NCBI RefSeq assembly: GCF_029223865.1
Contig: NZ_CP119520.1
Coordinates: 2,294,001 to 2,358,000 of the forward strand
Reading direction: 5' to 3'
Length of the DNA stretch: 64,000 nt
Origin: Telluria mixta
GTDB lineage: Bacteria > Pseudomonadota > Gammaproteobacteria > Burkholderiales > Burkholderiaceae_D
Shown: one piece after another, positions 1 to 64,000 of the stretch
Layout of the letters: every line of letters begins with the position of its first letter
Position numbering within the stretch: position 1 is the first letter of the stretch
The notes under the pieces: generated by a model
Database searches by the model: none
The model's input: only the letters and a program-made list of their open reading frames with translations
What the model was told of the DNA's origin: nothing
Position numbers and translations under genes: made by a program

Positions 1-1089
1 CTGTACGCGCTCGATGCGAAGACGCGTACGCTGCAATGGCTGTATCACGCGCGCGGCGGCATTGCCTCCACGCCGGCGGTGGCCGACGGTACCGTCTACT
101 TCCTCGACCGGGCGGGCAGCGTGCATGCGCTCAAGGCCGACGACGGTTCGCCGCGGTGGACCTTCCGCACGCAGGGCGAGGCGATATTCTCCGCGCACGG
201 CATGTTCGGCATGCCGCGCGACGGCCAGCCCGTGCCCGATCCGTGGGACCTGTACCTGTCGTCGCCGCTGGTCCATGACGGCAAGGTCTACGTCGGCAGC
301 AGCAATGGCCACGTGTATGCGCTCGACACGAAGGACGGCAAGCTGGCCTGGGCATGGCGCACGGGCGGCATGGTGCATTCCTCGCCCGCGCTGGCGGGCA
401 GGAACATCGTCGTGGGCAGCTGGGACGGTGCGGTCCATGCGCTCGATGCGCAGACGGGCGAGCAGCGCTGGCGCCACCAGACGGGCGTCGAGCAGAAGAC
501 CAGCATCATGTTCGGCATCCAGGCGTCGCCCGCCGTCGACGGCGACACGGTCTACGTCGGCTCGCGCGACGGTTTCCTGTATGCGCTCGACGCGGCCGGC
601 GGCCAGCCGAAGTGGCGCTACGACGCGCAGGGCAGCTGGGTCGTCGGCACGCCGGCGATGGACGGCGACAGCGTGTACGTCGGTACGTCGGACACCGGCC
701 TGCTGCTGGCGCTGGACAAGCGCACCGGCCGCGAACGCTACCGCTTCGAGACGAAGGTGTGGACGTTCGCATCGCCGCTGCGCGTGGCGGACGTCGTCGT
801 GGCGGCGTCGATGAAGGGAGAACTGGTCGCGCTCGATGCGGCGACCGGGCGCGCGCGCTGGTCGTGGCGCGGCGACGCGCTCGCCGTGAACGACGGCCGC
901 GTGATCGACACGGCCACGGGCAAGCTGGACACGAAGAACATGTACAAGGGCGGACCGCACGCGCTGTATTCGGCCGTCGAATACGTCAAGCGCCTCGGCG
1001 CCTTCGTCGGTTCGCCGGCCTGGTACGACGGCCGGCTGATCGCGGCCACCGCAACAGGCGAGGTGTTGTTCTTCGAACCGCAGCACTGA
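1..1089 (+). CDS. PQQ-like beta-propeller repeat protein (5' end missing)
   Basis: The frame is open from base 1, so the start and any signal peptide lie upstream; 362 residues are visible. They consist of repeated blades with the pattern YALD-x-x-x-G-x-x-W (for example VYALDTKDGKLAWAWRTGG and VHALDAQTGEQRWRHQTG), each followed by a SSPAL/SPAV-type strand, as in PQQ-like beta-propellers of the BamB/quinoprotein fold. No dehydrogenase catalytic motif or c-type haem motif (CxxCH) is visible, so this is probably a periplasmic binding or scaffold propeller and not an alcohol dehydrogenase. It ends 209 bases before a secreted GH2 glycosidase on the same strand and may belong to the same glycan locus. 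Substrate and function cannot be read from the sequence. Confidence 0.8.
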   Translation: MYALDAKTRTLQWLYHARGGIASTPAVADGTVYFLDRAGSVHALKADDGSPRWTFRTQGEAIFSAHGMFGMPRDGQPVPDPWDLYLSSPLVHDGKVYVGSSNGHVYALDTKDGKLAWAWRTGGMVHSSPALAGRNIVVGSWDGAVHALDAQTGEQRWRHQTGVEQKTSIMFGIQASPAVDGDTVYVGSRDGFLYALDAAGGQPKWRYDAQGSWVVGTPAMDGDSVYVGTSDTGLLLALDKRTGRERYRFETKVWTFASPLRVADVVVAASMKGELVALDAATGRARWSWRGDALAVNDGRVIDTATGKLDTKNMYKGGPHALYSAVEYVKRLGAFVGSPAWYDGRLIAATATGEVLFFEPQH

Positions 1090-1097
1090 CGGGCGGC

Positions 1098-1185
1098 TTT
1101 ACTAAAACGCTGCGCACCGCTGTCCGCGCGGCGGGTAGCGTCTTTTGACCATCAATCGCGGCGAGTTTAGTAATCACCACTAAAC
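1098..1185. promoter_or_regulatory. TTTA(G/C)TAAA-type operator region upstream of the GH2 gene
   Basis: This spacer holds TTTACTAAA at 1098-1106 and an inverted repeat GTTTAGT (1165-1171) / ACTAAAC (1179-1185) with a 7-base spacer. The same 9-mer in its other orientation, TTTAGTAAA, occurs at 4800-4808 ahead of the neighbouring TonB receptor. Repetition in two promoter regions of one glycan locus suggests a shared regulator-binding site. The regulator is not in the window. Confidence 0.5.
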
Positions 1186-1298
1186 AGCGCCGCAAAGCCT
1201 TTCCGGCGTTTGACCCTCCTACCGGCCGGATGCAGAATCCGCCGCACAACGATCCCGGCCGTCCGCGCCGGGACTTCATGCTTTTCCCGGAGACCATC

Positions 1299-4200
1299 AT
1301 GCGCCACGCCAGTTCGGGCCTGCCTACGCCCGTCGCCCGCCCGCCCCGTTCCCTGAACACGATACTCGCTGCCCTGCTGCTGGCGGCGTCCGCCGCCCAC
1401 GCGGCCACGTGGGGACCGTTCAACGCCGAATTCCCGGCCGCCGCCGATGGCCTGGTCAAGAAGGCACCCGCGGGGGTGACGCTGACGGCGCAGCGCGTCG
1501 CCATCGGCGGCTGGTTCAAGCCGTCGGAGGCCGCGCGCGGTACCGCGCTGCTGGCCGGCGCGGACGGCATCGGCTACCTGTGCAGCGTGGACGGCACGCT
1601 GGCGTTTTGCGGCGCGGGCGTGACTCTGCGGAGCAGCGTACCGTTGCCCGCCGGCGCGTGGACCCATGCGGCGGCCAGCCGGGACGGCCGCCACGTCGTC
1701 CTGTACGCGAACGGCAGGGAAGTGGCGCGGCAGGAGGTGCAGGGCGCCACCGTGGCCACCGCGGCCGCCGCGCAGATCGTGATCGCACCCCGCACCGGTA
1801 CCGATGCCGCGTTCGCCGGCCGCGTGGCCGGGCTGACGCTGGCGGACGAGGCGCTGGATGGGCAGGCCGTCGCGCGGCTCGCGGCGACGCCGCCAAACGA
1901 AGGCATGATCGTGTTCGAGACCGGCAGCCCGCACTGGCCGCTGCAGACCCGCCAGATGGCCGGCCAGCCCGCGCCGCAGGACGCGTGGACGCTGCCGCAG
2001 AGCGCGACGCCGCCCTCGAAGCCTGTCGCCGTGCCGGCCTACGCCGGGCCGGCGCTGGAACCGCGCGGTGCCAACGAATGGACGATCCGAGCGTGGACGC
2101 TGCAATCGGCGGACCAGGCACCGGGATCCGCGCAACAGATTGCCAGCGGCGGCTACGACGCGTCGCGCTGGTACAAGGCCACGGTGCCGGGCACCGTGCT
2201 CACCACGCTCGTCGACCGCGGCGTCTATCCGAGCCCGGCGTATGGCCTCGACAACCTCGCGATTCCGGAAAGCCTCAGCCGCCAGGACTGGTGGTACCGC
2301 ACCAGCTTCACGCTGCCGCGCGGCCATCGTCCCGGCCGCCACCTGTTCGTCACGTTCAAGGGCATCAATTACGCATCCGAGATCTGGGTCAACGGCCGCC
2401 GCGCGGGCACGACGCGCGGCGCCTTCGTGCGCGGCAGCGTCGACCTGGGACCGTACCTGAATCCGACAGGCGAGAACGTCATCGCCGTCAAGGTGTCGCC
2501 GCCGCCGCATCCCGGCATCGCGCACGAGGAATCCGTCGCGGCCGGCGTCGGCGAGAACGGCGGCGTGCAGGCGCAGGACGGCCCGACCTTCATCGCCACC
2601 GAGGGCTGGGACTGGATCCCGTCCGTCCGCGACCGCAACACGGGCCTGTGGCAGGACGTCGTCCTGCGCAGCACGGGCGACGTGCGCGTGGGCGATGCGC
2701 ACGTGATCACCGCGCTCGCGGACGACCATCGCGAGGCCGACGTCGGCATCGAGGTGCCGGTGACGAACCTGTCGAACAAGACCGTGCGCGCGACCGTGCG
2801 CGCCACCATTCGCGACCGGGCGGGATCGATGCAGCCCATCGTCGTGAGCCGCACGCTGGACGTGGCACCGGGCACGCATACCGTGCGCTTCGCCTCGAAG
2901 GACTTCGCCGCGCTGAAGGTGAAGCAGCCGCGCCTGTGGTGGCCGAACGGCTACGGCAAGCCGGAGCTGCACGACCTCGACGTCGACGTGCTGCAGGGTG
3001 CGGCGCTGTCCGACCATGCACGCACCGCGTTCGGCATCCGCAGCGTGACCTACGAGCTGTCGCTGGTCGACCGCACGGGTCACCTGCGCCGCGTGGAGGC
3101 CGATTTCACCAGGGCGCACGCGCTCGGCGTGCGCATCACCGATGCCCGCCACGAGGCGCTGCGCAAGGTCGCGGGCAACCAGTGGGCAACCGGTTTGCGT
3201 GCGGAAGCGGAGGGCACGGCCGCGATCCGCGAACTGGCCGATGCCGGCAGCCTGACGCCGCACCTCGTCATCAAGGTCAACGGCGTGCGCATCGCGGCGC
3301 GCGGCGGCAACTGGGGCATGGACGACTTCATGAAGCGCGTCGACCGCGCGCGCCTGGAACCCTATTTCCGCCTGCACCGCGACGCCCACGTGAACATCAT
3401 CCGCAACTGGGTCGGTCAGAACACGGAAGAGACGTTCTTCGAGCTGGCCGACGAGTACGGGCTGATGGTGCTGAACGACTTCTGGGCCTCGACGCAGGAC
3501 TACAACATCGAGCCGCAGGACGTCGACCTGTTCATGGCGAACGCCGTCGACGTCGTCCGGCGTTTCCGCAACCACCCGTCGATCGTCGCCTGGTTCGGCC
3601 GCAACGAGGGCGTGCCGCAGCCGGTGCTGAACGAAAAACTGGAAGCGCTGATCTACGCGGAAGACGGCACGCGCTGGTACACGGGCAGTTCGAATCGCGT
3701 GAACCTGCAGAACAGCGGCCCGTACGATTATCAGCCTCCCGAGACGTATTTCACGACGCACGGTAAAGGCTTCGCCGTCGAGGTGGGCACGCCGTCGTTC
3801 CCCACGCGCGAAGCGTTCGAAGCGGCCGTGCCGGCGTCCGAGCGCTGGCCGCTGGGCGACACCGCCGCGTACCACGACTGGCACCCCAGCGGCAACGGCC
3901 GCGTGGAACCCTTCATGAAGGCCCTCGAGCGCCAGTACGGCGCAACGGCGTCGCTCGCTGACTTCGAGCGCAAGGCGCAGCTGATGAATTACGAATCGCA
4001 CCGCGCGATTTTCGAAGGCATGAATGCGGGACTGTGGCGCGAGAACAGCGGCCGCATGCTGTGGATGACGCAGCCGGCCTGGCCGAGCACGATGTGGCAG
4101 ATCCTCAGTCACGACTACGACACGCACGCCGCCTACTACGGCACGAAACACGCGTCCGAACCCGTGCACGTGCAACTGAACCTGCCCGGCTACGCGGTCG

Positions 4201-4778
4201 ACGTCATCAACAACCCGACCGCGCCGCTTAACAACGTGCGCGTCGCTTTCGAGGCCTGGACCGTCGACGGCCGGCTCGCGGGCCGCGGCGCCGCCACCGT
4301 CAGCGTGCCCGGCGTGGCTACGTCGGGACCGATCGATCTCGGCATCGCGCCGCTGCTGGCGCGCGAAGGCCTGCTGGTCGTCAAGCTGACCTTGACCGAC
4401 GGCGCGGGCCGCACGCTCTCGGACAACGTGTACTGGCCGTCGGCGAGCCCGGAGCGCCAGCGCGGTCTCGATACGCTCGCCGGCGTGCCGGTGACCGTGC
4501 GCGCATCCGCCCGGACGGAGGGCACGGTGCGCAAGGTGGACGTCACGTTGACCAATCCGTCCAGGGTGCCCGTGTTGAACACGAAACTGACCCTGCTCGA
4601 CGCGGCCGGCGCGCGCGTGCTGCCCGTGTACTGGTCGGACAACTACGTGGCGCTGATGCCGGGCGAAAGCCGGACCGTCAGCGCCGAATTCGCGGGCGGA
4701 CAAGATGGGCTCAAGGTCGCCGTGCGCGCCTGGAACGGCCCGGAACAGGCAGTGGCGGTGGACGCCGCGCAGCCTTGA
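1299..4778 (+). CDS. secreted GH2-family glycoside hydrolase with N-terminal LamG-like domain
   Basis: Start chosen at 1299 because GGAGA lies five bases upstream and the product begins with a signal peptide ending near AASAAHA; an in-frame ATG at 1230 lacks both. The 1159-residue product has, in order: a concanavalin A/LamG-like domain (about 40-200), a GH2 sugar-binding jelly roll (about 250-400), an immunoglobulin-like GH2 domain, a TIM barrel (about 600-900) and C-terminal beta domains. In the barrel, FGRNEG places the likely acid/base Glu near residue 770, and AVEVGTPSFP places a likely nucleophile Glu near 828. This resembles the exo-beta-glucosaminidase/beta-mannosidase branch of GH2, but the exact sugar is an inference. 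The extra lectin-like domain may help it bind a polymer. It is followed by a TonB receptor on the same strand. Confidence 0.85.
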   Translation: MRHASSGLPTPVARPPRSLNTILAALLLAASAAHAATWGPFNAEFPAAADGLVKKAPAGVTLTAQRVAIGGWFKPSEAARGTALLAGADGIGYLCSVDGTLAFCGAGVTLRSSVPLPAGAWTHAAASRDGRHVVLYANGREVARQEVQGATVATAAAAQIVIAPRTGTDAAFAGRVAGLTLADEALDGQAVARLAATPPNEGMIVFETGSPHWPLQTRQMAGQPAPQDAWTLPQSATPPSKPVAVPAYAGPALEPRGANEWTIRAWTLQSADQAPGSAQQIASGGYDASRWYKATVPGTVLTTLVDRGVYPSPAYGLDNLAIPESLSRQDWWYRTSFTLPRGHRPGRHLFVTFKGINYASEIWVNGRRAGTTRGAFVRGSVDLGPYLNPTGENVIAVKVSPPPHPGIAHEESVAAGVGENGGVQAQDGPTFIATEGWDWIPSVRDRNTGLWQDVVLRSTGDVRVGDAHVITALADDHREADVGIEVPVTNLSNKTVRATVRATIRDRAGSMQPIVVSRTLDVAPGTHTVRFASKDFAALKVKQPRLWWPNGYGKPELHDLDVDVLQGAALSDHARTAFGIRSVTYELSLVDRTGHLRRVEADFTRAHALGVRITDARHEALRKVAGNQWATGLRAEAEGTAAIRELADAGSLTPHLVIKVNGVRIAARGGNWGMDDFMKRVDRARLEPYFRLHRDAHVNIIRNWVGQNTEETFFELADEYGLMVLNDFWASTQDYNIEPQDVDLFMANAVDVVRRFRNHPSIVAWFGRNEGVPQPVLNEKLEALIYAEDGTRWYTGSSNRVNLQNSGPYDYQPPETYFTTHGKGFAVEVGTPSFPTREAFEAAVPASERWPLGDTAAYHDWHPSGNGRVEPFMKALERQYGATASLADFERKAQLMNYESHRAIFEGMNAGLWRENSGRMLWMTQPAWPSTMWQILSHDYDTHAAYYGTKHASEPVHVQLNLPGYAVDVINNPTAPLNNVRVAFEAWTVDGRLAGRGAATVSVPGVATSGPIDLGIAPLLAREGLLVVKLTLTDGAGRTLSDNVYWPSASPERQRGLDTLAGVPVTVRASARTEGTVRKVDVTLTNPSRVPVLNTKLTLLDAAGARVLPVYWSDNYVALMPGESRTVSAEFAGGQDGLKVAVRAWNGPEQAVAVDAAQP

Positions 4779-4799
4779 GCGTGCGCGACAAGCTGCTTG

Positions 4800-4808
4800 T
4801 TTAGTAAA
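4800..4808. promoter_or_regulatory. TTTAGTAAA motif upstream of TonB receptor
   Basis: This is a single near-palindromic TTTAGTAAA, 22 bases after the GH2 stop and 120 bases before the receptor start. It matches the motif at 1098-1106 and one arm of the repeat at 1165-1185. Confidence 0.45.
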
Positions 4809-4927
4809 GACGAAGAAACTGAAAGGTGTCCGGCGAATTTCTTTGATTTTACGAATTCTGGTTGAAATACTCGTTGATACGTGACCGGTTCGCCGGCACG
4901 CAGAATTCAAAAAACCAAGGAGATATG

Positions 4928-7585
4928 ATGCTGCATCCAATCAAACGGACGGCCATGAGCGTGGCCGTCGCCAGTGCCTGCACCCTCGCCGCCATGCCCG
5001 CCTGGGCGCAGGCAGACACCAAGCCCGCGCAGTCCGCCGACACGATCCCGGAAGTGACGGTGACCGCCACCCGCTTCAGCACCTCGCTGCTCAAGACGCC
5101 CGTCGCCGTGACGGCGTTCTCGCAGGACCAGCTGACCCGCAAGGGCGCCACCAACATCCGCGACCTCGCCAACGAGATCCCCAACGTCACCATCGACTCG
5201 GGCCTGGACAACGGCGTGCAGATCACGATCCGCGGCATCACGTCGACCAACTTCACCGAGACGGGCGACCCGGCCGTGGGCTTCCACGTCGACGGCCTGT
5301 ACTCGCCGCGGCCGCAGGGCGCGCAGGCGCTGATGTTCGACATCGACCAGCTCGAGGTGCTGCGCGGTCCGCAGGGCACGCTGTTCGGCCGTAACTCGAC
5401 GGGCGGCAGCGTCAACGTCATCACGGCGAAGCCCGACTTCAACGGCAACTACGGCCGCGTCGAGACGGACTTCGGCAACTACAACAAGAAGCAGGTCAAC
5501 TGGGTGCAGAACGTCGTCGTCAACGACAAGCTGGCGCTGCGCGGCTCCTTCATGCGCGTGCGCCGCGACGGCTACGCCGACCAGCACCAGGACCTGTCGG
5601 AAGCGAACGTGCCGTCGAAAGGCTGGATCCTGAACGGCGTGCCGGACGTCGACATGCGCTACAACCGCCAGGTCCGCCCATCCGACTACTACACGAACCA
5701 GAACGAATGGGCCGCGCGCCTGCAGGCGCTCCTGCGCGTCAACAAGGACCTCACCCTGCATGCCGCGTACGAGCACTTCCAGGATTCGGGCGCGGGCTAT
5801 GCGTTCTTCCGCGATTGCGGCGCCGGCGTCGGTACGCGCTATGCCTGCACCAACGACGAGTTCTATATCAACGTCAACGTGCCGGGCCAGACCGACATGA
5901 AGATCCACACGGTGCGCGCGGGCGCGGACTGGAACGTCAACGACCGCACGTCCGTCAGCTACAACTTTGCCGTCGCCGACCAGCGCCGCAGCCAGATCTC
6001 GGACGACGACCTGGGCCTGCAGAACGCGCCGTCCTGGGCCGACATCGCCCCGTTCCCAAATACGAAGGACGGCAACTGGGGCACCTGGCCGCTGCGCGAC
6101 ACGTGGCACCGCACCGCGGATTCGCGCTACCTGTCGACCGTGCACGAACTGCAGCTCAAGCAGCAGCTGGGCTCCCTGAAATACGTGACCGGCCTGTTCT
6201 GGATGCACGAGCGTAACCGCATCGACTACGAGATGACGGAAGCGATCCAGAAACCGTTCGGCGATCCGGGCAGCGTGGTGTACGCGCAGCCGAACCGCCA
6301 GATCGATTCGAAGGCCATCTTCGGCCAGGCCGACTGGAACTTCGCACCGAAGTGGACGGCCACGCTGGGCGCGCGCTACAGCCGCGATTCAAAGGAAGAC
6401 AAGGGCGGCAAGGTGTACGGCGCCAACTGGATCGGCAACCCGGCCTACTACCGCGGCCTGTACGACCGCGGCATCCCGGGCACGCCGGGTTTCACGATCC
6501 ACGACGGCACCGACCTGACGCAGCAGATGGGCTGGGCCGGCGGCGGTCCGATCGCCTATGCCGGCTACGCCAACGCGACCAACAACGATCACAAGGAAAC
6601 CTGGGGCAAGACGACGTGGCGCGCCGGCCTGCAGTACCAGATCACGCCGCGCCAGATGGCGTACGCCTCCGTGTCGACGGGCTACAAGGCGGGCGGCTTC
6701 GCGGACAAGGTCGACAGCTGCAACTACCACCTATGCGCCGCGACGGGCAAGCCGGGCGAGGCGACGTTCCTGCCGTACGGCCCGGAGACCGTCACCAACT
6801 ATGAACTGGGCTGGAAGGGCCGCTTCCTGGACAACCGCCTGAGCCTCTCGGCCACCGCCTTCTACATGCGCTACAAGGACATGCAGCTGACGGGTAACTA
6901 CTTCATCAACCAGATCATCCCGGACAACGGGCTGCCTTGCCCGGCCGACCAGCCCAAGTGCGACGTGTACGAAGCCTGGCGCACGATCAACGTGGGCGAC
7001 ACCCGCATCCCGGGCCTGGAACTGGAGTGGGACTACAAGCCGTGGCGCGGCGCGCGCGTGGGCGGCGGCTTCGCCTTCATCGACACGAAGGTGCACGGCT
7101 TCTACAACTACAGCGACGACTACCAGTGCGGCGACGTGCGCGCGGAATTCGGCGTCCAGCCTTGCCCGGCCATCTACAACGGTCCGGACAAGTCCCTGCT
7201 GGGCCGCCGCCTGTACGACATCGACGGCAACCACCTGCCGAACACGCCGAAGTACCAGGTCTACCTGAACTTCTCGCAGGAGTTCGAGCTGCCGGGCGGC
7301 TACCGCCTGACGCCGTACGTGAAGGTGAACTGGCGCGACAAGGCCTATTTCGACCTGCGCAACTCGGACTGGGCCGGCATCGGCCGCTACCAGGCCGCCT
7401 ACGCGCTGGCCGATGCGTCGGCACGCCTCGATTCCCCGGATGGCAACTGGTACGCGGAAGCCTACGTGCGCAACGTGACGGACAAGCGCGCCAAGACGAG
7501 CAGCGATTCGCTGTGGGGCGGCTTCATGAAAGCCACCTACGTCGAGCCGCGCATGTATGGCATTCGTGCTGGTTTCAACTACTGA
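4928..7585 (+). CDS. TonB-dependent outer-membrane receptor
   Basis: The product is an outer-membrane barrel for energy-dependent uptake, presumably of oligosaccharides released by the adjacent hydrolases. AAGGAG at 4917-4922 best fits the second of two adjacent ATGs (4925, 4928), giving 885 residues. A signal peptide ends at PAWAQA. A TonB-box-like EVTVTATR follows, then the plug with RNSTGGSVNVITAKP, then the long beta-barrel, ending in the aromatic GFNY expected of an outer-membrane beta-barrel. Size and the missing N-terminal signalling domain fit the FecA-independent class common in glycan loci. There is no SusD-like partner, as is usual in Proteobacteria. It is convergent with the ThuA-like gene. 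Confidence 0.92.
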   Translation: MLHPIKRTAMSVAVASACTLAAMPAWAQADTKPAQSADTIPEVTVTATRFSTSLLKTPVAVTAFSQDQLTRKGATNIRDLANEIPNVTIDSGLDNGVQITIRGITSTNFTETGDPAVGFHVDGLYSPRPQGAQALMFDIDQLEVLRGPQGTLFGRNSTGGSVNVITAKPDFNGNYGRVETDFGNYNKKQVNWVQNVVVNDKLALRGSFMRVRRDGYADQHQDLSEANVPSKGWILNGVPDVDMRYNRQVRPSDYYTNQNEWAARLQALLRVNKDLTLHAAYEHFQDSGAGYAFFRDCGAGVGTRYACTNDEFYINVNVPGQTDMKIHTVRAGADWNVNDRTSVSYNFAVADQRRSQISDDDLGLQNAPSWADIAPFPNTKDGNWGTWPLRDTWHRTADSRYLSTVHELQLKQQLGSLKYVTGLFWMHERNRIDYEMTEAIQKPFGDPGSVVYAQPNRQIDSKAIFGQADWNFAPKWTATLGARYSRDSKEDKGGKVYGANWIGNPAYYRGLYDRGIPGTPGFTIHDGTDLTQQMGWAGGGPIAYAGYANATNNDHKETWGKTTWRAGLQYQITPRQMAYASVSTGYKAGGFADKVDSCNYHLCAATGKPGEATFLPYGPETVTNYELGWKGRFLDNRLSLSATAFYMRYKDMQLTGNYFINQIIPDNGLPCPADQPKCDVYEAWRTINVGDTRIPGLELEWDYKPWRGARVGGGFAFIDTKVHGFYNYSDDYQCGDVRAEFGVQPCPAIYNGPDKSLLGRRLYDIDGNHLPNTPKYQVYLNFSQEFELPGGYRLTPYVKVNWRDKAYFDLRNSDWAGIGRYQAAYALADASARLDSPDGNWYAEAYVRNVTDKRAKTSSDSLWGGFMKATYVEPRMYGIRAGFNY

Positions 7586-7597
7586 TCGGCACTCGCG

Positions 7598-7625
7598 CGT
7601 CGTCCCCGCCTTCGCGGGGACGACG
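7598..7625. repeat. REP-like palindrome
   Basis: A perfect 12-base stem CGTCGTCCCCGC / GCGGGGACGACG with a CTTC loop lies between convergent genes. It has no T run, so it is not a standard terminator. Related sequences occur at 50589-50692 and 56307-56393. Confidence 0.7.
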
Positions 7626-7637
7626 CTTGATCTGCCC

Positions 7638-8402
7638 TTAACGTTGCTGCCCCTTGCCCGTCGCCGCCCACCAGATCCCGCCCATCAGGTGGGCCAGGTA
7701 TTGCGGGTCGCGGTACATGTCGCCGTTGTGGCCCAGCAGCGTGACGAACACGCGGCCCTTTTCGACCGTGTGGTACCACGCCACCGGGTGGTCCTTGCCC
7801 ATGCCCGTCGACACCTGGCCGGGCCAGATCTTCGTGACGTCGTAGCTGGATTCATCGATGTTCAGCACGGGGTGGATGGCGACCTTGTACGGGTTCGTCG
7901 TCTCGTACCACTCGTCGCTCCACATCCAGCGCGGCGGGATGCCGAACGTCGCGGGGAACGTTTTATCCACGACGTCGACGGCGCCCGTCTGCAGCATCGG
8001 ATGCGTCTTGAACGAGCGGCCGACGAGCTTCTCGTACCACACCCACCCGTTCGGCGGCGTGATCGCGGCGCGGTGCACGACGACGGCATTGCCGCCGTCC
8101 CGCATGTACGCCTCGAACTTCGCGCGCTGTGCCGGGTTCAGTTCCTCGCCCGGCGTGTTGAGGAAGACGACGGCCGCGTACTGCTTCAGATCGCCGTCGA
8201 ACACCTCGGGCTTGTTCGTGTAGTTGAACTCGAACGCGTGCAGCTTGGCCAGCTTTTCCAGGCTCTCGCGCGCGATCGGGATGTATTCGTAGTGGTACTT
8301 GTTGGGGATGGCCAGCACGAGCAGCTTGTACTGGACGTCCGCCGCCCATGCCGCTGGCGTGGCCAGCAAGGCCGCGACCAGCGTCGACACGATCAGTTTC
8401 AT
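7638..8402 (-). CDS. secreted ThuA-like domain protein
   Basis: The 254-residue protein has a signal peptide ending near PAAWA and then a ThuA-like (class I glutamine amidotransferase-like fold) domain. This is seen in the opening KLLVLAIPNKYHYEYIP, the AVVFLNTPGEEL strand-loop, GGNAVVVHRAA and, near the end, the family-typical TLLGHNGDMYRDP. ThuA-like proteins occur in trehalose and other sugar loci and have been linked to keto-sugar metabolism; no reaction can be assigned here. AAGGA precedes the ATG. It is the last gene of the gluconate/TonB operon, ten bases after the alpha/beta hydrolase gene. Confidence 0.85.
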   Translation of the reverse strand: MKLIVSTLVAALLATPAAWAADVQYKLLVLAIPNKYHYEYIPIARESLEKLAKLHAFEFNYTNKPEVFDGDLKQYAAVVFLNTPGEELNPAQRAKFEAYMRDGGNAVVVHRAAITPPNGWVWYEKLVGRSFKTHPMLQTGAVDVVDKTFPATFGIPPRWMWSDEWYETTNPYKVAIHPVLNIDESSYDVTKIWPGQVSTGMGKDHPVAWYHTVEKGRVFVTLLGHNGDMYRDPQYLAHLMGGIWWAATGKGQQR

Positions 8403-8412
8403 GACAATCCTT

Positions 8413-9318
8413 TCAAGGTGCGGGTACGCCTTCCGGCTTGCGCGAATTACTCCCGATACTGCGCGGGATGAGCCAGCCGCCGTCGGCGAGCCAGTCCGCC
8501 AGGCGATCCGGCCAGTGCTGCAGCGAGATGCGTTCGCCGCGCTGGCCCACGTTGAACGCGTGGTCCGTGTCCGCGTACAGGTGCAGCTCGGCCGACACGC
8601 CGGCTTTTACCAGTTGCTGGTACAGCGTGATGGTCGGCGGCATGCAGCACGTGTCGCGCGAGCCGGCGACGAGGAACGCGGGCGGCGCCCCGTCCACGGT
8701 GCTGGCGGGAGAACCCAGCGGCCCGGGATACACGAGCACCTGGAAGTCCGGGCGCGCGCTCTGGCGGTCCAGCGCATCGGCTTTTCCGCGTTGTGCAGGC
8801 TCGGGATTGTCGGCGACGAGCGACACGAGTTCACCGCCCGCCGAGAAACCCATGATGCCCACGCGCTGCGGATCGATGCCATAGTCTCCCGCATGCGCGC
8901 GCACCCAGCGCACGGCGCGCCGCAGGTCGGCCGCGCCGTCGCCTTCGATGCTGTAGCCGGCGGAATCGGGATCGCGCGCCAGCCGGTATTTCAATACGAA
9001 GGCCGTGACGCCCATGCGGTTCAGCAGCTTGGCCGCCACGACGCCCTCGTTCTGGAACACGAGCATGCGATGCCCGCCACCCGGCACGACGACGATCGCC
9101 GCGCCGTTCGCATGCCGCGGATCCGCGCGCAGCACCGTCAGCGACGGGTCGTGCACGTTGCTGACATACGCACCGTCCGTCAGCTTCTCGGGCTCGCCGT
9201 GGCGCTTTTCGGAACCGGGCGCGCCGTCGGGCCACAGCTGAACGGCCTGCTGGGCGAGGGCACTGCCGGCGCAGCCCAGCGCCAGCACGCCGGAGACGAT
9301 CAGGCGCTTAGTCCACAT
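8413..9318 (-). CDS. secreted alpha/beta hydrolase (acetyl-esterase/BD-FAE-like)
   Basis: The 301-residue product has a signal peptide ending at GSALAQ. It shows the core of the bacterial carbohydrate-esterase type of alpha/beta hydrolase: an oxyanion segment VVPGGGHRML, the nucleophile elbow GFSAGG, and a late DTDHAFN containing the likely catalytic His. This type commonly removes acetyl or feruloyl groups from plant polysaccharides, which fits the operon; the actual ester is unknown. Its start overlaps the end of the upstream beta-helix gene by 11 bases, indicating translational coupling, and it has only a weak ribosome-binding site. Confidence 0.85.
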   Translation of the reverse strand: MWTKRLIVSGVLALGCAGSALAQQAVQLWPDGAPGSEKRHGEPEKLTDGAYVSNVHDPSLTVLRADPRHANGAAIVVVPGGGHRMLVFQNEGVVAAKLLNRMGVTAFVLKYRLARDPDSAGYSIEGDGAADLRRAVRWVRAHAGDYGIDPQRVGIMGFSAGGELVSLVADNPEPAQRGKADALDRQSARPDFQVLVYPGPLGSPASTVDGAPPAFLVAGSRDTCCMPPTITLYQQLVKAGVSAELHLYADTDHAFNVGQRGERISLQHWPDRLADWLADGGWLIPRSIGSNSRKPEGVPAP

Positions 9319-12300
9319 GGCTCGTGTACAGGCTGTGGTGCGTCAGGATGAACAAGGTGCGCTTGTCGGCACCGCCGAAGAGCAGTTGCAGCGGACGCTC
9401 CGGCACGTCGATGCGGCCGCGCTCCTTGCCGTCCGGGCCGTAGATGAACACCTGGCCGTTGGCGACGTAGACGTTGCCGTCCGGGCCCAAGGTCGCGCTT
9501 TCGCCGCCGCGGTCGGCGACCTGCTTCAGGTCCGTGATGGCGCCGCCCTGGCCCACGAGACCGCTGAACGTGCGGTTCTCGGAACCGTTCGTGAAGATCA
9601 CGCGCTCGCCCACGCGGGCGCTCGTGAAGCCGTGGGTGTCCAGCGTGTCGGACCAGCGGTAGCCCATGTGGTCCGTCGGACCCTGGCGCGTCACGCGCCA
9701 TGCCGGGAGCACGAGGCTGCCGTCCGGCGACACGTATTCCTGCGCCTTCGGCTTCGCGACGTCGCGGGCGAACATCTCGCTCAAGGTAGTGAATTCGTAG
9801 GTCTTCGGATCGATCTGGTCCTGGAATTCGCCGTTCTGCCAGAAGTTGACGGGGATGGCCACGCGCGCATCGGCACGCGATGCGGCGGCCGTCGGCTTGA
9901 TCATCGTGTAGCCGTCCGGCGTCGGCGCCACGTCCGGCTTGAAGGCGTAGACGCTCGCGCTCGGGCCGTAGTGCGACACGACCATCACATTGCCGCTGCG
10001 GTCGATGGCAAGGTTGATCGGGTCGAGCGGGGCGTCGCGCACGATCTCCAGGCCGCGGTCGCGGCTCCATGCGTGGATGCGCTTGAAGTGGCGGTCGATG
10101 AAGTACAGCTTGCCGTGGGAGTCCACGGCGGCGCCGGCGACGGAATAGAAGCCGTCCGCGACCTTTTCGACCTTGCCCATCGGCGCCGGGGCGCTCGCCT
10201 GCTGGCCCGTGTAGTCGAGGATCGCGAATTCGCGCTCGCGCACCTGGATGTTGTGCGTGACGTCGGTGATCGCGTTCTCGTACGGGTACTTGGACGCACG
10301 CGCATAGGTCGTGCAGCCGTTCTCGTCGCAGGTGGCGAAGCCGCTCTCGCCGTTCACGTGCACGTTGCGGAAGCGGATGTCGCTGGAGTTCGCGATGCGC
10401 ACGGCCGTGACGGCCGGCTTGATGGAGCGGGTGACGCGGTAGCCGTGGTAGTTCGCGATCAGGATGTTTTTCGAATTCCGGATATCGAGCGACACGGAAT
10501 CCATGCCGTCGCGGACTTCTTCTTCCGTCTGCGGCGCATAGAACGACCAGTTCTCCACGCCGTCCAGCACGATCTCGTTGCGGATGTGGTGCTCGGCCGA
10601 GAGTTCGTACACGCGGCCCGGCGTCTTCGTGTTCGTCACGTAGAAGCCCGCCTGCGCATAGCCGCTGGGCGACCAGATGCCGGTGAACGTGCCGCCGCCG
10701 CCGTCCGTCACCCAGACGCTCGGGTACTGGCGGTCCCACCACTGGGTCGTATCCCATCGCTCCGTCTTCTTGTACGGATCGGCGCGGGTGCCGTCGTACA
10801 GGCGCGTGCCGTGGCCGCCCTGGATGCGCACGTCGTCGACCAGCGACTGCTCGCCTGCGCGCCACAGCAGCGCGACGGCGCGGTTGTTGACTTCACCCGT
10901 CGCGAGGCCGATGCCGGACACGATGCCCGCGCCGCCGCGTGCGCTTTCCAGCAGCGCCTTCGGCGTGTCGACGCCCTGGAACAGGGGCGAGCCGTTCGGC
11001 AGCACGAGCTGCGTCAGGCCCGGGTGCAGGCCGACGATGACGGTGTCCGGCTTCATGCGGATCGTGTCGTTGACCATGTAGAAGCCCTGCGGCAGGTACA
11101 CGACGCGGTTGCTGTCGATGGCTTTCTGGATGGCGGCCGTGTCGTCCGCGCGGCCGTCGCCCTTCGCGCCGAATGTGTGCACGTTGGCCCATTCTTTCGT
11201 GGGCGGCAGCGCTTTCAGCACGCGCTGCGGTGCAGTTTTACCGATGGGCCCCGTCTTGTAGTTGGTCGTGAAGCGGCCCGGCGCGCCCAGCTGGTCCAGC
11301 TTCATGCCGTAGTTGAGTTCCGTGACCTCGTACGTGCGGCCGGCGCCCGCGAGGGTCTTGCCGCTGTCGCGGAACTTCGCGAAGGTCGGCACGTTCTTCG
11401 CGCTGGCGTGGTCGAATGCGATCTGCGTGTAGACGTTGTCCTCGTTGCTGATGACGACGGCGGCCTTCGCCACGTTCTCGAAGCGGACGTTCTTCGCGTA
11501 CAGCCAGTCGCCGTAGCCGCGGTCGATGTCGATGCCGACCGGGGTGTCGCGGATGTCGACGTTGTCCAGCGTGAGTCCGGCCTCGTGCTCGCGGATGGCG
11601 GCGTCGCGCTGGCCGTCGAACGTCGCGTCGACGAGGGTGAACTGCCACGCGGGCGACGTTTTTTCGGCCAGGATGCCGTAGCGGCCGCCGTGGAATTTCA
11701 GGTCGTACGCGATGTTGCCGACGTGGTAGACGCCGGCGAGGCCGCTGCCGATATGGAAATCGATGTGCGACAGGTTCGAGTGCTGCGCCGTGTGCATGCG
11801 CACGCCGGTGGCGGCCGGGTTGCCGTCGCCGATCTCGAAGTCGACGTTCGACAGCACGGAATAGAAGGTGGCGGAGTTCGCGTCGCGCACGTCCTTGTCC
11901 GCGCCGACGGCGCCGGCAACGGGCATCGGCACCTTGCCCACCGTGTACTGGTCGCCGCCGGTGAAGATCACCATGTTGGCGACGCCCTGCTGGAAGCCCG
12001 GCGTCTTCGGCGCCAGCACGAACACGGGACGCGTCGCGCCCACGCCGTACACGCGCACGGCGAGCGGGATCAGGATGCTCTTCGTGATGCGGTAGCGGCC
12101 CGACGGCAGGAACACGACGCCGCCTTCGCCCTTGTTGGCGGCGGCGTCGATGGCCTGCTGGATGGCGGCCGTGTCGTCCGTCCTGCCGTCGCCCTTCGCG
12201 CGCACGACGACGGCGTGCGGGTCTTCGGGCATGGTCTGGAAAGCCGATACGGAGGCGGCGGATGCTGGTGCGGCAAGCACGAACGCCAGCGTCAATGCGG

Positions 12301-12340
12301 CCGGAAGCGGGCGTAAAAGCGTTGAAAGCGTAGTCTTCAT
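9308..12340 (-). CDS. secreted double pectate-lyase-3/GH55-like beta-helix protein with C-terminal NHL-type propeller
   Basis: The 1010-residue product has a signal peptide ending near APASAAS. Two copies of the hallmark that opens pectate-lyase-3/GH55 right-handed beta-helices are present: KGDGRTDDTAAIQQAID near residue 50 and GAKGDGRADDTAAIQKAID near 395. The first helix runs to about 370 and the second to about 700. The last 300 residues read as a propeller with NHL/SMP-like repeats (DSHGKLYFIDRHF, DRSGNVMVVSHYG, GPDGNVYVANGQ). Tandem helices are typical of GH55 exo-beta-1,3-glucanases, but the sugar specificity is not proven. AGGA for this gene lies in the last codons of gntP-like 12347-13669, so translation is probably coupled. 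Confidence 0.8.
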   Translation of the reverse strand: MKTTLSTLLRPLPAALTLAFVLAAPASAASVSAFQTMPEDPHAVVVRAKGDGRTDDTAAIQQAIDAAANKGEGGVVFLPSGRYRITKSILIPLAVRVYGVGATRPVFVLAPKTPGFQQGVANMVIFTGGDQYTVGKVPMPVAGAVGADKDVRDANSATFYSVLSNVDFEIGDGNPAATGVRMHTAQHSNLSHIDFHIGSGLAGVYHVGNIAYDLKFHGGRYGILAEKTSPAWQFTLVDATFDGQRDAAIREHEAGLTLDNVDIRDTPVGIDIDRGYGDWLYAKNVRFENVAKAAVVISNEDNVYTQIAFDHASAKNVPTFAKFRDSGKTLAGAGRTYEVTELNYGMKLDQLGAPGRFTTNYKTGPIGKTAPQRVLKALPPTKEWANVHTFGAKGDGRADDTAAIQKAIDSNRVVYLPQGFYMVNDTIRMKPDTVIVGLHPGLTQLVLPNGSPLFQGVDTPKALLESARGGAGIVSGIGLATGEVNNRAVALLWRAGEQSLVDDVRIQGGHGTRLYDGTRADPYKKTERWDTTQWWDRQYPSVWVTDGGGGTFTGIWSPSGYAQAGFYVTNTKTPGRVYELSAEHHIRNEIVLDGVENWSFYAPQTEEEVRDGMDSVSLDIRNSKNILIANYHGYRVTRSIKPAVTAVRIANSSDIRFRNVHVNGESGFATCDENGCTTYARASKYPYENAITDVTHNIQVREREFAILDYTGQQASAPAPMGKVEKVADGFYSVAGAAVDSHGKLYFIDRHFKRIHAWSRDRGLEIVRDAPLDPINLAIDRSGNVMVVSHYGPSASVYAFKPDVAPTPDGYTMIKPTAAASRADARVAIPVNFWQNGEFQDQIDPKTYEFTTLSEMFARDVAKPKAQEYVSPDGSLVLPAWRVTRQGPTDHMGYRWSDTLDTHGFTSARVGERVIFTNGSENRTFSGLVGQGGAITDLKQVADRGGESATLGPDGNVYVANGQVFIYGPDGKERGRIDVPERPLQLLFGGADKRTLFILTHHSLYTSHVD

Positions 12341-12346
12341 TTATAG

Positions 12347-13669
12347 TTATCCTTGAGTGACGAACAGCGACAACAACATCACGAACAGCAGTCCGAACAC
12401 GCCGACGATGGTCTCCATCATCGTCCACGAGCGGAACGTATCCTTCAGCGACAGGCCGAAGTATTCCTTGAACATCCAGAAGCCGGAATCGTTCACGTGA
12501 CTGAACATGAGGCTCCCCGCACCGACCGCGAGGACCATCAGGTTCGGGTCGACGCCTGAGCTCTCCACGAGCGGACCGACGACGCCGGCCGCCGTGATGC
12601 CGGCCACCGTCGCGGAACCGAGGCATACGCGGATCAGCGTCGCGACGGCCCAGCCGAGCAGCAGCGGATGCACGGGCATGTGCGCGAGCTGCGTGCCCAG
12701 TTCCGCGCTGACGCCGGAATCGATCAGCACCTGTTTCAATCCACCGGCACCGGCGATGATCATCAGGATCGGCGAGATCTCGCGCAGCGCGCCCGCGGCG
12801 CTGTCCGTCGTTTTCGAGAACGGCTGGCCGCGGCCGATACCCAGCGTGACGACCGCGACGCCGTACGACAGCAGCATCACGACGAGCGGACTGGATAGAA
12901 ACGCGAGCGGCTTGGACAGGTCCGGACGGACCATCGTGACGAGCGTGAGGGCGCCCAGCACCACGACGGGCAGCAGTGCCGTCACGAAGCTGTTGAAGGT
13001 GCCCGGCAGCTCGCTGTCGGGAATCGCCTGCTGCGCGGTGCGGAACATCGGCGCGGGCTCCGCGCGGATGTGTTTCAGCGACATGGCGAAGATCGGCCCC
13101 GCGATGATCAAGGTCGGGATCGCGACGACGAGACCGTACAGCAGCGTCTTGCCCATGTCCGCGTGCACGGCGACGACGAGTGCAGTCGCGGACGGGTGCG
13201 GCGGCAGGAAGCCGTGCGCGATCGACAGGCCCGCCAGCAGCGGCATGCCCAGCGCCACGGCCGGGCGGCCCGACTGGTACACGAGCGAGAAGATCAGGGG
13301 GATCATCAGCACGAAGCCGACGTTGTAGTACAGCGGCATGCCGACGACGAAGCCGGTGACGGTCATCGCCACCGGAATCCGCGCCATGCCGAGCCGGTCG
13401 ACAAGGCTGATGGCGATGCGCCGGGCCGCGCCGCTGTCGGCGATCAGCTTGCCGAACACGGCGCCCAGGCAGATCACGACGACCAGGGACCCGAGCAGGT
13501 CACCGATCCCCTTTTCGATGGCGCCCGGGATCTTCGCGGCAGGCATCCCGAGCATCAAGGCGGCGACGATGGCTGCGACGACGAACGCGAGGAGCGGCTG
13601 AATCTTGCCCCACGCGATCATCACCGTCAGCAGGCCGACCGCCAGTAGTACTGACAGCAGGTTCCACAT
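12347..13669 (-). CDS. GntP-family gluconate:H+ symporter
   Basis: The 440-residue product is an inner-membrane protein with about 12 hydrophobic segments, the normal size of GntP-family carriers (GntT/GntP/IdnT/DsdX). Recognisable family stretches are GMPLYYNVGFVLMIPL, HGFLPPHPSATALV and NDSGFWMFKEYFG. The adjacent gluconokinase makes gluconate the likeliest substrate, though related aldonates are possible. GGAGG lies six bases before the ATG. It sits 13 bases after the TonB receptor, so outer- and inner-membrane uptake steps are co-transcribed. Confidence 0.9.
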   Translation of the reverse strand: MWNLLSVLLAVGLLTVMIAWGKIQPLLAFVVAAIVAALMLGMPAAKIPGAIEKGIGDLLGSLVVVICLGAVFGKLIADSGAARRIAISLVDRLGMARIPVAMTVTGFVVGMPLYYNVGFVLMIPLIFSLVYQSGRPAVALGMPLLAGLSIAHGFLPPHPSATALVVAVHADMGKTLLYGLVVAIPTLIIAGPIFAMSLKHIRAEPAPMFRTAQQAIPDSELPGTFNSFVTALLPVVVLGALTLVTMVRPDLSKPLAFLSSPLVVMLLSYGVAVVTLGIGRGQPFSKTTDSAAGALREISPILMIIAGAGGLKQVLIDSGVSAELGTQLAHMPVHPLLLGWAVATLIRVCLGSATVAGITAAGVVGPLVESSGVDPNLMVLAVGAGSLMFSHVNDSGFWMFKEYFGLSLKDTFRSWTMMETIVGVFGLLFVMLLSLFVTQG

Positions 13670-13682
13670 GGCCGGCCTCCGG

Positions 13683-16670
13683 TCAGAAGTTGTAGCGCAG
13701 GCCGGCGCGGTAGGTGCGTCCCACGACGTCGTACAGGGCAGGATTGATCGCGAAGCTCGGGTTGGCCTGCGGTGCCGGTTCCGGATCGCGGTCCGCCAGG
13801 TTGTCGATCTTGAAGTAGACCATCAGCTGCTTCGACACGTTGTAGCTGCCGCCGAAGTCGATGTAGGTCGCGCCCTTCATCTTGTTGTTGTAGATGGTCG
13901 GGTGGATCAGGGTCGACGTCGGGCAGCTGGTCTGGCACTCGATGTACTCGTTGCTGTACTTGCCGTCGCTGAACCAGCGCTCGGTCAGGGTCAGGCTGAG
14001 TTTATCGCTCAGTAGCCCATCCCACGTCTGCGTGGCGAGCACCTTCCACTTCGGCGTGTTGCCCAGGTTGACCCCAGCGCCTTCCGACGGGATCGTGCCG
14101 ACGACGCCCGAATCCGTGATGAAGTGCAGCGTGCGGGTGGCCAGCGCGCGCACTGTGAATCGGCCCGGCAGGCTGAATTTGTCGAGGTTCGTGCGGTACG
14201 CCGACTCGATGTCGAAGCCCTTCAGGTGCAGCGAAGCGAGATTGAAGTTCTGCACCGTGACGTAGTTGTTGCCCGGGCTGTTCAGCACCATCGCCTGGCA
14301 GATCTCCTGGTTGCCGGCCACGCACAGGTCGACTTCCTGCTGGATCGACAAGGTCGAGATCACGTCGTTGACCTTGATGTCGTAGTAGTCGAGCGACGTT
14401 GAGAAGCCCGGCGCCCAGCTCGGCTGGCTCAGCACGATGCCGAACGAGTTGTTGCGCGCGATTTCCGGACGGAGCTTCGTGTTGCCGACGGTGCGCTGCT
14501 GCACGCTGACCGTGTTGCCCTGGTACTGCACCTGGTTGTTGACGACGACCGGCGCCGCGAACAGTTCGGAGAGGTTCGGTGCGCGCACGTCCTTCGAGCT
14601 GACGGCGCGGAAGCGCAGGCCGTCGATCGGCGTCTTCCACGTGGCGCCGATCTTCCAGCTGCTGACGCTGCCGGCGGTGCTGTACTTGGTCTGGCGATCG
14701 GCGAGGTTCAGGTTCGCTTCGCCCCACGTGTCCGACTTCAGCACGGGCAGGTTCAGCTCGACGTACGCCTCGCGCACGTTGTACGCGCCCACGCCGTTGT
14801 GATAGTTGCCGGCATACCAGTTGTTGCCGACCGTGCTGTTGAGGGTCGGGTCGGCGGGGTACGCGGCGCCGCCGATCGAATCGGGCGAGACGCCGGCGCC
14901 GTACGGGTCGCCGTGCACGTCGTACTTCTCGCGGCGCCATTCGGCACCCGTCGCCATCGACAGCGGACCCGCCCAGCCTTCCCAGATCTCGCCGTTGAAG
15001 TTGGCGCTGGCCACGTCCTGGCTTTGCGTCGTGCGCTGGATCGGGCCGGCGGCCGGCGCGATATAGCCCCAGGCGGCCGGATCGACCGGGTTGTTGCCGA
15101 TGATGTTCAGCGGCACGCAACCGTTCGCGGCGGCGACGGCGTTGCGGCAGACGATCTTGCCGCTGGCATCGCGCACGGCGTCGATCGCGTTGTTGTAGCG
15201 CGTGTTCAGCGTGATGTCGTGGACGTTGATGTTCGTCGTGTTCTCGCCGTGTTCCGCGTAGGCGTCGTACGACCATTCCTTGCCGAACAGGTTGAACTTG
15301 CCGTCCGCGCCGACGACGAAGCGGCGCTGCGTGCGCGTCGGGTGCACGTTGATGTTGGCCGGGAAGATGGCGTTCGCCGTGCCGTACTGGAAGCTCTTGA
15401 TGTTGTTGGTCGCGCAGGCCGCCGCGATCGACGCCGGCAGGAACGGGTTGTCGCACTGGATCGTCAGGTTGGCCTGCTTGGCCGCGCCCGGGTTCGGCGA
15501 GAAGTGCGATTTCACCTGCGCATAGTTGGCGGTGAAATAGATCTCGTTATCCGCGTCGAGGTCCCACGACAGGCGCGTGTACGCGACTTGCCGCTTGAAA
15601 TTCATCGCGAGGTTCGTGCCCGCGCCCACGCTGCCCGAGAGGTCGCCGCCCACGCAGAACGGATTCACGCAGTTCGTGACCTGGCCGGTGCCGGTTGGCA
15701 CGCCGTTCGAGCCGTAGTTGAACTTGTACGGCACGCCGCCGTCGCCGAACGCGGTGCCCTGCAGCGGGCCGTTCGTGATCAGGCCGTATTTCGCGTACTG
15801 GTATTGCTGGGCATGGTCGATGGCCATGTATTCCGGCTTGCCGTCGGTGGTCTGCGACAGCGGGCGGCGCTGGAACACCGTGTTGCGGTACCACGTGCGG
15901 CCACCCGCGCCCACTTCGCCGAAGCCCGGCGAATCGATGCCGTTTTCCTTGCTGAACTCGCCGCTGACGGTCGCATGCAGGCGGTCGTCCATGAAGCCCT
16001 TGCCCCAGGCAGCCTGCAGGGTGCCGCTCTTGTCGTCGTGGTATTTCGTCTGGCCGCCCTCGACGTTCGCTTTAAAACCCGTGAATTTCTTGTCGGTGAT
16101 GAAGTTGACGACACCGCCCACCGCATCGGAACCGTACGATGCCGAGGCGCCGCCCGTCACGACGTCCACGCGTTTCACCAGCAGTTGCGGGAACTGGCTG
16201 ACGTCCGTCACGCCCGTGACGTTGGCGCCGACGACGCGCTGGCCGTCGAGCAGGGTCAGGGTCCGGATCGTGCCCAGGCCGCGCAGGCTCAGCGAGCTCA
16301 GACCCTGGATGCCGCTCGACGTGCTGTTGGTGCTCGTCGTGCGGCCCGTGCTGCCTTGCAGCGCCGGCAGTTCGGCCAGCGTGTTGAACAGGTTCGGCTT
16401 GGCGGCCTTTTCCAGGTCGGCGCTGGACAGGCTCGTCGTGGGCGTCGGCTGCGTGAAGCCGCGGGCCGCGATGCGCGAGCCGGAAATGCGCACGACGTTC
16501 GCTTCCGGGACGGCGGGGGCGGTACCGGCGGTCTGGTCGGCCGGGGCCGCTTGCGTGTCTGGCGCGGGCGGTTGTGCAGGTTCGGTCTGCTGCGCATGGG
16601 CAGCGCCGAGCATGCCGCAGGCGCTGGCGACGGCGAGGTTGATGAGGGTGCGTTGCAGTGGTGTACGCAT
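13683..16670 (-). CDS. TonB-dependent outer-membrane receptor (gluconate operon)
   Basis: Start chosen at 16670, where GGAGA lies five to six bases upstream; in-frame ATGs at 16691 and 16682 lack one. The 995-residue product has a signal peptide ending at GAAHAQ, then a Gln/Pro/Ala-rich linker, a plug with DVVTGGASASYGSDAVGG, and a large barrel ending in YRAGLRYNF. The overall form (long, with the ASASYGSDAV plug motif) is that of Xanthomonas/Caulobacter-type oligosaccharide receptors. It lies between gntK and the gluconate permease, which suggests that its cargo yields gluconate or an aldonic-acid-capped oligosaccharide; that cargo is inference. Confidence 0.92.
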   Translation of the reverse strand: MRTPLQRTLINLAVASACGMLGAAHAQQTEPAQPPAPDTQAAPADQTAGTAPAVPEANVVRISGSRIAARGFTQPTPTTSLSSADLEKAAKPNLFNTLAELPALQGSTGRTTSTNSTSSGIQGLSSLSLRGLGTIRTLTLLDGQRVVGANVTGVTDVSQFPQLLVKRVDVVTGGASASYGSDAVGGVVNFITDKKFTGFKANVEGGQTKYHDDKSGTLQAAWGKGFMDDRLHATVSGEFSKENGIDSPGFGEVGAGGRTWYRNTVFQRRPLSQTTDGKPEYMAIDHAQQYQYAKYGLITNGPLQGTAFGDGGVPYKFNYGSNGVPTGTGQVTNCVNPFCVGGDLSGSVGAGTNLAMNFKRQVAYTRLSWDLDADNEIYFTANYAQVKSHFSPNPGAAKQANLTIQCDNPFLPASIAAACATNNIKSFQYGTANAIFPANINVHPTRTQRRFVVGADGKFNLFGKEWSYDAYAEHGENTTNINVHDITLNTRYNNAIDAVRDASGKIVCRNAVAAANGCVPLNIIGNNPVDPAAWGYIAPAAGPIQRTTQSQDVASANFNGEIWEGWAGPLSMATGAEWRREKYDVHGDPYGAGVSPDSIGGAAYPADPTLNSTVGNNWYAGNYHNGVGAYNVREAYVELNLPVLKSDTWGEANLNLADRQTKYSTAGSVSSWKIGATWKTPIDGLRFRAVSSKDVRAPNLSELFAAPVVVNNQVQYQGNTVSVQQRTVGNTKLRPEIARNNSFGIVLSQPSWAPGFSTSLDYYDIKVNDVISTLSIQQEVDLCVAGNQEICQAMVLNSPGNNYVTVQNFNLASLHLKGFDIESAYRTNLDKFSLPGRFTVRALATRTLHFITDSGVVGTIPSEGAGVNLGNTPKWKVLATQTWDGLLSDKLSLTLTERWFSDGKYSNEYIECQTSCPTSTLIHPTIYNNKMKGATYIDFGGSYNVSKQLMVYFKIDNLADRDPEPAPQANPSFAINPALYDVVGRTYRAGLRYNF

Positions 16671-16745
16671 GGTAGTCTCCATTATTCTCATGTGGTCGGC
16701 ATGCCGCCTCGGATGGTGGGCGGCTGGGCCGGTGCGACGACTTAC

Positions 16746-17282
16746 TTATTGATTGATCGATGCGATGATGCTGGCCACCAGGTCTTCTGGTGGCTGGGTA
16801 ATGTCCAGGGTGATGCCGGCTTCGTCCGGCTGCAGCGGCTCGAGGTCGCGCAGCTGGCTGTCCAGCAGGGTGATCGGCATGTAGTGGCCGATACGCGTCT
16901 GCATGCGTGCCGCGATCATGCCGCGCGGACCTTGCAAGTGGGCAAAGCGCAGATTCGGGTCGGCTTGGCGCAGCATGTCGCGGTAGCGCCGCTTGAGCGC
17001 CGAGCACGATACGACGACGCCCGTGCCGCGTTCGCGCGCGGCGCCGATCTCGTTGGCCAGGGCCTGCAGCCAGCCGGCGCGGTCGTCGTCCGTCAGCGGG
17101 ATGCCCGCCGACATCTTGACCACGTTGGGCGCCGGGTGATACGCGTCGCCCTCGAGGAAGGCAACGTCGAACGCCGCGGCGAGGGCGGCAGCGATCGTGC
17201 TCTTGCCGCAGCCGCAGACGCCCATGATGACCCAGCGGCGGCCTTCGCCCGAGGGGTTGGTTACATCGCTTGGTGATGCCAT
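16746..17282 (-). CDS. gntK: gluconokinase
   Basis: The enzyme phosphorylates D-gluconate to 6-phosphogluconate with ATP, feeding the Entner-Doudoroff or pentose-phosphate route. The 178-residue protein has the P-loop MGVCGCGKST, then FLEGDAYHP, NVVKMSAGIPLTDDDR and VVSCSALKRRYRD, all characteristic of the GntK family. It is the first gene of a six-gene minus-strand operon. A LacI-type palindrome sits about 32-45 bases upstream of its ATG, with a second about 190 bases upstream, so it is probably repressed in the absence of gluconate. Confidence 0.95.
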   Translation of the reverse strand: MASPSDVTNPSGEGRRWVIMGVCGCGKSTIAAALAAAFDVAFLEGDAYHPAPNVVKMSAGIPLTDDDRAGWLQALANEIGAARERGTGVVVSCSALKRRYRDMLRQADPNLRFAHLQGPRGMIAARMQTRIGHYMPITLLDSQLRDLEPLQPDEAGITLDITQPPEDLVASIIASINQ

Positions 17283-17313
17283 TCTGTCTCTCTTTCTGTC
17301 AATTCACAGCGAC

Positions 17314-17327
17314 CGTTAGCGCTATCA
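17314..17327. promoter_or_regulatory. LacI-type operator (proximal)
   Basis: CGTTAGCGCTATCA carries the palindromic core TAGCGCTA. It is close enough to the gntK start to overlap the promoter or early transcript. One half-site is degenerate compared with the distal copy. Confidence 0.6.
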
Positions 17328-17471
17328 TTTTTGCCAAGTCTTCAATAAGGCGGCAGGTTTGTAAAGCGTTATTCATGTTGCGGAGCGAAACGTGCGGGAG
17401 GCTGACTATGCAATCTGCATGAAATGATGGGCATGTTGCCGCCGCGCCAGAGGGAAACCGTCGAAAATGGA

Positions 17472-17487
17472 CTGATAGCGCTATCAG
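17472..17487. promoter_or_regulatory. LacI-type operator (distal, perfect palindrome)
   Basis: CTGATAGCGCTATCAG is a perfect 16-base palindrome with the central CG typical of LacI/GntR-repressor sites. Its centre is 159 bases from the proximal site, a spacing compatible with DNA looping. The remainder of the 241-base spacer (17283-17523) shows nothing else recognisable. Confidence 0.65.
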
Positions 17488-17523
17488 TTGTGCGTAGCGG
17501 CACGTCCGGGAATCGTGTGGCGT

Positions 17524-18600
17524 TTACAACACGTTTGCATCGCCGGGCGTCGACGTGCCGGTGATCTTGGTTCGATGCAGGCGCATTTGCACGACAAACA
17601 TCCGCAGCGCGGCCAGGAATGGGACGGAAAGAAAGATGCCGGACACGCCAGCCAGTTCCTCGCCGGCGAGCAGGCCGAACACGACGAGGATCGGCGGCAC
17701 GTCCACCCCCTCGCTCATCAGCCAGGGGCTCAGCATGTAGTCCTGGAAGACGCGGTAGCCGCCGATGAAGACGATGATCCAGCCCACGTGCTCATAGCCG
17801 CTGAACAGGGCGACGCCCACGATGGCCGCCGCCGCGACGAGCGGGCCCAGCACGGGAATCACTTCCAGCACGGCCGCGACGGCGGCCAGAAGCAGCGCGA
17901 ACGGCACCCCCATCAACGACAGCACGAGACCGTAGGCAACGAGCGTCGCCAGCGACAGCAGGGCCAGCGCCCGCACATAGCTCGACAGCACCGTGTTCAG
18001 GCCGTGCAGCACGTCCGTCCAGAAGCCGCCGTTGCGGCGGTGGCGCATCGCCACGAGCAGCTCGTCGAAGACGGGCGCCTGCAGGATCATCAGGAAACTG
18101 AGGATCGGGACGACGACGACGTAGATCAGGTTGCCGGCCAGGTGCATCAACCCGAAGCCGAGGTTGCGCACGAACGGCATCGCCTCCGCCGAGCCGCCCT
18201 GCAACAGGTCGCGCAGGAACGCGGCGAGGCGCGCGCGCAGGGGTTCGAGCAGGTGGGGCAGCGGCAGGCGCCGCTCCAGCGTGGCGGGATCGAGCAGGGT
18301 CGGCAACTGTTGCGCGAGTGCCGTCGCCTGCGCGGCCACCGTGTTGCCGAACAGCCCGACGGCCAGCGCGACGAGCCCGACCACGACGAGATAGACGAGG
18401 CACAGCAGCAGCGTGCGCGGCACCCGCCCGGCGGCGACCCGCTGGGCCAGGACGAACAACGGATTGATGAGGTAGCTGAACAGCACGGCGATCAGCATCA
18501 CCAGCAGCGTCGTGCGCACGAGAAAGACGCCATACAGCCCTGCAAGCACCAGCGCGGCCGTCCATACCACGCGGGCCGTACGCGCATCGATACCGAACAC
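17524..18600 (-). CDS. AI-2E family (PerM/TqsA-like) membrane transporter
   Basis: GTG start with GGGAG five bases upstream. The 358-residue polytopic protein has paired hydrophobic segments at the N-terminus, a long central amphipathic region (about 90-180), and C-terminal segments including the family-typical PVLGPLVAAA and a late VDVPPILVVFGLLAGEEL. The family includes TqsA (autoinducer-2 export) and Na+/H+ antiporter-like members, so substrate cannot be assigned. It is separated from gntK by the operator-containing spacer and is probably an independent unit. Confidence 0.88.
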   Translation of the reverse strand: MFGIDARTARVVWTAALVLAGLYGVFLVRTTLLVMLIAVLFSYLINPLFVLAQRVAAGRVPRTLLLCLVYLVVVGLVALAVGLFGNTVAAQATALAQQLPTLLDPATLERRLPLPHLLEPLRARLAAFLRDLLQGGSAEAMPFVRNLGFGLMHLAGNLIYVVVVPILSFLMILQAPVFDELLVAMRHRRNGGFWTDVLHGLNTVLSSYVRALALLSLATLVAYGLVLSLMGVPFALLLAAVAAVLEVIPVLGPLVAAAAIVGVALFSGYEHVGWIIVFIGGYRVFQDYMLSPWLMSEGVDVPPILVVFGLLAGEELAGVSGIFLSVPFLAALRMFVVQMRLHRTKITGTSTPGDANVL

Positions 18601-18733
18601 GGCGTCTCCCTGTCAGCGGTCCGCCACTGCGGCAGGCCTTGTCAGGATGATACGGCGAGGGGCGTATCGCTGGCGCGCAACTCGGCCGCCCGGTGCTACA
18701 TTAGGTGTGCACGGAACATGGAAGGAGGGCGAC

Positions 18734-19282
18734 ATGAAACGCAGCTATCGCTGGGCAACGGAGCAGGGTGGCGGCCTGGAGCATGTCGAACTGGACACCG
18801 GGGACGCCGGCGTGACGGCGGAAGGCGTCCTCATCGGCCCGGCCGGCGGTCGGTTGTTTGCCTGCAGTTATCTGTTGTGCTGCGACGAACAATGGCGCGT
18901 GCGCCGTCTCGACGTGCATGTCGCGGGCAAGGGGAGAGTGAGCCTGCGCGCCGACGGGGCCGGCAACTGGCTTGACGCGGATGGCACCCCGCTGCCGGCG
19001 CTGCAGGGCTGCACGGACGTCGACCTGTCCGGCAGTCCGTTCACGAACACGTTGCCGATCCGGCGCCTCGGCGACGCGCTGCAAGCGCGCCAGGAAATCC
19101 GCGTCGCGTACGTCGACCTGCCCAAGCTCGACGTCCAGCCGGTTGCGCAGGCTTACACGCGCGTCGCGCCCGACCGGGTGCGGTTCGAAAGCCTGTCCCG
19201 CCCGTTCGCCGCCGACCTCGACGTCGACGACGACGGCCTCGTACTGCGTTACGAGGGGTTGTTTACGCGCGTCGCGGGTTGA
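18734..19282 (+). CDS. putative glycolipid-binding family protein
   Basis: The start at 18734 follows GAAGGAGGG. The 182-residue cytosolic-looking protein has no signal peptide or membrane segment. Its openings (RYRW-like start, GLEHVEL, AEGVLIGP) and the repeated beta-strand pattern ending in LDVDDDGLVLRYEGLFTR match the small bacterial family labelled putative glycolipid-binding, built on a duplicated beta-roll. No biochemical role is established for the family, so the name is by similarity only. It overlaps the convergent DUF418 gene by 34 bases tail to tail. Confidence 0.7.
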   Translation: MKRSYRWATEQGGGLEHVELDTGDAGVTAEGVLIGPAGGRLFACSYLLCCDEQWRVRRLDVHVAGKGRVSLRADGAGNWLDADGTPLPALQGCTDVDLSGSPFTNTLPIRRLGDALQARQEIRVAYVDLPKLDVQPVAQAYTRVAPDRVRFESLSRPFAADLDVDDDGLVLRYEGLFTRVAG

Positions 19283-20478
19283 GCGCTGTGGCTCGAGGCC
19301 GCGCCGATCCACGTCAGGCGGTGCCACAGGGCTTCCAGCGGGCCCTGCTTGTGGTTGCGGAGCCACCAGGCGCTGAAGCAGCCTTGCAGCACGGCCAGCA
19401 CGATACCGATCGACAGTGCCGCGACGGTCCCGGTCACCGCGTACAGGCCGAAGCCGAAGCCGTGGTACAGGGTCGTGCCGACGATCGACTGCATCATGTA
19501 GCTCGTCAGGCTCATCCGGCCCAGCCAGCGGAGTGAGCCCAGCGCGCGCGCGCCGGCGGGACGGCGGTACAGCAGCGCGAAGCCCGTGACGAGCAGCAGC
19601 ATGATGTCCAGGTTGAGCAGCGGCTTGGCGATGGCATCCAGCGGCCGGCGCAGGGCCTCGGCGGGGATCCACGCTGCCAGGTGGCCATGGATGAAGATCA
19701 GCGGACCGAGCAGCAGCAACGCCCCGAAGAAGACGCGGCGCCAGATGCTGCGGTTCCTGTCGGTCATGGCGAACATCCCGAGGCGGCCGGCCAGCATGCC
19801 GAACATGAACAGCGCGGGAATCTGCAGGAGGCGGCCCATTTCCCAGCTCCACAGCAGCACGGCCTGCTTGCCGTTCGTGAGGTTGCCGATCCAGACGTCG
19901 AGCAGCGAACCGTGCTTCAGGTATTCCTCGGCGCGGCCGAAGTATGCCCAGGAGGCGGGATCGGGCAGCTTGCCCGGCGCGCTGCCCAGCGCCGCGAACG
20001 CATCGAGCCACGCGACCGGCTGCAGGCTGAGGAAGCAGGCCAGCAGGAAGACCGTCCACGTGCCCAGGCGCGCGACCGGGATCAGCACGAGGCCGAGCAC
20101 GGCATACATCGCGAGGATGTCGCCCTCGTAGAACGCGGAATTCACCAGGCCGAACCCGAGCAGGAGAAGCATCCGCCACGCAAAGCGCGGCCGGAAATCC
20201 TCCCCGCGCCGGGCCCGGGCATCGTCCTGCAGGTGGAACGTCAGGCCGAACAACAGGGCGAAGATGGCATACGACTTGCCGCCGAACACGGCGAACATCG
20301 CGTCCCAGATGTGTTGTCCCAGCGCTTTCAGCCAGGCGGGCTCGCCCGGCGGCGAAAAATAGAGATCGAAGTGCTCGATGTTATGCAGCAGCATGATCGA
20401 GACGATGGCAAAGCCGCGCAGGGCGTCGACCAGGTCGAGGCGGGAATCGGTACGGGGCATGTCGGGGGAAGGCGTCAT
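19249..20478 (-). CDS. DUF418 family integral membrane protein
   Basis: The start at 20478 has AGGAA upstream; the open frame reaches 20649 but begins with low-quality sequence. The 409-residue protein opens with the DUF418-type RLDLVDALRGFAIVSIMLLH, has about nine to ten hydrophobic segments, and ends with a DUF418 C-terminal block (SYMMQSIVGTTLYHGFG, then QGPLEALWHRLTW). The fold is related to acyltransferase-3-like membrane proteins; the function is unknown. Confidence 0.85.
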   Translation of the reverse strand: MTPSPDMPRTDSRLDLVDALRGFAIVSIMLLHNIEHFDLYFSPPGEPAWLKALGQHIWDAMFAVFGGKSYAIFALLFGLTFHLQDDARARRGEDFRPRFAWRMLLLLGFGLVNSAFYEGDILAMYAVLGLVLIPVARLGTWTVFLLACFLSLQPVAWLDAFAALGSAPGKLPDPASWAYFGRAEEYLKHGSLLDVWIGNLTNGKQAVLLWSWEMGRLLQIPALFMFGMLAGRLGMFAMTDRNRSIWRRVFFGALLLLGPLIFIHGHLAAWIPAEALRRPLDAIAKPLLNLDIMLLLVTGFALLYRRPAGARALGSLRWLGRMSLTSYMMQSIVGTTLYHGFGFGLYAVTGTVAALSIGIVLAVLQGCFSAWWLRNHKQGPLEALWHRLTWIGAASSHSAQPATRVNNPS

Positions 20479-20700
20479 GGTATTCCTGTCCGTTTTTGGG
20501 CCCGGCCATTCTAGTTTGGAATCGTTTTCATCTCCACTATATTTTTTACAACGCCCGCGCTTATTTCTCGTTATAAGTTCACATCTGGTTACAAACTGCC
20601 GGTGTTTGTCGACATCCCGCAACGGTGAAAACTTTTTTCCGGGTGGCAAAGCAAAGTTCGCACAAAGCGTTTAGAATTGCCTCCCATCAGCTTTCCACGC

Positions 20701-20718
20701 GCCAACCGATCGGTTGGC
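20701..20718. promoter_or_regulatory. 18-base perfect palindrome upstream of MFS gene (operator or hairpin)
   Basis: GCCAACCGATCGGTTGGC is a perfect palindrome 47 bases before the MFS start, just downstream of a TAGAAT -10-like hexamer at 20672-20677. The inner AACCGATCGGTT resembles TetR-family operators. It is followed by GTTTGCTTTT, so it could also act as an early terminator. The rest of the 287-base spacer (20479-20765) shows no gene. Confidence 0.5.
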
Positions 20719-20765
20719 GTTTGCTTTTGGATCCTGACAATTTTTTAAAAAAAGTCATCTACTAA

Positions 20766-21935
20766 ATGCAAAACCATCTGCCCGCTACCACTGCTGCCCG
20801 CTCCCGCAGCCTCCCGCTCGCGCAATCGCAGTCGTTCGCGCTGCCGCTCCTGTTCACGGTGTTCGGCGTGATCATGGGTTCGTGGGCCGGCCGTATTCCC
20901 GCCATGGCCGAACGCGTGCACGTGTCGCACTCGGCGTTGTCGATGGTCCTGCTGTGCGGCGGCCTCGGTGCCGTTCTGTCGTACCCTATTTCATCGCGCA
21001 TGATGAGCTCGCTCGGTGCCCGCAAGACCATGCTGTTTTCCGGCATGGCCCTGCTGGCCGTGCTGGTCGCCATCGGCGGCGCGCCGACCGTGCCGCTGCT
21101 GATGATGGCCGTCCTGAGCCTGGGCGTCACGGCCAGCACGTTCGACGTCGCCGTCAACTCGGCCGCCACGAAGCGTGAAAAGGAGACGGGCAAGTCGGAG
21201 CTGTCGAAGCTGCACGGCCTCGGTTGCGCCGGCGGCCTGGCGGGTGCGACCCTGGGCAGCCTGATGGCCGGCCTGCACATCGCACCGCTCACGCACTTCG
21301 TGATGCTGGCCGGTCCGCTGGCCCTGGCCCTCTACTATGGCTATGCGTCGCTGGATGCCGATGAGGCCGGCGAAGTCGTCGAGAAAAAATCGTTCTCGCT
21401 GCCGCGCGGCCCGCTGCTGTTCCTGGGCGCGCTCGGCTTCCTCGGCTCGATGGCCGAAGGCAGCATCGCCGACTGGAGCGGTGTGTTCCTGAAAGAGCAT
21501 TTCGGTGCGTCGGACGGCCTGGCGCCGCTGGCCCTGTCGTCGTTCTCCGTGATGATGCTGCTGGCCCGCCTGGTCGGCGACAAGCTCAAGGTCCGCTACG
21601 GTGCCCGTCCGCTCGTCACCAGCGGCTCGATGCTGGGCGCCGCCGGCCTGTTCTTCGCCGTGCTGTCGCCGAATGCCTACCTCGCCCTGTTCGGCTTCGC
21701 CGTCGCGGGCATGGGTATGGCGCTGGTGTTCCCGTTCGTGTTCAGCGCCGCCGGCGCGCAAGGTCCGGCCGCACTGGCCGGCGTGGCCAGCCTGGCCTAC
21801 AGTGGCAGCCTGATGGGTCCGCCGGTCATCGGCGCCATCGCCCAGGGCATGGGCATGCAGATCGCCATCGCCTACATCGGCGGCCTGGCCTGCCTGATCG
21901 CCTTCGTGGCCAGCCGTTCGCGCCTGCTGAAGTAA
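20766..21935 (+). CDS. major facilitator superfamily transporter
   Basis: The 389-residue protein has 12 hydrophobic segments. It resembles the YbjJ/fucose-permease-like group of MFS carriers: GSWAGRIPAM in the first loop and SSLGARKTML after the second helix. VTASTFDVAVNSAATKREK followed by SKLHGLGCAGGL around the fourth-fifth helices is typical of that group. Substrate unknown. No clear Shine-Dalgarno sequence precedes the ATG, only a poly-A stretch. A rho-independent terminator follows the stop. Confidence 0.88.
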   Translation: MQNHLPATTAARSRSLPLAQSQSFALPLLFTVFGVIMGSWAGRIPAMAERVHVSHSALSMVLLCGGLGAVLSYPISSRMMSSLGARKTMLFSGMALLAVLVAIGGAPTVPLLMMAVLSLGVTASTFDVAVNSAATKREKETGKSELSKLHGLGCAGGLAGATLGSLMAGLHIAPLTHFVMLAGPLALALYYGYASLDADEAGEVVEKKSFSLPRGPLLFLGALGFLGSMAEGSIADWSGVFLKEHFGASDGLAPLALSSFSVMMLLARLVGDKLKVRYGARPLVTSGSMLGAAGLFFAVLSPNAYLALFGFAVAGMGMALVFPFVFSAAGAQGPAALAGVASLAYSGSLMGPPVIGAIAQGMGMQIAIAYIGGLACLIAFVASRSRLLK

Positions 21936-21960
21936 GCCTTTTTTAGGTCTCTTCCTTTTC

Positions 21961-21993
21961 CGGGGCGGTTGCCGATGGCACCGCCCCGTTTTT
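21961..21993 (+). terminator. rho-independent terminator after MFS gene
   Basis: The stem CGGGGCGGT / ACCGCCCCG has a 10-base loop and is followed by TTTTT. It ends transcription of the MFS gene ahead of the DUF4254 cluster. Confidence 0.88.
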
Positions 21994-22091
21994 CGTTTGC
22001 GCTGTGCCAAGGCCATGCGCATTCCGCAGAACTCCAGTACGCCTGCGTACTCCAAGCAAACGTCGCTCGTCTGCCCAGGATCGGAGTTGCC

Positions 22092-22715
22092 ATGCAAAGC
22101 GAAATCGATGCCGTGTCCGTCGTCTGGTTCCACGACCGCCAGCTGCGCGAACGCGACTGGCCCGTGATGTCGCATGCCGCCGCCGAGTCAGGCGTGTGGG
22201 AATGGATAGCTGCCAACCACCGCTACAACGGCCTGCTGTGGCGCGAGGAAGACCGGGCGCGCCGGCTGGACGTGCCGCCTTCCGAGATCGCGGCGGGCAA
22301 GCGCCTGATCGACCGCTACAACCAGAAGCGCAACGACGCGGTCGAATCCATCGACGAAGCGCTGCTGGCCGACCTGCGCCACGTCGTCTGCGAGCCCGGT
22401 GCGCGGCTCTCCAGCGAAACGGCTGGCGCCATGATCGACCGCCTGTCGATTCTCGCCCTCAAGATCCACCACATGCGCGCGCAGACGCAACGCGTCGATG
22501 CCGACGACGCCCACGTCCACGCATGCGCAGCCAAGCTCGACCGCCTGCTCGCCCAGCGCCAGGACCTGATGTCCTGCCTCGACCTGCTGCTCACGGAAGC
22601 GCGGGCCGGACAGGCCTATTTCAAGCTCTATCGCCAGTTCAAGATGTACAACGATCCCGCGCTCAACCCCTACCTGAATGGCCAGGCGCAGGGGAGTGGA
22701 AGGGCGACGCCGTGA
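22092..22715 (+). CDS. DUF4254 domain protein
   Basis: The start at 22092 has GGAG five bases upstream. The 207-residue soluble, helix-rich protein contains the DUF4254 signature region [20 protein letters not shown] and ends in [19 protein letters not shown]. The family has no established biochemistry but repeatedly accompanies glycosyltransferases of surface glycans. Here its stop overlaps the GTG start of a GT2 gene by four bases, so the two are made together. Confidence 0.8.
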
Positions 22716-23581
22716 GCGAGACCATCGACGTCCTGATCCCGACCCGCAACCGCCCCGCGGCGCTCGCGGTCACGCTGACGGCCCTCGGCGCGCAGACCTG
22801 GCCGTCCTTGCGCATCGTGATTGCCGACCAGTCGGACGGCGCTGGCGTCTGCGCGCATGGCGAGGTGCAGGCGGTGTTGCGCTACCTGCGCGTCAGCGGA
22901 CGCAGCGTGGACACGTTCCGGCGTCCGCGCCGCCGCGGCATGGCCGAACAGCGTGCCTTCCTGCTGGGCCAGGTGCGCTCGTCCTTCTGCCTGTTCGTCG
23001 ACGACGACGTGATCCTCGAACCGGACCTCATCGCCCGCCTGCATGCCGTCCTCAGCGAAGAGCGCTGCGGCTTCGTCGGCAGTGCGTTGCACGGGTTGAG
23101 CTACCTGGGCCAGTTGCGGCCCATGCAGGAAGCAATCGAATTCTGGGAGGGGCCCGTGACGCCGGAAACCGTGCGCCCCGGCAGCCCGGCGTGGGCACGT
23201 CATCACCTGCACAGCGCGGCGAACCTGTTCCACGTGCAGACGCGCCTGGAGGATGGAACCGGGACGACCCGGCGCTACAAGATCGCCTGGGTCGGCGGCT
23301 GCACCATGTTCGATACGGCCAAGCTGCGCGCCGTGGGCGGCTTCGACTTCTGGCGCGACCTGCCGGCCCAGCATTGCGGAGAAGACGTGCTGGCCCAGCA
23401 GCGTGTGATGGCACGCCATGGCGGTTGCGCCATCCTGCCGTCCGGTGCGTATCACATGGAGCTGCCGACGACCATCACGGCCCGGGCCATCGATGCGCCT
23501 TATGTGTTGCCGCTCAGTGAGCCACACGATGAGCCGCACGATGAGCCACACGACGAGCCGCACGATGCGACCGATCCATGA
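22712..23581 (+). CDS. GT2-family glycosyltransferase
   Basis: The GTG start overlaps the DUF4254 stop (GTGA), with GGAAGGG upstream. The 289-residue product has the GT-A opening [20 protein letters not shown], the nucleotide-sugar/metal motif [13 protein letters not shown] and a later [19 protein letters not shown] block. It probably adds a sugar to a cell-surface glycan in the cytoplasm; donor and acceptor are unknown. Its C-terminus is odd: four tandem EPHD units (12-base repeats) immediately before the stop, overlapping the start of the next gene. Confidence 0.88.
23519..23566 (+). repeat. four 12-base tandem repeats at a gene junction
   Basis: The unit GAGCC(A/G)CACGA(T/C) is repeated four times without interruption. 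In the GT2 frame it encodes EPHD; in the downstream GT9 frame three of the four units supply an ATG. Gain or loss of units would keep both frames intact. Confidence 0.85.
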
Positions 23582-24635
23582 TCGTCTCCACAACGTGCGC
23601 CGGATCGTCGTGCTGCGCCCGAGTGCGGTGGGCGACTTCGTGTTCGCACTGCCGGCCCTGCACGCGTTGAAGCAGGCGTATCCCGGGGCCGAACTGGTCC
23701 TGGCGGGAAAAGCCTGGCATCGCGTGTTCCTGCAAGGGCGGCCCGGGCCGGTCGACCGGGTCGTCGAGGTCCCGCCCGTGCAAGGCGTGGGGGCGCCCGG
23801 GACGGCGGCAGCGGAGGTCAGGCACTTCGTCGACGCGATGCGCGCCGAGCGTTTCGATCTCGCATTGCAGATGTTCGGGGGAGGACGTCATTCGAATCCG
23901 TTCCTGCTGCGCTTCGGTGCGCGCTTGACGGCAGGGAGCTGCGCGCCGGGCGTTCCCTTGCTCGATCGCTGGGTCCCGTATCGCGAGCCCAGCCCGCGCA
24001 GGCTGGCCCTGCTCGAGATCGCGGGCCTAGCCGGGGCGGAGATGCGGTTGCCGCTCGACGCGCAACCGGAACTCGCGCTCACGGAAGCGGATGGCCACGA
24101 GGCGGCGGAGGTCGTGCCTGTGCTGGCCGGCGAACGGCTCATCGTGCTGCAGCCGGGGTCGACCGATCCCCGCCGCCGCTGGCCGGTGCAATCGTTCGCG
24201 GCGCTCGGCGACCGGCTCGCGCAGGACGGCGCCTGTGTCGCCGTCAACGGTTCCTCGGACGAAGTGGATCTTGTGCACGAGGTCGTGGGGTGCATGCACG
24301 CGCCGGCCATCGCACTCGCAGGCCGGCTGAGCCTGGGCGGGCTGTGCGGCCTGCTGGCGCGCGCCGCGCTGCTCGTGTCGAACGACACCGGCCCGCTGCA
24401 CCTGGGTCTGGCCCTGGGTGTGCCGAGTGTCGGCATCTTCTGGCTGACGAATCTGATCGAAGGGATGCCGTTGCGGCCCTCGACCCTGCATGCGGCCCTG
24501 TCGGTGCGGACACGCTGCCCCATCTGCGATGAGGACAATCTGCGAACGCGCTGCCCGCACGACGTGAGCTTTGTCGCGGATGTCGGCATCGACGAGGTGG
24601 AGGCGTTGGCCCATGCGGCATTGGCTCATCAATAG
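23565..24635 (+). CDS. GT9-family (heptosyltransferase-like) glycosyltransferase
   Basis: The 356-residue protein resembles ADP-heptose:LPS heptosyltransferases. It has RRIVVLRPSAVGDFVFALPAL at the N-terminus, VLQPGSTDPRRRWPVQSF at the start of the second Rossmann domain, and VSNDTGPLHLGLALGVPSVG in the donor-binding region. The C-terminal RTRCPICDEDNLRTRCPHD carries four Cys that could bind a metal. The start is uncertain: ATGs at 23529 and 23541 in the repeat are also in frame, and no clear ribosome-binding site is visible, so it is probably coupled to the GT2 gene. The stop abuts that of the convergent second GT9. Confidence 0.87.
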   Translation: MRPIHDRLHNVRRIVVLRPSAVGDFVFALPALHALKQAYPGAELVLAGKAWHRVFLQGRPGPVDRVVEVPPVQGVGAPGTAAAEVRHFVDAMRAERFDLALQMFGGGRHSNPFLLRFGARLTAGSCAPGVPLLDRWVPYREPSPRRLALLEIAGLAGAEMRLPLDAQPELALTEADGHEAAEVVPVLAGERLIVLQPGSTDPRRRWPVQSFAALGDRLAQDGACVAVNGSSDEVDLVHEVVGCMHAPAIALAGRLSLGGLCGLLARAALLVSNDTGPLHLGLALGVPSVGIFWLTNLIEGMPLRPSTLHAALSVRTRCPICDEDNLRTRCPHDVSFVADVGIDEVEALAHAALAHQ

Positions 24636-25688
24636 TCACCAGTAAGGCCACATGCCGACACTGCGCTGGCGGCTCGGCGCCGTGCCGGCCAATAAGGCAC
24701 GTGCATGTTGCAGGACGACCTGGGCGCGCTCCGCACCGGGATCCCAGATGCAGCGGTGCGTATGGCGGTCGAGCGGCGCCCAGCGGGCGATGTCGGCCTT
24801 GCTGAACACGACGACACTCTTGAGCCTGAGGCCGGCCGCGATGTGGGACACGCCCGTGTCGTTGCAGAGCAGGAGCCTGGCACCACGCATCAGGACGGCC
24901 ATCGCGCCGATCGAGATGGGGGCGGCGGCGTCGAGCGGCGTGTGGTGCATGCGGGCCGCCACGTCGGCGGTCAGGTCCGCTTCCTCGGCCGATCCCGTCA
25001 ACACCACCTTGAGGCCGAATTCGGCCGCGAGGCGGTCGCCGACCTCGGCAAACGAGGCAGCCGGCCAGCATTTGTCCCGCTTGCGCGCGCCCGGGTGGAT
25101 GCACAGGTAACCGCCGTGCTCGAGCTTGGTACCGAGGCCGCTGGCGCGCCATTCGTCTTCGTCGTCGCGGGACAGCGGGAATTCCAGGTGGACCCCCGTC
25201 GATGGCGCGCCCAGCTGCTCCATCAGGGAGAGGAGGCGCTCAGGCTCCGCCCCGATGTCCGGATAGGGGAACAGGACGGTGCGGTCGCGCACGACGGGCG
25301 CGCCACGGCAAAACCCGGCCATCGCTTGCGCGCCGAAGCCACTGACGATGTCGTTGCTCACGTCGCCACTGCCGTGCAACTGGAGCGCCAGCGCGAACCG
25401 GCGGGTGCAGAGGCTGTTGTAGAAATGCGCGAGCGCCTCCTGCCGCACCGGTTGCTCGGGCAGCAAAGGGTGGCCGGGAAAGGCGATGAATTCATCGATG
25501 TAGGCACTGAACCGCTCCGCGAATTGCTGCGCCCACGGCAAACCCACCAGCGCGATGTGGGCGCCGGGCGCGGCGGCGCGCAGCGCACGCAGGGCGGGCA
25601 CCGCGCACAGCATGTCGCCCAGGTGGAGGGCGCGGAATACGATGACCGAAGGCGGATCGAGACGTTGCAGCAGTGGTCGACGGTACAC
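24636..25688 (-). CDS. second GT9-family (heptosyltransferase-like) glycosyltransferase
   Basis: The GTG at 25688 is taken as start because AGGAGG stands seven bases upstream; the frame continues to an ATG at 25742 but the extra residues would encode the ribosome-binding site itself. The 350-residue product has SVIVFRALHLGDMLCAVPAL, IHPGARKRDKCWPAASFAEV and LLCNDTGVSHIAAGLRLKSV, the three signatures of heptosyltransferase-like GT-B enzymes. It is the last gene of the carbamoyltransferase operon. The unrelated remainder of the sequence shows it is not a recent duplicate of the convergent GT9. Confidence 0.87.
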   Translation of the reverse strand: MYRRPLLQRLDPPSVIVFRALHLGDMLCAVPALRALRAAAPGAHIALVGLPWAQQFAERFSAYIDEFIAFPGHPLLPEQPVRQEALAHFYNSLCTRRFALALQLHGSGDVSNDIVSGFGAQAMAGFCRGAPVVRDRTVLFPYPDIGAEPERLLSLMEQLGAPSTGVHLEFPLSRDDEDEWRASGLGTKLEHGGYLCIHPGARKRDKCWPAASFAEVGDRLAAEFGLKVVLTGSAEEADLTADVAARMHHTPLDAAAPISIGAMAVLMRGARLLLCNDTGVSHIAAGLRLKSVVVFSKADIARWAPLDRHTHRCIWDPGAERAQVVLQHARALLAGTAPSRQRSVGMWPYW

Positions 25689-25766
25689 TTCTTCCTCCTG
25701 TAAAACGTGCGGTCGTGCGCGCGTCTTTCCGGTGAGGGGCATCGTTGCCGCATATGCCTTTATGCC

Positions 25767-27125
25767 TTATCTGCGCAACAGGCCATCGAGGACGTTGCGC
25801 GTGACGCGCTCCAGTTGGCGATCCCGGCCGGCGTCGAGGACTTGCGCCCAGTCGGTGGTTCCGGCAGAAAACACGGTGCCGTTGCGCGTGAACAGGCCCA
25901 TGGCGGCCGTGTGGATGCCTTCGCCGGCGGCGTGGCGTGCGCGTGCCGGCAGTTCCTGCCAGTCGGGGCCCAGCCGCGCTGCTGCCAGCAATGCGTAGCC
26001 GTCCGGCGTGCCGTCCTCGTCCGACCAGGCCGACAGCAATGCGCCATGGTCGGCATCGAAGACGTCGAGTGGGACGCCGTCGCATTCATAGCCCGCCAGC
26101 GGCGGCCAGCTCTGCCGCCCGAGCGCGTCGCCGCGTGCCAGGCCGGTCTCCGTGAAGATCCAGTGATCCGGCTGCTGGACGCGGTAGCCGCCGGACCTGC
26201 GCGGGCCATCCCACCAGCCGCCGCCATGCCGGTAGCTGGCGCCGCTCAAGCCGTCTTCGGGACGCGCGGCGCCGCGGGGTGACCACCAGTGGTCGCGGGC
26301 GCCATGCGGGCCGCCCTGGTGGCAGACGATGGCCGTCCCGTCATCGACGACGTGGATGCGCCACCAGCACACATTGCCAGCGAAGAACGCGAGATTGCCG
26401 CCGCTGGAGACGAAGTCCTCGACGGCGTCGCGCGTCGCGGTGCTCCAGTATTCGTCATGGCCGGCCGACACCAGCAGGCGGTAGCCCGCGAGCAGCGTCG
26501 GGTCGGCGTGGATGTCGAGGTCCGTGCAAAAGTCCGCGCGGTAGCCATTGCGCGCCAGCCAGCGGATGAAGCGCGCGTCCCAATGGGCAAACGTCTGGCG
26601 GGGCGATGCGACATCGTAATGGTCGGCGGCGCACCACACGGGCCCGCCGATACCGCCGCCGGGACGACGCAGCGAGATACGTGCACCGGGCGGCGTGATC
26701 GAACGCGGCGGGTGGACATAGAAGCAACCGCCACCGCTGGCGTTATAGGCGTGGTACGTGGCCAGCGGCAGTTTATAAAGCATGCCGCGTCCCCTTGATC
26801 GTGGACGCACCACGAACAGGGCAGTCCCGTGGCCGCGTGCCAGATCGAACGTGGTCTTGCGTCCTTCCTCTTCGAGGTCGGCGATGTAGACGGCCGAGGG
26901 CCAGTCCGGTGGAATCGGAAAGGCATGGGCTGGCCAGTTCCAGTCCGCGTCCGGCGCGGCATCGTCCGCCCATGCGCCGGGCAGCCAGTCGCTGCGCAGC
27001 ATCTCGACCGGTCCGTCGCTCCAGCGGTAGAACGTGACGCGGAAGCGGCGGCTGTCGGTCGACACGTGCAGGTGCAGCGTGGCGCCGGGCAGCACGCTGG
27101 CCCGTCCTGGATACGCACGGATCAT
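25767..27125 (-). CDS. N,N-dimethylformamidase large-subunit-like protein
   Basis: The 452-residue protein has no signal peptide. It begins with a beta-sandwich-like stretch (about 1-110), followed by the domain of the dimethylformamidase beta-subunit C-terminal family: LATYHAYNASGGG, FCTDLDIHADPTLL, SAGHDEYWS and a glutamine-amidotransferase-like DFVSSGGNLAFFAGN. In the characterised enzyme this subunit hydrolyses a formamide with an iron centre; here the substrate is unknown and amide/carbamoyl or N-acyl sugar chemistry is only a guess from context. The start overlaps the carbamoyltransferase stop by four bases (ATGA). Confidence 0.78.
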   Translation of the reverse strand: MIRAYPGRASVLPGATLHLHVSTDSRRFRVTFYRWSDGPVEMLRSDWLPGAWADDAAPDADWNWPAHAFPIPPDWPSAVYIADLEEEGRKTTFDLARGHGTALFVVRPRSRGRGMLYKLPLATYHAYNASGGGCFYVHPPRSITPPGARISLRRPGGGIGGPVWCAADHYDVASPRQTFAHWDARFIRWLARNGYRADFCTDLDIHADPTLLAGYRLLVSAGHDEYWSTATRDAVEDFVSSGGNLAFFAGNVCWWRIHVVDDGTAIVCHQGGPHGARDHWWSPRGAARPEDGLSGASYRHGGGWWDGPRRSGGYRVQQPDHWIFTETGLARGDALGRQSWPPLAGYECDGVPLDVFDADHGALLSAWSDEDGTPDGYALLAAARLGPDWQELPARARHAAGEGIHTAAMGLFTRNGTVFSAGTTDWAQVLDAGRDRQLERVTRNVLDGLLRR

Positions 27126-28810
27126 GCGGGCAGCTCCGGTTCGATCCGTTTGGTCACGAGGAAGGGCGGTATCGCGAGGGCGTGCAGCGGCATGCGGCGG
27201 AACGACGCGAGCGCTTCCTCCGGCGTTTCCACGATCGGTTCGTCCTTGCCGTTGAACGACGTGTTCAGCAGGACCGGCACGCCCGTGCGCGCATCGAAGC
27301 CCGTCAGCAGGCGGCGCAGCAGCGGGTCGTCGTCCGGGCCGACGGTCTGCAGGCGCGCGCTGCCGTCCACGTGGGTGATGGCCGGTACGCGCGCCATCAT
27401 GCCTGGTACGACCGGCGCGGCGAACTGCATGAAAGGTGAGTCACGGGGCAGGTCGAAATACTCGGCGGCCCGCTCCGCGAGCACGACGGGTGCCAGCGGG
27501 CGGAACCACTCGCGCTGCTTGACGCGCGCATTGATCCAGTCGCGGACTTCGGCCTGGCGCGGATCGGCCAGGATGCTGCGGTGGCCCAGGGCGCGCGGGC
27601 CGAATTCGCTGCCTCCCTGGTACAGGGCGAGCACGCGGCCCCGGCACAGCAGGTCGAGCATGTGGCTGCATAGGGCGTCGGCATCAGGCAGGTGGATGAT
27701 GTGAAGGTCGTCGCGGTCGGCCAGGGCGGCTTCGATGTCGTGATGTTGCGGGACGGGACCCAGGTAGTCATGGGTCCAGCGGTAGGCGCAGCCGGCGCCG
27801 GCCAGTTCCGTGAGGCCGTACAGTGCGCAGCCCAGCGCCGTGCCGGCATCGCCCGGCGCGGGCGGAATGAAGACCTGTTTGAACGGCGTTTCCCGCAACA
27901 GGCGCTCGTTGGCCGAACAGTTCAGCGCCGTGCCGCCGGCGAAGCACAGGTTGTCCAGCCCCGTCTCCGCATGCAGCCAGCGGGCCACCGCCAGGATGGC
28001 ATCCTCGAAGGCGCGCTGGCCCGCGGCCGCCAGGTTGGCGCAATCGGCGAAGGTGACGCCCGGCTGGCCGTAGCGGAACCGTTCGTGGTCACGCAGGATC
28101 TCGCGCCAGGCCGCCGGCAACGTCACCTGCCCGCCTTCGACGGTCAGCGGCGGCAGGCCCAGCGCATGCGGCTGGCCATGCGGGGCGAGCCCCATCACCT
28201 TGCCTTCGTTGCCTTCGCCGGGAAAGATGGCCTGCGTCAGCAGGAAATAAAACATGCCGAGGCCGACGAGGCGCATGTCGTCCCGGTCCCACAGGTGCTT
28301 GCCGATGCAGTGCACGCGTTCGCGGTCGGCGCGGTAGAACGAGGCGACTTCGCGCCAGTCGCCCGGCACGTATGTCGCGCCGCTCCAGTGGTCGGTGAGG
28401 TCTGCGACCGGGCTCCCCTGGCCGTCGATGACCATGACGGCGGCCTCGCGGAAGGGCGATGGGTGGAACACGCTGTATAGGTGCGCCAGGTGGTGCGAGA
28501 TGCGTGCATGCCGGCAGCCAGGGGCGAGGCGCAGCGTCGCGCCGAGCTCCGCGTCGTACCGGGCCTGGTGGCGCGCTTCATCGTCGCACGAAAAGCATTC
28601 GACCACGATGTCGATGGGCCGCTCCGGCCACGGCAGGCGCGGTCCGTAATGGTCGCTGACGTCGCCCGGCCGGCCCCAATGGTGCTTGTGGCGCGTGAGC
28701 CGTTCCTTCTGGATGGCCCACGGCAGCTTGGAGCCCTGCATCAGGCAGGCACTGGCGTCCTGGGTCCGGTTAATACCGAGCACGACGGGAACATCGTTCA
28801 TCACGCTCAT
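27122..28810 (-). CDS. NodU/CmcH-type carbamoyltransferase
   Basis: The 562-residue protein transfers a carbamoyl group from carbamoyl phosphate to a hydroxyl, as NodU does on Nod factors. The N-terminal Kae1-like domain shows LGINRTQDASACL, the metal-binding HHLAHLYSVFHPSPF, VMVIDGQGS and FAGGTALNCSANERL. The C-terminal YrdC-like domain has GGSEFGPRALGHRSILADPR and VLLNTSFNGKDEPIVETPEEA, both family hallmarks. GGAGG precedes the ATG. It heads an operon with a dimethylformamidase-like gene and a GT9 gene, so a carbamoylated surface sugar is the likely product. Confidence 0.92.
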   Translation of the reverse strand: MSVMNDVPVVLGINRTQDASACLMQGSKLPWAIQKERLTRHKHHWGRPGDVSDHYGPRLPWPERPIDIVVECFSCDDEARHQARYDAELGATLRLAPGCRHARISHHLAHLYSVFHPSPFREAAVMVIDGQGSPVADLTDHWSGATYVPGDWREVASFYRADRERVHCIGKHLWDRDDMRLVGLGMFYFLLTQAIFPGEGNEGKVMGLAPHGQPHALGLPPLTVEGGQVTLPAAWREILRDHERFRYGQPGVTFADCANLAAAGQRAFEDAILAVARWLHAETGLDNLCFAGGTALNCSANERLLRETPFKQVFIPPAPGDAGTALGCALYGLTELAGAGCAYRWTHDYLGPVPQHHDIEAALADRDDLHIIHLPDADALCSHMLDLLCRGRVLALYQGGSEFGPRALGHRSILADPRQAEVRDWINARVKQREWFRPLAPVVLAERAAEYFDLPRDSPFMQFAAPVVPGMMARVPAITHVDGSARLQTVGPDDDPLLRRLLTGFDARTGVPVLLNTSFNGKDEPIVETPEEALASFRRMPLHALAIPPFLVTKRIEPELPA

Positions 28811-28953
28811 CGTTTCCTCCGCGTTGGGTTGCGATGCAACGGTCCTGCTGAGGCTTGGAGCACGATGAGCTGGATTAGTTCATCCATTCGCGCGGCGGGG
28901 CGGCGGCCTGAACGGCGCGGCGAAACCCGGTATCATCGATGGGAGTCCCCTTG

Positions 28954-29790
28954 ATGACCGGATACCCCATGCTCCAGACGCCCGCCTCGTTCACGCCCCT
29001 GATGGCTCCGCAGCAGGATGCCGCCCCGCTGTCCTTCGTCTTCCACGGCGGGCGGCTGCTCGTGCGCGAGGTCGACCTCGGCCTGCCCGACGAGGCCGCG
29101 GTGCGCAGCCTCGCGCTCGACCCGCCGCGCCTGCAGCCGGTGGGCCTGCTGGATAACCGTTATTGCCAGACCGCCTGGGTCGACGATGAAGCCCTGGCGC
29201 CGCCCGGCTATGCGTGGCGTGGGTTGCGCTCGCTGTTCGGCGAGTTCGACGAAGGGCACCTCGGCGTGGCCGCGCGCGCCTGCCAGATCGCCGAATGGGC
29301 GCGCACCCACCGCTTCTGCGGCGCCTGCGGCAGCGGCACCGTGCTGGCGGCGGGGGAGCGCTGCTTCAAGTGCGCGAACTGCGGGCACATGGCCTATCCG
29401 CGTATCTCGCCGGCGATGATGGTCCTGATCCGCAACGGCGACAAGGTGCTGCTGGCGCTGCATACGCAATCCGCGGTAAAACGCTTCGTGCCGCTGGCCG
29501 GCTTCCTGGAAGCGGGCGAGACGATCGAGGAAGCCGTGCACCGCGAAGTGTTCGAGGAAGTCGGCCTGCGCGTGCACAACCTGCGCTATTTCGGCAGCCA
29601 GTCGTGGCCGTTCCCGCACTCGCTGATGATCGCATTCACGGCCGATTACCTGGACGGCGACATCCGTACCGACCCCAACGAGATCAGCGAGGCGCGCTGG
29701 TTCGGCCCGGGTGACGAATGGCCGGAGCGCGTGCCGCACGTCTCGATCTCGAGCATGCTGGTCGACAGCCACCGGCCGCCGGGACGCTGA
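28954..29790 (+). CDS. nudC: NAD(+) diphosphatase / NAD-cap RNA hydrolase
   Basis: The Nudix enzyme cleaves NAD(H) and removes NAD caps from RNA. The 278-residue product (start at 28954, GGAG eight bases upstream; 28939 is also open) has the four-Cys zinc site CGACGSGT...CFKCANCG at about 119-140, the Nudix box in GFLEAGETIEEAVHREVFEE (continuing VGL), and SQSWPFPHS just after it. The last motif is the NudC-specific SQPWPFPxS with Ser in place of Pro. The 128-base gap from the divergent carbamoyltransferase gene presumably holds both promoters. Confidence 0.95.
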   Translation: MTGYPMLQTPASFTPLMAPQQDAAPLSFVFHGGRLLVREVDLGLPDEAAVRSLALDPPRLQPVGLLDNRYCQTAWVDDEALAPPGYAWRGLRSLFGEFDEGHLGVAARACQIAEWARTHRFCGACGSGTVLAAGERCFKCANCGHMAYPRISPAMMVLIRNGDKVLLALHTQSAVKRFVPLAGFLEAGETIEEAVHREVFEEVGLRVHNLRYFGSQSWPFPHSLMIAFTADYLDGDIRTDPNEISEARWFGPGDEWPERVPHVSISSMLVDSHRPPGR

Positions 29791-29806
29791 CGGCCAGCCG
29801 CTCAGC

Positions 29807-30679
29807 TCATGGCGTGGACGTGGCCGCGATCTTGCCTTCCACGCGCAGCGCCAGCGACGTTTCTTCCGGCCGGGTACCCGTGCTGCGCATGCGCACGACG
29901 CGCTGCATCAGGTCGAACCAGAAGGGGGCGCCGAACAGCGCGGTCGACGCGGTGACGATCCAGCCGGCGACCTGCAGCGCGAAATCGGCATTGGCTACCG
30001 GAGGAAACCGCGTCCAGCCGATCGGCAGCGCCATCAGGGCGTCGAATACGGCCGGGTCGAGCGCGCCGGGCGCGTCATGGAGATGCGCCGTGAGGGCCGG
30101 CTGTTGCCACAGCGTGCGGAACAGGTGGATGCTGTCGATGTTGAACAGGATCGCCAGCAGCAGCGCCAGCAGCAGGGAGATCAGCAACTGGCGCCGTTTA
30201 TAAGTGCCGGACATGCGCGCCATGGCGTTGTCGAACCAGCCGGCCAGCATGTCCTGGAATTGCTGCAGGTCGCGCGCGCGCCCGTACAGCCCGCGCATCA
30301 TCTGCCTGACCTGCGGATCGGGGATCGCCTCGATCGCGTTAGAGAGCTGGACGAAGTCGCCCGGCACTTTCCAGAGGCTGTCCACCAGCGCAATCGCAAA
30401 ATGCGCCGGTTCGATGTACGATGGCCGCGTACGTATGTCGCGCTCGCTCGGCTGGGTGCCGTCCGTGTGCGGATTCACCAGCGGATGCAGGTAGACGGCG
30501 CGCGCCAGCCCGTCGAAGCGCGGGTCGTTGAGCATGCTCTTGACGCCCGCCAGCAGGGTGTTGGCACGCAGCCGGAACGCCGCGGCCAGCGCTTCCTGCA
30601 AGGTGCTGACGATCAAGGCGACCGTGCCATAACAAAATGTCAGGCCGATCGCGACTTCCAGGACGGTGCTCCCAAGCAT
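29807..30679 (-). CDS. integral membrane protein of unknown function
   Basis: The start at 30679 follows GGAGA by six bases; longer frames lack a site. The 290-residue protein has an N-terminal hydrophobic helix (VAIGLTFCYGTVALIVSTLQ), a soluble region with AVYLHPLVNP and AHFAIALVDSL, a strong second helix (LLISLLLALLLAILFNI, about 170-190) and a third near 245-265 (VAGWIVTASTALFGAPFWF). I recognise a type of conserved bacterial membrane protein but no function. It is convergent with nudC and divergent from folE. Confidence 0.7.
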   Translation of the reverse strand: MLGSTVLEVAIGLTFCYGTVALIVSTLQEALAAAFRLRANTLLAGVKSMLNDPRFDGLARAVYLHPLVNPHTDGTQPSERDIRTRPSYIEPAHFAIALVDSLWKVPGDFVQLSNAIEAIPDPQVRQMMRGLYGRARDLQQFQDMLAGWFDNAMARMSGTYKRRQLLISLLLALLLAILFNIDSIHLFRTLWQQPALTAHLHDAPGALDPAVFDALMALPIGWTRFPPVANADFALQVAGWIVTASTALFGAPFWFDLMQRVVRMRSTGTRPEETSLALRVEGKIAATSTP

Positions 30680-30828
30680 GGCTGTTCTCCGCGCAGTGAC
30701 AAGGACCTCGACTACGCTAGCGCATCCGCCACAGTCCGGCTTTCGTTTTGCGCAAGGAAGCCGCCGGCATCTGTGGATCCGCTCCATTTTCTATATACTC
30801 TCGGCAATCGAAAATTTTAGGGTTAACC

Positions 30829-31395
30829 ATGTCTGACAAAGAAGTCTTCACCGAGAACGACTGGCGCCGCCTGCTGGTAAGCCTTGGCGAAGATCCCAAC
30901 CGCTCCGGCCTGCACGAGACGCCCGCGCGTGTCGCCAAGGCCTGGAAACACTGGACTTCCGGCTACGACCAGGATCCGGTCGAGATCCTCAAGGCGTTCG
31001 AAGACGGCGCCGAGGAATACAACGAATTGATCGTCGTGCGCGGCATTCCGGTCTACAGCCATTGCGAACACCACCTGGCGCCGTTCTTCGGCAAGGCGAC
31101 GGTGGGCTATCTGCCGAACGGCAAGATCGTCGGGCTGTCGAAGCTGACGCGTCTCGTCGACGTGTTTTCCAAGCGCCTGCAGGTGCAGGAACGCTTGACG
31201 GTCCAGATCGCCAACACGCTGATGGAAGTGCTGGAACCGAAGGCCGTGGGCGTGGTCATCAAGTGCCGCCACATGTGCATGGAGAGCCGCGGCATCCGCA
31301 CGCCGGGCGAGGAAACCATCACGTCGACCCTGCTGGGCGAACTGCAGCCGAACCTGGCGCTGCGCACCGAGTTCCTGTCGCTGGCCCGCGACTGA
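30829..31395 (+). CDS. folE: GTP cyclohydrolase I
   Basis: The enzyme converts GTP to 7,8-dihydroneopterin triphosphate, the first step of folate synthesis, in the cytoplasm as a decamer. The 188-residue product contains DPNRSGLHETPARVAKAW, the zinc/active-site stretch YSHCEHHLAPFFGKATVGY and the second zinc-ligand segment IKCRHMCMESRGIR. A TATACT -10-like hexamer lies at 30794-30799. The ribosome-binding site (TTAGGG) is weak. A perfect hairpin follows the stop. Confidence 0.96.
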   Translation: MSDKEVFTENDWRRLLVSLGEDPNRSGLHETPARVAKAWKHWTSGYDQDPVEILKAFEDGAEEYNELIVVRGIPVYSHCEHHLAPFFGKATVGYLPNGKIVGLSKLTRLVDVFSKRLQVQERLTVQIANTLMEVLEPKAVGVVIKCRHMCMESRGIRTPGEETITSTLLGELQPNLALRTEFLSLARD

Positions 31396-31415
31396 CGGTC
31401 GCCCGACCCCGCACG

Positions 31416-31442
31416 CATGGCGCCTGAAAAAAAGGCGCCATG
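31416..31442. terminator. A-looped perfect hairpin after folE
   Basis: CATGGCGCCT / AGGCGCCATG form a perfect 10-base stem around the loop GAAAAAA. There is no T run on either side, so termination is uncertain although the position 20 bases after folE suits it. Confidence 0.45.
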
Positions 31443-31576
31443 ATTCCGAACACGCTGCTAGACTGTATTTACTGGGCGCTCGTGTTCGAATCCGTCGCGA
31501 CAATGCGCTACGCCCCGTCGATGATCGGGAACCTGTTCCGGATCACGTGTCTCCAAGTGAATTTGAGGCGATCGAC

Positions 31577-31900
31577 ATGGCCAGGCAAACCTTTCCAAGC
31601 GATGTACCGCGTGAACAGTTCGAGACCGTGCGTGAAATGCTGGAAGCGGCCCGCCGCAAGACCCGGCCGCGCAAGCACGATCTGTACGATGTGTTCTGCG
31701 CCGTCCTGTACTTCCTCCACACCGGCAGCGCCTGGCGCAGCATGCCGCCCGAGTTCCCGCCCTGGCGTACCGTGCACGAATATTTCACGCAATGGACGAT
31801 GCTGCGTGAAGGCGACCGCACCCTGCTCGAGCAGGCGCTGGACCGGCTCGGGCGCACAGCCGAAATCGCGCGGCTGCGCCAGCTGACCGGGCAACACTGA
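31577..31900 (+). CDS. orphan IS5-type transposase N-terminal domain (DUF4096-like)
   Basis: The 107-residue protein matches the N-terminal insertion-element domain of IS5/IS402-type transposases: KHDLYDVFCAVLYFLHTGSAWRSMP, then PPWRTVHEYFTQW. The DDE catalytic domain that should follow is absent, and the frame ends with its own stop. No terminal inverted repeats or target duplication could be found around it. It may be an IS remnant or a retained DNA-binding protein. GAGG lies upstream of the chosen ATG. Confidence 0.65.
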   Translation: MARQTFPSDVPREQFETVREMLEAARRKTRPRKHDLYDVFCAVLYFLHTGSAWRSMPPEFPPWRTVHEYFTQWTMLREGDRTLLEQALDRLGRTAEIARLRQLTGQH

Positions 31901-31966
31901 TCCGGCCGCGGTGCCGGATGACCAGCCTGGCGCCTCCGGGTGTGAGCGCTATCTGGCGGAATCCCG

Positions 31967-32389
31967 CTAGCGCGCAGCCGCCGCCGAACCTTCCGCCGGC
32001 TCGAACACGAGCTTTTTCTTCGCATCCATGTGGAACACGCCGATCGGCTGGGCCTGCACATTGTCCGACGGTTCCGGCAATTTGCTGCAGGTACGGGTTT
32101 CCAGCTGCCACATCGCGTCGCCCGCGCGCAGCAGGAAGGTGTCGTCGCCCGTCGAGAACAGTTCGACGTTCAGGTCGGCCAGAGGCGTCTTGTCGAGGTC
32201 GAACTGGCGCTGGCAATCCGGCAGGCGCGACGCGATCACGCGCAGGCCCACCTGTTTGCTCCAGAAATAATCCTGCGTGACGACCACCGTCAGGGCGTGG
32301 TCGTTGCTGTCGATGGTATAGCTGGCCGATTCATTGACGCAGCCGGCCAGCAGCAAGAGCGGTGTCAACAGGAGCAAGGTGGAGCGCAT
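31967..32389 (-). CDS. small lipoprotein of unknown function
   Basis: The start at 32389 has GGAA six bases upstream and gives a lipoprotein signal MRSTLLLLTPLLLLAGC with lipobox LAGC, so the mature protein would be lipid-anchored at Cys17. The 140-residue product has a mainly beta pattern and ends in an Ala-rich tail. I do not recognise the family. It is divergent from the molybdenum hydroxylase operon; the 153-base gap presumably holds both promoters. Confidence 0.72.
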   Translation of the reverse strand: MRSTLLLLTPLLLLAGCVNESASYTIDSNDHALTVVVTQDYFWSKQVGLRVIASRLPDCQRQFDLDKTPLADLNVELFSTGDDTFLLRAGDAMWQLETRTCSKLPEPSDNVQAQPIGVFHMDAKKKLVFEPAEGSAAAAR

Positions 32390-32542
32390 GGTCATTTCCG
32401 GGTTGGCGATGCTTCTGTGCATCACTGCGCGAGTATAGCGCTTCAAACGCTTGCCGCAACGGCATGCTTCTGGCGCGCTCCCCGGTTTCTGGATTTCAGA
32501 GATGATGAACCAGCCACCCATCTCCTCGAAAGCGAGCAAAGC

Positions 32543-33121
32543 ATGCCAGACGACGACCAGAGTCTATCGGAGCAGCGCGCGCAGGGCGCGACGCTGGTCC
32601 ATGCGCCGCCGCAACCGCTCACCTTGCGGATCAATGGCGCCGAACATCACCTGACAATCGAGCCCCGCGTGACCTTGCTGGACGCGCTGCGCGAGGTGCT
32701 GGGCCTGACCGGCACCAAGAAGGGCTGCGACCGCGGCCAGTGCGGGGCCTGCACGGTTCTCGTGGATGGCCAGCGCATCAATTCCTGCCTGACCCTGGCG
32801 ATGATGCACGACGGCCGCGAGATCACGACGGTGGAAGGCCTCGGCGAGCAAGGGCAGCCGCACCCGATACAGCAGGCCTTCATGGATTGCGATGGTTTTC
32901 AGTGCGGCTATTGCACGCCGGGCCAGGTGTGTTCCGCGGTGGCGCTGCTGGACGAAGTGAAAGCAAGGCAGGCGAGCATGCTGACAGAAGGCGACCAACT
33001 GGCACCGGGCGCGCTGTCCGAGGACGAGATCCGCGAGCGCATGAGCGGCAACCTGTGCCGCTGCGGCGCGTATCCCAACATTGTCAAGGCCATCCACAGC
33101 GTGGTCTTGCGCCAGGCCTAG
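32543..33121 (+). CDS. molybdenum hydroxylase, [2Fe-2S] subunit (PaoA-like)
   Basis: The small electron-transfer subunit of an aldehyde/xanthine-oxidase-family enzyme has 192 residues. The plant-type cluster is CDRGQCGACTVLVDG followed by NSC; the second cluster is FQCGYCTPGQVC and NLCRCGAYPNI. Unlike E. coli PaoA no Tat signal precedes the domain: the product starts MPDDDQSLSEQ, so the enzyme is predicted cytoplasmic. The ribosome-binding site is weak. The FAD subunit gene follows after 10 bases. Confidence 0.9.
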   Translation: MPDDDQSLSEQRAQGATLVHAPPQPLTLRINGAEHHLTIEPRVTLLDALREVLGLTGTKKGCDRGQCGACTVLVDGQRINSCLTLAMMHDGREITTVEGLGEQGQPHPIQQAFMDCDGFQCGYCTPGQVCSAVALLDEVKARQASMLTEGDQLAPGALSEDEIRERMSGNLCRCGAYPNIVKAIHSVVLRQA

Positions 33122-33131
33122 GAGGGCGTGC

Positions 33132-34139
33132 ATGCATTCGATCTTCTACGACCGTGCGAGGGATGTGAACCACGCGCTCGAGCTGGCGCGCCAGCCGGGT
33201 GCCAAATACATCGGCGGCGGCACCAACCTGCTCGACCTGTACAAGAGCGGCATCGAAAAGCCCGTCCGCCTGATCGACGTGAGCCGGCTGGCGCTCGCCG
33301 ACATCGAAGAGACACCGGACGGTGGCCTGCGCATCGGTGCCATGGCCAGCAACACGGCGGCCGCGAATCACCCGCTCGTGCGCCAGCGCTACCGCCTGCT
33401 GTCGGAGGCGCTGCTGAACGGCGCGTCGACCCAGCTGCGCAACATGGCGACCGTCGGCGGCAACCTGCTGCAGCGCACGCGCTGTCATTACTTTACCGAT
33501 CCGACCTTCCCGCACTGTAACAAGCGCGATCCCGGCTCGGGCTGCGACGCCATCGACGGCCACAACCGCATCCACGCGATCCTGGGCGCCAGTCCGCACT
33601 GCATCGCGACCAACCCGTCCGACATGAGCGTGGCGCTCGTCGCGCTCGATGCGGTGATCCATTTGCAGGGGCCGGACGGCGCGCGGCAGGTGCCCCTCGC
33701 CGAGTTCCACCGGCTGCCGGAAGACCGCCCGCAGGACGATACGGTCATCCGCCCCGGCGAACTGATCACGGCGGTGGAATTGCCGCCGACGCCGTTTTCC
33801 CGGCATGCCCACTACCTGAAGGTGCGCGACCGGGCCAGCTATGCGTTCGCACTCGTGTCGGTGGCGGCTGCCGTCGACGTGGACGGCGACACCATCCGCG
33901 ACTTGCGTATCGTGCTGGGCGGCGTGGCCCATAAACCCTGGCGCGCGCTGGACGCGGAACAGCGATTGCGCGGCCAGTCGCTGGGTGCGCTCACCGACGA
34001 CGTGCTGGGCAAGGTTGGGGCGGATGCGGTCGCCGGCGCGCAGCCGTATGCGCACAACGCGTTCAAGGTCGACCTGGCGCAGCGTGCGGTCGCGCGGGCG
34101 CTGCGAATCGCCACGGGCGAGATGGGAGAGATGGCATGA
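33132..34139 (+). CDS. molybdenum hydroxylase, FAD-binding subunit (PaoB-like)
   Basis: The 335-residue subunit starts after AGGAGGG. FAD-binding motifs are AKYIGGGTNLLDLYKSGIE and NMATVGGNLLQRTRCHYF. The following insert with Cys residues in RCHYFTDPTFPHCNKRDPGS, plus one Cys just after it, resembles the extra [4Fe-4S] site of PaoB-type subunits. The C-terminal CO-dehydrogenase flavoprotein domain starts near HAHYLKVRDRASYAFALVSV. Its stop overlaps the start of the large subunit by four bases (ATGA). Confidence 0.9.
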   Translation: MHSIFYDRARDVNHALELARQPGAKYIGGGTNLLDLYKSGIEKPVRLIDVSRLALADIEETPDGGLRIGAMASNTAAANHPLVRQRYRLLSEALLNGASTQLRNMATVGGNLLQRTRCHYFTDPTFPHCNKRDPGSGCDAIDGHNRIHAILGASPHCIATNPSDMSVALVALDAVIHLQGPDGARQVPLAEFHRLPEDRPQDDTVIRPGELITAVELPPTPFSRHAHYLKVRDRASYAFALVSVAAAVDVDGDTIRDLRIVLGGVAHKPWRALDAEQRLRGQSLGALTDDVLGKVGADAVAGAQPYAHNAFKVDLAQRAVARALRIATGEMGEMA

Positions 34140-36355
34140 CGATCACGGGCGCACCCATCAATCGCGTCGACGCGTGGGCGAAAGTCAGCGGTGCGGCGCG
34201 CTATTCGGCCGAGCATCCGGTCGCCGACGTGGCCCATGCGGTCCTCGTCACGAGCACGATCCCCAGCGGACGCGTGCTCTCGATCGACGACAGCGCGGCC
34301 CGCGAGGTGCCGGGCGTCCTGCTCGTGATGACGCACGAGAACGCGCTACGCCTGCCGCCGAAAATGAAGGACGGCAAGCTCCAGCCGCCGATCGGACGCA
34401 GGCTGACCCTGCTGCAGGAAGACGACGTCTACTACAACAACCAGCCGATCGCCGTTGTCGTGGCCGACACGTTCGAGCGCGCGCGCGAGGCGGGCGCCCG
34501 GCTGCGCATCGAGTACGAACGCAAGCCGGCCGTGCTCGACTTCGAGCAGGCGAAGCAATCCGTGCATCCGCCGGAAAAAGTGTTGACGGAAGAAACGGAC
34601 ACGAAGCGGGGCGACCTGCAGGCGGGGCTGCTGGCCGGCAGCGCGCGGATCGACGTCACCTACACGACGCCGGTCGAGAGCCACAACCCGCTCGAAACGC
34701 ATGCGACGATCGCCCAGTGGGACGGCGACCGCCTTACCTTGTACGACTCGACGCAATACATGAAGGGCGTCCAGCGCATCGTCGCCAGCATCTTCGATAT
34801 TCCGCCGGAAAACGTCACGGCGATCTGCCCGTACGTGGGCGGCGGCTTCGGATCGAAGGGTTCCGTGTGGTCGCATGTCGTGCTGGCGGCGATGGCGGCG
34901 AAACAGCTGGGCCGTCCCGTAAAACTGTCGCTGGACCGCAACCAGATGTTCGGCCCGGTCGGCAGCCGCCCGAACACCGAGCAGCGCATGCGGATGGCAG
35001 CGCTATCGGATGGCCGCATGACGGCGTCCAGCCACGACACGATCGCCTACACGTCGATGATCGAGGACTGGATCGAGCCGTGCGGCCTCGTCACACGCAT
35101 GATGTACGAGAGTCCGAACCAGGAAACATCGCACCGGCTGGCGCGCATGCACCTCGGCACGCCCACGTTCATGCGCGCGCCCGGCGAGGCCACCGGCTCG
35201 TACGCCCAGGATTGCGCCATCGACGAGCTGGCCTACGAGCTGCACATGGACCCGCTCGACCTGCGCCTGAAAAACTACACGGAGCGCGATCCCGGCAAGG
35301 ACCTGCCGTTCTCCAGTAAATCGCTGCGCCAGTGCTACGAGATCGGCGCCGAGCGCTTCGGTTGGCGCGACCGCAACCCGCAACCGCGCTCGATGCGGCA
35401 GGGACATAAACTGGTCGGATGGGGCATGGCGACGGCGAGTTATCCAACGAACCGCTCGCCGGCGGAATGTTCCGCGACGTTGACGCCGGACGGCACTGCG
35501 CTGTTCCGCTCCGGTACCCAGGACCTCGGCACCGGCACCTACACCGTGATGACGCAAGTGGCGGCGGATGCGCTGGGCGTGCCCGTCGACCGCGTGCGTT
35601 TCGAGCTGGGCAATTCGCAGATGCCGGAAGCGCCGGTCTCCGGCGGCTCGACGACGGTCGCCAGCGTGGCGCCGGCCGTGCAGGCGGCGGGGAAGGCGCT
35701 GCGTCTGAAACTGCTCGGCATCGCGGCCGCGGATGAACGCTCGCCGTTGTTCGGCGCGACGGCCGACCAGGTGGGCGTCGATGCGGCGTCCGATGGCGGC
35801 GAGCTCTATCTGCTGGCCGACCCGGCCCGGCGCGAAGCGATGCAGGCCATCGCAGCCCGTCATGACGGTCCCGTGGAGGTGACGGCCAAGGCCGAGCCCG
35901 GCGACGAGAAGCAGAAGTACTCCATGCACTCGTTCGGCGCCGTATTCGTCGAAGTGACGGTCGACGAAGACCTGGGCGAGATCCGCGTGCCGCGCGTCGT
36001 GGGCGTGTACGGTGTCGGCAAGCTGATGAACGAAAAGACAGGCTACAGCCAGCTGATGGGCGGCATCGTCTGGGGCATCGGCCTGGCGCTGTTCGAAGAG
36101 ACGCTGATCGACCAGCGGGAGGGTCGCGCGGTGAACGGCAACCTGGCCGAGTACCACGTGCCGACGAATGCCGACATCCAGGCGATCGACGTGCAGATCG
36201 TCGATGAGGACGACCCGCACGTGAACCCGCTGGGCGCGAAGGGGATCGGCGAGATCGGCATCACGGGCGTGGGCGCCGCCATCGCGAATGCCGTGTTCCA
36301 CGCGACGGGCAAGCGGGTAAGGGATCTGCCGATCACGCTCGATAAGCTGTTGTAG
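34136..36355 (+). CDS. molybdenum hydroxylase, molybdopterin-binding subunit (PaoC-like)
   Basis: The 739-residue catalytic subunit, the normal size of PaoC/YagR, oxidises aldehydes or a related substrate at a molybdenum cofactor. Visible motifs are YVGGGFGSKGSVWSHVVLAA, FMRAPGEATGSYAQDCAIDE and the C-terminal GAKGIGEIGITGVGAAI, whose Glu in GIGEIG is the expected catalytic base. No XdhC/PaoD-type cofactor-insertion chaperone lies nearby, although most such operons encode one. The stop codon is part of a REP-like repeat pair. Confidence 0.92.
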   Translation: MTITGAPINRVDAWAKVSGAARYSAEHPVADVAHAVLVTSTIPSGRVLSIDDSAAREVPGVLLVMTHENALRLPPKMKDGKLQPPIGRRLTLLQEDDVYYNNQPIAVVVADTFERAREAGARLRIEYERKPAVLDFEQAKQSVHPPEKVLTEETDTKRGDLQAGLLAGSARIDVTYTTPVESHNPLETHATIAQWDGDRLTLYDSTQYMKGVQRIVASIFDIPPENVTAICPYVGGGFGSKGSVWSHVVLAAMAAKQLGRPVKLSLDRNQMFGPVGSRPNTEQRMRMAALSDGRMTASSHDTIAYTSMIEDWIEPCGLVTRMMYESPNQETSHRLARMHLGTPTFMRAPGEATGSYAQDCAIDELAYELHMDPLDLRLKNYTERDPGKDLPFSSKSLRQCYEIGAERFGWRDRNPQPRSMRQGHKLVGWGMATASYPTNRSPAECSATLTPDGTALFRSGTQDLGTGTYTVMTQVAADALGVPVDRVRFELGNSQMPEAPVSGGSTTVASVAPAVQAAGKALRLKLLGIAAADERSPLFGATADQVGVDAASDGGELYLLADPARREAMQAIAARHDGPVEVTAKAEPGDEKQKYSMHSFGAVFVEVTVDEDLGEIRVPRVVGVYGVGKLMNEKTGYSQLMGGIVWGIGLALFEETLIDQREGRAVNGNLAEYHVPTNADIQAIDVQIVDEDDPHVNPLGAKGIGEIGITGVGAAIANAVFHATGKRVRDLPITLDKLL

Positions 36356-36480
36356 GGTGGGCGGCTGCACCCCGGTGCCGGCACCGCGTTGACGTTACCG
36401 CCGCCCACGCGGTGATACGCGACGGATCTCCATAGTCAAGGCTGGTTGGACGCGTGGACGGCAGAGCCGTCCACCCTACC
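36354..36480. repeat. inverted pair of REP-like palindromes
   Basis: One unit runs from GTGGGCGGC (36357-36365) to GCCGCCCAC (36400-36408) with an inner palindrome CGGTGCCGGCACCG. The second, in opposite orientation, is GTGGACGGC-AGA-GCCGTCCAC (36454-36474). Both are flanked by GTAGGGTGG/CCACCCTAC and CGCG. The pair fills the gap between convergent genes and supplies the 3' end of the NodT frame. Confidence 0.7.
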
Positions 36481-37944
36481 CGCATGCTCTTGACCGTGCT
36501 TGGCATGCGTGTTTTCCCACCCACCACCCAGTGCGAGGAACAGCTGCACCTGATCCGCCGCCAGCTGTGCATCGGATGCCGCAAGGATGTTCTCGGCGCT
36601 GGCCAGGGTGCGGTCCGCGTCGAGCTGGGACAGGAAGTCGGTGCGACCGAACTGGTACAGCCTGGCCGACTGGCGCGACGCCAGCGCGCTCTGGTCGCGG
36701 GCGGCGCGCAGGGCGGCGTTGCGGTCGAGCTCGCGGGCGTAGACGGTCAGCGCGCTTTCCGTCTCGCGCAGCGCGTTCAGCACGACCGAGTCGAAGCGGG
36801 CCAGGGCACCGGCCGTGTTGGCCGTGGCTTGCGCGATGTGCGAGCGGGCGGAGCTGGTCGCCGGCAGGCTCCACGAGATCAGCGGGCCCAGGCTGAACTT
36901 CCATGTATTCGCATCGTTGAACTGGTTCATCATGCCGATCATGCCGACCGACGCGCCCAGGTTGATGTTCGGGTACAGCTCGGCCGTCGCGACGCCGATG
37001 CGCGCCGTGGCGCCGGCCAGCTGGCGCTCGGCCTGGCGTACGTCGGGACGGCGGCGCAGCAGGGCGGCGCCATCGCCGATGGGGATCGTCGCGGCCACGC
37101 GCGGCGGCGTCGAACATTGCGCGACCTCGGCCGGGAACTGGCTCGGCACTTCGCCGGTCAAAACAGCCAGACGGTACAGCGCCGTGCGGCGACGCGCTTC
37201 CAGCGGCGGCAGGTTGGCGCGCAACTGGTCGAACTGGGCTTGTGCTCGGGTGGTGTCGATGGCGATGCCGCGGCCGCGCTTGACGCGTTCGGCCGTGAGC
37301 TTCACGAACTTTTGCTGCAGATCGACCGAATCCTGCGCCACCTTCAGCTGGTAGCCGGCCGAACACGCTTCCGCATAGGCGCGGGTCGTGTCGGCGGCGA
37401 CGATCACGTGGGTGAGGTCGCTGGCCGCCTGTGCGGCTTCGACATCCGCCTCCGACGCTTCGACGGCGCGGCGGATGCGGCCCCACAGGTCGAGCGTGTA
37501 GCCGATCTTGACGTCGGCGTCGTACAGGCCGTCGGTAGGCAGTTGTTCCGGGATGCCCAGCTGGGCACCGGCGATGCGGCCGTATTGCGGGGCGGCGCTC
37601 ATCTCGACTTCGGGTCGCTTCTTTTCCTCGACCTCTTCCAGCACGCCATGCGCGCGCTGCAGGTTGGCGGCGGCCACGCGCAGGTCGGCATTGTTGGCGA
37701 ACGCCTTGGCGATCAGCTTGTCGAGCAGCGGGTCCTGGTACAGGCGCCACCAGTCGGCCGGCAGCGGCTCGGATTTGAAGGGCTGTTCGGTCGCGCCCAT
37801 GAACGGGGCATTGGCCGCGTCGCGCTTGATCACGGCTTCTTTCGGCACGTGGTAGTCGGGGCCGACCGTCGTGCAGGCGGCGAGTGCGGCCGCCAGCAGC
37901 GACAGCGTGAAGACTTTCTTGACGGAGGATCGGTAGCGGTTCAT
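36436..37944 (-). CDS. NodT-family RND/tripartite efflux outer-membrane lipoprotein
   Basis: The 502-residue product is the TolC-like outer-membrane channel of the efflux system encoded just upstream. The lipoprotein signal ends in LAAALAAC (lipobox), then TTVGPDYHVPKE, typical of the NodT family. Two outer-membrane-efflux repeats follow, with QAERQLAGATARIGVATAELYPNI in the second (shown here as its core GATARIGVATAELYPNI). The final residues GRVDGSAVHASNQP are encoded by a REP-like palindrome and are probably not ancestral. It is the last gene of a five-gene operon, six bases after the HlyD gene. Confidence 0.92.
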   Translation of the reverse strand: MNRYRSSVKKVFTLSLLAAALAACTTVGPDYHVPKEAVIKRDAANAPFMGATEQPFKSEPLPADWWRLYQDPLLDKLIAKAFANNADLRVAAANLQRAHGVLEEVEEKKRPEVEMSAAPQYGRIAGAQLGIPEQLPTDGLYDADVKIGYTLDLWGRIRRAVEASEADVEAAQAASDLTHVIVAADTTRAYAEACSAGYQLKVAQDSVDLQQKFVKLTAERVKRGRGIAIDTTRAQAQFDQLRANLPPLEARRRTALYRLAVLTGEVPSQFPAEVAQCSTPPRVAATIPIGDGAALLRRRPDVRQAERQLAGATARIGVATAELYPNINLGASVGMIGMMNQFNDANTWKFSLGPLISWSLPATSSARSHIAQATANTAGALARFDSVVLNALRETESALTVYARELDRNAALRAARDQSALASRQSARLYQFGRTDFLSQLDADRTLASAENILAASDAQLAADQVQLFLALGGGWENTHAKHGQEHAGRVDGSAVHASNQP

Positions 37945-37950
37945 GACGAT

Positions 37951-38898
37951 TTAATGCGTGGTAGTCGCAGCGGGAACGGCAGCCACCGCCTTGGCCGGCG
38001 CAGTGGGCACCACAGCCGGCTTGGCCTGGGCGGGCAACACCTTGACCGTCGCCGTCTGCCCGGCAACGAGACGCACGGTGGCCGGCACCTGGTCGATGGC
38101 GATGCGCACCGGCACGCGCTGTGCGAGGCGGACCCAGTTGAAGGTCGGGTTCACGTTCGGCAGCATGTTGGCGCCCGTGCTGCGGTCGCGGTCGGTGATG
38201 CCTTCGGCGAAGCTTTCCACATGGCCGCGGATCGGCTGGCGCGTGCCCATCAGGGTGACGTCGACCCGGTCGCCCAGCTGGATGCCGGGCAGCTTGGTCT
38301 CTTCGAAATAGCCTTCGACGTAGAACGAGCCGCTGTCGACGACGGCCATTACCGGATGCGCCGCGGTGGCGTACGCACCTTCGCGCAGGTCGAGGTTCGT
38401 CACGATGCCGTCGACGCTCGAGATGACGCGCGTGCGCTCGAGGTTCAGCTTCGCGGTGTCGCGGTTGACGATGGCCTGGGCCAAGGTGGCGCGGGCCTGG
38501 TCGCTGCGGGTCTGGCCCTGCTCGCGGGTTTCCTGCGACACGAGGTCGTCGAGCTGGGTATTACGCTGGTTCTCGCGCAGCGCCTGGGCCAATGCGGCCT
38601 GGGCCGCCGCCACCTGGGCTTCGCTCTGGCGCAAGGCCAGTTCGAAGCGGGCGCGGTCGATGTCGAACAGCGCCTCGCCGGCCTTCACCTGCTGGTTGTC
38701 GTGCACATAGACCTTGGTCACCTGGCCCGTCACGTCGGGCGCGACCTGCACGACATAGGCTTTCACGCGGCCGTCGCGCGTCCAGGGTTCGACCTCGTAG
38801 TGGCGCCACAGCTGCCAGCCCGCGTAGACCGCGCCCGCGGTCACCACCGCCGTGATACTCATCCGGCCAATCGTCGACAAAATAGTTTTCATAGCCAT
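37951..38898 (-). CDS. HlyD/AaeA-type membrane fusion protein
   Basis: The 315-residue periplasmic adaptor is anchored by an N-terminal helix (MSITAVVTAGAVYAGWQLW). The lipoyl-like half-motifs VEPWTRDGRVKAYVVQVAPD and TNLDLREGAYATAAHPVMAV flank a coiled-coil hairpin (about 75-150). The layout and length match AaeA/EmrA-type adaptors. Its C-terminal tail is Ala/Pro/Lys-rich. The start lies one base after the DUF1656 stop. Confidence 0.92.
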   Translation of the reverse strand: MAMKTILSTIGRMSITAVVTAGAVYAGWQLWRHYEVEPWTRDGRVKAYVVQVAPDVTGQVTKVYVHDNQQVKAGEALFDIDRARFELALRQSEAQVAAAQAALAQALRENQRNTQLDDLVSQETREQGQTRSDQARATLAQAIVNRDTAKLNLERTRVISSVDGIVTNLDLREGAYATAAHPVMAVVDSGSFYVEGYFEETKLPGIQLGDRVDVTLMGTRQPIRGHVESFAEGITDRDRSTGANMLPNVNPTFNWVRLAQRVPVRIAIDQVPATVRLVAGQTATVKVLPAQAKPAVVPTAPAKAVAAVPAATTTH

Positions 38899-38899
38899 C

Positions 38900-39106
38900 T
38901 CAGGACCAGTTGCGTGTGTAATACGTCAGTGCGCCGAGCACGATGACGAACAGGGAAAAATCGAACAGGGCCGGGTGCCAGACGACGCGATAAAAGCCCG
39001 TCTTCGCCAGGACCAGGTTGATGAGCCGCGAGACCACCAGCGCCGCCAGCGTGAGCAGCAGGAGCGGAGGAACGTAGAGGCCGTAGATGCTGACTTCGCC
39101 GATCAT
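38900..39106 (-). CDS. DUF1656 small membrane protein (AaeX-like)
   Basis: The 68-residue protein has two hydrophobic helices (about 10-33 and 45-62) and the DUF1656 opening GEVSIYGLYVPPLL. Its place between a FUSC pump and an HlyD adaptor is that of E. coli aaeX. AAGGAG stands six bases before the ATG. Function within the pump is not known. Confidence 0.9.
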   Translation of the reverse strand: MIGEVSIYGLYVPPLLLLTLAALVVSRLINLVLAKTGFYRVVWHPALFDFSLFVIVLGALTYYTRNWS

Positions 39107-39117
39107 CGGATCTCCTT

Positions 39118-41160
39118 TCAGATTGCAGTTGCCAGCGACGGTTGATACGCCGCCGCCTTGGGAAACAGGTCGCGCCGCATGCCGGTGAGGGCAGCCAGGG
39201 CCTCGCGCTGGGCGGCATCGCGTTCGCCGGCGCAGATGGCGCGCAGGGCGTTGTCGAGCGTGTCCAGCAGGCTGCGTTCGCAACCGGCGTCGACCCGCGG
39301 GCGCAGCGCGAAATGGCGAGACAGCTGCTTCATCAGCGGGCCGACGGCCGCTTCGCCGCGGCCCAGTCGCGCGCGCACGTTCTGCAGCAAGGTCATGTTC
39401 AAGCCGATGCGCAGGTCGCGCAGGGCGTCGACGGCCTGCAGGTCCTGGTCCTTCCCGGCCAGCGCGAGGCGCGGGGTCAGCTGGCCGACGCGGTCGACCA
39501 TGCGTGCCGAGAATTCCGGCAGCGACGGCACGCGTTCGCCCTTGCCCATGCGCGACAGTTCGCTCCAGCCGGCCTTGAGCAGGCGGCGCGCCGTCCAGCC
39601 GGCGCCGACGCGGCGGAACACGCTCGTCGTGACGGCGGCCGCGACGTAGCCGACGACCTGCGCCAGCGTGCTGTTCACGAAGGACACCATGTCGGCGTTG
39701 TGCGTGTCGACCATGGCCAGCGTCCCGCAGATGGCGAACAGGAAGGGCATCGCGCGCCCGAACGTGGAGGGCCGCGCGAGGAAGACGCCCAGTACGAGGA
39801 AGGTCGGGGCACAGGCGACGACGAACGATTCGAAGTTGTGCACGGCCGGCAGGATGCCCAGCAGGTACAGGGCCGACAGCGGGATCGCATAGATCGAGTA
39901 CCACATGAAGCTCTTGATGAACGGCACCGGGTCGTCCTGCGTGGAGAAGAAGCAGCACAGCACGGCCGTCATCATCGGGGCGGCGGCTCCGGCCGGCCAG
40001 CCGGTCAGGATCCAGAATGCGCAGCACGCCAGCACGGCGGCGGCGGCCGCGAACGCGGACAGCGCGGCCATGCCCCGGTCCAGGTGCAGCGCGCTCACCG
40101 GCACGCCCGGCAGGTGGCGCACGGCCTCGGGCAGGCGGCCGTGCACGCCGGCGTCGATGTGCTGGCGCAGGGTGCGCGTCTCGACGCAGATCTCGATCAG
40201 GCGCCGCAGCCGTGCGGCCAGGTTCACTTCGATCATGCCGGTCCAGCCGAGTGCTTCGTCGACCTTCGGTTCGAGGGCGTCGATACGCGCGCGCAGTGCG
40301 GCGCCCCGGGCATCGATCGCCACGTCCTTCGGGCTCTCGGTGAGGGCGACGACGTCGCGCAGCAATGCATCCCACCGTTCCGACACCTCGGTGGCGCCCA
40401 GATCGCGCAGCGCCGTCAGGCGGTCTTCCACGCCCGAGACGATCGGCACGAAGGCGGCCAGGCGTTCCTGCAGCGCATTGACCGCCTTCTCCGTCCAGCG
40501 CAGGCGCGATGTGTCAAACGGCAGGTGCGTGGTCATCAGGCGCATCTCCGTGATGTCGCCCGCGAGCTTGCGCCGGTCGCCGGCACTGCGCGCGTCGCCG
40601 GCCGGGTTCAGCGCGTCGCGGATCCAGTGCTGGGCGTCGCGCACGGCGTTGTCCAGGCGCGCCAGCAGCATCGGACCGAACGGCTGCGGCAGCACGAGGC
40701 TGTGCACGACGGTGGCGCACGTGATGCCGAGCAGGATTTCCTCCACGCGCGCGAGGGCGATGTCGAAGATGGCGGCCGGCTCGTTCACGGCGGGGAAGGC
40801 GATGAGGCCGGCGGTATAGCCGCCCAGCATCAGCATGTACGAACGCGGCGTGCGGTCGAGCAGAGAGAAATAGAGGCAGCCGGCGATCCACAGCGCCAGC
40901 GCCAGCGACAGCAGCTCGGGCGAGTTGATCAGGCGCGGCACGAGGAACGTGACCGCGATGGCGCCGAGGACGGTGCCGCCCGCGCGGTACAGGCCCTTGG
41001 AGCGGGTCGGTCCGGCGAACGGCGCGGCGCAGATGTACGCCGTCATCAGCGCCCAAAAAGGTCGCGGCAGTCCGATGCGCATCGATATATAAACCGAGAG
41101 CATCGCTGCCGCGAATGACTTGACGGAGAACAGCATCTCCGACCGGGTTGGCAAGTTCAT
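39118..41160 (-). CDS. FUSC-family (AaeB/fusaric-acid-type) efflux pump
   Basis: The 680-residue inner-membrane pump has two blocks of transmembrane helices (about 10-160 and 370-520) separated by soluble domains, as in AaeB. Landmarks are ISMRIGLPRPFWALMTAYIC near the N-terminus and WILTGWPAGAAAPMMTAVLC at the second block. Such pumps export aromatic carboxylates such as hydroxybenzoates or fusaric acid; the substrate here is inferred. The start overlaps the marR-like stop by four bases, so the regulator and pump are co-translated. Confidence 0.9.
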   Translation of the reverse strand: MNLPTRSEMLFSVKSFAAAMLSVYISMRIGLPRPFWALMTAYICAAPFAGPTRSKGLYRAGGTVLGAIAVTFLVPRLINSPELLSLALALWIAGCLYFSLLDRTPRSYMLMLGGYTAGLIAFPAVNEPAAIFDIALARVEEILLGITCATVVHSLVLPQPFGPMLLARLDNAVRDAQHWIRDALNPAGDARSAGDRRKLAGDITEMRLMTTHLPFDTSRLRWTEKAVNALQERLAAFVPIVSGVEDRLTALRDLGATEVSERWDALLRDVVALTESPKDVAIDARGAALRARIDALEPKVDEALGWTGMIEVNLAARLRRLIEICVETRTLRQHIDAGVHGRLPEAVRHLPGVPVSALHLDRGMAALSAFAAAAAVLACCAFWILTGWPAGAAAPMMTAVLCCFFSTQDDPVPFIKSFMWYSIYAIPLSALYLLGILPAVHNFESFVVACAPTFLVLGVFLARPSTFGRAMPFLFAICGTLAMVDTHNADMVSFVNSTLAQVVGYVAAAVTTSVFRRVGAGWTARRLLKAGWSELSRMGKGERVPSLPEFSARMVDRVGQLTPRLALAGKDQDLQAVDALRDLRIGLNMTLLQNVRARLGRGEAAVGPLMKQLSRHFALRPRVDAGCERSLLDTLDNALRAICAGERDAAQREALAALTGMRRDLFPKAAAYQPSLATAI

Positions 41161-41609
41161 GCGGCCTGGATCGTGGCGATGGCGGTCGGCAGGCCGGACA
41201 GGACGCGCAGCGTGGCCTCGACGTCGGCCGGATCGAACTGGCCGAACAGCTTGCGGCGGAAAGGCGTCAGGGCCTGGTCCATCTGGTGGGCGGTCTTGAG
41301 GCCCTCTTCGGTCAGGCGCAGGATTTTGGCGCGGCGGTCTTGCGGGTCTTCATGGCGCTCGACGAGACCCGAACCGATCAGGTGGTCGACGACGCGCACG
41401 AGCGACGACGCTTCCAGGCTCAGCGTCTCGGCGAGGATGCCCGGCCGCACGCCGTTCTCGCCGAAACGGTGGATGACCAGCACCGGCAGCCCGGTCGCCT
41501 GGGACAGGCCAAAGTCGGACGCGACCTTGTCGGCGGCGGCACGGTAGGCGCGCGACGCGTGGGTCAGCGCGGCGGTGAGACTGCTCAGGGTCTGGTCGGT
41601 GAGGGTCAT
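41157..41609 (-). CDS. MarR-family transcriptional regulator
   Basis: The 150-residue winged-helix regulator has recognition region GILAETLSLEASSLVRVVDH and wing GLVERHEDPQDRRAKILRLT, both typical of MarR. It is the first gene of the efflux operon and probably represses it, released by an aromatic ligand. An inverted repeat AAATACTTC/GAAGTATTT flanks its promoter region. Confidence 0.92.
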   Translation of the reverse strand: MTLTDQTLSSLTAALTHASRAYRAAADKVASDFGLSQATGLPVLVIHRFGENGVRPGILAETLSLEASSLVRVVDHLIGSGLVERHEDPQDRRAKILRLTEEGLKTAHQMDQALTPFRRKLFGQFDPADVEATLRVLSGLPTAIATIQAA

Positions 41610-41621
41610 GTTGATTCGCGT

Positions 41622-41675
41622 AAATACTTCTCTTGTTCACTGTTTATATGAGAAAGTTTAGCATGCGAAGTATTT
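41622..41675. promoter_or_regulatory. paired inverted AAATACTTC boxes upstream of marR-like gene
   Basis: AAATACTTC at 41622-41630 and GAAGTATTT at 41667-41675 are perfect 9-base inverted repeats in the 104-base gap before the MarR gene. The AT-rich DNA between them is suited to hold the promoter. They are probable regulator sites. Confidence 0.5.
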
Positions 41676-41713
41676 TTCTTCAAGGCGCCCAGCCGGTGCG
41701 TGTGCTGGGCAGG

Positions 41714-42346
41714 TCAGGATGCGGTGGCGATCCGGCGCAGGTCGGCCGGCGTGACGAACTCGGTGGCGCAGTCTTGCGCCCGCAGCGCTTCGATCGTGGC
41801 AATGCCCCAGTGGACGGCGCCAAAGGCCACGCCGGCTTGTTGCGCCGCCTCCGCATCCGTCGCCTGGTCGCCGATATAGATGGCGTCCGCAGGCGCCACG
41901 CCGCAGGCCTTGAGCACGGCGCGGATGCGCCTCGCCTTGCCGAACACGGACATGCCGCACTCGAAGCGTCGGATCAGCGCCGCCAGCTCCGGGCCCAGCA
42001 CCGCGCGCACGTTGTGCTCGGCATTCGACGAGACGACGGTGAGTACGACGCCCCGGTCGTGCAGGTGGCGCAGCGCGTCCGCGATGCCGTCGAACAGGGG
42101 AATCGTGTGGGCGCTGTCGCGCATCATCGCCATGAAGGTCCTGGAGGCGAGCGGCAGCTTCCAGGCCGGCATGCCGACGTGGTCCATCATCTGGCGCACG
42201 TGGAGGTGGCGCAGCTCGTCCGCGCGCGCGACGTCGATGCGGCGAAAGCCGTGCTGGTCGGCGATCGTGTTAAAGACGGAGAGGACGAAGGGAAACGAGT
42301 CGGCGAGCGTGCCGTCGAAATCGAACAGGGCGAGGCGGTAGGTCAT
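41714..42346 (-). CDS. HAD-superfamily phosphatase (phosphoglycolate-phosphatase-like)
   Basis: The 210-residue protein begins with the HAD nucleophile motif LALFDFDGTLADSF. The alpha-helical cap is about residues 15-80, motif II is VVLTVVSSNAE, and motif IV is AIYIGDQATDAEAAQQAG. The size and cap match the phosphoglycolate phosphatase/PPase-like subgroup; substrate unknown. The start at 42346 is chosen to place DFDGT near the N-terminus; upstream in-frame sequence looks non-coding. Confidence 0.85.
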   Translation of the reverse strand: MTYRLALFDFDGTLADSFPFVLSVFNTIADQHGFRRIDVARADELRHLHVRQMMDHVGMPAWKLPLASRTFMAMMRDSAHTIPLFDGIADALRHLHDRGVVLTVVSSNAEHNVRAVLGPELAALIRRFECGMSVFGKARRIRAVLKACGVAPADAIYIGDQATDAEAAQQAGVAFGAVHWGIATIEALRAQDCATEFVTPADLRRIATAS

Positions 42347-42497
42347 GCGCACATGGTACACGCCGCGTGCTTCAGCTCCGGATGCCTCGTTTTTTGCACA
42401 GTCGCCTGATCGGAAGCGCACATCGCTTTGCGCTTGCACATCGGTCTGCCTCATCTAAGCTGATCCGGGTCAAACCTATAAAACAATCGGAGACAGC

Positions 42498-43709
42498 ATG
42501 ACCATCCTGATCAGGGCAAGGCATCTTGCCGGCATCCTTATTGGCTTTCTCGGCACGAGCGCCTTCGCGGCGGTCGTCGTTTTACCGAAGTACAACGTCA
42601 GCGTGAACGAGGTGTCGGTGTCCGGCTTTTCGTCCGGCGCCCACATGGCGGCGCAGATGCATTTCGCGTATTCGAAAACAGTGAAAAAGGGCGCGGGCAT
42701 CATCGCCGGCGGGCCGGTCTACTGTTCGCAGGGGAATGTCGCGATCTCGGTCGGCCCGTGCATGGCGAATACCGGCTCGCGCAATTTGCCGTATCTGATG
42801 TCGGTGGTGAATACGTGGTCGGGCAATGGCTATATCGACCCGACCAGCAATATGGCCGCGTCGAAGGTGTATCTGCTGTCCGGGACGATCGATTCCACGG
42901 TACGCCAGCCCGTCATGGATGATCTTAAAACGATGTACGGTGCGTACCTCCCGGCCGCCAATATCTATTACAAGAACAATCTCGCGGCCGAGCATTCGAT
43001 CCCGACGGATTTCTTCGGCAACGGCTGCGCCATCAACGGCAGTCCCTACGTCAACAACTGTAACTTCGATACGGCAGGCGAGATCCTGAAATGGATTTAC
43101 GGGCCGCTGAATCCCAAGAACGCGGGGACGTTAAGCGGCAGCTTCATCAACTTCGACCAGTCCGTTTTCTGGGGCAACTTCAATCCGAATTTTTATAGCA
43201 TGGCGAACAGCGGCTACGCGTACGTGCCGGCCAGCTGCGCCGGGGGACAGCCGTGCCGGCTGCACGTGGCCTTCCATGGCTGCCTGCAAAGCGCATCCGT
43301 CGTCGGCTCGGCGTTTTACCAGAACGCCGGCTATAACCGCTGGGCCGATACGAACAACATCGTCGTGCTGTACCCGCAAACGATCGTCACCGCCAACAAT
43401 CCGGGAGGATGCTGGGACTGGTGGGGGTATGAGGACGTGAATTTCCCGGCCAAGAGCGGCGGGCAGATGGTCGCCATCAAGACCATGATCGACAAGGTCG
43501 TCAGCGGCAACGCGGCGGCGCCGTTCACGTGCAGTCACTGGTATGCCAGCAATGTGTCGCACGTGTCGGCCGGCCGGGCTTATATCGGTGCGGATGGGCA
43601 GGTGTATGCGAAGAATTCGAACCAGTATCTCGGGTATTACATGGTGACCGCTTATACGGATGTGAGGCAGACGTCGGCGGGGTATTTCGCGTATGGAAGT
43701 TGTTCTTGA
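42498..43709 (+). CDS. secreted short-chain polyhydroxyalkanoate depolymerase (type-2 catalytic domain)
   Basis: The 403-residue protein has a signal peptide ending near GTSAFAA. The lipase-like nucleophile motif SGFSSGAHMAAQM sits close to the N-terminus, the order seen in type-2 extracellular PHB depolymerases. LHVAFHGCLQSAS has the conserved HGC stretch, and the C-terminal 60 residues, with CSHWYASNVSHVSAGRAY, look like a substrate-binding module. It would hydrolyse extracellular polyhydroxybutyrate. CGGAGA lies six bases before the ATG. A strong terminator follows the stop. Confidence 0.9.
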   Translation: MTILIRARHLAGILIGFLGTSAFAAVVVLPKYNVSVNEVSVSGFSSGAHMAAQMHFAYSKTVKKGAGIIAGGPVYCSQGNVAISVGPCMANTGSRNLPYLMSVVNTWSGNGYIDPTSNMAASKVYLLSGTIDSTVRQPVMDDLKTMYGAYLPAANIYYKNNLAAEHSIPTDFFGNGCAINGSPYVNNCNFDTAGEILKWIYGPLNPKNAGTLSGSFINFDQSVFWGNFNPNFYSMANSGYAYVPASCAGGQPCRLHVAFHGCLQSASVVGSAFYQNAGYNRWADTNNIVVLYPQTIVTANNPGGCWDWWGYEDVNFPAKSGGQMVAIKTMIDKVVSGNAAAPFTCSHWYASNVSHVSAGRAYIGADGQVYAKNSNQYLGYYMVTAYTDVRQTSAGYFAYGSCS

Positions 43710-43730
43710 AACACTTTAGTTACTCTGCAT

Positions 43731-43770
43731 GGCTGAAATCATGCGCAAAACGCGATTTCAGCCGTTATTT
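43731..43770 (+). terminator. rho-independent terminator after PHA depolymerase
   Basis: The perfect 10-base stem GGCTGAAATC / GATTTCAGCC has additional inner GCG/CGC pairs and is followed by the T-rich GTTATTTTTA. Confidence 0.88.
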
Positions 43771-43871
43771 TTACGATTAATTTGCATCTTTATGTAACAG
43801 GCTTTACGAGGTGTAAAGCGTGGTCCCGCACGATTCAGCTCAGCTATGATGGCGGCCCGCTCAGCTGTTTA

Positions 43872-43908
43872 GGCAACATTGTTGCTCACTTGACACTGGG
43901 CAACATTG
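43872..43908. promoter_or_regulatory. direct repeat GGCAACATTG flanking a TTGACA box
   Basis: Identical 10-mers at 43872-43881 and 43899-43908 (27 bases apart) bracket TTGACA at 43890-43895, just upstream of the acyltransferase start. This may be a regulator site. Confidence 0.35.
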
Positions 43909-43925
43909 AATGGCTGGGCTTGCAC

Positions 43926-45071
43926 ATGAAAGATTTGGGAGCATCCGGACCGAACGCGACGGTCCAAAAACAGTTTGGTTTGATCAACCTCTTGAAGGCC
44001 GGTGCGGCGCAACTGATCGTCCTGCACCACCTGGCGTTCTACGGTCCGATGGCCGACGCCGCGCGGCCGCTGATGCCGCCGATTATCGACTGGCTCGACC
44101 AGTACGGCCGCATCGCCGTCCAGGCCTTCCTCGTCATCAGCGGGTTCCTCGTCGCGAAATCGCTGTCGCCGTCCGGCATGCCCGGCATCGGCAATCCGCT
44201 GGGCACGATCTGGCGCCGCTATATCAAGCTGGCGCCGCCGTTCATCGTGGCCATGTTCCTGGCGATCGGCGCCTCCGCGCTCGCGCGCACGTGGATGGTC
44301 CACGATTCGATCTCCGCCCCGCCGGACATGTCCCAGCTGGCCGCGCACATCCTGCTGCTGCACGGCGTGCTGGGCTATGAATCGCTGTCCGCCGGTGCCT
44401 GGTATGTCGCCATCGATTTCCAGCTGTATGCGCTGATCACTTGCCTGCTGTGGCTGGGTGGACGCATCGCCGGCCACCGGGTCATGCCTTGGCTGATGCC
44501 GCTGCTGGTGACCTTGGGTGTGAGCATCTCGCTGCTGTACTTCAACCGCGACGCCGAATTCGACGTGTGGGCGCCGTACTTTTTCGGCAGCTATGGCCTC
44601 GGCATCCTCGCATGGTGGGCGAGCGATCCGCGCCGGCCGTTCATCGCGACATTCTCTCTCCTGTTGATGATGGTGGTGCCGGCCGTGCTGGCGCTGGAAC
44701 TGGATTTCCGGATCCGCATCGCAGTGGCGTCCGTCGTGGCCTGCTTCCTGTGCCTGTACGGCCGTACGCGGCTGAGCACGTACGCGAACTCGGGGTGGTC
44801 GGTCATCAATTACCTGGGCAAGATTTCCTATTCGATCTTCCTCGTGCACTTTCCGGTGTGCCTGGTCGTGAATGCGGCGTTCACGCGCTTCGTTCCGGAT
44901 GATGCTTATTTGCAAGGCGCAGGCGTCGTGTGGGCGTGGGCGGCCAGCGTCGCGTCCGGTGCCGTGTTCCATCACTGGGTCGAGGCGCCGCTGGGCCGTT
45001 TCCTGGCCGGGTTGGCGAAACCTGTCGTGGTCCGTTCGTTCGGCGCCAAGCCCGTGAGATTGCGGGGCTGA
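43926..45071 (+). CDS. acyltransferase-3 family membrane protein
   Basis: The 381-residue protein has about ten membrane segments. It carries the acyltransferase-3 pattern INLLKAGAAQLIVLHHLAFYG (central His-His), FLVISGFLVAKSL and a late GKISYSIFLVHFPVCLVV. Such proteins acylate surface sugars or peptidoglycan. The open frame extends to 43782 but that segment overlaps the terminator and promoter region, so 43926 is preferred. The ribosome-binding site is weak. It stands alone between terminators, so its target is unknown. Confidence 0.82.
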   Translation: MKDLGASGPNATVQKQFGLINLLKAGAAQLIVLHHLAFYGPMADAARPLMPPIIDWLDQYGRIAVQAFLVISGFLVAKSLSPSGMPGIGNPLGTIWRRYIKLAPPFIVAMFLAIGASALARTWMVHDSISAPPDMSQLAAHILLLHGVLGYESLSAGAWYVAIDFQLYALITCLLWLGGRIAGHRVMPWLMPLLVTLGVSISLLYFNRDAEFDVWAPYFFGSYGLGILAWWASDPRRPFIATFSLLLMMVVPAVLALELDFRIRIAVASVVACFLCLYGRTRLSTYANSGWSVINYLGKISYSIFLVHFPVCLVVNAAFTRFVPDDAYLQGAGVVWAWAASVASGAVFHHWVEAPLGRFLAGLAKPVVVRSFGAKPVRLRG

Positions 45072-45076
45072 AGTCG

Positions 45077-45106
45077 AAGTCAGCGCACGATTGCTGACTT
45101 TTATTT
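45077..45106 (+). terminator. rho-independent terminator after acyltransferase
   Basis: The stem AAGTCAGC / GCTGACTT has an 8-base loop and is followed by TTATTT, six bases after the stop. Confidence 0.8.
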
Positions 45107-45144
45107 GTGTTCAGGCTACGCTGTCACTACGAAACGAAGGTGAC

Positions 45145-45714
45145 ATGATGAACACGCAAATCCTGGCACTCGATATTGCAGGGAACCCGTTCGACTGGAT
45201 TGCGCCGGAGGACGCCATCCTGTACTACGCGCTCGGCAAAGTGGCCTGGGAACTGGGCGGCCGCGAATTCGTTTTCCGCGGCGGCTATTCCCGTGCGGGC
45301 GTGCAGTCGAAAATCGCCGTCAAGCCGATCATTGCCATCGCCGGCAGCGAAATCATGACGCGCATGTTCAGGACCGGCCTGCCGCTGACGCACCAGAACG
45401 ACCTGCTCTTCAAACGCGACCGCTATACCTGCGCCTATTGCGGCAATCGCTTCGCGCACAAGGAACTGTCGCGCGACCATATCCTGCCGAGGTCGCGCGG
45501 CGGCAAGGATACGTGGATGAATTGCGTGACCGCCTGCAAGCGCTGTAACCAGGAAAAGGGCAATCTGCTGGTCGAGCAATTCCGGCCGCTGATTTATGTG
45601 CCGTATGTGCCGTGTCGCGCGGAGCATTATCTGCTGAGCGGGCGGAATATCCTTGCGGATCAGCATGACTATCTGACGGCGCAGTTACCCAAGCACAGCC
45701 GGTTATTGAATTGA
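45145..45714 (+). CDS. HNH endonuclease
   Basis: The 189-residue protein carries the zinc-bound HNH fold: CAYCGNRF, LSRDHILPRSRGGKDTW and NCVTACKRCNQEKGN, that is two CxxC pairs with the DH and N/K residues of the catalytic strand. The N-terminal 90 residues have no recognisable domain. Adjacent ATGs at 45145 and 45148 share the AAGG upstream; either may be used. It resembles stand-alone HNH proteins of uncertain role; no methylase or toxin partner is adjacent. Confidence 0.88.
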   Translation: MMNTQILALDIAGNPFDWIAPEDAILYYALGKVAWELGGREFVFRGGYSRAGVQSKIAVKPIIAIAGSEIMTRMFRTGLPLTHQNDLLFKRDRYTCAYCGNRFAHKELSRDHILPRSRGGKDTWMNCVTACKRCNQEKGNLLVEQFRPLIYVPYVPCRAEHYLLSGRNILADQHDYLTAQLPKHSRLLN

Positions 45715-45754
45715 CGCTACTGTGCAAAAAACACAACATTGATGGTTTGATTGT

Positions 45755-45784
45755 TTGACAGGCAAGATCGAGGTAACGCAGAAT
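45755..45784 (+). promoter_or_regulatory. sigma70-type promoter for the rtcB leader
   Basis: TTGACA at 45755-45760 (perfect -35) is followed after 18 bases by CAGAAT at 45779-45784 (4/6 match to -10). Predicted transcription start is near 45791, about 220 bases before rtcB. Confidence 0.6.
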
Positions 45785-45820
45785 CGCACCTCATCGCTTC
45801 GATCAACCCATTTCTCAAGA

Positions 45821-45927
45821 AAGGAACGGCAATGCCACGTACGGCTATCGACAACACGCAAGACAGATAGCCCCGAGCACCGAGCTCGGGGCCAGGCACT
45901 TATGCCTCCTCGAGCCGGCCGTTCCTT
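45821..45927 (+). ncRNA. candidate structured leader RNA upstream of rtcB
   Basis: Several nested stems can form. P1 is AAGGAACGGC (45821-45830) with GCCGTTCCTT (45918-45927). P2 is GGCTATC (45843-45849) with GATAGCC (45866-45872). P3 is CCCCGAGC (45871-45878) with GCTCGGGG (45884-45891). P4 is AGGCA (45894-45898) with TGCCT (45903-45907). A terminator hairpin follows. P1 would hide the ribosome-binding site of a 12-codon ORF. I do not recognise it as a known riboswitch or sRNA class. Confidence 0.55.
45832..45870 (+). CDS. putative 12-residue leader peptide
   Basis: The ORF MPRTAIDNTQDR starts seven bases after AAGGA and ends exactly one base before the P3 hairpin. Position, ribosome-binding site and the following mutually exclusive hairpins are those of an attenuation leader peptide. 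No run of one amino acid points to a particular tRNA. Existence of the peptide is inferred. Confidence 0.4.
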   Translation: MPRTAIDNTQDR

Positions 45928-45932
45928 CAGAG

Positions 45933-45961
45933 CCCCGGCGAGGACACTCGCCGGGGTTTTT
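45933..45961 (+). terminator. rho-independent terminator in the rtcB leader
   Basis: The perfect 10-base stem CCCCGGCGAG / CTCGCCGGGG has a GACA loop and is followed by TTTTT. Lying after the leader and before rtcB, it could cap a small RNA or attenuate rtcB. Its 5' arm can instead pair with the 3' arm of P3 (45887-45892 with 45932-45937). Confidence 0.9.
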
Positions 45962-46009
45962 GCTTTTCAGAGCAAGAACGCCGGCATGACGAATCTTTTA
46001 GGACAAGTT

Positions 46010-47218
46010 ATGCCCATCGTACAAACACTGCACAAGGGACGTGTCCCGGTGCACATCTATACGGACGACATCGACCACGCGGCGCTGCAGCAATTGCTGA
46101 ACATCGCCAAGCTGCCGATCGTCCATCCGCACGTCGCGGCGATGCCCGACGTGCACGCTGGTGTCGGCGCGACCGTCGGCAGCGTGATCCCGACGCAGTC
46201 CGCGATCATTCCCGCCGCCGTTGGTGTCGACATCGGCTGCGGCATGAATGCCGTGCGCACGACGCTTACGGCGAGCCAGTTGCCGGATGGCCTGGCCCGC
46301 CTGCGCAGCGCCATCGAAGCGGCCGTGCCGGTCGGCTTCGGGCAGCATGCCTGGGACAAGGTGCGTGGTTCGGCCCATGCCCGCGTCGGACGGCCGCTCA
46401 ATGACCGGCTGGATGTCATCGTCGGCAAGCACGGCGGCATCATGAAGATGCAGCAGAAGTTTGCACAGACGTGGATCTGCCAGTTGGGCACGCTCGGCGG
46501 CGGCAATCACTTCATCGAGATCTGTCTCGACGAAGAACAGCGCGTCTGGATCATGCTGCACTCCGGTTCGCGCGGCATCGGCAACGTCATCGGCCGCTAT
46601 TTCATCGCGGCGGCGCGCAAGGACATGCAGCGTCACCAGATCCATCTGCCGGACAAGGACCTGTCCTATTTCAGCGAGGGATCGACGCTGTTCGACGACT
46701 ACATCGAAGCTGTCGAGTGGGCGCAGGATTACGCGCTCATCAACCGCCGCGAAATGATGCGCCGGGTCGTCGACGTGCTTGCACAGCATGTCCCGCCGTT
46801 CAAGCTCGATGGCGAAGCGATCAATTGCCACCACAACTATGTGGCACGCGAATCGCACGGCGGCGAGCGCCTGTTCGTCACGCGCAAGGGCGCGATCTCG
46901 GCGCGTGAAGGCGAGCTCGGCATCATCCCCGGCAGCATGGGCGCGAAGAGCTACATCGTGCGCGGCAAGGGTAATCCGGAATCGTTCTGCTCATGCTCGC
47001 ACGGCGCGGGACGCCACATGAGCCGCAGCGAGGCCAAGCGCAAGTTCGACCGTTTCGACCTGGCGGCGCAGACGGAAGGCATCGAATGCCGCAAGGACGG
47101 TGGCGTGGTCGACGAGATTCCGGCGGCCTACAAGGACATCGACAAGGTCATGGCGCATCAGACGGATCTGGTCGAGGTCGTGCAAACGCTGCGCCAGGTG
47201 GTGTGCATCAAGGGGTAA
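46010..47218 (+). CDS. rtcB: RNA-splicing ligase RtcB
   Basis: The GTP- and Mn-dependent ligase joins RNA 2',3'-cyclic phosphate or 3'-phosphate ends to 5'-OH ends. The 402-residue product carries the metal/guanylylation motifs PHVAAMPDVHAGVGATVGSV, AAVGVDIGCGMNAVRTTL, LGTLGGGNHFIEI, HSGSRGIGN and FCSCSHGAGRHMSRSEAK, the last with the His that becomes guanylylated. The start at 46010 follows AGGA by seven bases and matches the usual RtcB N-terminus; 45986 is an in-frame alternative. No rtcA or sigma54-type RtcR regulator is adjacent; control may be by the leader. Confidence 0.96.
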   Translation: MPIVQTLHKGRVPVHIYTDDIDHAALQQLLNIAKLPIVHPHVAAMPDVHAGVGATVGSVIPTQSAIIPAAVGVDIGCGMNAVRTTLTASQLPDGLARLRSAIEAAVPVGFGQHAWDKVRGSAHARVGRPLNDRLDVIVGKHGGIMKMQQKFAQTWICQLGTLGGGNHFIEICLDEEQRVWIMLHSGSRGIGNVIGRYFIAAARKDMQRHQIHLPDKDLSYFSEGSTLFDDYIEAVEWAQDYALINRREMMRRVVDVLAQHVPPFKLDGEAINCHHNYVARESHGGERLFVTRKGAISAREGELGIIPGSMGAKSYIVRGKGNPESFCSCSHGAGRHMSRSEAKRKFDRFDLAAQTEGIECRKDGGVVDEIPAAYKDIDKVMAHQTDLVEVVQTLRQVVCIKG

Positions 47219-47221
47219 GAC

Positions 47222-47383
47222 ATGAAGATCAAATCGATCAAGCCGCGTAATCCGCATGCGGTCGCGGCTAAACAGCGCAATGCGGGTGCGCATGGGGCGT
47301 ATCAGGCGGGGCGCAGGCAGCGTCGTACGGAGAAGCAGGCGCTGCGCGCATGGGTCATCGACGAATATAGAAAAGAAGAATGA
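47222..47383 (+). CDS. 53-residue basic protein
   Basis: The ATG is three bases after the rtcB stop, and the TGA overlaps the ATG of the NADAR gene, so the three genes form one unit. The product is strongly basic (about 16 Lys/Arg), with KIKSIKPRNPHAVAAKQRNA followed by a Gly/Gln/Arg-rich stretch, which suggests RNA binding. Family not recognised. Codon use and tight spacing support it as real. Confidence 0.65.
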   Translation: MKIKSIKPRNPHAVAAKQRNAGAHGAYQAGRRQRRTEKQALRAWVIDEYRKEE

Positions 47384-47937
47384 GGTATCTGATGGACGAC
47401 ACGCAATTTCTCGAAGATTTACGCCGAAGACACCTTGCTGGCGAGGCATTGAAGTATCTCTTTTTCTGGGGACACCAACCAGGAAAGGCAGGCATTACCT
47501 CGTCCTGTTTTAGTCAGTGGTACGAGGCACCGTTCGTGATAGATGGGCAGCGCTACGCCACGGCCGAGCATTACATGATGGCAGAAAAGGCGGTGCTGTT
47601 CGGTGATCCCTCGGCACGAGTACGTGTACTGCAAGCTCCTACGCCAGGTGCGGCGAAAGCGCTAGGCCGAAGCGTATCTGGATTTGATGAGGCAGTCTGG
47701 GTCGAACATCGCTTTTCGATTGTCGTTCGGGCCAATCAGGCCAAGTTCACGCAAAATCCGGAGCTTGGCATTTTTCTGAAACAGAGCGGGGCACGCATTC
47801 TCGTCGAAGCGAGTCCGGTCGATAGCATCTGGGGCATCGGTCTTGCTCAAGATGATGAGAGAGCGAAGAACCCGAGCCAGTGGTTGGGTTTGAATCTCCT
47901 TGGTTTCGCACTGATGGAGATTCGAAATGGCCTCTAG
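47380..47937 (+). CDS. NADAR-domain protein (YbiA/RibX-like)
   Basis: The 185-residue product matches the NADAR fold: FFWGHQPGKAGITSSCFSQW, TAEHYMMAEKAVLFGD, KALGRSV and a C-terminal NPSQWLGLNLLGFALMEIR. Family members hydrolyse N-glycosidic bonds of riboflavin intermediates (YbiA) or remove ADP-ribose from guanine in DNA. Which applies here is unclear. The start overlaps the stop of the small basic gene. Its base composition is lower in GC than its neighbours, consistent with acquisition. A bidirectional terminator separates it from gyrB. Confidence 0.88.
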   Translation: MRYLMDDTQFLEDLRRRHLAGEALKYLFFWGHQPGKAGITSSCFSQWYEAPFVIDGQRYATAEHYMMAEKAVLFGDPSARVRVLQAPTPGAAKALGRSVSGFDEAVWVEHRFSIVVRANQAKFTQNPELGIFLKQSGARILVEASPVDSIWGIGLAQDDERAKNPSQWLGLNLLGFALMEIRNGL

Positions 47938-47954
47938 TGCGCCTCTAAAGTAAA

Positions 47955-47980
47955 ACGGCCAACCTTGTTCGGTTGGCCGT
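47955..47980. terminator. bidirectional terminator between NADAR gene and gyrB
   Basis: The perfect 10-base stem ACGGCCAACC / GGTTGGCCGT has a TTGTTC loop. The run of A on the left gives a U tract for gyrB on the minus strand; TCATTT lies on the right. Confidence 0.82.
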
Positions 47981-48000
47981 TCATTTGGATACCAGCGACG

Positions 48001-50692
<2,692 letters not shown>

Positions 50693-50744
50693 TTACTGCT
50701 TGAATCCCCGCATACAGGACGAATATATGGACGTTTCGCCCTAA

Positions 50745-51851
50745 TTAAATACGCATCGGCATGACGACATACTTGAAGTCGCCATTTTCCGGAATCGACA
50801 TCAGCGCCGACGAATTCGAATCGCCCAGCGAGATATTCACCTGGTCGCACTTCAGGTTGTTCAGCACGTCCAGCAGGTACGTGACGTTGAAACCGATGTC
50901 GATCGTGTCGCCGCCGTAGTCGATTTCCAGTTCTTCCACCGCTTCCTCCTGGTCGGCGTTGGTCGAGCTGATCTTCATCGAGCCCGGGGCGATCATGCAG
51001 CGCACGCCCTTGAACTTGTCGCTCGTCATGATCGCGGCGCGCTGCAGCGAGCGCAGCAGTTCGTCGCGGCTGATCGTGAAGTCGTTCTTGTAGCCCTTCG
51101 GGATCACGCGGGTGTAATCCGGGAACTTGCCTTCGACCAGCTTCGAGACGAGCTCGATGTCGGCGAACGTCAGCTTGACCTGCGAGGCGGCGATGTCCAG
51201 GCGGACTTCGTCGTCGCTTTCTTCCAGCAGGCGCTGCAGTTCCAGGATGGTCTTGCGCGGGATGATGACTTCCTGGCGTTCGAACGTTTGTTCCGCCGTC
51301 ACCTGGGAGAATGCCAGGCGGTGGCCGTCGGTGGCGACGGCGATCACGTTGTTACCGTCCAGCACCAGCAGCAGGCCGTTCAGGTAGTAGCGGATGTCTT
51401 GCTGGGCCATCGCGAAGTGCACCATGTTGAACAGGTGCTTCAGCGTTTTCTGCGGCAGCGTGACGGTCGCGTTGTAGGTGTCGGCCACGGACACGGTCGG
51501 GAATTCCTCGGCCGCCAGCGTCTGCAGTGCGAAGCGCGACTTGCCGCTCTGGACGGTCAGGCGCTTGTTCAGCAGGGTCATCGTGACGTCGCCCGATTCC
51601 GGCAGGGCGCGCAGGATGTCGAGCAGCTTGCGCGCCGCGACAGTCGTGCCGGTCTCTTCAGGGCCCGAACCGATGTTGGCCAGGGTCGTGATCTGCACCT
51701 CGGTGTCGGTCGACAGGAACGAGACGCTCTCGCCATTCTTGCGGATGAGGATATTGGCCAGAATCGGCATGGTGTGCCGACGCTCGACAATACCACTCAC
51801 GATCTGCAGTGGCCGGAGAAGCGTGTCTCGGGTGGATTTGACCAGTTGCAT
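50745..51851 (-). CDS. dnaN: DNA polymerase III beta sliding clamp
   Basis: The 368-residue clamp has the usual length and three-fold domain repeat. It opens MQLVKSTRDTLLRPLQIVSG, with RRHTMPILANILI close behind, and ends with FKYVVMPMRI, the conserved clamp C-terminus. It forms the dimeric ring that tethers polymerase III. It lies 90 bases after dnaA. Confidence 0.98.
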   Translation of the reverse strand: MQLVKSTRDTLLRPLQIVSGIVERRHTMPILANILIRKNGESVSFLSTDTEVQITTLANIGSGPEETGTTVAARKLLDILRALPESGDVTMTLLNKRLTVQSGKSRFALQTLAAEEFPTVSVADTYNATVTLPQKTLKHLFNMVHFAMAQQDIRYYLNGLLLVLDGNNVIAVATDGHRLAFSQVTAEQTFERQEVIIPRKTILELQRLLEESDDEVRLDIAASQVKLTFADIELVSKLVEGKFPDYTRVIPKGYKNDFTISRDELLRSLQRAAIMTSDKFKGVRCMIAPGSMKISSTNADQEEAVEELEIDYGGDTIDIGFNVTYLLDVLNNLKCDQVNISLGDSNSSALMSIPENGDFKYVVMPMRI

Positions 51852-51941
51852 AAATATCCTCGGTTATGGGTAAAAATGTTGTTCGTGCAATATTTTGCCA
51901 GAAATCATCGGGGGCACAGCCTTTTCCCCCGCGTTCACGCA

Positions 51942-53354
51942 TCAGCCTTTCAGGGTCTGTTCCAGCACGTGCAATTCGTGGTTGCACTCGGCGTTCTTGG
52001 TGCGGTCCTGGGCGATCTTGCGGACTGCGTGCAGCACCGTCGTATGGTCGCGGCCGCCGAACAGTTCGCCGATTTCCGGCAGACTCTTCTGCGTCAGCTC
52101 TTTCGCCAGGTACATCGCGATCTGGCGCGGACGCGCGATGTTGGCCGGGCGGCGTTTCGAATACATGTCTGCGACCTTGATGTTGAAGAAATCGGCCACG
52201 GTCTTCTGGATGTTTTCCACGGAGATCTGGCGGTTCTGCACGGACAGCAGGTCTTTCAGTGCTTCCTTCACGACGTCGATCGTGATGTCCTTGCCGTGGA
52301 AGCGCGAGTACGCGAGGATTTTCCTCAACGCGCCTTCCAGTTCACGCACGTTCGAGCGCAGGTGTTTCGCGACGAAGAAGGCGACGTCGTCGTTCAGCAT
52401 CACGCCTTCCGATTCCGCCTTCTTCATCAGGATCGCCACGCGCATTTCCAGTTCCGGCGGTTCGATCGCGACCGTCAGGCCCGAGTCGAAGCGCGAGATC
52501 AGGCGGTCGTCCATGCCGGTGATCTCTTTCGGATAGGTATCCGACGTGATGATGATCTGCTTTTTCGCTGCGATCAGTGCCTCGAACGCATAGAAGAATT
52601 CTTCCTGCGTGCGGCTCTTGCCACCGAAGAATTGAATATCGTCGATGAGCAGCATGTCCAGCGAGTGATAGTAATGCTTGAAGTCGTCGAAGCCTTTGCG
52701 CTGGTACGCGGTCACGACGTCGCGCACGTACTGTTCCGCGTGGATATAGCGGATGCGCGCGCCCGGCTGGTCGGCCATCACCTGGTTGCCGATCGCGTGG
52801 ATCAAGTGCGTTTTACCGAGGCCCACGCCGCCGTAGAAGAACAGCGGGTTGTACGAGACGCCCGGGTTGTTGGCGACCTGGATCGCAGCGGCGCGCGCCA
52901 GCTGGTTCGCCTTACCGGTCACGAAGTTCTCGAACGTGAGGTCCGGGTTGACGCGGCTCTGCTCGCGGCGCGGATTGTTCGCGATGACATTGTCCGGCGT
53001 GACGACAGGCATCTCCGGCACGGTCTTGTCGGCGGCGGCGTTGATGCCCAGCGCACCGCTGCTGGACGGCATCGGGGCAGGGGCCGACGATGCCGGTTTC
53101 TTCGGCGCGCTGTTCTTCGGGTCGAGCACGAACTGCACGTCGACCGGCCGCTGATAATGCTCGGACGCCAGCGCGGTGATGCGGTTGGCGAATTGCGACT
53201 TCACCCAGTCGAGCTTGAAGCGATTGGGCGCCGCAATGCGCAGCTTGCCGTCCTCGTAGTCGAGGGCGACAAGTGGTTTGATCCACGCGGTATATTGCTG
53301 CGGTGTCAGCTCGAGCTCCAACTGGTTGGAACAGGTCTGCCAAAAGTTATCCAT
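51942..53354 (-). CDS. dnaA: chromosomal replication initiator DnaA
   Basis: The 470-residue initiator has four domains. Domain I is [20 protein letters not shown], followed by a Pro/Ser/Ala-rich linker (about 80-130). The AAA+ domain has Walker [17 protein letters not shown] and Walker [10 protein letters not shown]. The C-terminal DNA-binding domain carries the signature [17 protein letters not shown] DnaA box overlaps its own start codon, consistent with autoregulation. Confidence 0.98.
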
Positions 53355-53710
53355 ACATCGACTAAGTTAAGCGTAACACTCTATTTTACCTGTGTTCTCG
53401 CAAGTTATCCACAGGCGATACAGGAATTTTCCACCGAAACGCGAACGCTTGACGTGCATGCGCAACCGTTTGCGGCGCACAATAAAGCGACCTTGACACA
53501 ACGGTCGCCTTGACAGTTGAAGTAAAAATGCTGAATAATTCAGGGTTCCCCGCCCGTACGCCTTGTTAATCCAACAAATGGCACACAGGCGACAAGCTTT
53601 GCTGTGGCGTGACGCTGGCTTAACAACTGCGAAATGTCATTGGCGCAATGCTGACTCAGTGTGAGCTCAGCCCCGATTTTGCATCTATTTTGCTTTAAGC
53701 GAGACCACCA
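53347..53710. other. candidate origin of replication (dnaA-rpmH spacer)
   Basis: The 356-base spacer between divergent dnaA and rpmH has a consensus DnaA box TTATCCACA at 53405-53413. A one-mismatch box TTATCCATA lies at 53347-53355, and a weaker TTTTCCACC at 53427-53435. AT-rich stretches (for example near 53380 and 53675-53697) could unwind. Only two good boxes are visible, few for a full origin, so the origin could extend beyond this spacer. Confidence 0.6.
53510..53538 (+). promoter_or_regulatory. possible promoter for rpmH-rnpA
   Basis: TTGACA (53510-53515) has a 17-base spacer to GAATAA (53533-53538), about 170 bases before rpmH. A second TTGACA at 53493-53498 has no clear partner. Confidence 0.35.
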
Positions 53711-53845
53711 ATGAAACGTACTTACCAACCTTCCGTCGTTCGTCGCAAGCGCACGCACGGCTTCCGCGCACGTATGGCTACCCGTGGTGGCCGTCTGGTT
53801 CTGAACGCTCGCCGCGCCAAGGGCCGCAAGCGCCTGGCTGTCTAA
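53711..53845 (+). CDS. rpmH: 50S ribosomal protein L34
   Basis: The 44-residue basic protein [18 protein letters not shown], continuing with [13 protein letters not shown] and ending GRKRLAV, is a textbook L34. It heads the rightward origin operon, 34 bases before rnpA. Confidence 0.98.
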
Positions 53846-53879
53846 GCCCGGAAAGCCGCATCGACCACGCCTACGACAT

Positions 53880-54323
53880 ATGTCAGGCGAAGGTTCGCAC
53901 GACTTCGCGCGCGTTCGGCGTATCGTAAAAACGGATGAGTTTTCATCCGTTTTTCGTTTGCGCCCTGCACAAAAAACCGCGCATTTCGTGCTCTATACCC
54001 GACCGAATGCCCTGCCTCATGCGCGGCTGGGCGTCGTCGCGGCCAAACGTTTTGCGCCGCGCGCGGTCACGCGCAACACCATCAAGCGCATCACCCGCGA
54101 ACTGTTCCGGACCACGCCGCTGCCGGCGCTCGACTGCATCGTACGCTTGTCGCGTCCGGTCAACGGCAAGGACGGTCCGGCGACGACGTCCGCGTTGAAG
54201 GCACAGTTGCGCGTGGAGCTGGCGCGTCTGTTCGCGTCGCAGTTGCCGCGTCCACGCAAAGCCCAGGCCGCTCCACAGGCGGCGAGCGTTGCGCCTTCAG
54301 GTTCGCAACCGGGACTATCATGA
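53880..54323 (+). CDS. rnpA: ribonuclease P protein component
   Basis: The protein cofactor of RNase P has 147 residues. The conserved RNR region is [20 protein letters not shown], preceded by HARLGVVAA. The C-terminus is extended by a Pro/Gln/Ala-rich tail of about 30 residues beyond the usual fold. The stop overlaps the yidD start (ATGA). Confidence 0.95.
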
Positions 54324-54580
54324 ACCGGTTGCTTGTCTGGCTGTTGCGCGGTTACCAGTTGCTGGTGTCTCCGATGCTCGGACAGAACTGCCGTTTCTAT
54401 CCGACCTGTTCCAATTACGCGATCGAGGCCGTCAAGATCCACGGCGCCGCGCGCGGCGGATGGCTGGCTCTGCGCCGCGTCTGCCGCTGCCATCCGTGGA
54501 ACGACGGCGGCGTCGACCTGGTACCGCGTCCCGGGGAGCAGCATTCCTCACCAACCGCTTGCGGTTGCAAGCATTCCTGA
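54320..54580 (+). CDS. yidD: membrane protein insertion efficiency factor YidD
   Basis: The 86-residue protein has the family signature [18 protein letters not shown] and [15 protein letters not shown], with an N-terminal amphipathic/hydrophobic helix for membrane association. It overlaps rnpA by four bases and precedes yidC by nine, the usual order. Confidence 0.96.
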
Positions 54581-54589
54581 ATAAGACCA

Positions 54590-56245
54590 ATGGAAATCAA
54601 TAAACGTACCATCCTGTGGATCGTGTTCGCCGTCTCGCTGGTCGTCCTGTGGAACGACTGGATGGTGGCCAACGGCAAGCAGTCGATGTTCTCGGCGCAG
54701 CCGCCGGCCAAGGTCGCGCAGGCCCCAAACCCGGCCAAGCCGAATGACCTGCCGACGGCCGCAACGCAGACTCCGGCCGGCACCGTCCCGGGCACGCCCG
54801 CGGCACCCGCGCCCGTGCAGACCCAGGTCATCACCGTCAGCACCGACGTCTATAAAGTCGACATCGACACGGCCGGCGGCGTGATCCGTCGCCTGGAACT
54901 GCTGAAATACCGCGACAAGGTCGACCAGACCAAGAACCAGGTGCTGTTCCAGGCCAACGGTCCGCGCGTCTACCTGGCCCAGACGGGCCTGACCGGCGCC
55001 AGCGCGGCCGGCGTCCTGCCGAACCACAACACCCCGTTCACGGTCCGTCCTGGCCCGCGCGCGCTGGACAGCAACAACCAGGTGCAGGTCGTGCTGGACG
55101 CGGAGCAGGGCGGCGTGCGCCTGACCAAGACCTTCACGTTCAAGCGCAACGACTACGTGATCGACGTGCGCCACGACGTGACGAACCTGACCCAGGCACC
55201 GGTGACCCCGTCGCTGTACTTCCAGCTCGAACATGACGGCATGAAGCCGGAAGGCGACACGTACTTCAACAGCAGCTACACGGGCCCGACCCTGTGGACG
55301 CCGGAAGAGCACTACCAGAAGCTGACCTTCGAAAAGATCGGCAAGGGCTCGGCCGAGCACGCGAAGACCGCGAAGGATGGCTGGATCGCGATCTCGCAGC
55401 ACTTCTTCGTCTCGGCCTTCATCCCGCCGGCGAACACGCAGCGCGACATCTACACGAAGTCGCTGGGTAACAACCTGTTCGCGATCGGCGCCGTCGAGCC
55501 GCTGGGCACCGTGGCTCCGGGCGCGACCGTCTCGAACGCCGCGCGCCTGTACTCGGGCCCGCAGGTGCAGAGCCTGCTGGAAGGCGTGACCCCGGGCCTC
55601 GACCTGGTGCGCGACTACGCGTGGGCGGCGATCATCGCCAAGCCGATCTTCGCCACGATGAACTGGCTGCACTCGATGATCGGCAACTGGGGCTGGACCA
55701 TCATCGCCTTCACGATCCTGATCAAGCTGCTGTTCTTCCCGCTGTCCGCGGCCGGCTACCGCAGCATGGCCAAGATGAAGACGGTGACGCCGAAGATGCA
55801 GGCGATCCGCGAGCGTTTCAAAAACGATCCGGTCAAGATGCAGCAGGCCACGATGGAGCTGTACAAGGCCGAGAAAATCAACCCGCTGGGCGGCTGCCTG
55901 CCGATCCTCGTGCAGATGCCGGTGTTCCTGGCCCTGTACTGGGTGCTGCAGGCCGCGGTCGAGATGCGCGGCGCACCGTGGGTGGGCTGGATCCACGACC
56001 TGACGGCACCGGACCCGTACTTCATCCTGCCGATCCTGTACGCGATCTCGATGTTCATCACGCAGAAGCTGAACCCGCAGCCGGCCGATCCGGTGCAGGC
56101 CAAGATGATGATGTTCATGCCGCTGGCGTTCTCGGTCATCTTCCTGTTCTTCCCGTCCGGCCTCGTGCTGTACTGGGTCGTGAACAACCTGATCTCGATG
56201 GCGCAGCAGTACGTCATCACCAAGAAGTTCGCGCCGGCCAAGTAA
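54590..56245 (+). CDS. yidC: membrane protein insertase YidC
   Basis: The 551-residue inner-membrane insertase has an N-terminal helix ([20 protein letters not shown]), a Pro/Ala-rich linker, a large periplasmic beta domain (about 75-340) and the conserved five-helix core. Core landmarks are [20 protein letters not shown] and [20 protein letters not shown]. It is a Gram-negative, long-form YidC. A terminator follows. Confidence 0.98.
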
Positions 56246-56265
56246 CTCCGGCCTCGTGAGCGAAA

Positions 56266-56290
56266 AGCCCGTGTCCGCACGGGCTTTTTT
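56266..56290 (+). terminator. rho-independent terminator after yidC
   Basis: The stem AGCCCGTG / CACGGGCT has a TCCG loop and is followed by TTTTT. It separates the rpmH-yidC operon from mnmE. Confidence 0.92.
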
Positions 56291-56306
56291 ATTGTTGGCA
56301 GCAGCC

Positions 56307-56393
56307 CGTCGTTCCCGCGCAGGCGGGAACCCAATTTGCACGCGTTACCACGGCGCCGGCAGTACTTGGGTCCCCGCCTTCGCGGGGACGACG
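56307..56393. repeat. inverted pair of REP-like elements between yidC and mnmE
   Basis: CGTCGTTCCCGC-GCAG-GCGGGAAC plus CCAA (56307-56334) faces TTGGGTCCCCGC-CTTC-GCGGGG plus ACGACG (56366-56393). The units match those at 7598 and 50589. Confidence 0.75.
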
Positions 56394-56435
56394 TTCATGG
56401 GCATCAGTCCGACTAATAATCTACAATCCCACCCC

Positions 56436-57815
56436 ATGAAACTCGACACCTCCCCCATCGCCGCCATCGCCACCGCCCCCGGCCGCGGCGGCATCGGCGT
56501 GGTGCGCGCCTCCGGCAAGGACTTGTCCGCCCTCGCGGCCGCGCTGTTCCCCGGCACGAAGCTCACGCCCCGCCACGCCACCTATGTGCCGTTCAAGGAC
56601 GCCGCGGGCACCGTCATCGACGAGGGCCTCGCGCTGTACTTCAAGGCGCCGCATTCGTACACGGGCGAGGACGTGCTGGAACTGCAGGGCCACGGCGGCC
56701 CCGTCGTGCTGCGCATGCTGCTCGCGCGCGTGCTGGAGGCAGGCCGCGACCTGGACCTGCGCCTCGCCGAGCCGGGCGAATTCACGCGCCGCGCCTTCCT
56801 GAACGACAAGCTCGACCTCGCGCAGGCGGAAGCCGTGGCCGACCTGATCGACGCGTCCACCGAGGCCGCCGCGAAATCGGCGTCGCAATCGCTGTCCGGC
56901 GCCTTTTCGAAGGTCGTCCATGAACTGGTCGAGAAGACGATCAACCTGCGCATGCTCGTCGAGGCCACGCTCGACTTCCCGGAAGAGGAGATCGACTTCC
57001 TCGAGAAGTCCAATGCACGCGGCCAGTTGAAGGGCATCGTCGACGCGCTGGAAGCCGTGTTCCGCCAGGCGGCCCAGGGCGCGTTGCTGCGCGAGGGTTT
57101 GAATGTCGTGCTGGTCGGCCAGCCGAACGTCGGCAAATCGTCGCTGCTGAACGCACTGGCCGGATCGGACGTCGCCATCGTCACGCCGATCGCGGGCACG
57201 ACGCGCGATAAAGTCAGCGAGACGATCCAGGTCGAGGGCATCCCGCTGAACATCGTCGACACGGCCGGCATCCGCGCCATCGACGAGGGCATCGACGTCG
57301 TCGAGCGCATCGGCATCGAGCGCACGTGGGGCGAGGTCGGCAAGGCGGACGTGATCCTGCACCTGCTCGACGCGAGCCTCGGCCCGGCCAAGGCCGACGA
57401 GGAGATCGTCGCCGCATTCCCGGCCGGCGTGCCCGTCGTGCGCATCTGGAACAAGATCGACCTGTCCGGCCACCAGCCGTCCGTGGACCCGGGCGCGGAC
57501 GCGGTCAACATCTATTTGTCCGCGCACGAGAAGATCGGTATCGACCTGCTGCGCGCGGAACTGCTGCGCATCGCCGGCTGGCAGCAGACGGGCGAATCGC
57601 TGTACCTCGCGCGCGAACGCCACCTTGTCGCGCTGCGCCAGGCGCGCGAGCACCTGCGGTACGCCGCCGAGCACGCGGCGCAGGACGACCAGTCGCTGGA
57701 TCTCTTTGCCGAGGAGCTGCGGCTCGCGCAGGACCAGCTGTCCAGCATCACGGGGCAGTTCACGCCGGATGATCTGCTGGGTGTGATCTTCAGCCGGTTC
57801 TGCATCGGTAAATAG
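56436..57815 (+). CDS. mnmE: tRNA modification GTPase MnmE
   Basis: MnmE works with MnmG to form the 5-carboxymethylaminomethyl group at wobble uridine 34. The 459-residue product starts at 56436 ([21 protein letters not shown], with the folate-binding N-terminal domain). The G domain has [20 protein letters not shown] and NKID. The C-terminus ends with the invariant FCIGK. Upstream open-frame sequence is REP DNA. Confidence 0.97.
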
Positions 57816-58037
57816 ACCGTTCCGGATGTGTGCTGGCGGCGTCCCGGATCAACTGGTGCGCCGCGCCAGCCTGAACATGTGCTCGCCCGTCCTTCCGGGC
57901 ATGCCGCACGGCACGTACTGGACGGATCGCCGGATCGGGCGCAGGCTGGCCCCATGGTGCTGCGGACCTGGCCGGGGCGTCCGCGCCGCGAACCAGTCCT
58001 CATTCCAACGGTCGAAGTCGGGTACGCGGGAGACGCC

Positions 58038-60125
58038 ATGGCGAATCGAGTCCTCATCATTTCCGCCGTCACGGACGACGTGCTTGCCCTCAGGGACGCG
58101 CTGGGCAATGCGCGCGACGGCCCGTTCGACGTGGAAGACGTTCCCGCCCTCGCTGCCGGCGTGCAGCGGCTGGCGGCGGGCGGCATCGATGCGGTCCTCT
58201 TGAACCTGACGCTGCCCGATGCGCAGGGCATGACCTGTTTCGACCGGTTGTACGAGGCAGCCTGCCACATACCCATCCTGACGCTGTGCGATCTCGACGA
58301 CGAAGCCCAGGCCAAGGAAGCGGTCCAGCGCGGTGCCCAGGGCTGGCTGTCGCGGGGGTACTTCGACAATTACCTGGTGCCGCAATCGCTGCGCAACGTC
58401 ATCGAACGCATGAAGGTGGAGCAGCGCCTGTACATCGCCCAGACCCGCGCGCAGATCACGCTCAACTCGATCGGCGATGCCGTCATCTCGGTCGACATGC
58501 ATGGCTGTGTCGATTACCTGAACGTCGCGGCGGAACGGATGACCGGCTGGTCGCGCGACGAGGCGCGCGGGCGGCGCGTCGACGACATCCTGGCGATCGT
58601 CGACAACGTCACCGGGCGGCCGATCCCCAATCCGCTCGAATACATCCTGCGCGGCGACCCGTCCGCCGACCTGGCGGACGAGTGCGTGCTCATCGACCGC
58701 CAGGGCAGCCGCCTTCCGATCGAGGATTCGGCCGCGCCGATCCATGACTGGAACCGACATCTCGTCGGTGCGGTGATGGTGTTCCGCGACATCTCCCACA
58801 ACGTGGCGTTGACGGCGAAGATGCGGCATCTGGCGCAACACGACTTCCTGACCAACCTGCCCAGCCGCATGCTGTTGAACGACCGCGTCTCGCTGGCGAT
58901 CGCCCTGGCCAGGCGCAGCAACGCGTATCCGGTCCTGCTGTTCCTCGATCTCGACAAATTCAAGCACATCAACGATTCGCTCGGGCACGGCGTCGGCGAC
59001 CAGCTCCTGCAGGCGGTCGCGGAACGCCTGCTGGCCTGCGTGCGCACGTCCGATACCGTCAGCCGCTACGGCGGCGACGAGTTCGTGATCCTGCTCGCCG
59101 ACGAGCGTCATCCGCAGGACGCGGCGCTGACGGCGGAAAAGATCCTGCATGCGCTCGCCACGCCGTTCCTGATCGGCGAACAGGAATTGCACACCTCGAC
59201 CAGCATCGGGATCGGCGTCTTTCCGTTCGACGGTACCGATGCGGTCACGCTCATCAAGAATGCCGATACGGCCATGTATCACGCAAAAGAACGTGGGCGT
59301 AATAACTACCAGTTCTTCCACCAGGCCATGAACCAGCGCGCCGTGGAGAGGCAATTGATCGAAAGCAATCTACGGCGTGCGCTGGAGCAGTCCGAGTTCA
59401 CGCTGCACTACCAGCCGAAGGTCGACCTGCAGAACCATCGCATCACCGGCGTCGAGGCATTGCTGCGCTGGATGCATCCGGAATGGGGGCTGGTGCAGCC
59501 GGAGCGGTTCATCGCCATCGCCGAGGAATGCGGCCTGATCGTGCCGATCGGGCGCTGGGTGTTACGCGAAGCCTGCCTGCAAATCGTGCGCTGGCGCGAG
59601 GCGAGCATCCCGGGCGTGTCGATCGCGGTCAATGTGTCCGCCGTCGAATTCCGCCAGCGCGATTTTTTCGACCACGCACTGGCCATCCTCGAGGAAACGG
59701 GGGCCGATCCGGCCTGCCTGCAGCTCGAGCTGACCGAAACGGTCTTGATGCGCGACGTCGCCACGAGCGCGGACCTGCTGGCGAGGTTCAAGGCGCTCGG
59801 CGTCAAGATTGCCGTGGATGATTTTGGTACCGGCTATTCGAGCCTGAGCTACCTGAGCCAGTTTCCGATCGACGTGCTCAAGATCGACCAGTCGTTCGTC
59901 AGGGCGATCGACGGCGAAGCGGGAAAGAACGGTGCCATCGTCGGCGCGGTGATCGACATGGGCAGGAACCTGCACCAGCGCGTCATTGCCGAAGGCGTCG
60001 AGGACGAGGAACAGCTCGCCTTTCTCAAGGCACACGAGTGCAATGAGGCGCAGGGGTATCTGTTCAGCCGGCCGGTCGATGCCGCGCTGATGCAGGCCAT
60101 GTTCGGCACCGGCATCGCAGCCTGA
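58038..60125 (+). CDS. degenerate receiver-PAS-GGDEF-EAL cyclic-di-GMP protein
   Basis: The start at 58038 follows GGGAG. The 695-residue product has four parts. A receiver-like domain (about 1-125) has VLLNLTLPDAQG, with Asn where the phospho-accepting Asp is expected. A PAS domain (about 140-260) has SIGDAVISVDMHGCVDYLN. The GGDEF domain (about 275-430) has LDLDKFKHINDSLGHGVGDQ and an intact YGGDEF, preceded by the RTSD inhibitory-site motif. The EAL domain (about 445-690) has GVEALLRW and DDFGTGYSSLSYL. Both catalytic motifs are intact, so it may make and/or degrade c-di-GMP. Confidence 0.92.
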   Translation: MANRVLIISAVTDDVLALRDALGNARDGPFDVEDVPALAAGVQRLAAGGIDAVLLNLTLPDAQGMTCFDRLYEAACHIPILTLCDLDDEAQAKEAVQRGAQGWLSRGYFDNYLVPQSLRNVIERMKVEQRLYIAQTRAQITLNSIGDAVISVDMHGCVDYLNVAAERMTGWSRDEARGRRVDDILAIVDNVTGRPIPNPLEYILRGDPSADLADECVLIDRQGSRLPIEDSAAPIHDWNRHLVGAVMVFRDISHNVALTAKMRHLAQHDFLTNLPSRMLLNDRVSLAIALARRSNAYPVLLFLDLDKFKHINDSLGHGVGDQLLQAVAERLLACVRTSDTVSRYGGDEFVILLADERHPQDAALTAEKILHALATPFLIGEQELHTSTSIGIGVFPFDGTDAVTLIKNADTAMYHAKERGRNNYQFFHQAMNQRAVERQLIESNLRRALEQSEFTLHYQPKVDLQNHRITGVEALLRWMHPEWGLVQPERFIAIAEECGLIVPIGRWVLREACLQIVRWREASIPGVSIAVNVSAVEFRQRDFFDHALAILEETGADPACLQLELTETVLMRDVATSADLLARFKALGVKIAVDDFGTGYSSLSYLSQFPIDVLKIDQSFVRAIDGEAGKNGAIVGAVIDMGRNLHQRVIAEGVEDEEQLAFLKAHECNEAQGYLFSRPVDAALMQAMFGTGIAA

Positions 60126-60224
60126 TGCCGAGGCGGTCAGGACGACAGATGCGCCAGCCCGTGTCCTACGCCGGACGGCGGCGGCGCGTCCATAATATGC
60201 TCATGCAGTCAACCAAGGGTCACC

Positions 60225-61385
60225 ATGACGTCGATTTCCGCAGGACCACAGTCGGACGCGCTCGGCCCCGCCTGGCCGGCGGCCTATGGCCAGGTGATCG
60301 ACGGGATCGGTTGCCCGGCCTACTGTTGCTCGCCCGCGGGCGCGGTCGTCCATAGCAACCGCTCTGCGCAGCGCCTGTGGGGTCGCGCCTGCGCGCCGGA
60401 CGAGACGGGGCAGTGGGATGGCTTCGCGGCCCTGTACCGGCTGGATGGCGTCCCCGTCGAGAAAGCGTCCTCGCCCGCCGCGCTCGCCGCCGGCAGCGGC
60501 GCCGCGCCGCCGCCGGCCGAGTTCGTCGCCGAATCGGTCGATGGGCAGAGACGCTGTCTCGTGATCCATGCGTACCCTGTCCTTCAGGGCGACGGCGCGA
60601 CTGCCGGGGTGCTGTGCTCGCTCACGGACATCAGCGAACGTCGCCGGCTCGACGAGGAAGCCCGGTGCGCGCGCGACAACCGGAACGCGTTCCTGCGTGT
60701 GCTGGCCCATGAACTGCGCAACCCGCTCGCGCCGGTCATGATGGCGGCCGCGCTGCTGCGTCACCCGGGTACGTGCGAGACCGTCCAGATGGGCCGCATG
60801 ATCGAGCGCCAGACGCGCCAGCTTGCGCGCTTCATCGGCGACCTGCTCGACGGCGCGCGCATCGAGCACGCGTTCGACATCGCCGTCGTGATGCGGGCCA
60901 GCAGCGTGGGCAACGTGCTCGAACTGGCACGCGACGTGGCCGACGGCATCCTGCATGCGCGCGGCCAGACGCTGCGCGTCGACGCGGGCGTGCCCGACGC
61001 TGTCCTGTGGTGCGATCCCGAGCGCGTGGCGCAGGCGCTCGGCAATGTCTTGCTCAACGCAAGCGAATTTTCGGACGACGGCGCCGAGATCGCCCTGGCC
61101 GTCGCGATCGACGGCGCGCTGCTGGAGGTGCAGGTGACGGATCGCGGCATTGGCGTCGAGGCGGCCCAGCTGCACGCCATGTTCGAACCGTTCCGCAAGT
61201 TCGCCGCGCATCCCGCCCGCATGCCGTCGGGGGCCGGACTCGGGCTGGCCATCGCGCGCAGCGTGTGCCGGGCGCATGGCGGGATGGTGTCCGCCCACAG
61301 CGCCGGACCGGGGCAGGGGACGCGCCTGCGCTTCATCCTGCCCGTGGTGGACGATGCCGCGCCAGCCTGGCGAGCGAGGGGATAA
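60225..61385 (+). CDS. PAS-domain sensor histidine kinase
   Basis: The 386-residue kinase has no membrane segment, so it is predicted to be cytoplasmic. An N-terminal PAS-like domain (about 20-140) ends in LCSLTDISERRRL. The H box is FLRVLAHELRNPLAP, the N box NVLLNASEFS, and the G boxes DRGIGV and GAGLGLAIARSVCRAHGG. No response regulator with an intact phospho-acceptor is adjacent; the degenerate receiver upstream is a possible partner by position only. Confidence 0.9.
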   Translation: MTSISAGPQSDALGPAWPAAYGQVIDGIGCPAYCCSPAGAVVHSNRSAQRLWGRACAPDETGQWDGFAALYRLDGVPVEKASSPAALAAGSGAAPPPAEFVAESVDGQRRCLVIHAYPVLQGDGATAGVLCSLTDISERRRLDEEARCARDNRNAFLRVLAHELRNPLAPVMMAAALLRHPGTCETVQMGRMIERQTRQLARFIGDLLDGARIEHAFDIAVVMRASSVGNVLELARDVADGILHARGQTLRVDAGVPDAVLWCDPERVAQALGNVLLNASEFSDDGAEIALAVAIDGALLEVQVTDRGIGVEAAQLHAMFEPFRKFAAHPARMPSGAGLGLAIARSVCRAHGGMVSAHSAGPGQGTRLRFILPVVDDAAPAWRARG

Positions 61386-61532
61386 CCGATCCCTTGCGCG
61401 GTGCGGATACGATGGGGGCGCACTGCATCCCCGGCGCCACCCGCCGCCTGTGATTGTGTGCGCAAATTCGGCAGGAAAAACTTGCTAACATGCGGCCGCC
61501 GCGCCCTGCTTGCGCACTGCCGAAAGGACCGC

Positions 61533-62201
61533 TTGCCCCTTCCTTCCCTGCCGCCCGAACCGCCCGCCGGCGCCATCGCCTGGCTGTGGAGAGATGCGCC
61601 CGTCCCCGCGTTTTCACGCGAAACGGTCGCCGTGGTCGACCGCCACATCTGGCTCGCCGGCGACAAGGTGCTCGTGCGGCCGGGCGCCCGTCCGCGCCTG
61701 CTGCCGCGCGGGACACGCGTGATCCCCGTCGTGCACGTCGAGATCGACCCGCTGCATCCACCGGCGGGTTTGCAGGCCGCGGAACGCACCGTGCTGGCCG
61801 CCATGCACAGCGCCGCGCGCGCGTCGACGTCGGGCTGGGTGCAGCTGGACCTGGAGGCGCGGCCGTCGCAGCGCGCCGACTACCGCGACCTCGTGCACCG
61901 TATCCGCGCCGCGCTGCCGGGCGACATGCGGCTGAGCGTCACGGCGCTCGGCTGGTGGTGCCGCGCGCCGGCCTGGCTGGACGGGCTGGAGGCGGATGAA
62001 GTCGTGCCGATGTTCTTCCGCATGGGACGCGACAACCGGGCGCTGCGCGACATCGTGACGACGCGGCCCGACGTGCTGCACCCGCTGTGCCGCACGGGCA
62101 GCGCCGGCTTTTCGCGCCAGGAAGCGTTCCCGCCCGCGGTGGCGGCGCGCTACCGGCGCACGTTCTGGTTCGACGAAAAAGGATGGAGAGATTCCCCATG
62201 A
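61533..62201 (+). CDS. DUF3142 domain protein
   Basis: There is no good ATG. TTG at 61533 has AAAGGA four bases upstream and starts just before the conserved part; TTG at 61482 (AGGAAAAAC upstream) and ATG at 61401 are in-frame alternatives. The 222-residue product has the DUF3142 pattern GWVQLDLEARPSQRADYRDL, then MRLSVTALGWWC and EVVPMFFRMGRDNRALRD, a TIM-barrel-like order. Function unknown. The stop overlaps the ATG of the next gene by four bases (ATGA). Confidence 0.75.
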   Translation: MPLPSLPPEPPAGAIAWLWRDAPVPAFSRETVAVVDRHIWLAGDKVLVRPGARPRLLPRGTRVIPVVHVEIDPLHPPAGLQAAERTVLAAMHSAARASTSGWVQLDLEARPSQRADYRDLVHRIRAALPGDMRLSVTALGWWCRAPAWLDGLEADEVVPMFFRMGRDNRALRDIVTTRPDVLHPLCRTGSAGFSRQEAFPPAVAARYRRTFWFDEKGWRDSP

Positions 62202-63391
62202 AATACCTGCTTGCCTGTGCCGCCCTGGCCGCCGTTGCGGCGAACGCGTTCGCCAGCGGCGACTATGGTCCCAGCTACACGATGTTCAAGGCGTACACGA
62301 AGCCGGACATCCCGAACATGCGCTTCCAGGCGGGAGAGCTGGGCGTGCTGCAGCCGGGCATGCGCCGCGTCTACCTGTACACGGCGTGGCGCGCGATCAT
62401 GCTCGGCGCGCCGGTCGCGCAGAAGCCGGGCACCGCGAAGGGCCTGGACCGCGCCGACGGCAGCGCGTTCGGCTACGGGTGGGATCATGTCGATGGCGAG
62501 GACACGTCCGCGGACCTGATCGGACGTGCCGCCAGGGTGTTGAACATCAAGGCCGACGACCCGGCGGCGCGCCTGATCGTGGCCTGTCCGGCGGCCGCCA
62601 ACGCACATGCGGCCGCGACCCTGCGCCAGCTGGAGGCACGGCCGGATGCGAACCGCGCGCGCGTCGATGCGTGGCTGCGCGCGCAATACCAGGTCGGCGA
62701 ATCCTGCCAGCGCGCGGAGGATGCGCGTTACGCTTATCGCGCCGAGAAACTGCCCGGGATCGTCGCGCCGCAGCCGCTGCCCGCGACCGAACCGGCGTAC
62801 TGGCGCCAGTTGCGCGACTACCAGCGCGCCGCGTGGCAGTTCCACGGTGCCCACTATGCCGAGAGCACCGCGCTGTTCGACCAGATCGGCGCGACGGCCG
62901 GCCATCCGATGCAGGGTCTCGGCGCGTATCTCGCATTGCGCTCGGAAGTCCGGCGCGCGGTCGCCGCCGTCCCGCAGACGCCGCGCGACGCGCGCGAGCG
63001 CCAGGCGCAAGTCCTCGACAAGCGCGGCGCCGCCATCCTGGCCGACGCGTCCCTGCAAACGATGCACGAACCGGCCCGGGCGCTGCTGCGTTCCATGCGT
63101 GTGCGGCTGACGCCGGAAAGCCGGCTCGATGAATTGAACCGCTACCTGGACGACCCGGCGCACGACCCGTACGCGCTCGACCGCCTCGGTGACTGGTCCG
63201 TCCTGATGGATGACGCCAAGCCGGAGCCCCTGCGCGGCCAGCACGCCTTCATCGACTGGATCGCAACGCTGCAAGACTGCGCCGGCAGCCGCGACGGATC
63301 GTGCGCCGTCCCGGCACGCCATGCGCTGGAGCGCTGGCAGCAGGGACGAAGCAGCGCGGGCATACCGACCCGTGGCTGGTCGCTGCGCTGA
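62198..63391 (+). CDS. secreted protein of unknown function (frame apparently broken)
   Basis: The start at 62198 follows GGAGAG. The 397-residue frame has a signal peptide ending near ANAFASGDYG, then a helical, Ala/Arg-rich body with repeat-like segments from about residue 200 that may be TPR-type. Its last 14 or so residues (from QQGRSSAG) do not fit. Around 63345-63360 the next frame reads QRGHTDPWLVAALMLSETL and continues as good coding sequence, so the real protein probably continues past a one-base shift. It is co-transcribed with the DUF3142 gene, a pairing I have no function for. Confidence 0.7.
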   Translation: MKYLLACAALAAVAANAFASGDYGPSYTMFKAYTKPDIPNMRFQAGELGVLQPGMRRVYLYTAWRAIMLGAPVAQKPGTAKGLDRADGSAFGYGWDHVDGEDTSADLIGRAARVLNIKADDPAARLIVACPAAANAHAAATLRQLEARPDANRARVDAWLRAQYQVGESCQRAEDARYAYRAEKLPGIVAPQPLPATEPAYWRQLRDYQRAAWQFHGAHYAESTALFDQIGATAGHPMQGLGAYLALRSEVRRAVAAVPQTPRDARERQAQVLDKRGAAILADASLQTMHEPARALLRSMRVRLTPESRLDELNRYLDDPAHDPYALDRLGDWSVLMDDAKPEPLRGQHAFIDWIATLQDCAGSRDGSCAVPARHALERWQQGRSSAGIPTRGWSLR

Positions 63392-64000
63392 TGCTGTCCG
63401 AGACGCTGACGCCCGCGCTGGAACAGGCCGCGCTGGCCGTCGACTCTTCCGATCCGGCGTATTTCACCGTGCGCTACCACCTGGCGAGGCTGTACCGCCT
63501 GACGGGCAAGCGCGATGCCGCGCGCGCCGTCGCGGACGCCGCGTTGAAGGGCAAGCTGTCGCCGGGCACGCGCAACCTGTTCCGTGAAGAGCGCTTCGCC
63601 GTCGCGACGTCGGTGCGGGATGCCGGCGCCTACCTGCTGCGCGCGAACGTCGACATGGCGAGTCCGGATGCCGCACCGGCCGAGGACATGCTCAACGACG
63701 ACGCCATCGCATGGTTCAAGCGCGGCCTGGCCGCCGCCGACATGCTCGAGCTGGCGCGCGTGGAGTCGCTGCCGCAGCCGCTGCGTGCGCGCATCGCGGG
63801 CGCGGCCTGGATCCGTGCCGCGCTGCTCGACCAGCCGGAGACCGGCCGCGCCGCCGCGGAGCAGCTGGCCAGACTGGTGCCGGCCGTGGCCGAGACGGCG
63901 ACGCGCTACGCCCGCGCCGCCACGCCCGCGGAGCGCCGTCACGTGGCGCTGGTCGCGTCGGTCGCATTCGGCCTGTCGGCGGACCTCGACATGCAGGCGC
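63391..64000 (+). CDS. continuation of the secreted unknown protein, or separate coupled gene (3' end missing)
   Basis: The frame is open from about 63301 to the window end. An ATG at 63391 overlaps the preceding stop (TGATG), which could allow coupled translation. Protein-like sequence begins before that ATG, favouring one frameshifted gene. The 203 visible residues are helical with TPR-like periodicity (YFTVRYHLARLYRLTGKRDA). Confidence 0.6.
   Translation, partial: MLSETLTPALEQAALAVDSSDPAYFTVRYHLARLYRLTGKRDAARAVADAALKGKLSPGTRNLFREERFAVATSVRDAGAYLLRANVDMASPDAAPAEDMLNDDAIAWFKRGLAAADMLELARVESLPQPLRARIAGAAWIRAALLDQPETGRAAAEQLARLVPAVAETATRYARAATPAERRHVALVASVAFGLSADLDMQA

Follow-up and report, generated by a model that had tools for sequence, protein, structure and literature searches.

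How bacteria that lack the activator RtcR might decide when to make the RNA ligase RtcB is a question raised by a stretch of 64,000 nucleotides, here called the window, from Telluria mixta, whose genome consists of one contig of 7.44 Mb. In the window, rtcB stands behind what an earlier note, made from the letters without database searches, described as a promoter, a short open reading frame, a set of stems, and an intrinsic terminator, a description that as a whole was confirmed. The same note took RtcR to be absent, and a search for PF06956 bears this out, giving no match in the genome with a positive control in E. coli. The analysis presented here indicates that the leader is probably a ribosome-mediated transcription attenuator governing an operon of rtcB, a gene for a small basic protein and, in this genome, also a gene for a NADAR-domain protein, and that it likely works as a leader-peptide attenuator does.

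The rtcB gene (46010-47218, forward strand) encodes a canonical RNA ligase of 402 amino acids (PF01139, E = 1.3e-131), with a score under the cut-off of the PrfH-linked subfamily TIGR03073 (145.8 of 271.8 bits). Its nearest relatives, among the best 80 of 578 confirmed RtcB matches, come from Telluria and Massilia. Three nucleotides past its stop codon begins an unannotated gene (47222-47383, forward strand) for a basic protein of 53 amino acids, MKIKSIKPRNPHAVAAKQRNAGAHGAYQAGRRQRRTEKQALRAWVIDEYRKEE, that has no match in Pfam or NCBIfam. A search for homologues gave 51 proteins, the window's own among them, and no functional name is attached to any; 15 relatives picked by hand share residues G22, H24, and R34 without exception. 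Relatives of the gene were located by motif behind rtcB at 34 of 80 loci, including those of Marinobacter (L101 and L103), and at 6 of 22 further loci, counts that exclude apparently false matches (L049, L087, L094, and L097 of the 80; L126 of the 22), and the proteins found range from 46 to 90 amino acids. The next gene (47380-47937, forward strand) encodes the NADAR-domain protein (PF08719, E = 3.1e-50; TIGR02464). Its first ATG overlaps the stop codon of the small basic gene, and it therefore probably belongs to the same operon. Directly upstream of the leader lies a gene for an HNH endonuclease (45139-45711), whose domain scores on the IscB and Cas9 models, far under their cut-offs.

At 45755-45784 (forward strand), where a promoter had been proposed, there is indeed a sigma70-type sequence, TTGACA and CAGAAT separated by 18 nt, with a predicted start near 45791. 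In the single sequence of the window such a motif is at chance level (1 found, 1.0 expected). A promoter-like site scoring at least 9/12 precedes the mini-ORF in 27 of the 31 leaders that make up the window's group, as compared to 30 of 930 shuffles. The window's group refers here and below to the leaders assigned to Oxalobacteraceae by genus name, together making an alignment of 31 rows, two of which are MAGs named only Burkholderiales (L042 and L048). At the other end of the leader, the terminator (45931-45961, forward strand) consists of a 5' arm, D5' (45931-45942), a 3' arm, D3' (45947-45958), and a run of T, in agreement with the 45933-45961 given earlier; a wider scan sets the limits of its stem at 45929-45960, and it is kept in all 31 rows of the alignment. 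No Rfam family matches the window at its gathering score. The best match below threshold, sodF_sRNA, reaches 24.2 of 46 bits, and it was dropped along with STnc310, the His leader, and three more, all of them far under their cut-offs.

Between promoter and terminator lies a mini-ORF of 12 codons, MPRTAIDNTQDR (45832-45870, forward strand), which ends in TAG and has AAAGGA upstream as its ribosome-binding site, the ORF lying just where the earlier note had it. The in-frame stop falls in one aligned column in 31 of 31 rows. All five indel patterns within the mini-ORF are multiples of 3 (3, 3, 12, 3, and 3 nt) and 3 of 21 after its stop are, patterns that were counted on one alignment against the window's row and are not proven to be independent events. 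From the sequence, I infer that the mini-ORF is translated. What it encodes differs from order to order (MPRTAIDNTQDR, MFEQAGSKYDH, MPADNLKETTR, MSQLKQVSSN), and its length ranges from 9 to 18 codons across 38 leaders. In the same 38 there is no conserved run of codons for a single amino acid, the commonest residue accounting for 11.1%; two or three adjacent Asn codons appear in some leaders (for example L038) and are not kept between orders. An attenuator specific for an amino acid, of the his, trp, or leu type, was rejected for want of such a conserved run. The last sense codon encodes Arg in 21 of the 38 leaders, the codon and stop often being CGC-TGA outside the window's group and AGA-TAG within it; this terminal Arg codon could serve RNA pairing or a tRNA-Arg signal.

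The leader RNA is strongly folded, surpassing 200 of 200 dinucleotide shuffles both without the terminator (45815-45935, z = -5.6) and with it (45790-45963, z = -7.0). Two stems, both on the forward strand, engage the mini-ORF. P1, proposed earlier and found to be a perfect stem of 10 bp, joins 45821-45830, which holds the ribosome-binding site of the mini-ORF, to 45918-45927. P2 (45843-45872) joins GGCUAUC (45843-45849) to GAUAGCC (45866-45872), taking in the stop codon along with the first bases of segment A. Segment A (45870-45878), which overlaps the stop codon and extends beyond it, pairs with segment B (45884-45892). This is the hairpin the earlier note called P3; the stem exists, and its first base is still the final one of the stop codon rather than the next base along. 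That note missed P2 inside the mini-ORF, as well as a second partner for B, namely the pairing of 45884-45891 with 45908-45915. The latter is part of segment C (45908-45918), and C can pair either with B or with the 5' arm of the terminator, CCUCG-AG-CCGG matching CCGGCGAGG at 45935-45943. Segments A, B, and C are all on the forward strand.

Covariation in the 31-row alignment was scored over P1, P2, B:C, P4, and the terminator together. The score is 0.173; shuffles give 0.116, none of 500 reaching the observed value, and sliding the structure along the alignment gives at most 0.095. Pairs changed on both sides number 10, as against 6.5 in shuffles, with 1 shuffle of 500 reaching 10; further pair types, at 32 against 29.6, are not extreme in number (46 of 500 shuffles). 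In P2, for example, the pair 45848/45867 is U-A in 15 rows, G-C in 8, A-U in 4, G-U in 3, and something else in 1 (n = 31). Changes on both sides fall in P1 (both arms), P2, P4, and the terminator, and none fall in B:C, because segments A, B, C, and D5' hardly vary within the group. The covariation therefore backs P1, P2, and P4, not the switch.

The computed pairings form a chain of competitors, A:B, B:C, C:D5', and D5':D3', overlapped by the mini-ORF, from which the following mechanism may be proposed. RNA polymerase would start constitutively at 45755-45784. Once at the stop of the mini-ORF, a ribosome would cover A, leaving B to pair with C and the terminator to form. With no ribosome at all, P1 and P2 would hold the ribosome-binding site and A, B would again pair with C, and transcription would terminate. 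A ribosome halted on the start codon or soon after it, on the other hand, would cover P1 together with the 5' arm of P2, and A would be free to pair with B; C, now released, would take the 5' arm of the terminator, and polymerase would enter the operon. The signal would be an early arrest of translation from any cause: a drug that targets the ribosome, damaged rRNA, or a damaged or missing tRNA. RtcB is known to repair RNA damage of this kind, resealing broken rRNA and tRNA.

To compute the pairings, the RNA as far as the terminator loop was folded, a stretch the size of a ribosome being barred from pairing, in seven ribosome states and with five footprint sizes. In the full RNA the terminator is present in the lowest-energy fold of each ribosome state inspected, and the folding is at equilibrium on a shortened RNA, so a kinetic decision is assumed. 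With a ribosome on the start codon of the window's mini-ORF, the probability of A:B is 0.89-1.00 and that of C:D5' 0.80-0.81 over the five footprints. With no ribosome, B:C stands at 0.81 and C:D5' at 0.00, and when the A site is occupied by the stop codon, the values are 0.89 for B:C and 0.00 for C:D5', the 5' arm not being held. Codon 3 acts like the start, and the results for start, codon 3, and stop are stable over the five footprints. At codons 5, 7, and 9, C:D5' lies anywhere from 0.00 to 0.81 depending on the footprint assumed. In the model, then, the range of effective stalls would narrow to the start and codon 3.

The same behavior was sought in other leaders by means of a switch score. 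From the degree to which the 5' arm is held with a ribosome at the start, this score subtracts the value with the RNA free or that with a ribosome at the stop, whichever is larger. Over the 31 leaders of the window's group the mean is 0.58, against 0.02 for shuffles, of which 3 of 465 score as high. The score exceeds 0.2 in 30 of these 31 leaders and in all three from Steroidobacter, in 2 of 4 from Marinobacter and Alloalcanivorax, in 6 of 15 others, in 1 of 11 from Rhodocyclales, and in 1 of 8 of the long Azoarcus/Zoogloea type. Only the difference between ribosome states is informative: taken alone, the raw value for the held 5' arm with a ribosome at the start tells nothing (0.56 against 0.48 in shuffles, 72 leaders). 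As a computed model, the ribosome-gated switch is well supported in the window's group. For Rhodocyclales, support extends only to the competition among A, B, and C, the C:D5' step not being seen there.

The chain itself was assessed by comparing pairing energies within and between lineages, 38 of which were hand-picked from the 72 leaders. A and B from the same lineage pair with -18.4 kcal/mol, as compared to -14.7 kcal/mol across lineages (z = -7.8, 0 of 5000 permutations), and when the window's group is left out, z is still -7.6 (30 lineages). B:C gives z = -5.4 (0 of 5000, 38 lineages). C:D5' gives z = -3.7 (1 of 5000, 38 lineages), which weakens to z = -2.0 (99 of 5000) once the window's group is removed. 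The ribosome-binding site is matched to the last 30 nt before the terminator (z = -5.0, 0 of 5000, 38 lineages); with downstream RNA it gives z = -4.2 overall and z = -1.6 (291 of 5000) outside the group, and with A nothing (z = -0.3). The P2 region gives z = -3.0 (12 of 5000). Among the controls paired with B, the interior of the mini-ORF gives z = 0.3 and the 5' UTR z = 1.4. The sequence after the terminator gives z = -2.1 (102 of 5000), and effects of that size are therefore not trustworthy. C:D5' is the weakest link of the chain.

The distribution of the leader was assessed over 80 GTDB rtcB loci, the best 80 of the 578 confirmed. An automatic scan sought a ribosome-binding site, mini-ORF, and terminator upstream of rtcB. 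It found mini-ORF and terminator at 66 of the 80 loci and in 7 of 790 shuffled upstream regions, and in none of 22 upstream regions of the paralogue type with 56-61% identity; over all upstream regions the count was 72 of 113, the remainder including many distant paralogues. Of the 14 loci missed by the scan, 5 have an ORF and terminator recognizable by eye (L062, L068, L081, L085, and L105), leaving 9 of 80 with no such leader by scan or eye, one of which (L099) offers only 21 nt of upstream DNA. A paralogous rtcB in the T. mixta genome itself (G000 C1:1812822), adjoined by a frame that I take to be rtcA-like, has no such leader by eye in 420 nt upstream. The leaders extend over Oxalobacteraceae, Rhodocyclales, Chitinimonas, Chitiniphilus, Steroidobacter, a Methylococcaceae MAG, Marinobacter, and Alloalcanivorax, with the frame, start, and ribosome-binding site of the ORF preserved over these large distances. 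Conservation of the stems and mini-ORF in relatives, which had been put forward in advance as a check, is thus what was found.

In six relatives (L006, L061, L065, L075, L082, and L085) the end of the terminator and the start of rtcB are separated by 19-23 nt. That is too short for a promoter, unless one overlaps the terminator, and rtcB in these six is therefore probably transcribed by read-through. Some loci depart from the common arrangement. Steroidobacter gossypii (L062) has three similar terminator-like repeats in tandem between mini-ORF and rtcB. Three betaproteobacterial MAGs (L098, L107, and L110) have other repeats (CTCACCGGAGC and GCTCCGTCTGC) 5' of rtcB, and in two of the three a different short ORF is present as well; no terminator was found near rtcB at these loci, which possibly have a different type of leader.

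A covariance model of the leader, run with stricter filters on 195 genomes of the family, matched 49 of them, with 32 matches of at least 60 bits in 29 genomes. (Two matches below 40 bits were inspected, L219 and L220, and in these only a terminator-like hairpin was matched.) Taking the best strong leader of each of the 29 genomes, 17 precede rtcB and 12 have no rtcB in the following 1.5 kb (L186, L187, L190, L191, L192, L195, L201, L202, L203, L206, L211, and L212). The division rests on tblastn with RtcB, which matched 17 of 30 loci. RtcB motifs were then sought at the remaining 13, and the sequence was read at all of these except L214, a weak match. No intact RtcB above 58% identity was found in the 12 whole genomes, of which six have a paralogue at 56-58% and one (G744) has a piece of 31 residues beside the leader. 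By pattern, pieces of rtcB can be recognized at five of the 12 loci (L186, L187, L191, L192, and L211). A small basic gene lies about 25-180 nt behind the leader at all 12, and all 12 leaders have switch scores above 0.2. I infer that this rtcB was lost, with leader and small gene retained, in 12 of the 29 strongly matching genomes, and that the loss probably happened more than once. Behind the small gene of three of these loci (L191, at 217-1239 on the minus strand, L187, and L190) there is a protein family of 340-410 amino acids that has 484 homologues, no Pfam match, and no assigned function.

In three genomes (G825, G739, and G845) the leader occurs a second time, at a distance of 3.2-5.4 kb and directly 5' of a gene for a GNAT acetyltransferase, as judged by a family search made on the G845 copy only. 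These second leaders (L215, 4392-4543 in a reversed locus; L216, 4646-4800; L217, 6890-7045) show the same predicted switching as the first. With a second copy before a GNAT gene and a leader that stays after rtcB is gone, the leader behaves as a portable regulator.

The earlier note reached a different wiring: a ribosome at the leader stop would mask A, B would pair with the 5' arm of the terminator, and rtcB would be on when the mini-ORF is fully translated. Its central idea, a terminator ahead of rtcB that is gated by translation of a leader ORF, is supported. The complementarity it relied upon, CGGGGC at 45887-45892 with GCCCCG at 45932-45937, is present in the sequence, but the pairing has a probability of 0.00 in all seven ribosome states and with all five footprints, since C is transcribed ahead of D5' and is the better partner for B. 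In the model it is C (45908-45918), not 45887-45892, that holds the 5' arm, and the polarity is reversed, a ribosome at the leader stop leading to termination and an early-held one to read-through. The polarity reported for armZ is likewise opposite to that reading (PMC13041342), and the wiring is very improbable. A protein antiterminator, Rho, or pausing might instead overcome the terminator of a conserved leader, the mini-ORF serving only to keep the RNA open. This would fit with the fact that the C:D5' switch is not seen in Rhodocyclales or the long Azoarcus type and with peptide sequences that differ between orders; it would not account for an ORF whose frame, start, and ribosome-binding site are preserved over large distances, nor for an A:B pairing at the stop codon that is lineage-specific even with the window's group set aside (30 lineages, z = -7.6). 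I consider it unlikely.

It might also be supposed that the leader is chiefly an autonomous small RNA of about 165-170 nt, possibly coding for a peptide, with its place before rtcB incidental or secondary. It has its own promoter and terminator and a strong fold, and 12 of 29 strong leader loci lack rtcB in the next 1.5 kb. Those 12 loci, however, are the ones where the small basic gene lies directly behind the leader in every case, with a piece of rtcB between in five, so the leader still fronts an operon, and a reading of the 12 as orphan small RNAs was dropped on these grounds. Against an autonomous RNA stand also the complementarity centred on the mini-ORF stop, lineage-specific on average, the absence of any Rfam match at gathering score, and the absence from the genome of a Ro60/TROVE protein (PF05731, 0 matches, control positive), all of which make it a quite unlikely account. 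YrlA, a bacterial Y RNA, adjoins rtcB in Salmonella; identity of the leader with a Y RNA was rejected, since there is neither a TROVE protein nor a gathering-score Rfam match.

Returning to the ribosome-mediated attenuator, I would give about even chances to a broader interpretation: that in Beta- and Gammaproteobacteria a portable attenuator that senses ribosome stalls drives an operon for translation repair, consisting of canonical RtcB and the small basic protein; that the small protein, kept after loss of rtcB, is itself a factor in translation stress; that the leader was copied before a GNAT acetyltransferase; and that it arose apart from, or parallel to, PA5471.1-armZ, so that the watching of a mini-ORF evolved for two RtcB subfamilies. 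A leader through which early ribosome arrest leads to transcription of rtcB would close a loop from damage to repair with no regulatory protein, and canonical RtcB would share its control logic with its cousin ArmZ. The small conserved gene, which lacks a family model and travels with the leader past the loss of rtcB, would be a lead to a translation-stress protein, and the leader itself can be taken as a naturally occurring reporter for the arrest of translation.

The earlier note held that such a leader would be new. This has to be qualified, since leader-peptide attenuation in the RtcB family has been published for armZ (PA5471), an RtcB-like gene of P. aeruginosa with the leader peptide PA5471.1 (PMC13041342, PMC12057347). 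I found no report in the open-licence literature of attenuation of a canonical rtcB, PMC12057347 mentioning RtcB only in connection with ArmZ. In the published account of armZ, full translation of PA5471.1 leads to termination and stalling to expression, with stalling at codons Q3 and F4 in a cca mutant and expression also from an amber codon 3 (PMC13041342). As described there, that system and the window's have in common a short leader ORF, a terminator, an RtcB-like gene downstream (PF01139 in the window), and, as the window is modelled, the same polarity. They differ in that ArmZ adjoins prfH and is an anti-repressor of MexZ, whereas the window's RtcB is canonical and its operon partners are the small basic protein and NADAR, and in that a figure legend gives segments 3 and 4 as the terminator, whereas the window's chain has five segments. 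The window's RtcB shares 27-31% identity with four PrfH-linked proteins (L149, L151, L153, and L154) and with two similar ones (L150 and L155), and no prfH over cut-off was found in its genome. Membership of the window's leader in the armZ attenuator is not established, and the gene it precedes is not PrfH-linked.

Mini-ORFs can also be made out by eye before PrfH-linked genes. Of ten loci carrying PrfH in the order of Marinobacter, eight have one (L175-L180, L182, and L184), that of L175 and L176, upstream of the PrfH-linked operon, reading MQALITLCRSRLA. By eye as well, a ribosome-binding site and mini-ORF can be seen 5' of PrfH-linked or similar RtcB2 genes at L151, L154, and L155. In the RtcB2 leaders (these three, L175-L180, and L182) the downstream structure differs, a comparison made by eye and without a control. 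L184 is a mixed case, with an RtcB of canonical type (by eye), an adjoining prfH over cut-off, and the mini-ORF MFLNLTLLSSHQAN upstream.

Other systems resemble the leader in part. The toiL uORF of topAI-yjhQ in E. coli responds to ribosome-targeting drugs of several classes according to where on it the ribosome has stalled, but its output is translation with Rho-dependent termination rather than an intrinsic terminator, and it serves other genes (PMC12121999). The ribosome-mediated attenuators found with ABCF resistance genes, vmlR of Bacillus subtilis among them, also place a uORF and transcription attenuation 5' of a gene for translation stress; they are Gram-positive and control other genes, and the likeness is one of description, not sequence. 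E. coli rtcBA concerns the same enzyme family and is induced when the RNA of translation is damaged, through sigma54 and RtcR, a CARF-domain activator that reportedly senses RNA ends with 2',3'-phosphate (PMC12606134), whereas the window has a sigma70-like promoter and no RtcR. Set beside these systems, what appears to be new is the canonical RtcB as target, the wiring in five segments, the breadth of distribution, the small protein as partner, and the second target.
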